Assembly: GCA_024280935.1 (NCBI GenBank)
Contig: JAJRPE010000215.1
Coordinates: 1-34,987, forward strand
Length of the DNA: 34,987 nt
Direction: 5' to 3'
DNA from: Candidatus Hydrogenedentota bacterium
GTDB taxonomy: Bacteria; Hydrogenedentota; Hydrogenedentia; Hydrogenedentales; JAEUWI01
Part shown: piece after piece, positions 1 through 34,987 of the stretch
Layout of the letters: each line of letters starts with the position of its first letter
Position numbering within the stretch: the stretch's first letter is position 1
Made by a program: the position numbers and the translations under genes
Notes under the pieces: generated by a model
The model's input: the letters and a program-made list of their open reading frames with translations, nothing else
Database searches by the model: none
What the model was told of the DNA's origin: nothing

Positions 1-77
1 GCCAGCGCGAAACCCAGTTCGGTGGCCATGATGCCGCTGCCGCCGGCGGAGGGATGGCAGGTAATTCCAATTTTCAT
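1..77 (-). CDS. bshA: BshA, N-acetyl-alpha-D-glucosaminyl L-malate synthase (5' end only)
   Basis: Only the first 25 or so codons are in the window; the rest lies beyond the left edge. The ATG at 77-75 overlaps the TGA of bshB1 (ATGA, translational coupling). The predicted N-terminus MKIGITCHPSAGGSG is the glycine-rich start typical of BshA, a GT-B glycosyltransferase that joins UDP-GlcNAc to L-malate in the first step of bacillithiol synthesis. It follows bshC and bshB1 in the same direction, which strongly supports the call. Only the N-terminal strand and GGSG loop are visible, so catalytic residues cannot be checked. Confidence 0.85.
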   Translation of the reverse strand, partial: MKIGITCHPSAGGSGIMATELGFAL

Positions 78-790
78 GCGTGTTCCTCCAGTTCAGGTGG
101 AAGGTCCATGGCGATGGGTAGTGTGCCATAGAGGGCTTCGCCGTAGCGAACGCCAATCTTGTTGCCCCAGTACGCCGCCCGTGTGGTGATCGCTTCCCAG
201 AATTGCGGGGATGCCACGTGGGTCTCGGGGCCATCGTAGTCGGGATTGTGAAACTGTGAGCGAAAGGCCCGCAGGGCTTCGATCTTGCGCTCGAAAACAC
301 CCGAAATGTCCACCACGTGGGTGGGTGTGCAATCGCCGTCCTGGTAGGCAGAATAGCCATACAATGCCTGGGCACGATGGGGAGCTTGCCCCGTATCGAG
401 GCCATGTACACCCGAAAAAAAGTGTGCGTCTTTTATGAGATCGTGGGCGGCTTCGTGATCGGGATGCCGATCGGGCCGCATGGGGCCGAATACGACCGTG
501 GGACGAAGCTCCCGGATAACTCGGATGATCGCCAATCGCTGTTCCGTGTTGTTGCTGAGGCCGCCATCCGGCAGTTGGGCATTCCGGCGTGTCGATACGC
601 CAAGTAAGCGTGCTGCCTCGCCAGCTTCTTCATTGCGCTCCGCCACCGTGCCACGGGAACCAAGCTCGCCCTCGCTCAGGTCGAGGATTGCGGTGCGTTT
701 GCCCGCGTCGCTCAGTTTGCACAGCAAACCGCCCACACCGAGATCTACATCGTCGGGATGGGCTCCAATGGCCAGGACATCTACATTCAC
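74..790 (-). CDS. bshB1: BshB1, GlcNAc-malate deacetylase (bacillithiol)
   Basis: This is a 238-residue protein of the PIG-L/LmbE zinc deacetylase family. It removes the acetyl group from GlcNAc-malate, the second step of cytosolic bacillithiol synthesis. The zinc motif AHPDD is at residues 10-14 and the second metal motif RPDRHPDHEAAH is near 105-116; length matches family members. The start is GTG at 790-788, preceded by a clear GGAGG with 7-nt spacing. It overlaps the bshC stop by 4 nt (GTGA), and its own stop overlaps the bshA start, so the three genes are translationally coupled. The BshB1 subtype, rather than BshB2 or a mycothiol enzyme, is inferred from the flanking bshC and bshA. Confidence 0.93.
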   Translation of the reverse strand: MNVDVLAIGAHPDDVDLGVGGLLCKLSDAGKRTAILDLSEGELGSRGTVAERNEEAGEAARLLGVSTRRNAQLPDGGLSNNTEQRLAIIRVIRELRPTVVFGPMRPDRHPDHEAAHDLIKDAHFFSGVHGLDTGQAPHRAQALYGYSAYQDGDCTPTHVVDISGVFERKIEALRAFRSQFHNPDYDGPETHVASPQFWEAITTRAAYWGNKIGVRYGEALYGTLPIAMDLPPELEEHA

Positions 791-2346
791 AGTTCAACCT
801 CCTGGAGGGCGTGCTCGCGGTGATCCAATTGCTCCACGAGGGTTGGGATGAGATCCCATCCATAGTGGAAGAGCCACGAAAAGAGGGTGTAGTAGCGCTC
901 CTGTGGCTTTCGTTCGGGAGCCAATTCGGTCGTAAGGCGTGCAATCTGTCTACGTACGGTTTCGGTGCGTGTTTTGTCTGCCCGCAACAGGTTTTGCTCA
1001 AGGTGGACCATGGATTGCTGGACCTGTCCAGAAAATTGTGCAGCCAAGGCGGCCCCCCCCCGTCCTTTCTTGCCCAGCGCGTCAAAATCCGCCTGAAGGC
1101 CCTGAAGCACTTCGTTGAGCGCCGCCCGTCGTTTTTCGAGCAAGGCCAGGCTGGGATCTTGTTGTCCGCTTCGCAGCGCGGTTTCTTCCAACGCCGCCAC
1201 GGGCAGGTTTAGATCTTCGGGCCGCAATCCATACTTTGCCAGGAGCTTGTTCGTCTTCAAGCTGGTCAACACTGCACGGATACGGGGATAAACAATGGGC
1301 ATAGGCGTGTCGAAGTGTTCAAACACGCCTTTGAGCTGTCCCCAGTAGGCCAACTCGCCCGGACCAGCCACGTAAGCACGAACAGGGAAGAGGTGCTGCT
1401 GCACGACACAGCGCAAGGCCACGTTGGCCGTAAAGCATTCCGGCTCCCTGTGTAACCAGGCTAGCATTGCGTCAGGGCTGAATGTTTCGCCCGTATCGGG
1501 GAGAAGAAAATTGCCATCGACGTAGTACACACGGCACCGCGTGTTCTTGTGCTCCACAAAGAAGTTGCAGCTATCGCCGTCTTTGACAACCTGTGCGCCA
1601 TAGCCCGCGTCTTCCAATCGCGCACCGCCTTCATTAAGGCGAGCCGTGCTGTCCAGGGGCGTATTAATTTCACGCTCAAAAACGGGAATGGCCGCCTTCC
1701 GTGCCGCCTGCAATTCGGGGGCAAAAATAAGCAACGACGTATCACGAAAGAGACGGGCCATCAGGCGTGCATGCCATTCGGACAGGTTGCTCGATGCGGC
1801 CAGGGATTCGTGGAGGAATTCCGCTATCGATGGGGCGAATTCTGAACCCGGTGCCTCTGCGGCCGCTTGGTCTACCAATGTGTGGAGTTCGTTTCGCACG
1901 GGAAGTCGAAAAATGGATACGGCGGGTTGACTCGATTCGCTGTCCAGTTTCAAGGGGACGGCGCTATGGTGTTTGCTCAACAGATGGACGCGGCTTATTT
2001 CATCGAAATCATGGTCGTCCCCGCCAACCCAATAGACGGGCGCGAAGGTCTCGTTCGTATCTTTTGTTGCCCGTTCTGAGAGCTGCAACGCGGTGATGGC
2101 CTTATAAATCGTGTAAAGCGGCCCGGTAAATATTCCGGGCTGTTGCCCCGTGATGAATACGCCCGCGTTTCCGTCGACATCTTTGGGAGCGCCGAGAAGT
2201 GTCTGGTAGCGGGTCATTTCGTCGGCAAGGGCACCATCCCAAGGGCGCGGGGGAATGGGGTGGCTGAGGATCGCCGCAGCGGGCGCGGCATAGTTCGCAA
2301 GGAGTTCTGCCGATTCATCGAGATAGTCTGTAAGCAACGCTGCCAT
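787..2346 (-). CDS. bshC: BshC, putative cysteine ligase of bacillithiol synthesis
   Basis: This 519-residue protein is of normal BshC length. BshC is assigned to the last step, adding cysteine to GlcN-malate. The family motif GQQPGIFTGPLY is at residues 67-78 in the Rossmann-like N-terminal part. A long helical, coiled-coil-like segment lies at about 410-485, as in known BshC. The ATG at 2346 has GGGAG about 13 nt upstream, which is long. It is the first gene of a coupled bshC-bshB1-bshA operon. A run of nine G residues (coding strand; 1053-1061) encodes part of a Gly-Arg-Gly-Gly turn within the helical region and would break the gene if miscounted or slipped. The reading frame is intact here. 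Confidence 0.93.
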   Translation of the reverse strand: MAALLTDYLDESAELLANYAAPAAAILSHPIPPRPWDGALADEMTRYQTLLGAPKDVDGNAGVFITGQQPGIFTGPLYTIYKAITALQLSERATKDTNETFAPVYWVGGDDHDFDEISRVHLLSKHHSAVPLKLDSESSQPAVSIFRLPVRNELHTLVDQAAAEAPGSEFAPSIAEFLHESLAASSNLSEWHARLMARLFRDTSLLIFAPELQAARKAAIPVFEREINTPLDSTARLNEGGARLEDAGYGAQVVKDGDSCNFFVEHKNTRCRVYYVDGNFLLPDTGETFSPDAMLAWLHREPECFTANVALRCVVQQHLFPVRAYVAGPGELAYWGQLKGVFEHFDTPMPIVYPRIRAVLTSLKTNKLLAKYGLRPEDLNLPVAALEETALRSGQQDPSLALLEKRRAALNEVLQGLQADFDALGKKGRGGAALAAQFSGQVQQSMVHLEQNLLRADKTRTETVRRQIARLTTELAPERKPQERYYTLFSWLFHYGWDLIPTLVEQLDHREHALQEVEL

Positions 2347-2488
2347 ACCTTATATCGTACTCCCTATAACTTCCACACAACCAATGGCAAGACAGCACGT
2401 GCTCATCGTAGCATAGGTGTCCCGCCTGTGTTTTATTTGCTTGGGAACTTCCGTAGCTTTTCGTGTGATTGCTTGAGCAGTGTTTCTC

Positions 2489-2516
2489 TTGCGTCGGGCA
2501 GGGATGCCCAACCTCC
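2489..2516 (-). repeat. Family D palindromic repeat abutting a stop codon, copy 1
   Basis: A 28-bp sequence containing the hairpin GGGCA-TCCC-TGCCC ends directly against the TAA of the methyltransferase gene. A second copy at 23435-23462 is identical at 27 of 28 positions and lies 2 nt from the stop of the DUF1553 gene, in the same orientation. It may act as a 3'-end hairpin. No U-tract follows, so an intrinsic terminator is not shown. The remaining gap to bshC (2347-2488) holds no gene. Confidence 0.75.
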
Positions 2517-3287
2517 TTAGCCTCGACTTCCGACAATAATTTGCCGGGGATTTTCTGGGCATACCGGGGAGCCGTCATAGTCGCCAAACCGGGATTCGAT
2601 CACAAGGCCTGCATCGGCCAGAAGGCGCTGGAGTGCGTCGGGAGCGTAGAGTTTAACCGACTCGGAAGACTGATTGACCAAGACCCCGTCACGGTGTACC
2701 TTCGTCGCCTTGTTCACCCGTTCGGTTGCTTCGTCGATCCAGCGGCGCTCCGTGATGACAAAGTCCCCGGCCTCACGTTCGCTTTCCGGTTCCAGATGCG
2801 CCCGCACATAATCAGGATTCAGGTAGTCCATAAAAAAGCGGCCTCCGGGCTTGAGTGCCCGAGCGATGCCAAGGGCAACCGCCTGATTCTCCGCCTCATC
2901 CTGAAAATACCCGAAGCTTGTGAAGAAATTGGCGACGGCGTCGAAGGCACCCTGAAAGGGAATAGTCCGCATGTCGCCCCGGAGTAGTTTGCCCTCCGCA
3001 CCCAGTTGCGTTCGTGCGAAGCCGAGCAGGTCCCTGGAATAGTCCAGCCCCACAACATCGGGCGTATGGCGAAGCAGGTGGACCATGTGGCGGCCATTTC
3101 CGCAACAAAGGTCCAGCACGGTACTGGAGGGCCTGAGTCCAAGTCGCGCAATGGCAAAGGCAGCCTCTCCCGTGGCAGCTTCCACCGTGCGGTGGGCATA
3201 GATGATGGGATAGAGGGCATCGAAGGCGTTGGCGAACCAATCCTTTTCGACGGCCAATGAGGTGCTATCCTGTTCCGTGGTGCTCAA
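2517..3287 (-). CDS. Class I SAM-dependent methyltransferase
   Basis: A roughly 256-residue Rossmann-fold methyltransferase of unknown substrate. Motif I, VLDLCCGNGRHM, is near residues 57-68. It is followed by VGLDYS (acidic end of strand 2), a GDMRTIPF segment and a YFQDE segment, all typical of the Methyltransf_11/25 group. The start chosen is TTG at 3287, because AAAGGA lies 6 nt upstream. An in-frame GTG at 3305 would add six residues but has no visible ribosome site. It stands alone between pyruvate kinase and bshC (gaps of 175-195 and 170 nt), so no pathway can be assigned from context. Nothing else is seen in 3306-3481. Confidence 0.85.
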   Translation of the reverse strand: MSTTEQDSTSLAVEKDWFANAFDALYPIIYAHRTVEAATGEAAFAIARLGLRPSSTVLDLCCGNGRHMVHLLRHTPDVVGLDYSRDLLGFARTQLGAEGKLLRGDMRTIPFQGAFDAVANFFTSFGYFQDEAENQAVALGIARALKPGGRFFMDYLNPDYVRAHLEPESEREAGDFVITERRWIDEATERVNKATKVHRDGVLVNQSSESVKLYAPDALQRLLADAGLVIESRFGDYDGSPVCPENPRQIIVGSRG

Positions 3288-3481
3288 TGTCCATCCTTTG
3301 GTCACACATTAGTTTTGTCGGATGTGCCGCACGATCCCGAGGCACGAGGGTTCGTGCGCTCGGAGGGACAACACCGTGATAGATCTAAAGTGAGCTTCCC
3401 CACAACCCGTTGGTACGAGTGCAAGCATTCTGTCGTAATTCGTTCAACCATGAATTCTATGTCAACACACGAACCATGCCC

Positions 3482-4957
3482 TTACGCGGGATCACCAATG
3501 GTATGCAACTTGAGCAGGTTGGTGCGGCCACCGGCTGCCAGAGGCGTACCTGCCACGATAATGATGGTGTCGCCAATCTTGGCCGCCTTATGGAGAAGAA
3601 GCTTTTCCTCTACTTCGGCAACCAGACCTTCGATTTCGTCAAAATCTTTGGTGAGCACAGCGGAAACGCCCCAGAGCAGGGCGCACTTGCGGCAGGTGGT
3701 CTCCTGGTTGGTAAAGGCCGTAATGCGCACCTTCGGGCGGTATCGTGCGATGGCACCCGCTGTGTACCCCGTCGTTGTAAAGCAGACGATCCGGCTGATA
3801 TCCAAGCTGTTGGACATCCGAAAAACGGCTTGCCCGATAGCGTCTGCATAGGAGTTTAGATGGACACCGGCAAGGCCCTGACGGCGGATTTCGAGGTCTT
3901 TCTTGCGGAGTTGCGTGAGGCGGCGCTCAGAAACATGTTTGTGCAATTCCATGTCGGTGCGATAGGCGACGCGGTCCATCACGGTGCAGGCTTCGATGGG
4001 GTATTTTCCCGATGCGGTTTCACCGGAGAGCATGACCGCGTCCGTGCCGTCGTAGATGGCATTGGCCACATCCGTTACCTCGGCCCGGGTAGGCTGGTCC
4101 GCGAATACCATGGATTCCAACATCTGTGTGGCGGTGATGACGGGCACGCCGAACTCGTTACACCGATGAATCAGCCGCTTTTGTATGCTGGGAACCTCTT
4201 CAAAATCGACTTCCACACCCAGATCGCCCCGGGCAACCATGATGGCATCGCTCAATGATGCAATTTCGTCGAAACACTCCAGGGCCTCGGGCCGCTCAAT
4301 CTTGGCCACAATGCCGATATCCGACCCGGCCTTCTGAAGTATTTCGCGTAGTTGGCTGATGTCTTCGGGGGCGCGCACAAAAGAAAGCGCCACAAAATCG
4401 GCCTTTTCCTTGATGATGAATTCTAAATCTATCCGGTCTTTTTTTGTCAGCGAAGGCTCGGCGATAGTTACGCCGGGAAGGTTAATTCCCTTGCTCTCCC
4501 CCAGAATGCCACCGCGGATAATGGTGCAGTGAATTTCGGGCGCTTGCACGTCGGTCACCCGCAATTCCAGGGTGCCGTCGGCCATCATGATGCGATCACC
4601 GGTCTTTACGTCGTTGGGGAGCTTGGCGTAGGTGGTCGAGACCCGGGTGGCATCGCCCAGAATCTTCTCCGTGGTGAGGATAAAAGGCGCACCAGGCAGC
4701 AGCGTCACGGTGGGTGGATCGCTTAGCTTGCCGGTTCGTATTTTGGGTCCCTGAAGGTCCATGAGGATTGCCACGTTCCGCTTCTTCCGCGCTGCCACCG
4801 CACGAATTATTTGCGCTTGCGCCCGGTGCGACTCGTGGGTGCCGTGAGAAAAATTCAGTCGGGCCACATTCATTCCCGCGTCAATGAGTTTTTCGACCAT
4901 TTCGGCGCTTGCGGACACAGGGCCAATGGTGCAGACAATTTTCGTATGGCGTCTCAT
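3482..4957 (-). CDS. pyk: Pyruvate kinase
   Basis: A 491-residue cytosolic enzyme making pyruvate and ATP from phosphoenolpyruvate and ADP. It starts with [12 protein letters not shown], the standard N-terminus, followed by [17 protein letters not shown], the active-site lysine segment [21 protein letters not shown] and the signature TATQMLESM. The C-terminal domain closes with [10 protein letters not shown] and HTIG. The ATG at 4957 was chosen because GGGAG lies 9 nt upstream and because homologues begin here; an upstream ATG at 5035 would add 26 atypical residues inside the preceding gene. It lies 4 nt downstream of aspartate kinase, so the two are co-transcribed. Confidence 0.97.
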
Positions 4958-4961
4958 GGTC

Positions 4962-6272
4962 TTACTCCCAGGTTTCGAATGCGCGGTAGATTGCGGTGAC
5001 TGCGCGTTCAAGTCCTTCTTCTTCCACGCCGACAATGATATTCATTTCCGACGAGCCTTGATCGATGACGCGAATATTTACTTTTGCCTCCGCCAAGGCG
5101 GCGAAGAGCCGCGCCGCCACACCAACATGGTGGTTCATGCCCTGACCAACGGTGGCTATCATTGCAAGGCCGGAAACCAAACTTATGCTATCGGGCTGGC
5201 ACCGACGCTGAATGATATCGATGAGCTTTTCGCCTAAGCTGCCAAGTTCTTCATCACGAATGATGACGGACATGGTATCGATACCCGTGGGCATGTGTTC
5301 CCACCCGATATCGAGTTCTTCAATGGCTGTGAGCACCTTGCGACCAAAGCCACGCTCGCGGTTCATGAGCGTTTTTTCAATATTGAGCATGCTGAAACCC
5401 GTGTGGCCCGCGATACCACAAATCGGATGGGTGCTCTCCCTGCGGGGCACAATGCGCGTGCCGGGATTCTCCCGTTCGCGGGTGCTGCGTATCTGGATGG
5501 GAATCCCCGGTTCCCGCACCGGATAAATGGCCTCGTCGTGAAGCACGGTGGCCCCCATATACGAAAGCTCACGGAGTTCCTGGTAGGTTACCTCGTCAAT
5601 GTGGCGCGGTGAATCTACGATACGGGGATCCGCCATAAGGAAGCCCGGCACATCGGTCCAGTTCTCGTAGACGCTAGCGTTTGTGGCCCGGGCGACGATG
5701 GCACCCGTTACGTCACTGCCGCCCCGGGAAAAGGTCTTGATCGTGCCATCGGGCAGGGCACCGTAAAAGCCGGGGATAACAAAGACACCATCACGGCTCA
5801 GCCGATCTCCGAGGGAGGGGTAGGTAGCCGGGTCCAGATCGCCGCCCACCGTAAACTTTATATGATCCGCCGGGTCTACGAATTCTGCGCCGAGAAGGGC
5901 CGCAATGAGTTGACCGTTGAGGTATTCACCGCGAGAGGCCATGTAGTCGACGGCACCCGCGTCGGCAAGATGGGCCTCGATCTCAGCAAGGTGAGGGGCA
6001 ACATCGAAATCGACATCCAACTCCTTTGCGAGTTTCTCGAAGCGTTCCTGAATAATCCGTTTTGGTTCGGAGGCATCAAGCCCCTGGGTGGCGATACTGT
6101 GCCAGGCGTAAAGCAGGTCGGTTACTTTCTTGTCCGTGTCGAAGCGCTTTCCAGGCGCGGAGGGCACCACGAAACGCCGGGCGGGGTTCTCTTGGACGAT
6201 AGACTGCATAATACGGATGTTCGCGGCATCTGCAAGGGATGTGCCGCCAAATTTACAGGTTATTTTCTGCAC
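4962..6272 (-). CDS. lysC: Aspartate kinase
   Basis: This 436-residue aspartokinase phosphorylates L-aspartate, the entry to lysine, threonine and methionine synthesis. The N-terminal KFGGTS (residues 7-12) binds ATP and aspartate. FSRGGSDVTGA forms the second substrate loop. The C-terminal third holds ACT domains (GFSMLNIEK and MNHHVGVAARLFAALAEA regions), which suggests amino-acid feedback control. The start is GTG at 6272 with GGAG 10 nt upstream. There is no fused homoserine dehydrogenase. Pairing with pyruvate kinase 4 nt downstream is unusual compared with the common asd/hom/dapA neighbours. Distinguishing lysC from a thrA-like stand-alone paralogue is not possible from sequence alone. 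Confidence 0.95.
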   Translation of the reverse strand: MQKITCKFGGTSLADAANIRIMQSIVQENPARRFVVPSAPGKRFDTDKKVTDLLYAWHSIATQGLDASEPKRIIQERFEKLAKELDVDFDVAPHLAEIEAHLADAGAVDYMASRGEYLNGQLIAALLGAEFVDPADHIKFTVGGDLDPATYPSLGDRLSRDGVFVIPGFYGALPDGTIKTFSRGGSDVTGAIVARATNASVYENWTDVPGFLMADPRIVDSPRHIDEVTYQELRELSYMGATVLHDEAIYPVREPGIPIQIRSTRERENPGTRIVPRRESTHPICGIAGHTGFSMLNIEKTLMNRERGFGRKVLTAIEELDIGWEHMPTGIDTMSVIIRDEELGSLGEKLIDIIQRRCQPDSISLVSGLAMIATVGQGMNHHVGVAARLFAALAEAKVNIRVIDQGSSEMNIIVGVEEEGLERAVTAIYRAFETWE

Positions 6273-6378
6273 GGTAAGCTAACTCCATGGCAGGTGTAGT
6301 TTGTTGCATGTTTCGGAAGCCGATGGGCATTGGAACGCTATGGGTCGCATATGTCGTTCACTAAGCCCACTGCTTTAG

Positions 6379-6503
6379 GCCCTGTTATCGACAATAAATT
6401 ATGAGTTTGCGATGTCGTTTTCGGCCTGAAAGGCCTCAACAGGTTAGCCCAGGGCAACGCCCTGGGAAAAAAGGAACTAGAAAATCAAAGCCCTGAAAGG
6501 GCG
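6379..6503. repeat. Family A dispersed palindromic repeat, copy 1
   Basis: 125 bp with three hairpins in series: GGCCTGAAAGGCC, CCCAGGGCAACGCCCTGGG and GCCCTGAAAGGGC. It matches 32237-32361 with five mismatches, in the same orientation relative to the downstream gene start. It lies in the 673-nt gap upstream of aspartate kinase. The AT-rich end faces that gene, 107 nt from its start codon. No opposing arm was found at this locus. Confidence 0.9.
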
Positions 6504-6604
6504 AAACACTATGTTCGTCGGATAATCAAGGGTGCTGCTCTCCCTCTACCGCTCTCCTGATCGTAAAACAACCTGTTTTATGTGCTATCGCCAGCAAAAG
6601 AATA

Positions 6605-6810
6605 TCTCGGGCTTACAGCCCTGGCCCGTTTTGTTCCTTTTTTCCTGGGGCTGCGCCCCAGGCTGGTATATCTCGCGCCGTTGGCGCTATCAAGTTCTCC
6701 TGAATTTTACACGGATTGAATACAGGGCCAACGGCCCGAACCCATACCAGCATGGGGCAACGCCCCATGTTATTGCGTAAGAAAAAAGGATAAGGGCTGA
6801 AAGCCCGAGC
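6605..6810. repeat. Large compound palindrome with nested hairpins
   Basis: Two imperfect arms of about 90-95 bp face each other around a centre near 6700. Each arm carries, in order, a GGGCTTnCAGCCC hairpin, a tract CCTTTTTTC, a GGGGC-n-GCCCC hairpin, the word CTGGTAT and a GCCGTTGGC hairpin. The arrangement is that of a large REPIN-like or MITE-like element. Together with copy 1 of family A it accounts for most of the 6273-6945 gap. Translated open frames across it are by-products of the palindromes. Confidence 0.8.
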
Positions 6811-6945
6811 CATCTTTTCACAGCCTGCTTGGAATCAAATTCAGCAACCCGATCATGTGAGATCGGTATTATGAGAGCAGCACCCATAATTAAAGTGTCG
6901 ATAGCAAAATTCAGAGGTCCTATGAAACTTTCCATACACCCGACC

Positions 6946-8640
6946 TTAGGGCAGAACACTCTCCACCAAACGACCGACGTCGTTAAAGGTGACGAAAAGC
7001 ATTAGTCCTATAATCAAAACCAAGCCCGCCATCTGGAATTTTTCGAGAAATACCTGGTTCAGGGGCTTTCTGCGAATACCCTCAATGGCATTGATGACCA
7101 ACAGGCCGCCATCCAACACCGGCAGGGGGAGGAGGTTAAAGACCGCCAGATTGATGCTAATGAGTGCGGTGATGTCGATGAGCCAGCCGAAGCCACGCTT
7201 CGCTGAATGGGTAGTCATTTGATAAATCAACACCGGGCCACCGAGATCTTTTACACTGACATTGCTTGTTACCAGTGCCTTTAACGTCTGAACCGTTGTC
7301 GTGAGGGCATTCCAGCTAAGGCGAAAGGCCTCGGGAATAACCTGGCCCGCAGGCACGGTGTGCATCACCCGCTTCTGGGTCATGGCGATACCGATGGTGC
7401 GGATGGAATCGACGGTCAAGTCGAATTTCTCTTCGCTTGCTTTCTGGCCGAGGCCGAGAAAAATACTGGGCCGTTTGACCGTAAGAGAAAGGGTCTTTCC
7501 CGGACTTTTATGTATCAGGGCCGCAGCCGCCTCGTAGGAAATGGGATTGCCATCGATATGGGTGATGACATCCTTCCGATGAAGGCCGGTTTCTTCTTTG
7601 AAGTCGTCATCCACCTGCAGAACGAGTGCTTGCCCTTCTTCGTCGTTCTCCTTCTTTGCCGTGGACCCCAGCACAAAGGACCGGAAACGACCGGTAGTCT
7701 GGGGGGTTATGGTCAAGGGAAAGCGGCTCCCGTCGCGCTCAACGTCGATGGTAATCGATTCGCCTTCCGGGAGATCCTGGACCAGTGTCGTGAAGGCCGC
7801 TACGCTGGTAAGGGCACCATTGGTGCTGCGTATGACATCGCCCGGTTTCAGATCGGATTTTTCTGCGGGGCTGTCCGCCAGTATTTCGTCAATGAGCACG
7901 GTGGAAAAGGGAGCGATGCCAAAGCGCGGATGCTCTTCGCCCTCTTTAATGGTCGGGGCGAGCCGACATGCGTACCGTGTGACCGTGTCGTCCAGCCCCG
8001 TACGTTCAATCTCAATGTCGTGGGCTGTGCCATCACCACCCAGGACAGCCCGAACGATCAAATCCTGAAAGTTCTCAACGTTACTGCCATCCATGCTTGC
8101 GATCAAGTCGCCCGTCAGGAACCCAACGGCATCGGGTGTTCCCGTAAAATCGACTGCGGCACCAGCCTCGGGGATTTCAAAGAGTTGTGCGGAGGCAGCC
8201 GGGGAACTCTCTTCCACAAATCCGACCCGTGCCGCCAAATCCAATTCAGCGACTTCCTTGCCGACGATGGCCAGTAGGCCGTAAAGCAAAACGGCCAGTA
8301 TGAGGTTGGCCACCGGCCCGGCCAGAATTACGATGATGCGTTGCCACACCGGTTTGTTGTTGAACCAACGGTCTGGCGGAACGCCCTTATACTCCTTTTC
8401 ACGCTCTTCTTCGGTGAGGGGAGCGTCTTCCTGTCCCGCCATCTTCACAAAGCCGCCGATGGGCAGCGCGCCAATGCAATAGTCGGTTTCGCCCCACTTA
8501 AAGCCGATTACCCGGGGGGGCATCCCGATGCTGAAGCGGTCTACGTAAATATTGCACGCTTTCGCCGCGAGGAAGTGCCCCATTTCGTGAAAGAACACAA
8601 GAAAACTTAATACGGCCAAGAAAATGAGAATACCTGTCAC
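6946..8640 (-). CDS. rseP: RIP metalloprotease RseP, site-2 protease (M50)
   Basis: A 564-residue inner-membrane zinc protease that cleaves anti-sigma factors or other membrane substrates within the bilayer. The HEMGH zinc motif is at residues 18-22 in the first membrane helix, and the third ligand motif LDGG is at 509-512 in a later helix. PDZ-like regions lie between (SDLKPGDVIRSTNG is clear, and another follows near EETGLHRKDVITHIDGN). It is about 100 residues longer than E. coli RseP, the extra length being in the periplasmic PDZ part. The start is GTG at 8640 with AGGAG 11 nt upstream. It follows dxr by about 84 nt, the classic dxr-rseP order. Confidence 0.93.
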   Translation of the reverse strand: MTGILIFLAVLSFLVFFHEMGHFLAAKACNIYVDRFSIGMPPRVIGFKWGETDYCIGALPIGGFVKMAGQEDAPLTEEEREKEYKGVPPDRWFNNKPVWQRIIVILAGPVANLILAVLLYGLLAIVGKEVAELDLAARVGFVEESSPAASAQLFEIPEAGAAVDFTGTPDAVGFLTGDLIASMDGSNVENFQDLIVRAVLGGDGTAHDIEIERTGLDDTVTRYACRLAPTIKEGEEHPRFGIAPFSTVLIDEILADSPAEKSDLKPGDVIRSTNGALTSVAAFTTLVQDLPEGESITIDVERDGSRFPLTITPQTTGRFRSFVLGSTAKKENDEEGQALVLQVDDDFKEETGLHRKDVITHIDGNPISYEAAAALIHKSPGKTLSLTVKRPSIFLGLGQKASEEKFDLTVDSIRTIGIAMTQKRVMHTVPAGQVIPEAFRLSWNALTTTVQTLKALVTSNVSVKDLGGPVLIYQMTTHSAKRGFGWLIDITALISINLAVFNLLPLPVLDGGLLVINAIEGIRRKPLNQVFLEKFQMAGLVLIIGLMLFVTFNDVGRLVESVLP

Positions 8641-8724
8641 GAGCGTAAAATCTCCTGTTTACCTGTTGTTGTAATGCCCAGCGTCTTCGAGTGCCGCGTC
8701 GGGATTCTCAATGGGAATTGATTC

Positions 8725-9885
8725 TTACAGGGCGTAGCGAGCGATGACACCTTGCGCCGCTTCCCGTGCCCGTTGGTCCACGGCCAGCACGGCTTCCAAA
8801 TGATATCCACTGCTGCTTTCGATCATGCTGCACACCGCATCAACCACATCACTGATCTGAAGAAATCCCAAGCGATGGTCACAAAAAGCGGAGACCGCCT
8901 CTTCATTCGCAGCATTCAGGATGGCCGGGGCGGTTCCCCCCGTGATGGCTGCCTGCCGGGCAAGCGCGAGACACGGAAAGGCGCTGAAGTCCGGTACGTC
9001 AAAAGTGAGCGCCTTCATGGCTGTCAGATCCAAGCGCTTCATCGGTAATTCTACCCGTTCCGGGTAGGTGAGTGCGAATAGTATAGGAAACTTCATATCC
9101 GTGACACCCAGATGGGCGAGGATATTTCCGTCCCGGAACTCAACCAAACTATGAATAATGCTTTGCGGATGGATGACCACGTCGATTTGTTCGGCGGGCA
9201 GATCAAAAAGCCACATGGCCTCAATGATTTCCAGCCCCTTATTCATGAGCGTGGCGGAATCCACGCTAATCTTGGCCCCCATATCCCATGTCGGGTGTTT
9301 TGTGGCTTCTTCGGGGAGCACCTCTTCCAAGGCGCTCCGCTCCCGGCCATAGAAGGGGCCGCCCGATGCGGTCAGGTGAATGCACGCAACGTCACTTTGC
9401 TCATGGCCGTGGATACATTGAAAAATAGCATTGTGCTCGCTATCGACTGGCAGCACTTCAACACCCCGTTTCCGTGCCCGTTCCATAACCAGTCTGCCGG
9501 CCATGACGAAAGGCTCCTTGTTGGCCACAGCGACACGATTGCCTGCATCGATAGCAGCCAGCAGGGGCCTGAGTCCTACGGCACCCACGACCGCGCAAAG
9601 GACGGTATCCACGGGTATGGTGGCGAGGGACTCCAAGGGGCGATCATCATCCAGGACGGTAGTCGGCGGGTCGTGCTGGCGCAATGCTGCCAGGGCATTT
9701 GGATCCGAGACGGCCACGCAGGCGGGCTGGAACTCCGCAATCTGCTTCAGGAGCAGTGAGATATTCTGATGGGCGGCCAAACCCACCACCTCGAAGCGGT
9801 CGGGATAATGGCGGACAACATCGAGGGCACTCTTGCCGATGGAGCCGGTGGAACCCAAAATAGTGATACGTTGCTTCTCGAGCAT
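8725..9885 (-). CDS. dxr: 1-deoxy-D-xylulose 5-phosphate reductoisomerase
   Basis: A cytosolic enzyme of about 386 residues that converts DXP to MEP with NADPH, the committed step of non-mevalonate isoprenoid synthesis. The N-terminal ITILGSTGSIG binds NADPH. ANKEPFVMAG, PVDSEHNAIFQ and SVDSATLMNKGLE form the metal and substrate site, and HPQSIIHSLVEF is the usual signature. The ATG at 9885 is preferred, since AAGG sits 7 nt upstream; a TTG at 9903 would add six residues. It is followed by rseP on the same strand. Confidence 0.96.
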   Translation of the reverse strand: MLEKQRITILGSTGSIGKSALDVVRHYPDRFEVVGLAAHQNISLLLKQIAEFQPACVAVSDPNALAALRQHDPPTTVLDDDRPLESLATIPVDTVLCAVVGAVGLRPLLAAIDAGNRVAVANKEPFVMAGRLVMERARKRGVEVLPVDSEHNAIFQCIHGHEQSDVACIHLTASGGPFYGRERSALEEVLPEEATKHPTWDMGAKISVDSATLMNKGLEIIEAMWLFDLPAEQIDVVIHPQSIIHSLVEFRDGNILAHLGVTDMKFPILFALTYPERVELPMKRLDLTAMKALTFDVPDFSAFPCLALARQAAITGGTAPAILNAANEEAVSAFCDHRLGFLQISDVVDAVCSMIESSSGYHLEAVLAVDQRAREAAQGVIARYAL

Positions 9886-9931
9886 TATTGCCTTATTCTC
9901 CAAGAGGAACCATAAAGAGCAAAAAAATATT

Positions 9932-10015
9932 CGTCATCCCCGCGAACGCGGGGATCCAGTGGTGCTGCGATGTGATCCTGCCGCGTTCTGGATTCCCACT
10001 TTCGCGGGAATGACG
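9932..10015. repeat. Short inverted-repeat element, family G
   Basis: Two 28-bp arms (9932-9959 and 9988-10015) are inverted copies with four mismatches, and each arm also forms its own hairpin around CCCGCGAA/TTCGCGGG. This is the widespread CGTCATTCCCGCGAAAGCGGG type of intergenic repeat. It sits between ptsI and dxr, where the RNA would fold into a long stem, possibly reducing read-through. Confidence 0.88.
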
Positions 10016-10059
10016 TGGGCTTATTCTATTTTTTATGGTGATTTTCGCAGAGTAAGGCA

Positions 10060-11853
10060 CTAGTACTCCAGCGGACTCGGCGCATCCTTCTCACGTTGGA
10101 CCGCGTGAGAAATGAAAGCCTCGGCGGAGCCGCGTTTCTCATAGCGCTCCTCGATGAGTGTCTTGATTTCCGCCGCTGTTCCCATTTGGAGCAAACGAGC
10201 AGCAAGTTCTTGTGCTTCGCCAAAGTTGATCTCAGCGATTTCGGCGCGAACCAAGGGTAAGGACACGGCTGACATGCTCAAGGATGTTACCCCCATGCCA
10301 ATCAGAGTCTCAGTGTAAAGCGGGTTGCCCGCCATCTCGCCGCAAAGACTACAGGGAATGCCAGAAGCCCACGCAGCGTTGCAGGTCCACTTGATCATGC
10401 GGAGTACCGCAGGATGGGCCGGCTCATAGAGATGGGCAACTTTTTCATTGACCCGGTCCACAGCGAGAGAATATTGAATAAGGTCATTGGTGCCGATACT
10501 GAAGAAATCGCATTCCTGGGACAGCACGTCGGCCAGGGCGACGGCAGACGGAACTTCGATCATTGAACCCACCTTGATATCGGGGTCATAGGAAATACCT
10601 TCGCCGTCCAAATCCTTCTTGACTTCGGAAAGGACGGCCTTTACCTGACGCAACTCTTCAACACCGCTGATCATGGGGAACATGATTTGGATCTTGCCCT
10701 TGTTCGAAGCGCGAAGCATAGCACGCAGCTGGGGCTTGAATATGTCCTTTCGCTCCAGACAGAAACGCACCGCTCGCCACCCCAATTGCGGGTTTTCCTC
10801 CTTAGAAATCTGGAGATGGGAAACAAATTTATCACCGCCTATGTCCATGGTGCGCAGGGTGACGGGCAAGGGATCCATGGTTTCCGCAGCCTGCGCATAG
10901 GCTTGGTATTGTTCTTCCTCCGAAGGAAGGGTATCCCGGTTCAGGAAGAGGTATTCCGTGCGAAAAAGGCCCACACCCTCGGCGGTATCCCGAAGCTCCG
11001 GCACCAGCTCGAAGGGAAGCTCCACGTTGGCTTGCGTTGGAATGGAAACACCGTCGCGTGTCGCCGAGCTCCCATGGGACATAATACCGCGTAACGCAAC
11101 CCGTGTTTCTTCAAGTTGCCGCTGCTTCTGCCGGTATGCGTCAAGGGTGTCGGCCGTTGGCTCGGCAATAAAAAGTCCTTCATTCCCGTCGATGATAATG
11201 GATGTGCCGTTGTTAATATGGCAGGCAGCGTGGCGCAAGCCCATGACAGCGGGAATTTCCAGTGCCCGCGCAAGAATCGCCGTATGGGAGGTGGGGCTTC
11301 CTGAATCCAGGGACATGCCCAGCACCATGGTTCGATCCAGCATGACCGTGTCTGATGGAGATAGATCGTGGGCCATCAGTATGCTGGGTTCGGCCATTTC
11401 GCGCACATGGGTCCGCTCCGCATCCAACAGATTACGCTGTAGACGGTTCATGACATCAAGCAAATCGGATGTGCGCGCCTGAAAAAGACTGTCCTCGACC
11501 GCGCCCAGCAAATCCGTATAACGCTGGCTCAACTCGTCAAGGATGAATTCTACATTGAGGCTTTCTGCACTGATTCGGCTCCGCACCTCTTCAAGAAGGG
11601 TGACATCTTCCAAGACGAGGAGATGCGCCGTAAAGATGTCCGCATGACCGATGCCCAGCCGCTCTACGGTCTTGGCATGAATTTTTTTCAGATAGTCACG
11701 CGTCTTCCGCAGCGCGCATTCGAAACGAGCCAACTCTTCCTCAACATCGGCGACCTTATATTTTGGAATGTCGAAACGGTCGCCGCCGAGCAATGCGGCT
11801 GGTCCAATGGCTATTCCTGGCGAGACGCCTATGCCGCGGAAGATTGATTCCAC
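10060..11853 (-). CDS. ptsI: PTS enzyme I (phosphoenolpyruvate-protein phosphotransferase)
   Basis: A 597-residue cytosolic enzyme that autophosphorylates from PEP and passes the phosphate to HPr. The active histidine is H190 in GSPTSHTAILARALEIPAVMG. The PEP-binding TIM barrel shows FRTEYLF, LRTMDIGGDK, MFPMISGVEE, FFSIGTNDLIQY and the conserved cysteine segment SLCGEMAGNP. The start is GTG at 11853, immediately after the HPr stop, with GGAG inside the end of ptsH 8 nt upstream. It has neither a GAF extension (not PtsP/EI-Ntr) nor fused EII or HPr domains. No sugar-specific EII gene occurs in the window. Confidence 0.97.
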   Translation of the reverse strand: MESIFRGIGVSPGIAIGPAALLGGDRFDIPKYKVADVEEELARFECALRKTRDYLKKIHAKTVERLGIGHADIFTAHLLVLEDVTLLEEVRSRISAESLNVEFILDELSQRYTDLLGAVEDSLFQARTSDLLDVMNRLQRNLLDAERTHVREMAEPSILMAHDLSPSDTVMLDRTMVLGMSLDSGSPTSHTAILARALEIPAVMGLRHAACHINNGTSIIIDGNEGLFIAEPTADTLDAYRQKQRQLEETRVALRGIMSHGSSATRDGVSIPTQANVELPFELVPELRDTAEGVGLFRTEYLFLNRDTLPSEEEQYQAYAQAAETMDPLPVTLRTMDIGGDKFVSHLQISKEENPQLGWRAVRFCLERKDIFKPQLRAMLRASNKGKIQIMFPMISGVEELRQVKAVLSEVKKDLDGEGISYDPDIKVGSMIEVPSAVALADVLSQECDFFSIGTNDLIQYSLAVDRVNEKVAHLYEPAHPAVLRMIKWTCNAAWASGIPCSLCGEMAGNPLYTETLIGMGVTSLSMSAVSLPLVRAEIAEINFGEAQELAARLLQMGTAAEIKTLIEERYEKRGSAEAFISHAVQREKDAPSPLEY

Positions 11854-12126
11854 TCAGGATTCTCCAAAGCCCGACGCGAATACGTCCTTGATGGCCTTCA
11901 TTGCGGCGTCGGCGTCGGTGCCTTTGCAAGAAACGGTCAGGCGGCTACCCTGGGTTGCCGCCAAGGTCAGCAGTCCCATGATACTCTTCGCATTAACGCG
12001 ACTCCCATTAAAAAGAAGGAATACTTCCGAGTCAAATTTCAGTACGCATTGGACAAGAGCCGCAGCGGGCCGTGCGTGAATACCCAACTTGTTAACAACA
12101 TATACTTCTTCAGAGAGTTCTTCCAT
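11854..12126 (-). CDS. ptsH: HPr phosphocarrier protein
   Basis: A 90-residue HPr. The phosphorylated histidine is H17 in LGIHARPAA, and the HprK-type regulatory serine is S48 in NAKSIMGLL. That serine agrees with the hprK gene upstream in the same cluster. The ATG at 12126 has only a weak AGAGG about 13 nt upstream. It lies 24 nt after the GH57 gene and abuts ptsI, so the three form one transcription unit. Having both phosphorylation sites means HPr can carry PEP-derived phosphate and also report energy state through Ser-P. Confidence 0.97.
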   Translation of the reverse strand: MEELSEEVYVVNKLGIHARPAAALVQCVLKFDSEVFLLFNGSRVNAKSIMGLLTLAATQGSRLTVSCKGTDADAAMKAIKDVFASGFGES

Positions 12127-12150
12127 AGTGACAATTCATTCCTCTATCGC

Positions 12151-14295
12151 TCAAGACTGATTGGCGTGTAAACGCCTCACATACCATGTCAATTCAAATC
12201 TTTTCGATGCCCCCGGGGCAAGCCGTAGCGGCCAGCACGGGAAAACAACGCTCCCCTGATGCACGCGCTCCTGTCCGCATTCGGACTGGCTGATCGTTTC
12301 CAACGGAAAAAAGTAAAATCCGATGGCGGTGTCCAAACGGAACCCAGTTTCCAAGCCCTGCCATTCGTCGCGAAGGGCAAAATGGCGCAGACTGGACTCC
12401 ATCCCATGCGTATTTAACATAGGCCGCGCCAAGTCCCGGTCATCCGAAAGGTAATATCGGTCAGGTGCGCTTCCGGTAAGCAGGTTGATGCAAAACTCGG
12501 GGCAGAAGAGTCCCGAAACTTCTTCCGCGCAGTCACTGCTTATATCATACGTTATTTTGAGTTCGGATTCACCGGCAATGAGCGACAGGGTCTTTCGGAC
12601 GCGTAACGAAGTGCCCGGATGATCGCGCAAATCGGCAACCGTTTCGAGGGTAACAGAGGTGTCTTGAGGTGTCGCATGGTAGCGGGCGTGGGGCAGGTCG
12701 GCCAATTCCAGCGCTTCATTGCGATACAGCGCTTCGATGGACGTATCTTCGGGCAGGAAGTGATCGCGCAGACTGGAGCGCCGCCAGGGATCCTGAAAAA
12801 GAAGCGCGCCCAAACCCGCTTCCTTGGCTTGGAAGGGGTCGTGAATGGAGTGCGTCGCCTCGGACTCCGACGGATCATGGCGATGCTCGTTCGCCAGGGC
12901 ATCGTGATAGGGTTCTTCGCGCCGTGCGAGGCTATTCGTCAGATTGAAGGCACCCGCTTTGGAGTCCAACTCAAAGATAGTGCCGCCATCATGGGGCGAA
13001 ATGTACACGCCCAATGCGCTGTTTTCCAGAATGCACTCCGCTTGCCCATCACCATCAAAATCCACCATCTCCAGAGTGACCGGTGCCGATGGCGGCTCCA
13101 GGGTGTCCAGTGCGTTCTCCGCACGAATAAGCTGCTCATAAATAGCCGTTCTGAGGTGGTTCAGATAAAGCCCACCAAATTGACCATGCCAGTAGGCGCA
13201 ATTGCACTGCCCCCGGTGCAGGTGTTGCCGGGCTTGTTCATAGGCCTCGTGGCCCGCATGGTTCTTGAGGCGCTCAAGGCATTTGCTTACGCGAAGCATT
13301 CGTTTTTGCATCGTGTTTGCTTCAGGATACTTTGCCAGGAAGTTGCGCCAGAAGCCGCCACGCAGAAAAGGGGCGCACAGAGCCTTCAGTTCGGGCTGAT
13401 GCTCCAGGGCTTCCCGCGCCGCCTTGAGTTCGCGTTGACGGGGGGTGGGCAAGGCCCATGCCATCATTTCCTGGTAGGAAGCGCAGGTGATATAGGTGCG
13501 CCCGATGGGGGGGTGGGAATCCATGTGCTCGCTGTACGTGACACTGTGTAGCCATTCCTGGTTGTCGGTGAGCGCCTGGAAAAATTCCTCCAGCCAACCT
13601 TCCTCGTACACGCTCTTGTGGGTGCCCGGCCAGATGCCGAATTTCTCTCCGTCATCGTGCAATACGGCGCACCGATCACCCTCCTCGGTTGCTAGTTCGC
13701 GAAGATAATCAATGGTTTCCTGGACCGGATGGAAGGGCACGAGATAGCGGAGCTTCTCCTGGATCGGAAATACCTTGACCGCCTCGCCTTCCTCTTCCGT
13801 CATGTAGTACCCATAAAGTTCATCGGGACGGTGGCCCGAACAGAGGAAGTGGGAATCGTCGAGGGCGGCATACTCCACGCCGGACTGCGACAGAATGCGG
13901 GCCATGTGGGGTTCCCACACCCGCTCGGTCAACCACATGCCCCGGGGCGTGACACCTAGGTTTTTCTCGCAAAATTTTTGCATATGGCGGATTTGAGCGC
14001 GGGCATCCCGCTCGGGAATCGCGCAGAGGAGGGGTTCGTAGTACCCCCCGCCCATAATCTCCACCTGACCACATTTTGCCAGCGTTGCCAAGCGCTCCAC
14101 GTACTGGGACTCGTGCGCCAGGAACCAGTCCCACAGCGGCCCGGTGTAATGGAGGGTGCAACGAATAGCAGGAAAGCGTTCGAGTACATCGATGAAGGGC
14201 TTGTAGGACTTCGCGAAGGCTTCCTCGAACACAAAGTCAAAATTACCGACGGGCTGGTGCGAGTGGCAACCCAGTATCAGGTTGATTTGTTTCAT
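12151..14295 (-). CDS. GH57 family alpha-amylase / 4-alpha-glucanotransferase
   Basis: A 714-residue glycoside hydrolase family 57 protein, with the C-terminal all-beta regions expected of DUF1925/DUF1926-type members. The GH57 motifs are clear: HQP at 13-15, GQVEIMGGGYYEP at 76-88, WLTERVWEP at 121-129 with nucleophile E124, and VLHDDGEKFG at 211-220 with the acid/base aspartate at 214/215. The spacing is nearly identical to the Thermococcus litoralis 4-alpha-glucanotransferase (E123/D214, from memory). It probably trims or transfers alpha-1,4-glucans such as glycogen or maltodextrins. No signal peptide is present, so it acts in the cytosol. It is the first gene of an operon with ptsH and ptsI, which hints that glucan use is tied to the HPr relay. 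Confidence 0.92.
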   Translation of the reverse strand: MKQINLILGCHSHQPVGNFDFVFEEAFAKSYKPFIDVLERFPAIRCTLHYTGPLWDWFLAHESQYVERLATLAKCGQVEIMGGGYYEPLLCAIPERDARAQIRHMQKFCEKNLGVTPRGMWLTERVWEPHMARILSQSGVEYAALDDSHFLCSGHRPDELYGYYMTEEEGEAVKVFPIQEKLRYLVPFHPVQETIDYLRELATEEGDRCAVLHDDGEKFGIWPGTHKSVYEEGWLEEFFQALTDNQEWLHSVTYSEHMDSHPPIGRTYITCASYQEMMAWALPTPRQRELKAAREALEHQPELKALCAPFLRGGFWRNFLAKYPEANTMQKRMLRVSKCLERLKNHAGHEAYEQARQHLHRGQCNCAYWHGQFGGLYLNHLRTAIYEQLIRAENALDTLEPPSAPVTLEMVDFDGDGQAECILENSALGVYISPHDGGTIFELDSKAGAFNLTNSLARREEPYHDALANEHRHDPSESEATHSIHDPFQAKEAGLGALLFQDPWRRSSLRDHFLPEDTSIEALYRNEALELADLPHARYHATPQDTSVTLETVADLRDHPGTSLRVRKTLSLIAGESELKITYDISSDCAEEVSGLFCPEFCINLLTGSAPDRYYLSDDRDLARPMLNTHGMESSLRHFALRDEWQGLETGFRLDTAIGFYFFPLETISQSECGQERVHQGSVVFPCWPLRLAPGASKRFELTWYVRRLHANQS

Positions 14296-14375
14296 AAATA
14301 TTGGCCGCCTTTACGGTCTACGGTTGCAGTCTGTACCCGCCCGCTAATGTCGACTTACCCACAATCCAGTATTAT

Positions 14376-14416
14376 CTACCACGGAAGGCTTAGGGAAGCC
14401 GTTGCCTGCAACCAAA
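14376..14416. repeat. Family E dispersed repeat, copy 1
   Basis: A 41-bp sequence beginning CTACCACGGA and containing CTTAGGG and GCCGTTG matches 19874-19914 at 35 of 41 positions, in the same orientation. It lies in the gap between hprK and the GH57 gene (14296-14684), which otherwise contains only the two other repeats listed here and no gene. Confidence 0.65.
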
Positions 14417-14441
14417 TGAACTTTTCAATACGAAGGGCGCG

Positions 14442-14563
14442 AATGTAGGACATCCGTCCCGGTTGTCGCAGGCCGTTTACGGCCTCCATCGAGAATCTGC
14501 GCACATTTGGACTATTGACAGACGTACCGTCTGTCGTGACAGCCGGGACGGCTATCCTACATT
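14442..14563. repeat. MITE-like inverted repeat with inner hairpins, family F
   Basis: 26-bp arms at 14442-14467 and 14538-14563 are inverted with three mismatches (core GTAGGA..CCGTCCCGG). Inside lie two perfect hairpins: GGCCG-TTTA-CGGCC at 14471-14484 and GACAGACG-TAC-CGTCTGTC at 14517-14535. There is no coding capacity, so this is a small non-autonomous palindromic element. Confidence 0.8.
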
Positions 14564-14652
14564 GTTTGGTCCTTTTCTCAAGGACCAATTAGTGTGTGGA
14601 GACCGTATTTTCTTGTTCAAAAAAACAAGAAAATTCTCAAGTGACGGATAAC

Positions 14653-14688
14653 AAGGACCATAGATCTTGACTGTGGCCCGGCCACTAG
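14653..14688 (-). repeat. Family C repeat overlapping the hprK stop
   Basis: On the minus strand the TAG stop of hprK runs straight into the hairpin GTGG-CCGGG-CCAC and then the word TATGGTCC. Related copies are at 29863-29899 and 32627-32663. Homology to the 29863 copy extends further: ACAAGAAAA lies 22 nt from GACCATA in both. Two of the three copies begin exactly at a stop codon. Confidence 0.75.
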
Positions 14689-15653
14689 TTATTGCGCTGG
14701 TTCATGATGCCGAGTATGCGGTTGTTAAACTGCTCGGCAGGATTGGTTCCCAGTTCCTTGAGGCGATGGTTCAGGGCAGCCACCTCGATGATAATGGCGA
14801 TATTGCGGCCAGGGCGTACTGGTATGCGAAGGTGGGGGACACGAACCCCCAGGATATGCAAGTATTCTTCTTCCAGGCCCGTTCTGTCATATATGGCTTT
14901 TTGGTCCCACTCTTCCAGTTCAACGATGAGCCCAATGCGCTTGGTATTGCGCACGCACCCGACACCGAACACGGCCTTGACGTCAATAATTCCCACACCA
15001 CGGATTTCCATGTGGTGCTCGATAATCGGATTAGTTTCCGCGTAGAGGTTGTCTTCACGAAGTTTCTTGAGTGCAACGGTATCGTCCGCCACGAGCCGGT
15101 GACCACGCTCTACCAGTTCGAGGGCCGTTTCGCTCTTGCCAACACCAGGTGTCCCAACGATAAGACAACCGACACCATAGCAATCGACCGCAGTACCGTG
15201 AACCACCGTCTCTGGCGAGAATTCCTCGGCAAGAAAAAGAATAATCCGGCTGATTACCTCGTCTGTCGAACGGGAGGTACGCAAAACCGGCACGCCCCGC
15301 TGATTGCACAGATCAAGAAAAACATTCTGGGGCGAAAGATTTCGAGAGAGAACGAAAATCGGAATCTCGAAGGAAAACATCGCCGTCAGGCGCCGTTCCA
15401 GCAGGGCGGGCGGCAGCTTCTCCATATAGTGGATTTCGGTATTGCCAAGGAGTTGGACCCGGTCGTTCGCGAAGTACTCCAGATACCCACTAATAGCCAA
15501 ACCAGGGCGATTGATGTCGGCCGTAAAAACCGGCCGACCAATGCCTTGGAATCCCGCGATGACCTCGATGTCCAGGTCATCGACCATGCGATCCAGCAGA
15601 CGCGCTACTGGAATGCTGCGCTTCCGGTTAATCGGGAGATCCTTGGTGTCCAT
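14685..15653 (-). CDS. hprK: HPr kinase/phosphorylase
   Basis: A 322-residue bifunctional enzyme that phosphorylates HPr on serine with ATP or PPi, and reverses this. The Walker A motif GTPGVGKS is at 167-174, the catalytic histidine is at about 152 in HGTAVDCYG, and the HPrK/P signature MEIRGVGIIDVKAVFGV starts near 215. Length matches the family (about 310-330). The ATG at 15653 has GAGG 7 nt upstream. It follows hpf by 95 nt and precedes the GH57-ptsH-ptsI operon. The presence of S48 in the local HPr makes a working HprK/HPr pair likely. Confidence 0.96.
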   Translation of the reverse strand: MDTKDLPINRKRSIPVARLLDRMVDDLDIEVIAGFQGIGRPVFTADINRPGLAISGYLEYFANDRVQLLGNTEIHYMEKLPPALLERRLTAMFSFEIPIFVLSRNLSPQNVFLDLCNQRGVPVLRTSRSTDEVISRIILFLAEEFSPETVVHGTAVDCYGVGCLIVGTPGVGKSETALELVERGHRLVADDTVALKKLREDNLYAETNPIIEHHMEIRGVGIIDVKAVFGVGCVRNTKRIGLIVELEEWDQKAIYDRTGLEEEYLHILGVRVPHLRIPVRPGRNIAIIIEVAALNHRLKELGTNPAEQFNNRILGIMNQRNN

Positions 15654-15748
15654 GCGTGCCCTCGTTCGGAGAGAAAAATAAGGCGGGAATGGTGCGAAGC
15701 AAAACGGCGGGTTGACGGCTGATGCCGCAACCCGCCGAAAGGGTAATG

Positions 15749-16318
15749 CTAGAACTTCGGCTCAATAAGGCCGAAGGTGCCGTCTTCCCGCGCATAAAGC
15801 ACGTTGACTTCCGATGTGTCGGCATTTGAGAAAACGAGAAAGGTCTGATCTTCCACGAGTTCTAACTGCAGTGTGGCTTCGTCCACACTCATGGGTTTCA
15901 TGGAAAGTTTCTCGCGGTGGACCACACGGTGTTCAACAGCGACCGCCGTGTCTGCGGAATCCTGTCCATTCGCGCCTTCCATAGCGACGATGGTGTGATG
16001 GTAATCACGCGCTTCGCGGGCACTGCGGGGCTGGTGGCGATTAATGCGATCCTTGTACTTGCGGATTTGCTTTTCCAGCTTTGCAAGGGCCGCATCCACC
16101 GAGGCGTACATGTCGGACGAGGCTTCCTTGCTGTGAATCCGCATTCCGTTGGCATGCACGTTTACTTCGGCAATGTGCCGGTGCTTTTCCACATCCAGCA
16201 CCACGTCCGCCGAGAAAGCGTTGTCGAAGTGGGCCTCAACTTTTTCCATCCCTGTCTGTATATATGCCTTGAGAGCATCCGTCATCTCCATATGACGACC
16301 GGTTACCGTAACATTCAT
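15749..16318 (-). CDS. hpf: Ribosome hibernation promoting factor, long form
   Basis: A 189-residue protein with two parts. An N-terminal S30AE/YfiA domain (about 1-105) binds the 30S decoding region. A C-terminal dimerisation domain (about 133-189; MSVDEATLQLELVEDQTFLVF and VLYAREDGTFGLIEP) is typical of long HPF, which forms 100S ribosome dimers. The ATG at 16318 has a strong GGAGGT 8 nt upstream. It is the first gene of the hpf-hprK stretch, the common arrangement of ribosome hibernation with PTS regulatory genes. No rpoN is visible beside it; upstream lies a divergent gene. Confidence 0.96.
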   Translation of the reverse strand: MNVTVTGRHMEMTDALKAYIQTGMEKVEAHFDNAFSADVVLDVEKHRHIAEVNVHANGMRIHSKEASSDMYASVDAALAKLEKQIRKYKDRINRHQPRSAREARDYHHTIVAMEGANGQDSADTAVAVEHRVVHREKLSMKPMSVDEATLQLELVEDQTFLVFSNADTSEVNVLYAREDGTFGLIEPKF

Positions 16319-16571
16319 AGTTTTTTACCTCCATTGTCCTAATTCCAATGATAGCACGATCATAGCACCGACCACGAAAGCGTGTCAAAGTACACCATTG
16401 ACGGCAGGGGCTGGCTGTTGCATGGACGGACACCGAAAAGCAGGCACCCTTTCCGTGCGTTGTGGTGTCAAAACGCGATGAATTGCGCCCACAGCGCGAC
16501 TTCTGGCGGGCTGCTTCGTCGGGGAAGAGAAGGAATCGCGATAAATGGGGGCAAACTCAAAATGAAAATTC

Positions 16572-16600
16572 TTGCATATTAGTCAACAATTTACTATACT
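16572..16600 (+). promoter_or_regulatory. Candidate sigma-70-like promoter for the 16658 gene
   Basis: TTGCAT and TATACT are separated by exactly 17 nt, 58 nt before the start codon, in an AT-rich patch. The -10 box matches consensus in five of six positions and the -35 in three. A short CCCCC-CTTGC-GGGGG hairpin (16626-16640) then lies just ahead of the ribosome site GAGAGAGGAG. The rest of the 16319-16657 gap holds no gene. Confidence 0.5.
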
Positions 16601-16657
16601 GACACTTGAGTAAACGCCGGGTGCTACCCCCCTTGCGGGGGAGAGAGGAGCCGGGGC

Positions 16658-17149
16658 ATGGTAAAGCAGGCACAGCAAAAGCAGGAACGGGTTATCGAGG
16701 CGGTGCGATGCAATCTCGAAGGGGATGATGCCGTGGATTTCATCCGCCAGAGTGGCTTCGCCATGACGACCGCCGGTATTGCACGGCATCTGCGCAAATT
16801 GGGAGGACGAGGGAATATCGTGGCATTAATTGAAGCGGGACACAGCAACCTGGAAATACTGCATACCATCTATGCGGATGTGGACGCGGAACTGGAAGCG
16901 GCGCACAAGCCGAGTCAGCAAGATCTCTTCAGCGAGAATCCGGCCGCGCCCAAAGTCCCGGACAACCTGCTGATGCACCAGGATCTTTTCCAGAGCACCA
17001 AGATCACGCTCAAGATTCCCAACGATCTCCACGAGGCTTTGCGCGTTGCCGCAAAAGTCGAGAACACCACCCAATCACAACTCATCGTCGACATCCTTAC
17101 CCGCGCCTTGTCACGCATGACCATGGAGATGCCCTCGGAAGGGGAGTAG
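16658..17149 (+). CDS. Putative DNA-binding protein with C-terminal ribbon-helix-helix-like region
   Basis: A 163-residue protein not recognised as a named family. Residues 114-152 (TKITLKIPNDLHEALRVAAK..., then a polar turn and an ILTRAL helix) look like a ribbon-helix-helix (CopG/Arc/MetJ-like) DNA-binding fold. The N-terminal 75 residues are basic and helical (FIRQSGFAMTTAGIARHLRK). Two copies of a QDLF motif (88-91 and 108-111) mark the linker. It is the only plus-strand gene among minus-strand neighbours, divergent from hpf, with its own promoter-like sequence and a good ribosome site (GAGGAG, 7 nt). No toxin-like partner follows. The role is unknown; a transcription regulator or solitary antitoxin-like protein are both possible. 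Confidence 0.7.
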   Translation: MVKQAQQKQERVIEAVRCNLEGDDAVDFIRQSGFAMTTAGIARHLRKLGGRGNIVALIEAGHSNLEILHTIYADVDAELEAAHKPSQQDLFSENPAAPKVPDNLLMHQDLFQSTKITLKIPNDLHEALRVAAKVENTTQSQLIVDILTRALSRMTMEMPSEGE

Positions 17150-17287
17150 GGGCAAGTCCGAAAACAGGAGGTCGGACACCCATTATCATTCCTGTCCGAC
17201 ACAAACCGCTCGGCACGCAATGGAACGCACGTGGGTCTGTGTGTTCACCCAAGACGCACGGACTCTTCTACGGCGAGTCTTCGACCC

Positions 17288-17479
17288 TCCTGTCTCCAGA
17301 CTCCCTGATCCCGGTGGAATTGGTTTTGGCTCTTTTTTATGAAGATCCACATCGGGTGCCACGGATAGGCCTCTCAGGGCTTACCCGTGTAAATTCCACC
17401 AGAAAACTATCCAGTTCCAAGGGCCGGGTCCAGGCGGTTCTACACGGGTAAACCCTGGCGGGCCTACCCGTGGCACCTG
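17288..17479. repeat. Family B REPIN-like element, copy 1
   Basis: Opposed arms at 17354-17391 and 17441-17479 share GGTGCCACGG...CCCGTGTA in inverted orientation. A 5' extension (from CAGACTCCCTGA to GGCTCTTTTTT, 17295-17340) is also present at the 27190 copy. With an 8-bp inverted pair GTCGGACA/TGTCCGAC at 17171-17200, this fills the gap between the 16658 gene and larE. Confidence 0.8.
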
Positions 17480-17506
17480 TGGATAGTCTTTTAACCCCGT
17501 GCTTTT

Positions 17507-18340
17507 CTATGCTTGCGGCAGGTCCGCCGTGCTTCCTGTGCGGTAGCCCGCGAGGTCGAGGGTGACATAGCGATATCCCGCGTGCGTGATGCCATCAAGC
17601 ACCGCCTGTCGCGTTTTTTCGTCGAGCATCTTCGGGATGTCTTGAACGTCGATTTCCACCCGGCAGAGCGTGCCATGGTGGCGTGCGCGGTACTGGCGGA
17701 AGCCCAGGCCTTTGAGGATTTCTTCGGCGGCTTCCACTTTTTTCATTTCTTCCGGCACAACACGGGTTCCCGTGGGAAAACGGGACGAAAGACAGGCGAA
17801 GGAGGCCTTGTTCCATGTGGGAAGCTCGCGGACCCGGCTGAGTCGTCGAATCTCTTCCTTTTCCAGGCCAACCTCGGCCAGGGGGGCGACTATCGCGTGT
17901 TCCAAGGCCGCTTTCACGCCGAGACGGGTGGGATCGAGGCGATCTTCGGCGAGTTCGCCGTAGGCCAGTACTTTGATCCCATTTACCTTCGCGTAGGCAT
18001 CCATCTGGTTGAACAACTCATCTTTGCAGTAGTAGCAGCGTGTCCCGTCGTTCTTCAGGAATTCCTCCTTCTCAAACTCCGTCGTCGCCACCACGGTAAG
18101 ATTCCAGCCCCGTGCTTCCGCCAAGGCCCGCGCATCACGCACCTCGGTACGGGGGATGCTGGGGGAATCGGCGAGAATGAGGCGGGCGTTGTCGCACAGC
18201 ACCTCATGGGCGATACACGAAAGGTAGGCAGAATCCACGCCGCCGGAATAGGCAATGGCCAGCGCGGCATAGTTTTTGAGAAGGGCCTTAAGCTCTTCTT
18301 CTTTGGCCTGCACTGCAGCGGGAATGATCTGGGTTGGCAT
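17507..18340 (-). CDS. larE: LarE, ATP-dependent sacrificial sulfur transferase
   Basis: This 277-residue PP-loop protein adenylates, then sulfurates, the pyridine dicarboxylate precursor of the nickel-pincer (NPN) cofactor. The PP-loop SGGVDS is at 32-37, the family motif RCYYCKDELF is at 101-110, and the cysteine of FACLSSRFP (C183) corresponds to the sulfur-donor cysteine of the lactobacillus enzyme. The ATG at 18340 fits the family start. No larB, larC or larA is in the window, so the pathway partners must be elsewhere if the cofactor is made. Some LarE-like proteins act in other sulfur transfers, so the specific function is inferred. Confidence 0.9.
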   Translation of the reverse strand: MPTQIIPAAVQAKEEELKALLKNYAALAIAYSGGVDSAYLSCIAHEVLCDNARLILADSPSIPRTEVRDARALAEARGWNLTVVATTEFEKEEFLKNDGTRCYYCKDELFNQMDAYAKVNGIKVLAYGELAEDRLDPTRLGVKAALEHAIVAPLAEVGLEKEEIRRLSRVRELPTWNKASFACLSSRFPTGTRVVPEEMKKVEAAEEILKGLGFRQYRARHHGTLCRVEIDVQDIPKMLDEKTRQAVLDGITHAGYRYVTLDLAGYRTGSTADLPQA

Positions 18341-18503
18341 GGGTAATACCTAGGTTTATATGGAGATTTTTGGAGCAACGCCTATCTGTCCGTCAAGGTC
18401 CATTGTAACATGTTGAGCGCGGTTAGTAAGGAAAGCAAGAAGTGGGTTCAGAATCTACCTATGCAAGAAGGCTCGAAGTTTTTGTGCGTTCTCCGATTCA
18501 CCC

Positions 18504-19829
18504 CTACCGCCCGCGCCCGCAGCACTTCTTGTATTTACGGCTGCTGCCACACACGCACGGGTCGTTGGGTCCGGGGCCATTTTGTCCCTTTTCGGCGTAA
18601 TCTTTTTGCCGGGCATAGGCCATGACGGCGCTGGCGGGACGCTGGGCACGGAGTTCGCGGGCCATGAATTTCATGCAGGGGTCGATGTGCTGGAAGAGTT
18701 GCTTGTAGCCCGTGCAGAGGTAGCTGAGGCCAGGGTCGCCGTCGGGCGTTGTCGTGAAACGGTGCTTGGGACAGTCCCCGTTGCAGATGAAACGCACATC
18801 GCAGTCGAGGCAATATTGGGGCAGCGTTGCGGCCTTGTCTCTCCCAAATTGTTGCTGCTGGTCGGAGGCCACCATGTCGGCGATGGTATTCTCCATGATA
18901 TTGCCGAGTTCGTGTTCAGGGTAGACATAGTGGTCGCAGGAATAGAGGTCGCCGGTATGCTCCAGGGCGAGGCCCAAGCCGCATTCCTTTTGGAAAATGC
19001 AGAGGTTGGGTTCCATGCCCATCCATGCCATGAGGGCCACCTCGAAAGTCTGCACAAAGACCTTGCCCACATCGTTGCGAACCCATTCGTCAAAGATAGT
19101 ACACATGAACTGACCAAAGTCATCGGGACGGACGGACCAGGGCGTGACCCGGGCATCCATGGGGGTTCCGGGGAGCACCAGTTCGAGATCGTCGCTGCCG
19201 CAATCCTGCCCGCGCCGCTCCACGATGGGGATAAACTGCATGTGGCCGCTGCCTTCTTTGCGCAGGAAGCGGTAGACCTCCAGGGCCTTGGTGGCATTCT
19301 TGCGGTTCACGCAAGTAAGGGTGTTGAACTCAACGTGGTGCCGCTTGAGCAGCTCAAGTCCGCGCTTTACTTTGTGGAAGGTCGGCTTGCCCTGCTTGTC
19401 TACGCGGTAGCTGTCGTGGATGGACTCGGGGCCGTCGATGGACAGGCCCACGAGAAAATGGTTGCAGTGAAAAAACTCGCACCACTTGTCATTGAGGAGC
19501 GTGCCGTTGGTCTGAAAGGCGTTGGCGATGGATTTGCCGTTGGCATATTTTTCCTGGAGCGCGACGACCTGCTCGAAGTAGTCCACGCCAAGCACCGTAG
19601 GCTCCCCGCCCTGCCAGGCAAACTGTATTTCCTGCGTATCCTGGGCCTCAATATACTGGCGGATGTAGCTTTCCAGCACCTCATCGGCCATGCGCCAGTG
19701 TTTATTGTCGGGAAAGAGCTTTGATTTTTCCAGGTAAAAGCAGTACTTGCAATCAATATTGCACAGCGGCCCAGAGGGCTTGGTCATGATGTGGAACGCC
19801 GTGGGGCGTGTCGATGGGCTGCTGCTCAT
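18504..19829 (-). CDS. Anaerobic sulfatase maturase (radical SAM, SPASM) with SEC-C tail
   Basis: A 441-residue radical SAM enzyme of the anSME group, which converts an active-site Cys or Ser of sulfatases to formylglycine. The [4Fe-4S]-SAM motif CNIDCKYC is at 23-30. It is followed by FAWQGGEPTV, QTNGTLL, SIDGP and a cysteine-rich SPASM region (CGLGLALEHTGDLYSCDHYVYPEHELG, then CLDCDVRFICNGDCPKHRF). The last about 22 residues (NDPCVCGSSRKYKKCCG) form a SEC-C zinc motif like that at the end of SecA. The ATG at 19829 has only a weak ribosome site. No sulfatase gene lies within the window. The short space to larE has no clear signals, so an operon is not proven. Confidence 0.9.
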   Translation of the reverse strand: MSSSPSTRPTAFHIMTKPSGPLCNIDCKYCFYLEKSKLFPDNKHWRMADEVLESYIRQYIEAQDTQEIQFAWQGGEPTVLGVDYFEQVVALQEKYANGKSIANAFQTNGTLLNDKWCEFFHCNHFLVGLSIDGPESIHDSYRVDKQGKPTFHKVKRGLELLKRHHVEFNTLTCVNRKNATKALEVYRFLRKEGSGHMQFIPIVERRGQDCGSDDLELVLPGTPMDARVTPWSVRPDDFGQFMCTIFDEWVRNDVGKVFVQTFEVALMAWMGMEPNLCIFQKECGLGLALEHTGDLYSCDHYVYPEHELGNIMENTIADMVASDQQQQFGRDKAATLPQYCLDCDVRFICNGDCPKHRFTTTPDGDPGLSYLCTGYKQLFQHIDPCMKFMARELRAQRPASAVMAYARQKDYAEKGQNGPGPNDPCVCGSSRKYKKCCGRGR

Positions 19830-19873
19830 GGCTGGAAGTCTTTCATGTTAGTATCTGCCACTCTCTTGTTTTA

Positions 19874-19914
19874 CTACCACGGACGACTTAGGGCAGCCGT
19901 TGGCCGCAAGCAAA
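19874..19914. repeat. Family E dispersed repeat, copy 2
   Basis: A second copy of the 41-bp repeat at 14376-14416 (six mismatches), upstream of the sulfatase maturase gene and 24 nt beyond the end of the small broken frame at 19938. Confidence 0.65.
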
Positions 19915-19937
19915 ACATTTACCACGAATAGAAGAAG

Positions 19938-20050
19938 CTAGGATCCCTTGGGGTTGGCATCGTCCACCACGTCCACGAAGCCGACGGGGCCTTGCCAATC
20001 CACTAGGGTACTTGTGTCGGGCAATAATCCCCCCCCCCCAGAAACAGCAT
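19938..20050 (-). pseudogene. Small broken or slippage-controlled reading frame with a G11 tract
   Basis: Downstream of the DUF1501 stop, AGGAGT directly precedes an ATG at 20050, and a run of eleven G (coding strand; 20029-20039) follows after three codons. As written, the frame ends at 15 codons. With one more G it would read through to a TAG at 19938, giving 37 residues that end VDWQGPVGFVDVVDDANPKG, with mostly G or C at third positions. It may be a real small gene with a miscounted or variable tract, or the fossil end of an older gene. No homologue is recognised. Confidence 0.3.
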
Positions 20051-20073
20051 ACTCCTGTTTTTCGAGATGGCTC

Positions 20074-21513
20074 CTACGCGATCAACTCCTCGACCACCTC
20101 GCCAAAGACATCCGTCAGGCGAAAATCGCGGCCTTTGTAGTTGAAGGTCAGGCGCTCGTGGTCCATGCCCATGAGGTGCAGTATCGTGGCTTGCATGTCG
20201 TGGACGTGGACGGGCCGTTCGGCGACGTGGAAGCCGAGTTCGTCGGTGGCGCCGAGGGTTTGGCCCGCTTTCACGCCGCCGCCCGCGAGCCACATGGTGA
20301 AGGCCTGGGGATGGTGGTCGCGGCCCATGCTGCGGCCCAGGGCCGCGATGGATTCGACCATGGGGGTGCGGCCAAATTCACCGCCCCAGACGACGAGGGT
20401 GTCGTCGAGGAGGCCCCGGCGTTTCAGGTCGGTGATGAGGGCGGCACAGGCTTGGTCCGTCTCTTTGCACTTGGCCTTGAGTCCACCGGCCACGTCGCTG
20501 TGGTGGTCCCAGCTTCCGTGGTAACAATTGATGAAGCGCACGCCTCGCTCGACCATCCGCCGTGCGAGGAGGCAGTTGTTGGCGAAGGAGGGCTTGGCCG
20601 GGTCCGCGCCGTAAAGATCGAGGGTCTCCTGGCTTTCCTGGCCCAGGTCGATGAGATCCGGGGCGCTGCTTTGCATCTTGTAGGCCATTTCGTAGGCGTT
20701 GATGCGTGCGCTGATTTCGGGGTCGTGGAAGGTGTCCAGGCGGTGCTGGTTTAACCGATTGATGAGGTCGATGTTATTCCGCTGCAACGTGGGGTCGATG
20801 CCCGCCGGGCTGTTCACGTTGAGGATGGGACTGCCCTGGCTGCGGAAGGGGACGCCCTGGTATTCCGTGGGCAGAAAGCCACAACCCCAATTGTGGGCAC
20901 CCGCGCTCAGACCCGCGCCCGAGTTGAGCACCACGAAACCCGGCAGGTCGTCCGCCAAGCTGCCGAGGCCATAGGTTGCCCAGGAGCCGATACAGGGGCG
21001 CCCCTGTAGGGGTGAACCCGTGTTGATAAACAACTGGGCTGGGGCATGGTTGAATTGGTCGGTGTGTACCGAGCGCACAATGGCCAATTCATCGGCCACA
21101 CCGGACAGATGAGGCATCAATTCGGAAAGCTCCGCACCGGATTGGCCATGTCGGGCAAATTTGAAGCGCGAGGACATAAGATTGGCGTCGGGCTGGATAA
21201 AGGCATAGCGTTGATCTTTGACGATTTCCGCTGGTATGGGCTGGCCATCAAACTTTGTCAGCACGGGTTTGTTGTCGAAAAGATCCAGTTGGCTGGGCGC
21301 GCCCGCCATGAATAGATAGATGACGTGCTTGGCCTTCGCTTCAAAGTGAGAGGCCCGGGGCGCGAGTGGATTGGACGGCACCGCAGCGTTGGCCGCACGG
21401 TTGCACAGGAGCGATGCCAGTGCGATTTTACCCACGCCCACGCCACATTCCTTGAAGAAATGGCGACGGGTCGTCCCTTGAAGGGGGCTGGTTGGTTTTT
21501 CGTTTCTATCCAT
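20074..21513 (-). CDS. DUF1501 family protein, Tat-exported sulfatase-like
   Basis: A 479-residue DUF1501 protein of the alkaline phosphatase/sulfatase-like superfamily, abundant in Planctomycetes-type genomes and of unknown substrate. The N-terminus carries a twin-arginine signal (TTRRHFFKECG at 14-24, followed by a hydrophobic stretch to about residue 43), so it is folded before export. Other marks are KHVIYLFMAGAPSQLDLFDNKP, FNHAPAQLFINTGSP, RFINCYHGSWDHH and VVWGGEFGRTPM. The C-terminus GRDFRLTDVFGEVVEELI is normal. Such genes usually lie directly downstream of a DUF1549/DUF1553 gene. Here that partner is about 1.95 kb upstream, separated by a RAYT element, tandem repeats and another gene. 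Confidence 0.92.
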   Translation of the reverse strand: MDRNEKPTSPLQGTTRRHFFKECGVGVGKIALASLLCNRAANAAVPSNPLAPRASHFEAKAKHVIYLFMAGAPSQLDLFDNKPVLTKFDGQPIPAEIVKDQRYAFIQPDANLMSSRFKFARHGQSGAELSELMPHLSGVADELAIVRSVHTDQFNHAPAQLFINTGSPLQGRPCIGSWATYGLGSLADDLPGFVVLNSGAGLSAGAHNWGCGFLPTEYQGVPFRSQGSPILNVNSPAGIDPTLQRNNIDLINRLNQHRLDTFHDPEISARINAYEMAYKMQSSAPDLIDLGQESQETLDLYGADPAKPSFANNCLLARRMVERGVRFINCYHGSWDHHSDVAGGLKAKCKETDQACAALITDLKRRGLLDDTLVVWGGEFGRTPMVESIAALGRSMGRDHHPQAFTMWLAGGGVKAGQTLGATDELGFHVAERPVHVHDMQATILHLMGMDHERLTFNYKGRDFRLTDVFGEVVEELIA

Positions 21514-21697
21514 AATTTATGCTCTCTTCAGGGTGGCACAGCCATCTCGGCTGTGTTGTCACGCTGTCAAGCGCGACCATTGTGTGCTTGCCCAAGTTTT
21601 TGCTTGTCATAACCCAGAGGCTTTCCAGGCAGAATACTCAAACAAATGGGTTGCGATGTCGAGTCGATGTTTCGATTCATAAGGCGTTCAGGATCCG

Positions 21698-21822
21698 CTA
21701 CGGGTGCCACGAACAAGAGGCGATAGTCCTTGCCTGTGAGCGGATGTTCCTAACGCCATGTTCCTTATTTCTATGATTATTGCACGGGCAAGCCCTGCGG
21801 GGCTTGACCGTGGCACCCGTAG
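21698..21822. repeat. Family B REPIN-like element, copy 2
   Basis: Opposed arms at 21698-21739 and 21780-21822 share CTACGGGTGCCACG...GCCYGTG in inverted orientation, with CTTG/CAAG words inside, like copies at 17354 and 27275. Upstream, 21533-21560 holds a separate CACAGCC-ATCTC-GGCTGTG hairpin. These fill the 21514-21892 gap; no gene is seen. Confidence 0.78.
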
Positions 21823-21892
21823 CCGTATTTTGTAGTGTTGAGGCGCGAAAGTGCCTGAACGGGTTAACCCAAAGTGTTGGGCTAACCTGTTG

Positions 21893-22660
21893 TGCCCCGG
21901 AGGGGCAACGGAACTTAGCCCAGGGTGCAGCGAGGTACGAGCGAAACCCTGGGAATTTGTTTCGCAACTCCCGCTCAGACCCGCGTAGCGGGTGACGGAA
22001 GGTCTGTTGAGTGCTTGTGTTTTCAGGCAATCCCATGCAGAATGACGGAAAACGACAAGTCCGAAACAGAACAGGAGGCATATATGCCACAGTCATATTG
22101 CAATCTTCTTTATCATATGGTTTTCTCCACGAAACACCGCGAACCGTTGATTACCCCTGACATTCGCGAGCGAGTCTATTCCTATCTCGGCGGCGGAATC
22201 AAGGGCGAAAAGGGAATTCCCATACTCATCAACGGCATGGAGGATCATGTCCATATTCTTGCGGCCTTGCATCAGGATTGTTCCGTGTCGACCGTGTTGA
22301 GGAACATCAAAGCCAACTCCTCCAAATGGATCCATCGTGATTTTTCCGGTCATGATAATTTCGCTTGGCAATCGGGGTATGGTGCCTTCACGGTCAGTGC
22401 TAGTCAGAAGAACTCGGTATCCAAGTACATTGAAAATCAAGAAGAGCACCATAAAACGATGACCTTCAAGGAGGAATTTATTGGCCTGTTGAAGAAACAC
22501 GGAATCGAGTACGACGAACGGTATATCTGGGATTGAAAGTTTTCTGCGTACTTTTCCGTCGACCGCTTCGCGGGCTATTGTTGTGGGTTATATCGTGTAC
22601 CCAGGGTTTCGCTCGTGCCTCGCTGCACCCTGGGCTAAGTTCCGTTGCCCCTCCGGGGCA
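21893..22660 (+). mobile_element. RAYT element bounded by 61-bp inverted repeats
   Basis: The arms at 21893-21953 and 22600-22660 are inverted copies with a single mismatch (60 of 61). The 646-nt interior contains one transposase gene at 22084-22536. Each arm contains two hairpins, GCCCCGGAGGGGC and a longer CCCAGGGT...ACCCTGGG stem. Just outside the left arm the words GGTTAACCCA and GGGCTAACCTGTTG recall family A repeats. No target-site duplication could be identified by eye. Confidence 0.85.
22084..22536 (+). CDS. REP-associated tyrosine transposase (RAYT; IS200/IS605-like Y1)
   Basis: A 150-residue single-domain Y1 transposase. It opens with YCNLLYHMVFSTKHREP, has the HUH metal motif HVHIL at about residues 57-61 (after INGMEDHV), and ends with a GYGAFTVSASQKNSVSKYIENQ helix in which the catalytic tyrosine is expected (KYIENQEEHH). 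These enzymes cut and join single-stranded DNA at palindromic ends. The ATG at 22084 is chosen for its GGAGG with short spacing and because the protein then matches the family N-terminus; upstream codons are repeat sequence. It has no tnpB partner. It sits between inverted repeats, runs against the surrounding strand, and is the only mobile-element enzyme in the window. Confidence 0.92.
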   Translation: MPQSYCNLLYHMVFSTKHREPLITPDIRERVYSYLGGGIKGEKGIPILINGMEDHVHILAALHQDCSVSTVLRNIKANSSKWIHRDFSGHDNFAWQSGYGAFTVSASQKNSVSKYIENQEEHHKTMTFKEEFIGLLKKHGIEYDERYIWD

Positions 22661-22878
22661 TTTTGGTGTGACGTTGTGGGCTTGGCCTATCATTCGTTGC
22701 GCCGCCGGTCATTTTGGTGTGACCTTGTGGGCTTGGCCTACCATTCGTTGCGCCGCCGGTCATTTTGGTGTGACCTTGTGGGCTTGGCCTACCATTCGTT
22801 GCGCCGCCGGTCATTTTGGTGTGACGTTGTGGGCTTGGCCTATCCTCCGTTGCGCCGCCGGGGCATTTTGGTGCGATG
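22659..22878. repeat. 51-bp direct tandem repeat, four copies plus a partial
   Basis: Units begin CATTTTGGTGTGAC at 22659, 22710, 22761 and 22812, with a partial fifth at 22864. The two middle units are identical and the outer ones differ by a few bases. There are no spacers, so this is not CRISPR. The period is 17 codons, which keeps several frames open without implying coding. The array starts at the right arm of the RAYT element, whose last bases resemble the end of a repeat unit. Confidence 0.93.
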
Positions 22879-23301
22879 TTAGGTGTCTCCATTGTGTGAA
22901 ATGTACATGGTCACATTCACAGCATCGGACTTGGGGCTTGCGAAAGTCAGTTTGGCACCGACAGCAATGACCGAGAGATTAATCAGCAGGTCGAAGACAA
23001 ACCACCAAGTAACCCCAAAATTAAAGCCATCCAATTCAAAAAAGGATAAATGCCTTCTGAAATCGAGCGGGCTGTCCATCCATACGTTTGTAATGGCGGA
23101 CATGCCAATCATGGCCGTGGCAACAAACGTAAGGAGCACAAAGCTAACACCCTTACGGGACTTGCCGTATATCTGATTGTGGGCAGCGGCAAATAGTGGA
23201 AACGCCCACAAAATTCTCCATAGGGAGAACGCTACCAGCAAGGGCAACATGCATAAAACCATCAGAGCCAACTCCAGCGACATGAGCTTCTTTTGTTGCA
23301 T
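22879..23301 (-). CDS. Small integral membrane protein, unknown
   Basis: A 140-residue protein with about four predicted membrane helices: LALMVLCMLPLLVAFSLW, ILWAFPLFAAAHNQIYG, VSFVLLTFVATAMIGMSAI and WWFVFDLLINLSVIAVGA. A charged loop DSPLDFRRHLSFFELDG lies before the last helix. The ATG at 23301 has an excellent GGAGGAGA ribosome site, so it is probably a real gene. The stop codon falls at the edge of the 51-bp tandem repeat, so the original C-terminus may have been altered. No family is recognised. It lies between a DUF1553 and a DUF1501 gene that are normally adjacent. Confidence 0.72.
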   Translation of the reverse strand: MQQKKLMSLELALMVLCMLPLLVAFSLWRILWAFPLFAAAHNQIYGKSRKGVSFVLLTFVATAMIGMSAITNVWMDSPLDFRRHLSFFELDGFNFGVTWWFVFDLLINLSVIAVGAKLTFASPKSDAVNVTMYISHNGDT

Positions 23302-23434
23302 GATCTCCTCCAGTCTTTGTGTGTTCTCAGTGTAGCATGGCCTTATTCTGTTCGGGAGATGCGTCTACATTGTGTATTTAATTGCGAAAGCTCGTTCCAC
23401 AATATCTCGCATGTTGGATTGTCCATCGGACCCT

Positions 23435-23462
23435 TTGCGTCGGGCAGGGATGCCCAAGCTCC
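23435..23462 (-). repeat. Family D palindromic repeat near a stop codon, copy 2
   Basis: This 28-bp copy is 27/28 identical to 2489-2516 and ends 2 nt from the TAG of the DUF1553 gene. It contains the same GGGCA-TCCC-TGCCC hairpin. Confidence 0.75.
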
Positions 23463-23464
23463 TG

Positions 23465-26400
23465 CTAACCGCGTGTAATTGTTTCATCCAGGTTCAAGAC
23501 GGCCCGGCAGAGGAGCGTCCACGCCGCACGCTCAACCAGGATTTCGTTGGCTTCGTCTTCGCCGCCCTTCAGGAGCGCGTGAAGTGTCTCCGGGGATTGC
23601 GCCGCCAACAGCGCCCGCTGCTCGTCGAGATAGGCCAAGAGCGCTTCTTGCTCCATCCCATCCGGTTTCCGCGAGAGGCACCGCATGAAAAGGGCGTGAA
23701 GCCGACTCGCCGAATCAGGCTGCGTTTCGGCAAGCAGGGCTCCGGCCATACTCCGCGCCGCCTCCATAAAAACCTCGTCATTCAGCAGCGTCAGCGCCTG
23801 CATGGGCGTATTGGTCCGTATCCGGCGGACGCAGACCATGTCGCGGGCGGGTGCGTCAAAGACCGATGCCGCAGGGTAGGGGAGCATGCGCTTCCAGTAG
23901 GTGTACATGCCGCGACGGTAGCGATTTTTCCCCGTATCGGTGTTCCACTTGAAGCCGCCGTAGACAAACTGCATCAGGCCATCGGGAATGGGCGGAAATA
24001 CGCTGGGTCCACCCACCGTCATATCGAGGGAGCCGCTGGAAGCCAAGGCGATGTCGCGGACCATCTCCGCATCGACGCGAAAGCGGGGTGCCCGCGCAAG
24101 GTAAACATTGGTCGGGTCGATGGCTTGCTGTTCAGGGGTGATGCGGGCGGATTGGCGGTAGGTCGCTGACGTGACCATAAGCCGGACCATGTCCTTCATG
24201 CCCCAGCCCCGACGCATGAACTCCACCGCCAGCCAGTCGAGGAGTTCGGGGTGGGTAGGGGCTTCGCCCATTATCCCGAAGTCTTCCGTGGTGGCGACAA
24301 TGCCACGGCCAAATAGCTGCTGCCAGAGGCGGTTCATGGTAACCCGAGCCGTGAGCGGATTTTCTTCACTCACCAGCCATTTGGCGAGGGTCAGGCGGTT
24401 ACGCGGCGCAAATTCCGGCAGAGGCGGCAACACTTCCAAGACATCCGGCTGGACGGCCGCACGGGTGGAGAGGAATTCACCCCGATGATGGACGTGGGCC
24501 GTGCGCACCGCTTCCCGCTCTTCCAGGGCTAGGGTCGTGGGGAGCTTGGGGCGCGATTTCTCCAGCGCCGCAATTTCCTCGTGGGATTTCGCGAGTAGCG
24601 GTGTGTACGCCAGGAAGTAGTCTTCCAGCGCGGCTTGCACGGAGGGTGTTTGGGAATCGGCCAGCAGCATGGCTTCAATATCCGCAGGCACCCCCGAAGC
24701 TTCAGGCGCGGCACCATCCGTGACCGAAAGTCGAAAGCGCCCCAGCGTATGCTGGTGAATGTATTTTTGCTCCAAGGTCACAGAGAATATCGTGCCCCCG
24801 GCGAACCCAGTCGGCTCCTCGAAGCTGAACACTGCGCTGTGGGACTTGCCCTCACCTCCATGAATCGACCAGCCCGTGTCGGCCTTGCCGTCCAGGGCTT
24901 GCGCGGCCGTCTTGTTCCCATTTGCAAAGCTCTCCGTCGCATGCTTGATAGCGACGGGCAGCCGGGCCTCGGGATTGTCCCAAGGCGCGGCGCTTACCCT
25001 AATTCCAGTAAGGAGGAAGTCGCCTTCGGCGAGGATAACGCCGCGACCCGGCCCACCCCCCGGAAGGCTCTCGTGGGGCAGCACTTCCAAGCGTATTCCG
25101 GTAATCTCCTGTGCATCCGTGCGAAGGGTCAGGTCATAGATGTCATTGTTGGGGAGGTTGCCTTTCGCGAGAATAGAATTGTCTGGCAAGCGCACCAGAG
25201 TAGTGAGTTTTTTTGCGCTCATCTCCAGCGGGGTAAGGGGGTGCCAAGACTGACATTTAGTCTTGGTCTCGGCGGCCCACGCCGTGTATTGCTCCGCGAA
25301 AAACTGCTTGCGACGCTCCGCCTCGGGCACATCGGAATCGGGCACGGCCAGTGTCAAGGCCTCCAGACGAAAATTGTCCAGAGTGAGGTGGCTGCCATGT
25401 TGCTGTTCCAGCCGCACTTCGATATTTTGGGATTCAGTCAGTTCGAGGGGCTTGTCGAAATAGAACACCGACCGCCGGTCACGCTTGAGGCCCTTGGGGT
25501 CGCCCGCAATGGCCCAGCCCGTATTCATCTTGCCGTCAATAGCGTTCCCGATGGGAAAGTTGGCCTGTGAAAATTCGGTTTCGGCCTTATTAAATATCAG
25601 ACTCGTTCGGGCATCCCCATCCAGGCGGTAGCCGACGAACTCACTCAGCACGAAGTTTCCACCGGGCGCACGACCAGGCCCCTTTTTACCATTGGGCATG
25701 TGTAGCACCAGGCCATCAACACGGCCAGCGGGTAGCGTCAGCTTCGTGATGTAGGTGTTCTTCTCGGAATCGGTGGGGGAGACATCCACAATCCCGTCGG
25801 GCGCGACGGAAAGAACGCCACCCTGTGTTGCCCGCGCTTCGGTGGGGGCCAGGGGCTGGGTCGTTGGCGTGGGGTCATCGGCAGGAAATTTCTCGCGCAA
25901 GGTCGCACGCAACGCGTCGATTCGTGCTTGGTGCTCCACTTGACGCTGCACAATACCGGCATCAGGGACTTCCAGTGTTACGTCGTCCGTGTTGTTAAAG
26001 AAGGCGAAGAACTGGTAGTACTCCCGCTGGGTGATGGGGTCGTATTTGTGGGTGTGGCACTGGGCGCAACTGAAGGTAAGGCCCAAGAGCGCCGTGGCAG
26101 TCGTGTTCGTTCGGTCAACCACGTTTTTGTAGCGGAATTCCTCGACATCGATGCCGCCTTCTTCGTTAAGCATGACGTTGCGATGGAAGCCCGTGGCGAT
26201 ACGTTGTTCCAGCGTGGGAGAGGGCAACAGGTCGCCCGCGATCTGCTCAATGACAAAGCGGTCAAACGGCATATCGGCGTTGAAGGCGTTGATGATCCAA
26301 TCTCGGTAGGGCCAGATGCTGCGGGGACGGTCTTTCTCATAACCATTGGTGTCGGCATAGCGGGCCACGTCCAGCCAGGAGACTGCCTGCCGCTCGCCAT

Positions 26401-27103
26401 AGTGGGGAGAAGCCAGGAATTGCTCCACCAAGGCCTCGTAGGCATCTGGGCGGGTGTCGGCGAGAAAAGCGCTTACTTCGTCGGGCGTGGGGGGGAGTCC
26501 CCGCAGATCGAGGCTAAGCCGACGAATCAGGGTGTTGCGGTCCGCCACCGGTGAGGGGGCTAGGCCCTGCTCTTTCATTGCCCTGAGAACGAATGCATCG
26601 ATAGCGTTGTTGCCCAAATCAACGTCCTTCACGTTGGGTGGTGTTCGATGCTTCGGGGCCTTGAAGGACCAGAACGGCTCTTTTTCGGCATTCGTTTTGT
26701 TTGCTGTGCTCGCGCTCCACGAGGCACCAGCCCCAATCCACGCCCGTAGGGTGTCAATGTCTTCTTGAGGGACACGCGGGCCCTTGGGGGGCATCTGGAA
26801 GTCTTCATCGTCCGACATGATGCGCTGAAGCAGGGGGATGAGACCGTCCCCATTTGCGACGAAGGGCGAGTGCCCGTCGTCGCCGCCCAGGCGTGCGTCC
26901 TTCTCGTTGCTCAGGCGGAGGCCGCCCTTCCGCTTCTCCGGGCCATGGCATTGGTAACAGTGGGTTTCTAGAATGGGCGCTATCTGCCGTGTGAAATCCG
27001 GGGACTCGGCGCGGGCTTGGCACAAGGGCACTACCAAGGCCAGGGACAGGGACAGGACTCCAGGAATTAAGAATTGAATTATTCGTCGTCTGCTGCGTTG
27101 CAA
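23465..27103 (-). CDS. Planctomycete cytochrome-C/DUF1549/DUF1553 protein
   Basis: An exported protein of about 1,212 residues. Numbered from an upstream GTG at 27142, the layout is: signal peptide to about 45; a PSCyt1 haem domain with CYQCH (62-66); DUF1549/PSCyt2 from about 178 to 395 with a second CAQCH (359-363); a middle region with two similar modules (about 490-597 and 695-807); and DUF1553/PSD1 from about 905 to 1160. TTG at 27103 is preferred over that GTG because GGAGG lies 7 nt upstream and the signal then begins QRSRRRIIQFLIPG. The family is thought to act in periplasmic degradation of complex compounds, but its reaction is unknown. The DUF1501 partner lies downstream, separated by inserted sequence. 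Confidence 0.93.
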   Translation of the reverse strand: MQRSRRRIIQFLIPGVLSLSLALVVPLCQARAESPDFTRQIAPILETHCYQCHGPEKRKGGLRLSNEKDARLGGDDGHSPFVANGDGLIPLLQRIMSDDEDFQMPPKGPRVPQEDIDTLRAWIGAGASWSASTANKTNAEKEPFWSFKAPKHRTPPNVKDVDLGNNAIDAFVLRAMKEQGLAPSPVADRNTLIRRLSLDLRGLPPTPDEVSAFLADTRPDAYEALVEQFLASPHYGERQAVSWLDVARYADTNGYEKDRPRSIWPYRDWIINAFNADMPFDRFVIEQIAGDLLPSPTLEQRIATGFHRNVMLNEEGGIDVEEFRYKNVVDRTNTTATALLGLTFSCAQCHTHKYDPITQREYYQFFAFFNNTDDVTLEVPDAGIVQRQVEHQARIDALRATLREKFPADDPTPTTQPLAPTEARATQGGVLSVAPDGIVDVSPTDSEKNTYITKLTLPAGRVDGLVLHMPNGKKGPGRAPGGNFVLSEFVGYRLDGDARTSLIFNKAETEFSQANFPIGNAIDGKMNTGWAIAGDPKGLKRDRRSVFYFDKPLELTESQNIEVRLEQQHGSHLTLDNFRLEALTLAVPDSDVPEAERRKQFFAEQYTAWAAETKTKCQSWHPLTPLEMSAKKLTTLVRLPDNSILAKGNLPNNDIYDLTLRTDAQEITGIRLEVLPHESLPGGGPGRGVILAEGDFLLTGIRVSAAPWDNPEARLPVAIKHATESFANGNKTAAQALDGKADTGWSIHGGEGKSHSAVFSFEEPTGFAGGTIFSVTLEQKYIHQHTLGRFRLSVTDGAAPEASGVPADIEAMLLADSQTPSVQAALEDYFLAYTPLLAKSHEEIAALEKSRPKLPTTLALEEREAVRTAHVHHRGEFLSTRAAVQPDVLEVLPPLPEFAPRNRLTLAKWLVSEENPLTARVTMNRLWQQLFGRGIVATTEDFGIMGEAPTHPELLDWLAVEFMRRGWGMKDMVRLMVTSATYRQSARITPEQQAIDPTNVYLARAPRFRVDAEMVRDIALASSGSLDMTVGGPSVFPPIPDGLMQFVYGGFKWNTDTGKNRYRRGMYTYWKRMLPYPAASVFDAPARDMVCVRRIRTNTPMQALTLLNDEVFMEAARSMAGALLAETQPDSASRLHALFMRCLSRKPDGMEQEALLAYLDEQRALLAAQSPETLHALLKGGEDEANEILVERAAWTLLCRAVLNLDETITRG

Positions 27104-27189
27104 TGCACTACCTCCAGCGCTGCGCCCGCTAAGCCTGTTCACGGGAGCTGCCTCTCGTCAGGATAACAAATCAGCGTGGAGGAGTCCTA

Positions 27190-27407
27190 ATTCCAGACTT
27201 CCTGAGTTCGGCGGAATTGGGTTTGGCGCTTTTTTGACTCCAGCGTGGCAATCTTCAGGCTGGGAAAAAAATTCGGGGTGCCACGGACAAGGGGTGACAG
27301 CCCTTGCCCGTGTCTGGAAAGCATGGCCAACAGGCAATAGCCCCAAATGGGTATCCGTTTCCCTGTTTTGCACGGGCAAGCCCTACCGGGCTTGTCCGTG
27401 GCACCCA
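27190..27407. repeat. Family B REPIN-like element, copy 3
   Basis: Opposed arms are at 27275-27313 and 27369-27407 (GGGTGCCACGGACAAG... and its inverse). The 5' extension at 27193-27237 matches the copy at 17295-17340 (CAGACTYCCTGA...GGAATTGG...TTTGGC.CTTTTTT). A loose half-arm CGTTACGGGTGCCACG follows at 27533-27548. The remainder of 27143-27627 shows no gene. Confidence 0.8.
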
Positions 27408-27627
27408 TCGTTACTATTTACAAGGGGAGCTATCTTTTCAAGCACCAAAGGTGCCATCCCCATTTCCTGAAAGTTGCCCATAATCCCTATCGGGATCAGG
27501 ATCGCTGAATTCACTGTGTATTCATAAAACCGTTACGGGTGCCACGCGGGTTCGTGCGGCTAAGGTCGTAGCAGCCCAAGCACCCCAAAGTGTTCAGCCA
27601 ACGAGAATTTTTAACAACCACATTCAC

Positions 27628-27665
27628 AAAAAAGCACCCGCCGCTATCTGCAAAGCGACGGGTGC
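27628..27665 (-). terminator. Intrinsic terminator of the microprotein gene
   Basis: On the minus strand a GCACCCGTCGCT / AGCGGCGGGTGC stem (12 nt per arm, one mismatch) is followed by TTTTTT, 24 nt after the microprotein stop codon. This is a textbook rho-independent terminator and is correctly oriented for that gene. Confidence 0.92.
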
Positions 27666-27688
27666 AATAAGCTCATTGGGGCATCAGG

Positions 27689-27796
27689 CTATATCGCGAT
27701 GCCGAAAAAGCCCAAGAGCACAAAAAGTGCATTCAAGAGATCGATGAAGGGATTGATTTCGGCGATTAAAGCCAGCAATTGATCAATGATCGACAT
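27689..27796 (-). CDS. Hydrophobic 35-residue microprotein, unknown
   Basis: A short frame reading MSIIDQLLALIAEINPF... and ending LLGFFGIAI. It is strongly hydrophobic with only three acidic residues (Asp5, Glu13, Asp19) and no Lys or Arg, so it could be a single membrane helix or an amphipathic pair broken at Asn-Pro. The ATG at 27796 is preceded by AAGGAG with 11-nt spacing, and a strong terminator follows 24 nt after the stop. The upstream gene ends in its own terminator at 27967-27998, so this is a separate short transcription unit. No family is recognised. A small regulatory peptide, type-I-toxin-like peptide or secreted peptide are possible. Confidence 0.6.
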   Translation of the reverse strand: MSIIDQLLALIAEINPFIDLLNALFVLLGFFGIAI

Positions 27797-27966
27797 GGGG
27801 ATGTGAACTCCTTTGTTTTTTGCTTCGTTGGATAATATTTTTCGCCGTAGGCGGACAGAGAATGTCGCTGACCTGCAATTGCGCCAGACGAGACCCTATG
27901 GTAGCAGCATGGTGCCTGCCTTGTCACCATCCCAATATAGAATATCCGTAATAGATACAAGCAAAG

Positions 27967-27998
27967 AAAAACCGCGACATGACGATTCATGTCGCGGT
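27967..27998 (-). terminator. Intrinsic terminator of the 28026 gene
   Basis: A perfect 12-bp stem (ACCGCGACATGA / TCATGTCGCGGT) with a CGAT loop on the plus strand is followed on the minus strand by TTTTCTTT. It lies 28 nt after the stop of the coiled-coil membrane protein. Confidence 0.9.
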
Positions 27999-28025
27999 CC
28001 GTAACTTTACGGTATTAGACGGAAA

Positions 28026-29777
28026 CTAGAGGGAACTGAATGCCCGCTGAAATCCCGATCCGTCTTCCATGGCAAGCTGGCGCTCGGCCAGTGCCTGTAT
28101 TTTTTCCTCGAAGCCTTCAACGCGGCTGGCGATGATCTTGTTTTCGATTTCTTTCCTGGTGACGGGGATGAGGCCTTCCATGAAGCCCCAAGCGGGATTT
28201 TCGCCCGTGCCCTGATTGCTGAAGACACCGATATTCTTGCCATCGAAGGTACGATAGCTCACGCCCTGGTTGCCGTTCATTACACACTCGGCCCACTTGA
28301 GCACGCGGGAGCCGTAGGAATCGATGACGGGAATCTTGCTGTAGAAATATTCCTGGGACTGGGCGATGGACAATTCTTTGAGGTACAGGCTGGTGTAGGC
28401 CTCTTGAAGTGCCGGCGTGACCCACTTGGAACCCGAGAGCTGTTCGCGAAGCGACTCAACCGCAGCAATCCGGGCATTGCGAGCATACTTCTCGGGGGTC
28501 AAAGGAAGGCCTTCCTTGACTTGGATATAGAGACGATCCACGGCATGTTCCAAGGAAGACTTCGTGGCCGAGCGACGGGCATCCGCCACTTCCAACGCGC
28601 CCACCTGGCTGGTCAGGCGGTCAACTTCGGATACCAGACCACGCTGCCGGGCCTGCGTAATAGAGAACTCGCTTTTCAGGGTGTCGTACTTGTCCTCAAT
28701 CGTCAGATACTCATCATTCTTCGTATCAAGCTCTGTTTTCCGGGCTGCAAGCTGCTTCGTCTTATCGGTAAGTTCGGCTTCGGCCAGCTTAAGCTTTTCG
28801 TTTAAGCCCAAAACAGCTTCAGTAAGACGTTTTTCTTCTTCTGGAGAAACAGTAACCCCATCCTCGCCGCCCGCCTTCTTGAGCCGGTCGATTTCACGCT
28901 GCTTTGCGCTGACATCTGCTTGCAGGGTGGACACTTGGCTACTCGCCGTCTGCAACTCTTCCTTCATGGGATTCGGCAGAACGGACGACACACCCGGAAT
29001 ATAGGGCGCAGCAATACCGATAACCAGCGCAACAACCGCCGCAATTACGAGGGCCATTTTGCTTCCGCCCTTGCCGCCAGCGCCGGGTTCCGATGCGGAA
29101 GGCATGCCGCCACCTACGGGCGCACGCATGTCGGTATCGGGGGAGAAGTCCGGGGCTGGAGTTCCCGCAGCAAAATCGGGCGCGCCACCGCCAGCACCAA
29201 AAGCACCCGCGTCAAAGCCGGGCTGGTCGCCCGCAGGTGCCTGGCCAAACATGGGTGTTTCCATGGCCTGGGTCGGGGCACCCGTGCCGCTGCCAAACCC
29301 AGACCCGCTGCCACCGCCAAAGGCGCTGTCAAACATGGGCGTGTCTACGTTGGAGTCGGGGCCGGGGCCAATTTCGGGGGTCTCGGGAGAAAAGTCACTG
29401 TCCGCAGCCAAGTCCTGGAATCCAGAACCGACGGGACTCAAGCCTTCGCTAGGCGTCTGACCAGCGGGGGTATCGATGCCGGGCGTGCCACTGGAGAAGG
29501 TGTCGGTCACCGCGCTGTCGAATCCCGGCGGGGCGGGCTTGACGTTGCCGCCCGTGGGCTGGGGTGTTTCTACTTGAATGTCGCTGATCGGAGGCAGACC
29601 GGCGGAGTCGACGGGTGTCCCGCCCGAATCAAAGCCGCCCAGAGGAGGCAGACCACCATCGGAGTCCATGCCACCAGAATCGAAATCGCTCAAGGGAGGA
29701 AGATTGCCCAGACCAGAATCACCCGGTGTATCCAGATTGTCTTGGTTCTCTTCGGGGTTATTTGTGTCGTCAGCCAT
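28026..29777 (-). CDS. Membrane protein with low-complexity N-terminus and coiled coil, unknown
   Basis: A 583-residue protein with four parts. Residues 1-238 are acidic and rich in Gly, Pro, Asp, Ser and Thr, with loose repeats (LPPLSDFDSGG, LPPLGGFDSGG, and TPMFD/TPMFG boxes). One membrane helix lies at 241-259 (MALVIAAVVALVIGIAAPYI). A coiled coil runs from about 272 to 400. A folded C-terminal domain (about 405-583) contains YFYSKIPVIDSYGSRVLKWAECVMNG. With no signal peptide, the low-complexity part is probably cytosolic and the coiled coil outside, but orientation is not certain. ATG at 29777 is chosen for GGAG 10 nt upstream. No family is recognised; an envelope scaffold is a reasonable guess only. 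It has its own terminator. Confidence 0.8.
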   Translation of the reverse strand: MADDTNNPEENQDNLDTPGDSGLGNLPPLSDFDSGGMDSDGGLPPLGGFDSGGTPVDSAGLPPISDIQVETPQPTGGNVKPAPPGFDSAVTDTFSSGTPGIDTPAGQTPSEGLSPVGSGFQDLAADSDFSPETPEIGPGPDSNVDTPMFDSAFGGGSGSGFGSGTGAPTQAMETPMFGQAPAGDQPGFDAGAFGAGGGAPDFAAGTPAPDFSPDTDMRAPVGGGMPSASEPGAGGKGGSKMALVIAAVVALVIGIAAPYIPGVSSVLPNPMKEELQTASSQVSTLQADVSAKQREIDRLKKAGGEDGVTVSPEEEKRLTEAVLGLNEKLKLAEAELTDKTKQLAARKTELDTKNDEYLTIEDKYDTLKSEFSITQARQRGLVSEVDRLTSQVGALEVADARRSATKSSLEHAVDRLYIQVKEGLPLTPEKYARNARIAAVESLREQLSGSKWVTPALQEAYTSLYLKELSIAQSQEYFYSKIPVIDSYGSRVLKWAECVMNGNQGVSYRTFDGKNIGVFSNQGTGENPAWGFMEGLIPVTRKEIENKIIASRVEGFEEKIQALAERQLAMEDGSGFQRAFSSL

Positions 29778-29862
29778 GGAAACCAATCTCCGTCACTTGT
29801 TTGGTGTCTTGCTTCCCCAAAAGATTCGGAAAAACAAGAAAACTTTCTTGCCAAGGGTGGCC

Positions 29863-29899
29863 AAGACCATACGTGCTGATTGTGGTCCTGCCACGTTAG
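29863..29899 (-). repeat. Family C repeat, copy 2
   Basis: GTGG-CAGGA-CCAC hairpin followed by TATGGTC on the minus strand, with homology to the 14653 copy extending through an ACAAGAAAA word at the same spacing. It lies in the 29778-30104 gap, which also holds a T9 run (29989-29997) and further GC-rich palindromic sequence but no gene. Confidence 0.7.
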
Positions 29900-30104
29900 A
29901 CATAACTGTACTACGCCGGTGCGTAATCAACTGAGGCATTCTAGCATGGGTTGGGCAAGGTGTCAAGAAATCTCCCACCCAAATTTCGTTTTTTTTTATC
30001 GGGCCTAGCCGGACTAACCATAAGCCCGGTTTGGAGTTAGATTTATTGGCCCTCGCAGCCGTTCCAAGCCGGCCTAAGTTCTAATACTGCGATATATGAG
30101 GCAA

Positions 30105-30521
30105 TTATCCGAGCCGTACCCCGATGGTGAGCAGCAGATTGGCGTAAATACGTTGTTCACCGGTGATTATGGTCAGGCACGTGTCCGCACTACCCGCCTC
30201 GGCGTAAAACTCGAAGCGACCGCAGGGGCTAAGCTCCACTCCGGCGAGGCGCGTGCGAAATTCGGAAAAAACAGGCGGTTCCGGCCCCTCGTCGGGTACC
30301 ATGACGGAAGCAGCTTCCACCGGAGTCGCTGTGAGGAGCGCGTCGAGCACCTCGGTTACGGTTGGGGAACCCGGTGTCAGGTTCAGATAAACCAACGCAC
30401 TGTTGTCACCGCACTTGGTGCTTGCCGGATAGTTGCCATCGGCAACAAGTATGCGGGCACCATGGCCCGCCGCGCCGATAGCCTCCAGGATTTCCGGGTG
30501 GATGAGGGTATGCTTGAGCAT
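30105..30521 (-). CDS. RbsD/FucU family sugar mutarotase
   Basis: A 138-residue protein of the D-ribose pyranase/L-fucose mutarotase family, which interconverts sugar anomers in the cytosol. It has the diagnostic AAGHGARILVADGNYPAS with catalytic-type H20, and ends TGEQRIYANLLLTIGV, as FucU does. ATG at 30521 is chosen because homologues start LK..(hydrophobic)..PE at this point; upstream in-frame codons overlap the preceding gene. The ribosome site is weak. It begins 14 nt after the TPR membrane protein, so the two are probably co-transcribed. FucU-like rather than RbsD-like is suggested by the C-terminus, but the sugar is not known. Confidence 0.88.
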   Translation of the reverse strand: MLKHTLIHPEILEAIGAAGHGARILVADGNYPASTKCGDNSALVYLNLTPGSPTVTEVLDALLTATPVEAASVMVPDEGPEPPVFSEFRTRLAGVELSPCGRFEFYAEAGSADTCLTIITGEQRIYANLLLTIGVRLG

Positions 30522-30535
30522 GTTTTTTTCTTTCG

Positions 30536-32230
30536 CTACCGGTTGTCGGGCAAGGGGGCACCGCGCAGAAGACCCACGCCGCGTTGTCTCAACCCCGGTT
30601 CCAGAGAAATGGCGCGCTGGATTGCTCGTGAAGCCTGCCCGTAATTGCCCAATGCCAGAAGGCACTGGCCCATACCCAATGTCGCCTGGGCTGCCTCCGG
30701 TTTGTACGCGTCATTTTGCGCGAGGGGCACGAGGCGCCCGAAGTGTTGCAGCGCCTCTTGATACGCGCCCTGTCGCAACAAGACTTCGGCCAGCGACAAT
30801 CGAATGGGGATCTCGTTGGGGAGAATGCCGCCCGAGACCGTTGCGTCAGCCGCATAGCGTGCCAGGACCGCCTCATAGTGTCGGCGGGCACCGGGCAGGT
30901 TCCCCTCCAGATAGTCGTAGGTGGTCGCAAGGTTTGTGTGGACGCGAATCGTATCCGGGTTTTCCGCGAGGGTGGCGCGGAAAAGGGCCTCATTGCTTCG
31001 CCAATCCCGGTTGCGATGGACCGTGCCGTAAAGGAAAAGCAAGGCAAGAACCGTGGCCAGTCCTGGGATAAGAAGGCGCATACCAATGCGCTTGGAGAAC
31101 AGAAGCGCCAGTTCCAGCGTGGCCCACCAGAATCCGGCCATGGGCACATACATCCAGTGCTCCGCCATGGGCGCGTTCAGGGGATACAGCCCGGAGATGG
31201 GGAGCCAGGCGGCCAGGAACCAGGCGAAGCCGAGGGCAATGCGGCGGTGCCCGATGCGGAAGGCCCAAACCAAGAGCGCGACGATGACCGAAAGGCAAAG
31301 TAGTCCCAGAGCCGCCGTCCAGACCGGTGTTCCGGCCAGCGTCTGCTCCATGTGCAGGCCGGTAGGCACAAAGAGGGTCTTGATGTAGAAGGCGAAGGCC
31401 TGGCAGGTTTCTATGAGACGTTGAGATAAGCCCGAATCCCCGCTTCCTCCGCCAGCTCCCAGAGTGACCATGAATGACTTCCATGCAAAATAGCCGACAA
31501 GGACGACCGGGGCGACAAGCAGGGGCAAGCTGCGCGCTTTCCAAATGGCTTTGTTCGGGGCGGTGCCATCCGACTGCGGGCGCAATACGATGAGCAAGGC
31601 CAGCAGCACCGGGTAAATCAAGGTGGATTCCTTGCTGCACAAGCCCAGAGCAAAGAGCAGCCCGCTTCCGACGGCGGCGACGATGCGCTTGGCACCGCTG
31701 GCATCGACGCTGGCGCAGAGCAGCGCGCCAAAAATGAACGTGGCGGACATCATATCGGCGCGCCCGCTTATATAAGCGACGGCTTCCGTATGCATGGGGT
31801 GAAGCACGAAGAGCATCGGTACGACCGCTTGAATTATTCGGGGGGCCTGGAGCCGCGCAAGCAGGAATAAGAGCAGTATGGCCGCTCCGATGTGCCAGAG
31901 GATGTTGGTCAGGTGAAAGAAGAAGGGCTTTACATCCGGGTAGCCCTTCAACTCCGCACCGTCAAGTGTCGGGCTGTAGGACAGCCAGAAATCGAGCATG
32001 AAACTTGCCGATACCAGCGGGCGAAAGAAACGGCCTTCGCCCCGGCCAAAGGCGTGTTGATCTTCGCGAAATAACTGAAAGAGCTTGCCGGGCTGCTGGA
32101 CGTTCTCATGCAGTAGCACCGAAGATACATCGTCCCATACCCAGTCGCCCGAGAAGGTGTTGGCGTAGGCCAGGAAACCCAGAAAAACCGTGGCGCTCAC
32201 AACGACGGCGATAAATTGTTTTTTGCTCAT
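30536..32230 (-). CDS. TMTC-like membrane glycosyltransferase with C-terminal TPRs
   Basis: A 564-residue multi-pass protein. It begins with a membrane helix (8-25), then DWVWDD (29-34), an FRPL segment (69-72), FHLTNILWH, LHPMHTEAVAYISGRADM (143-160) and CSKES. This pattern is shared by TMTC-type (GT-C fold) O-mannosyltransferase-like proteins, with acidic residues in the first outer loop. About 10 membrane segments follow, and the last 140 residues form TPR-like repeats (NPDTIRVHTNLATTYDYLEG, PIRLSLAEVLLRQGAYQEAL, AQATLGMGQCLLALGNYGQA). It probably transfers a lipid-linked sugar to exported proteins; donor and acceptor are unknown. The ATG at 32230 has no clear ribosome site, and a family A repeat starts only 7 nt upstream. 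Confidence 0.82.
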   Translation of the reverse strand: MSKKQFIAVVVSATVFLGFLAYANTFSGDWVWDDVSSVLLHENVQQPGKLFQLFREDQHAFGRGEGRFFRPLVSASFMLDFWLSYSPTLDGAELKGYPDVKPFFFHLTNILWHIGAAILLLFLLARLQAPRIIQAVVPMLFVLHPMHTEAVAYISGRADMMSATFIFGALLCASVDASGAKRIVAAVGSGLLFALGLCSKESTLIYPVLLALLIVLRPQSDGTAPNKAIWKARSLPLLVAPVVLVGYFAWKSFMVTLGAGGGSGDSGLSQRLIETCQAFAFYIKTLFVPTGLHMEQTLAGTPVWTAALGLLCLSVIVALLVWAFRIGHRRIALGFAWFLAAWLPISGLYPLNAPMAEHWMYVPMAGFWWATLELALLFSKRIGMRLLIPGLATVLALLFLYGTVHRNRDWRSNEALFRATLAENPDTIRVHTNLATTYDYLEGNLPGARRHYEAVLARYAADATVSGGILPNEIPIRLSLAEVLLRQGAYQEALQHFGRLVPLAQNDAYKPEAAQATLGMGQCLLALGNYGQASRAIQRAISLEPGLRQRGVGLLRGAPLPDNR

Positions 32231-32236
32231 CTTAGC

Positions 32237-32480
32237 GCCCTGGTATCGACAATAAATTATGAGTTTGCGATGTCGTTTTCGGCCTGAAAGGCCTCAACAG
32301 GTTAGCCCAGGGCAGCGTCCTGGGAAAAAAGGAACTAGAAAACCAATGCCCTGAAAGGGCGGAATAGAAGCACATCACGGCCACGGTTTCGCCCTTTCAG
32401 GGCTGTTAATTGTTTCTACATTCTGACCCAGGGCGTTGCCTTGGGCTAACCTGTTGGACCCCTTCGGGGCGGTCGCTCAT
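32237..32480. repeat. Family A compound palindrome, copy 2 (both arms)
   Basis: The left arm (32237-32361) repeats 6379-6503 with five mismatches over 125 bp. An opposing imperfect arm (about 32381-32480) reads, in reverse complement, the same order: GGGGT..CCAACAGGTTAGCCCA..GCCCTGGG..GCCCTGAAAGGGCG. The pair makes a REPIN-like palindrome of about 200 bp. It occupies the 5' region of the TMTC-like gene. The rest of the 32231-32659 gap, up to the family C copy, has no gene. Confidence 0.87.
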
Positions 32481-32626
32481 GCCACATGGCTGTAACGACT
32501 GTATGCGAATTCGCTCGCTGCACCGCAGGTGCCACTTCTTCCAGGCAAGGTCCCGTACGAAGCGTAGCGCCTTAGTCCGTAAGAACCGCTACCAATAACA
32601 AGGGGTTTCCTGGACGAGGGAGGGAC

Positions 32627-32663
32627 GGAACCATAAGTCTCGGTTGTGGTCCGACCACCTTAG
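32627..32663 (-). repeat. Family C repeat overlapping the lipoprotein stop, copy 3
   Basis: On the minus strand the TAA of the lipoprotein gene is followed at once by GTGG-TCGGA-CCAC and TTATGGTTCC, as at hprK. In both genes the last two sense codons encode Asn-Asn. Confidence 0.75.
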
Positions 32664-33349
32664 TTGTTCTTGGGACCAGGAATTATCCAGGTTTCACCAG
32701 GCAAGACCAAATACTCCATCTCGATGGCGGACTGGGCGCCGATGACCTTGATGAGCTTGAGCAGACTCTTGCCTTCGGCATCGGGATAAAACTCTTCACC
32801 CTCATGGACGCGAAACGTATCCGTAATCTTGGTCTTGGGGTCGGTTATTTCCAGAAAGGACAGCAAATCTTCCTGGCCTATCGTTGCAAATCCGGTGCAT
32901 TTTACCCAGGGCCGGGCCAGCATGAGATCAGTGCGCCTGCGGATGGCGGTGTGTACCTGGCTGTCGGGGCGCAGCATTTTGTGTACATCCAGAAGCCCAT
33001 CCAATGCATACCACTGCTCCGCCCGTTTGGCGGCTTTAATGCTATTCGATACATCCTTTTCGATCTTGGCCTTTGCCTCCGGCTCGTTGATCTCATAGGG
33101 GTCCGAATATTGACCTCGCACGGTTCTGAACGCGCTGATAATCGCAGCCTTATCGCCATCACCAAAGGGGGTATTTTGGGCGGCGGCGCTGAAGAGCGGC
33201 TGCAGGGCCTTCTTGTATTCTCCGTGGATTTGCCCTGCGGTCTTCGGCGGCGGTTTTTCGACGACGGGTTCCGCAGGCTCTGGATCTTTGCAGCCAGCAA
33301 GGCATGTCAGCACAACAATAACGGTCAAACCGTAAAAATATCGCATCAT
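32660..33349 (-). CDS. Putative lipoprotein, unknown function
   Basis: A 229-residue protein with a lipoprotein signal: a hydrophobic run followed by the lipobox LAGC, with the lipidated cysteine at residue 20. After it comes a Pro/Glu-rich linker (DPEPAEPVVEKPPPK), a helical middle part, and a C-terminal domain (about 150-229) with FLEITDPKTKITDTFRVHEGEEFY and MEYLVLPGETWIIPGP, which looks like a small beta domain. The ATG at 33349 is chosen for AGGAG 7 nt upstream. It is divergent from the response regulator gene. No named family is recognised. Confidence 0.82.
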   Translation of the reverse strand: MMRYFYGLTVIVVLTCLAGCKDPEPAEPVVEKPPPKTAGQIHGEYKKALQPLFSAAAQNTPFGDGDKAAIISAFRTVRGQYSDPYEINEPEAKAKIEKDVSNSIKAAKRAEQWYALDGLLDVHKMLRPDSQVHTAIRRRTDLMLARPWVKCTGFATIGQEDLLSFLEITDPKTKITDTFRVHEGEEFYPDAEGKSLLKLIKVIGAQSAIEMEYLVLPGETWIIPGPKNN

Positions 33350-33486
33350 CAAGGGACTCCTGTATCGATTTACCTACTGTCAGATACTACCACAGGATTC
33401 CGATGGCTTACAATCATCTTTCCGTAAAAAAGTCATAGGCCGTGCTCTTGGCTGACAGACCCAACAGCGACTCCGCAAAATTTGCG

Positions 33487-33521
33487 TATAATTCGCCATT
33501 CCCGTGATCTTTTTGTATAAT
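33487..33521 (+). promoter_or_regulatory. Candidate -10 boxes upstream of the response regulator
   Basis: Two perfect TATAAT words (33487-33492 and 33516-33521) lie 53-87 nt before the response regulator start. No good -35 box is found at 16-18 nt from either, so the exact promoter is uncertain. Confidence 0.35.
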
Positions 33522-33573
33522 GAATCTGGGAGCGCAGTGCTTGCGGGGCAGGGTAACCTACAGGATACGATGA

Positions 33574-34509
33574 ATGAGCAGAATTCTATTGGTAGACGAC
33601 GATGTCGATCTCTCCGAGCTTATCAAGACCAAACTGACCGCTGAGGGCCACGAAACCCACGTTATTAACACGGGGGAGGGGGCCTTCGAGTTTGCCAAAA
33701 AGGTGAAACCGGATATCTCCATACTGGATATCATGCTGCCTGGAGTTACGGGCTATCAAATCTGTCGTCGCATGAGAAAGGACCCGGAGCTTTATAAGCA
33801 CGCCATTCTTGTGCTTACCGCCTTGGGGGAAGAGCCTGAAATCCTGCATGGACTGGAGCAAGGGGCCGATGATTATCTGGTGAAGCCCTTTAAGCTGGAG
33901 CGGCTCATGGATAAGATTGCGTCGCTCAATGCGCTCACGGAGTCCCTCGCCAACCGGAATCGGGTCACCAAATTACTTGGCACCGACGCGGTAAAACGGG
34001 AGATTAATCATCTTCTCGCCCGCGATACGGCAATCGCGGTGGTTTACGTCGATATGATCGGCTACAAGGCCTTTTGTGCCAATCGTGGTGCGGATGGACA
34101 GCAGCAGGCTCTCGAATTTATGTCGAAGCTGCTGGTGGGATTGACGCGCAACATGGGCTTTTATGAGAGTTTCGTTGCCCACATGGGGGGCGAACACTTC
34201 GTGATATCGCTGAAAATGGAAGACCACGAGCGTTTTACTTCCAATCTGTGTGAACAGTTTGATAGTAAAGTCGAGTCCCTTTATACACCCGAAGAGTTGA
34301 AGAAAGGCTACATTAAGGCCATTGATCGTCACAAGAAGGAAGTTCGCTGCAAGATTATGGCGCTTTCTGTTGGTGTGGCCCACACCCAGTTTCGTGGATT
34401 CAAGAGCGCTAAGAAAGTTTTCGAGGTGCTGGCGCAGGTTCGCCAAATGGCCCACCCGAAGGAAGCGCGAAGCGTCGTCTTTGTAGACCGGCGCCGCAGT
34501 GATCGGTAG
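33574..34509 (+). CDS. Response regulator with degenerate GGDEF domain
   Basis: A 311-residue protein. The receiver domain (1-120) is intact: acidic pocket D8-D10, phosphorylation site D52 in SILDIMLPG, T82, and K104 in LVKPF. The second half (about 150-300) has a GGDEF-like fold: VVYVDMIGYKAFCANRG with D160 at the metal site. The signature has become MGGEHF (205-209), with His in place of the key Glu, and no RxxD inhibitory site is visible. It is therefore probably not an active diguanylate cyclase; it may bind a nucleotide or act as a protein partner (inference). The start ATG has AGGA 8 nt upstream. The next gene overlaps its stop by one base. Confidence 0.88.
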   Translation: MSRILLVDDDVDLSELIKTKLTAEGHETHVINTGEGAFEFAKKVKPDISILDIMLPGVTGYQICRRMRKDPELYKHAILVLTALGEEPEILHGLEQGADDYLVKPFKLERLMDKIASLNALTESLANRNRVTKLLGTDAVKREINHLLARDTAIAVVYVDMIGYKAFCANRGADGQQQALEFMSKLLVGLTRNMGFYESFVAHMGGEHFVISLKMEDHERFTSNLCEQFDSKVESLYTPEELKKGYIKAIDRHKKEVRCKIMALSVGVAHTQFRGFKSAKKVFEVLAQVRQMAHPKEARSVVFVDRRRSDR

Positions 34510-34987
34510 TGTCTGGAAATCGATTTTGGCGCTTCGCGCTGACGTTGACCGGGGTGCTTTTCCTCTTCCTTGTCGCCGCCTTCACGCTGCTTAATAGCAG
34601 GGAACTCGCTTCCGATGAACTGGCCCGACGATGTGCGGCGAGCCGCCCCGCCTGGAACGGCTATCAAGAGGATGTTAAAGAAATTGGCACGCGGCCTGTT
34701 GCCCAGTGGCGCGGTCATCCAACCGCACTGACCCTGTCGGGAGGGACGGTGCATCTGGTTTTTGAACTGGGCGCGCCTTGGGATGCCTGGGATGCCGTGT
34801 TGCCTGTGTTGCTGAAAACGCCCGAGGGGCAGGTTTTACAGAACGTCCGCCACGAGCGTAATGGCAGTTCCCGTACTTATGTGTTTTTCCTGTATTCGGA
34901 CTCGGAAACACCCGTTCCTCCCTGGCTCGAAATACAGTACCCCCACACCCGGCAGCGACTTTACCTGAATGCACACGGTGCGTGGCA
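34509..34987 (+). CDS. Membrane-anchored protein, unknown (3' end beyond window)
   Basis: An open frame of 159 codons starts with GTG at 34509-34511, sharing one base with the TAG of the response regulator, and runs off the right edge without a stop. Residues 8-27 (RFALTLTGVLFLFLVAAFTL) form a signal anchor or signal peptide. The rest appears to be an exported domain with beta-like segments (ALTLSGGTVHLVFELGAP, RTYVFFLYSD). Coupling to the response regulator suggests a shared operon and perhaps a shared signal pathway. No family is recognised and the protein is incomplete. Confidence 0.7.
   Translation, partial: MSGNRFWRFALTLTGVLFLFLVAAFTLLNSRELASDELARRCAASRPAWNGYQEDVKEIGTRPVAQWRGHPTALTLSGGTVHLVFELGAPWDAWDAVLPVLLKTPEGQVLQNVRHERNGSSRTYVFFLYSDSETPVPPWLEIQYPHTRQRLYLNAHGAW

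Follow-up and report, generated by a model that had tools for sequence, protein, structure and literature searches.

The window analysed here (the whole stretch of 34,987 nt from a Candidatus Hydrogenedentota genome) carries a Y1 transposase gene enclosed by two long inverted arms, which raises the question of whether this is a RAYT, an insertion sequence or something else, and of whether it moves. The arms, reported in the preliminary description as 61 bp long, matching at 60 positions and holding two hairpins each around a single Y1 transposase, were confirmed: positions 21893–21953 and 22600–22660 form a 61-nt inverted repeat, complementary at 60/61 positions with a spacing of 646 nt, and folding yields two hairpins per arm, A (21893–21907) and B (21919–21953) on the left, joined by a linker of 11 nt that ends in TTAG. 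A third hairpin, C, was read from the sequence on the inner side of each arm (21979–21993 and 22561–22576). The ORF between the arms (22084–22536) is intact and encodes a Y1_Tnp protein of 150 aa, with AGGAGG shortly 5′ of its ATG. The features of the unit and of its surroundings are as follows:

21893–21907, plus strand: hairpin A of the left arm (TGCCCC-gga-GGGGCA), by folding; doubles as hairpin A of a weak left-pointing arm
21908–21918, plus strand: linker ACGGAACTTAG, its (T)AG being the foot of hairpin B; conserved for the most part across the genome's 59 distinct arm copies
21919–21953, plus strand: hairpin B of the left arm (CCCAGGGT ... ACCCTGGG), by folding; compensatory changes among genome copies
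21979–21993, plus strand: inner hairpin C on the left (ACCCGCGTAGCGGGT), then GACGGA; like a hairpin in gene-less copies
22084–22536, plus strand: tnpA, Y1 HUH transposase of 150 aa with the subclass 1.2 signature, by ORF, profiles, motifs and fold
22561–22576, minus strand: hairpin C, inner right, TTCCGTC adjoining; like a hairpin in gene-less copies
22600–22634, minus strand: hairpin B of the right arm, by inverted repeat and folding
22635–22645, minus strand: linker of the right arm, by inverted repeat and folding
22646–22660, minus strand: hairpin A of the right arm, by inverted repeat and folding
21893–22660, plus strand: whole arm-to-arm unit, 768 bp, with putative transposon tips, by arm pair and genome copies
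6422–6688: gene-less inverted A–B arm pair in the window (6422–6466 plus, 6644–6688 minus)
32280–32471: gene-less inverted A–B arm pair in the window (32280–32324 plus, 32427–32471 minus)
21514–23464, no strand: stretch between the DUF1553 and DUF1501 genes that contains the unit, 1,951 bp; 11–56 bp in five of five relatives examined

The focal arm pair scored 117. Among 166 control ORFs of the homologue loci, whose flanks were scored in the same way, a single value exceeded 29; it reached 108 and came from a locus rich in tandem repeats (L122). Words beside the left arm had been said to match repeats elsewhere in the window, and they do look cognate: GGCTAACCTGTTGWG, next to that arm, recurs with no more than two mismatches at three more window sites (four in total vs 0.10 expected), and these three lie in the linkers of further A–B arms at 6422–6466, 32280–32324 and 32427–32471. 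Other A–B arms are clustered at 6422–6830 and 32280–32471, with at least two linker types, one of which resembles the arm of a 35% paralogue on contig C259. A weak arm pointing leftwards (21868–21907, minus strand, 17.7 bits) uses the focal left hairpin A as its own; a hairpin A common to two opposed arms fits the joining of elements at that hairpin, in this one case. In a check for the CGTC tag, words like TTCCGTC or TATGTC were found to precede hairpins A and C on the opposite strand (copies read by eye), and the stems of A and C (∼5–7 bp) are shorter than the 8–9-bp stem of a CGTC-tagged REP.

The label RAYT, which the preliminary description gave to the transposase, did not hold in its strict sense. 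The focal protein matches Pfam Y1_Tnp (PF01797) with 91.6 bits and passes the NCBIfam IS200 model (NF033573; 69.8 bits, cut-off 55), but fails REP_Tyr_transpos (26.9 bits, cut-off 80). A sequence search matched it to the TnpA proteins of IS608 (ISHp608) and ISDra2, which were also the top PDB matches (TM 0.60–0.66) of its AlphaFold model (mean pLDDT 94.3, pTM 0.89); the REP-associated transposase 4er8 came at rank 30. Its catalytic residues are intact (HUH H55/H57, Y115, Q119), and H55, H57, K76, W95, Y115, Q119, H122, H123 and E131 are invariant in 63 aligned TnpA proteins. The focal protein (P0001) carries the motifs DHVH, WQ and YIENQEEHH and not the Y..NP that marks class 2; all of [DN]HxH, WQ and Y..Q..[HK]H were present at 104 of 108 homologue loci. 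For comparison, eight class 2 (Y..NP) Y1 proteins were recovered from 14 loci of the same genome; in a quick tree, the 63 homologues were split from them by a branch with an SH-aLRT of 99%. On the grounds of the failed cut-off, the missing Y..NP and the separate tree group, identity with class 2 RAYTs was rejected.

When its motif set and length were held against the published description, the focal TnpA fitted the signature of subclass 1.2. In its accessible text, that description (Quentin et al. 2018, PMC6006769) places subclass 1.2 mostly in Cyanobacteria and Bacteroidetes, at low copy number and with a median length of 148, gives its REP status as ‘no’, and has it ‘generally without’ typical terminal structures and without IS properties. 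The focal protein agrees with this in length (150 aa), in DHVH, WQ and Y..NQ..HH, in a conserved C-terminal stretch and in low copy number. Unlike the subclass as described there, the focal family has hairpin ends, dispersed copies and members in further phyla. Since the accessible wording of PMC6006769 is ‘generally’, the hairpin-bearing inverted ends of the focal unit are read here as correcting that description.

The genome to which the window belongs is a draft (6.76 Mb, 661 contigs). The preliminary description had suggested searching it for the 61-bp arm, and the arm proved to be repeated genome-wide: the left arm matched at least 51 places (40 of 221 candidates scored), with a best whole-arm identity of 98%. 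Inward-facing arm pairs less than 400 bp across and without tnpA, in the manner of REPINs and MITEs, were found at 33 of 37 further arm loci read, the exceptions being L007, L065, L069 and L071. The printed gene-less copies are mostly ∼220 bp long and show like hairpins A, B, C and then C, B, A; at L065 the two ends of a gene-less copy are unlike each other, as though by recombination between two families. There is no second, nearly identical copy of the focal tnpA, its paralogues being 61% identical over the full length, 66% over residues 45–150, and 35%, so that the multiple near-identical full copies of an IS200-type element were not found in this genome. Multiplication has mainly been that of gene-less copies, as in RAYT/REP systems.

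Many of the focal-family gene-less copies lie inside a repeat of ∼430 bp (L005, L009–L017, L019, L055, L056, L058, L060–L064 and L066), the right part of which holds a CCCTTTCAGGG-type palindrome in several cases. The ORFs upstream of six copies were mutually unlike by eye, so the idea that these repeats are gene tails was rejected and they were treated as non-coding. Since many copies sit inside larger repeats, some may be passengers. When the flanks of gene-less copies from several families were compared, neither a cleavage site nor a target word or duplication common across families was seen. A T precedes the end in 39 of 40 distinct ends of the type found around the 61% paralogue on contig C625, and a C precedes ATAG in 14 of 14 left ends of the type found around the paralogue on C320; in both types, many copies are within shared larger repeats.

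These two paralogues have arms of their own. That of C625 is surrounded by a different arm, present in at least 40 places of the genome (40 of 81 candidates scored), and C320, with a tnpA match split over two frames, by a third type, which was present in all 11 other loci compared (found via tnpA fragments; best arm per locus 92–100% identical). Ten copies could be aligned with C320: six lacked the same 269 bp of the tnpA region, two lacked the same 383 bp, and the remaining two had deletions of 308 and 306 bp. When copies at several loci have lost internal sequence but kept their ends, this is a classical indication of movement in trans. Across three paralogues of a single genome, arm family and enclosed tnpA go together. 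L023, where the tnpA match is split over two frames, was excluded from set A4.

Hairpin B appears to have been maintained as a paired structure among the dispersed arms. All 68 blastn arm hits spanning it, found by sequence alone, were taken, of which 59 were distinct; 99.4% of cells were paired, and 37 were doubly changed vs 8.4 ± 2.1 in shuffled sets. The number of pairs with a double change was not significant in these 59 arms (79 of 500 shuffles as high), nor was that of further pair types (76 of 500). Most linker positions were at least 90% conserved in the same set. A hand-picked set (A3, 33 of 70 printed arms) gave 26 doubly changed cells vs 6.5; it omitted some arms in which hairpin B carries an additional base or lacks one, and the conclusion rests on the 59-arm set.

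In the window, the unit lies between a DUF1501 gene (20074–21513) and a DUF1553/PSCyt gene (23465–27142). At five of five orthologous loci, from three genomes of the same genus and two of the same family (a sixth orthologue, in G005 of the same family, was left out), the DUF1553 and DUF1501 genes are adjacent, with 11–56 bp between the matched ends and no tnpA match. The comparison of empty and filled sites proposed in the preliminary description shows an uninterrupted operon in these relatives, but 1,951 bp differ, and it does not single out the arrival of the unit because this stretch also holds a 51-bp tandem array (4.6 copies, 22643–22880, overlapping the end of the right arm), a 140-aa ORF absent from the relatives along with the stretch (22879–23301, minus strand, no Pfam match) and another inverted repeat. 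What was inserted at this locus exceeds the 768-bp unit: it is a composite of 1,951 bp. The word GGGGCATTTTGGTG stands at both ends of the tandem array, and an imperfect inverted repeat of 21 nt (21697–21717 and 21803–21823, 90%) was seen to the left of the unit. Beside the nearest homologue (82%, L074 in genome G001) no match to the window's neighbour genes was found; a 58% homologue (L094 in genome G003) is also near a DUF1501 gene, and such genes are numerous (28 matches in the window's own genome). The earlier picture of a recently moved or self-mobile, IS-like unit of ∼768 bp stands in part: the unit looks self-mobile, but there is no near-identical tnpA copy, the copies are mainly gene-less and the insertion is the composite. 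A lone arm pair, always at one locus and with a decayed gene, which the preliminary description had set against mobility, is not the situation here, given the 51 or more matches, the intact ORF and the uninterrupted operon of all five relatives.

The survey of homologues comprised 108 loci: four from the same genome, 24 of 28 from relatives (L091, L092, L093 and L100, contig-edge or weak matches, were excluded) and 80 of 123 candidates from named genomes; the counts are not independent, since 23 of the loci belong to Flavobacterium or a genus close to it. At the 106 loci with sufficient flank, two being short of it, the 450 bp on each side were searched for the best inverted repeat between them. 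Its score exceeded 46 at 61 of these 106 loci vs one of the 166 control ORFs of the same loci, and chance inverted repeats were rejected as an explanation; it exceeded 30 at 75 vs one control, leaving 31 loci without. Against a cross-locus null, 62 of 108 loci were above the 99% quantile and 74 above the 95% quantile. A strict A–linker–B parse succeeded in 60 of 214 homologue flanks vs nine of 425 control and none of 214 shuffled flanks. Among the 41 parses scoring at least 11, a few of which look spurious, the foot of B was TAG in 20 and CAG in 10, the loop of A was GAA or GGA in 26, and the median distance from hairpin B to the CDS was 56 nt. A looser parser, which allowed linkers of 5–15 nt and demanded an AG, AA or GG foot, gave linkers of 10–13 nt in 48 of 64 parses. 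Many homologue loci, in several phyla, share a common plan: hairpin A, a linker, usually of 10–13 nt, ending in (T/C)AG, B, C, the gene and the mirror image.

A covariance model (R1) was made from 26 parsed arms (set A2, cut from 35 rows of A1); these seeds are biased, as is covariation within A2, because the rows were chosen by the hairpin parser. At E ≤ 0.01 it gave 104 hits in 99 loci (86 within 200 bp of tnpA, 72 inward-pointing), including an inward hit at 20 of 76 searched loci that had provided no seed; L081 and L090 were outside this search. At E ≤ 0.001, 14 of 20 homologue genomes had matches and six had none, the richest having 102, 49 and 36 (a Verrucomicrobium, a Chlamydiae MAG and a Lentisphaeria MAG).

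The A–linker–B arm resembles Acido-Lenti-1 (Rfam RF01687) read from the other strand, with agreement in the two hairpins, the linker and their order. The focal arms reach 34.2 bits (E about 1e-4), below the gathering score of 37 bits, probably because the loop of hairpin B has 19 nt; the other window matches are at 6644–6688 (41.0 bits), 6422–6466 (30.7 bits) and 32280–32324 (23.9 bits). When 72 distinct tnpA loci were scanned (four scans of 20 loci, minus L005, L017 and L025, which have no full tnpA, and five repeats), RF01687 was the only Rfam family to reach its gathering score, with 15 hits in eight loci, 12 of them within 300 bp of tnpA; the other 64 loci gave no RF01687 hit at that score. 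A homologue in genome G086 has one hit on each side (54.5 and 53.3 bits). Among 68 genomes of the window's phylum, its own included, 32 had both tnpA (E ≤ 1e-15) and RF01687 (E ≤ 1e-5), 10 had tnpA only, eight had RF01687 only and 18 had neither (Fisher P = 3.4e-4); the co-occurrence weakens with correction for genome size (partial rank correlation 0.24, permutation P = 0.024). A second set of 30 genomes, which overlaps in part with these 68 and again includes its own, gave 17, four, three and six in the same order. Acido-Lenti-1 may be the ends of mobile DNA rather than RNA.

Taken together, the sequences point to the 768-bp unit being, probably, a mobile or until recently mobile HUH single-strand element, with a TnpA-Y1 at its core that bears the signature of subclass 1.2. 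It is neither an ordinary RAYT nor a plain IS, and is of the single-strand transposase kind; the best reading would be a mobile, IS200-like/REPtron-like unit, with gene-less copies that are, or have been, moved in trans. Support at this level comes from the catalytic residues, the mirror-image A/B/C ends, the dispersed gene-less copies with both ends, the paralogue-specific copy families, the shared deletion sizes and the absence from the orthologous locus of relatives. Points against it are the focal arm scores under 37 bits, the 64 of 72 scanned loci that gave no RF01687 hit at the gathering score, the weaker co-occurrence after correction for genome size, the 31 of 106 loci with no repeat above 30, and the six of 20 genomes in which R1 matched nothing. 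It also seems fairly likely that Acido-Lenti-1, instead of being an RNA gene, forms the DNA end of a multi-phylum transposon family and provides the substrate that the orphan TnpA-Y1 subclass 1.2 has been lacking. Such ends would be distinct in being mirror images with several hairpins each, two of them usually 10–13 nt apart, and in forming a separate end family for each of several paralogues in one genome.

A TnpA dimer would bind hairpins that have folded from single-stranded DNA (the lagging-strand template, probably), with guidance from the (T/C)AG foot, as in REP/IS608 systems. The enzyme would cut just outside hairpin A and rejoin the strand at another place, gene-less copies that share these ends would be moved in trans, and Acido-Lenti-1 (RF01687) would be this kind of end, seen as DNA, and not a free-standing sRNA. 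Being inverted copies of each other, the ends look the same on both strands, like those of REPINs. The expectation that TnpA reads the hairpins with a (T/C)AG guide is based on analogy with IS608/ISDra2 and REPs; according to the accessible text of PMC8266576, the cut site in IS608 and ISDra2 is selected with the help of guide tetranucleotides that lie 5′ of the palindromes, and in REPs GTAG may have this part.

Another possibility, which we regard as somewhat unlikely, is that tnpA is a domesticated, RAYT-like host gene with a housekeeping role on single-stranded DNA, its arms being kept as binding or regulatory sites and the element being immobile now. The lack of a near-identical second tnpA copy is in keeping with this, as is the statement, in the accessible part of PMC6006769, that subclass 1.2 has no IS properties. 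Moreover, among 23 homologues (L126–L178; 22 of Flavobacterium, one of [Flexibacter]), 19 have the same neighbours on both sides; since they occupy one locus, the family also has settled members. Immobility is harder to reconcile with the uninterrupted operon of the five relatives examined, the absence of the unit's neighbours beside its 82% homologue, the multiplication of internally deleted copies, and gene-less copies of up to 98% whole-arm identity.

The arm pairs might also have been spread by recombination, or by this genome's class 2 Y1 transposases, and have come to stand around the focal tnpA by chance, which we consider improbable. Eight class 2 proteins are available for this role, many arm pairs are inside larger repeats, and the seven testable class 2 loci have inverted-repeat scores of 32–71, four of them above 46 and of other designs. 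Class 2 (Y..NP) genes lie at L043–L046, L048, L050 and L052, several with inverted repeats of another design. Because four of the seven score above 46, long inverted repeats per se are not peculiar to subclass 1.2, and the hairpin plan and the resemblance to RF01687 are taken as the specific features, the class 2 loci having been compared by repeat score alone. Chance is opposed by the match between arm family and inner tnpA for three paralogues of one genome, and by the recurrence of the same plan around homologues in several phyla.

It is quite improbable, in our estimation, that Acido-Lenti-1 is a true small RNA, or a control element made of RNA, which some transposase genes acquired as their flank. 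Rfam types RF01687 as ‘Gene; sRNA’, a catalogue status which, like their score under 37 bits, sets the focal arms apart from it, and the table of Weinberg 2010, in the accessible text of PMC2864571, marks it as probably RNA and gives no function. The eight genomes with RF01687 and no tnpA count against the transposon-end reading. Against an RNA stand the inverted pairs around tnpA and in gene-less copies, the matches per genome (up to 124 for RF01687 and 102 for R1), and arm families that differ by tnpA paralogue within one genome. As far as its accessible text goes, a paper of June 2026 (PMC13298647) holds that little is known of Acido-Lenti-1 and suggests a possible role in regulating virulence proteases; in that of PMC10059132 the family is only listed. 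No link to a transposase was found in the open-access literature searched, and when the palindromes were searched as words, the matches listed were unrelated by title. If Acido-Lenti-1 is a transposon end, readings as a protease regulator such as that in the accessible text of PMC13298647 need rethinking; the reading also proposes a DNA substrate for an orphan transposase subclass and an identity for an orphan Rfam family, and a single enzyme with a single oligonucleotide would suffice to test both. That the hairpins are merely bidirectional terminators or mRNA guards of a small gene is very unlikely and was rejected, for although they lie close to the ORF in homologues (the median of 56 nt given above), no T-run is visible by eye in the common plan, and the mirror symmetry, the 10–13-nt linker of 48/64 parses, the (T/C)AG foot (AG, AA or GG being required by the parser) and the gene-less copies all speak against it.

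The unit, read as a single-strand element, has counterparts among known systems. With IS200/IS605 (subclass 1.1; IS608, ISDra2) it shares the HUH-Y1 fold and residues and hairpins at both ends, but its ends are long inverted repeats of several hairpins, it holds no other gene, and its gene-less copies outnumber those of tnpA; IS608 has one subterminal hairpin at each end. RAYT/REPtrons (class 2, REP/REPIN) likewise combine one gene with cognate dispersed palindromes in inverted pairs, and (T/C)AG recalls their GTAG, but the focal protein is on the IS200 side (Y..Q, not Y..NP) and each end has an extra outer hairpin, usually 10–13 nt away. MITEs are similar in being gene-less, about 220 bp long and bounded by inverted ends, with the internally deleted C320 family as a further parallel; unlike theirs, the ends here are hairpins of a single-strand transposase, and no target-site duplication was seen. 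The unit resembles a TIRtron/TIRYT (Di Nocera et al. 2013, PMC3733652, accessible text) in having a Y1 gene between long inverted repeats, and some of those repeats are self-complementary and repeated in the genome; in the accessible text of PMC6006769, 20 of the 26 TIRYTs belong to subclass 2.1, six to 2.2 or 2.5 and none to 1.2.

Several transposases in one genome, each with its own end family, offer a natural test of the co-evolution of hairpin, guide and cut site. Arms were also seen in other arrangements: at L213 and L214 (genome G085) A–B arms stand in direct tandem rows and not in inverted pairs, and at L197 (G005, contig C63) two arms are fused via one hairpin B into a long palindrome, beside a duplicated flank.
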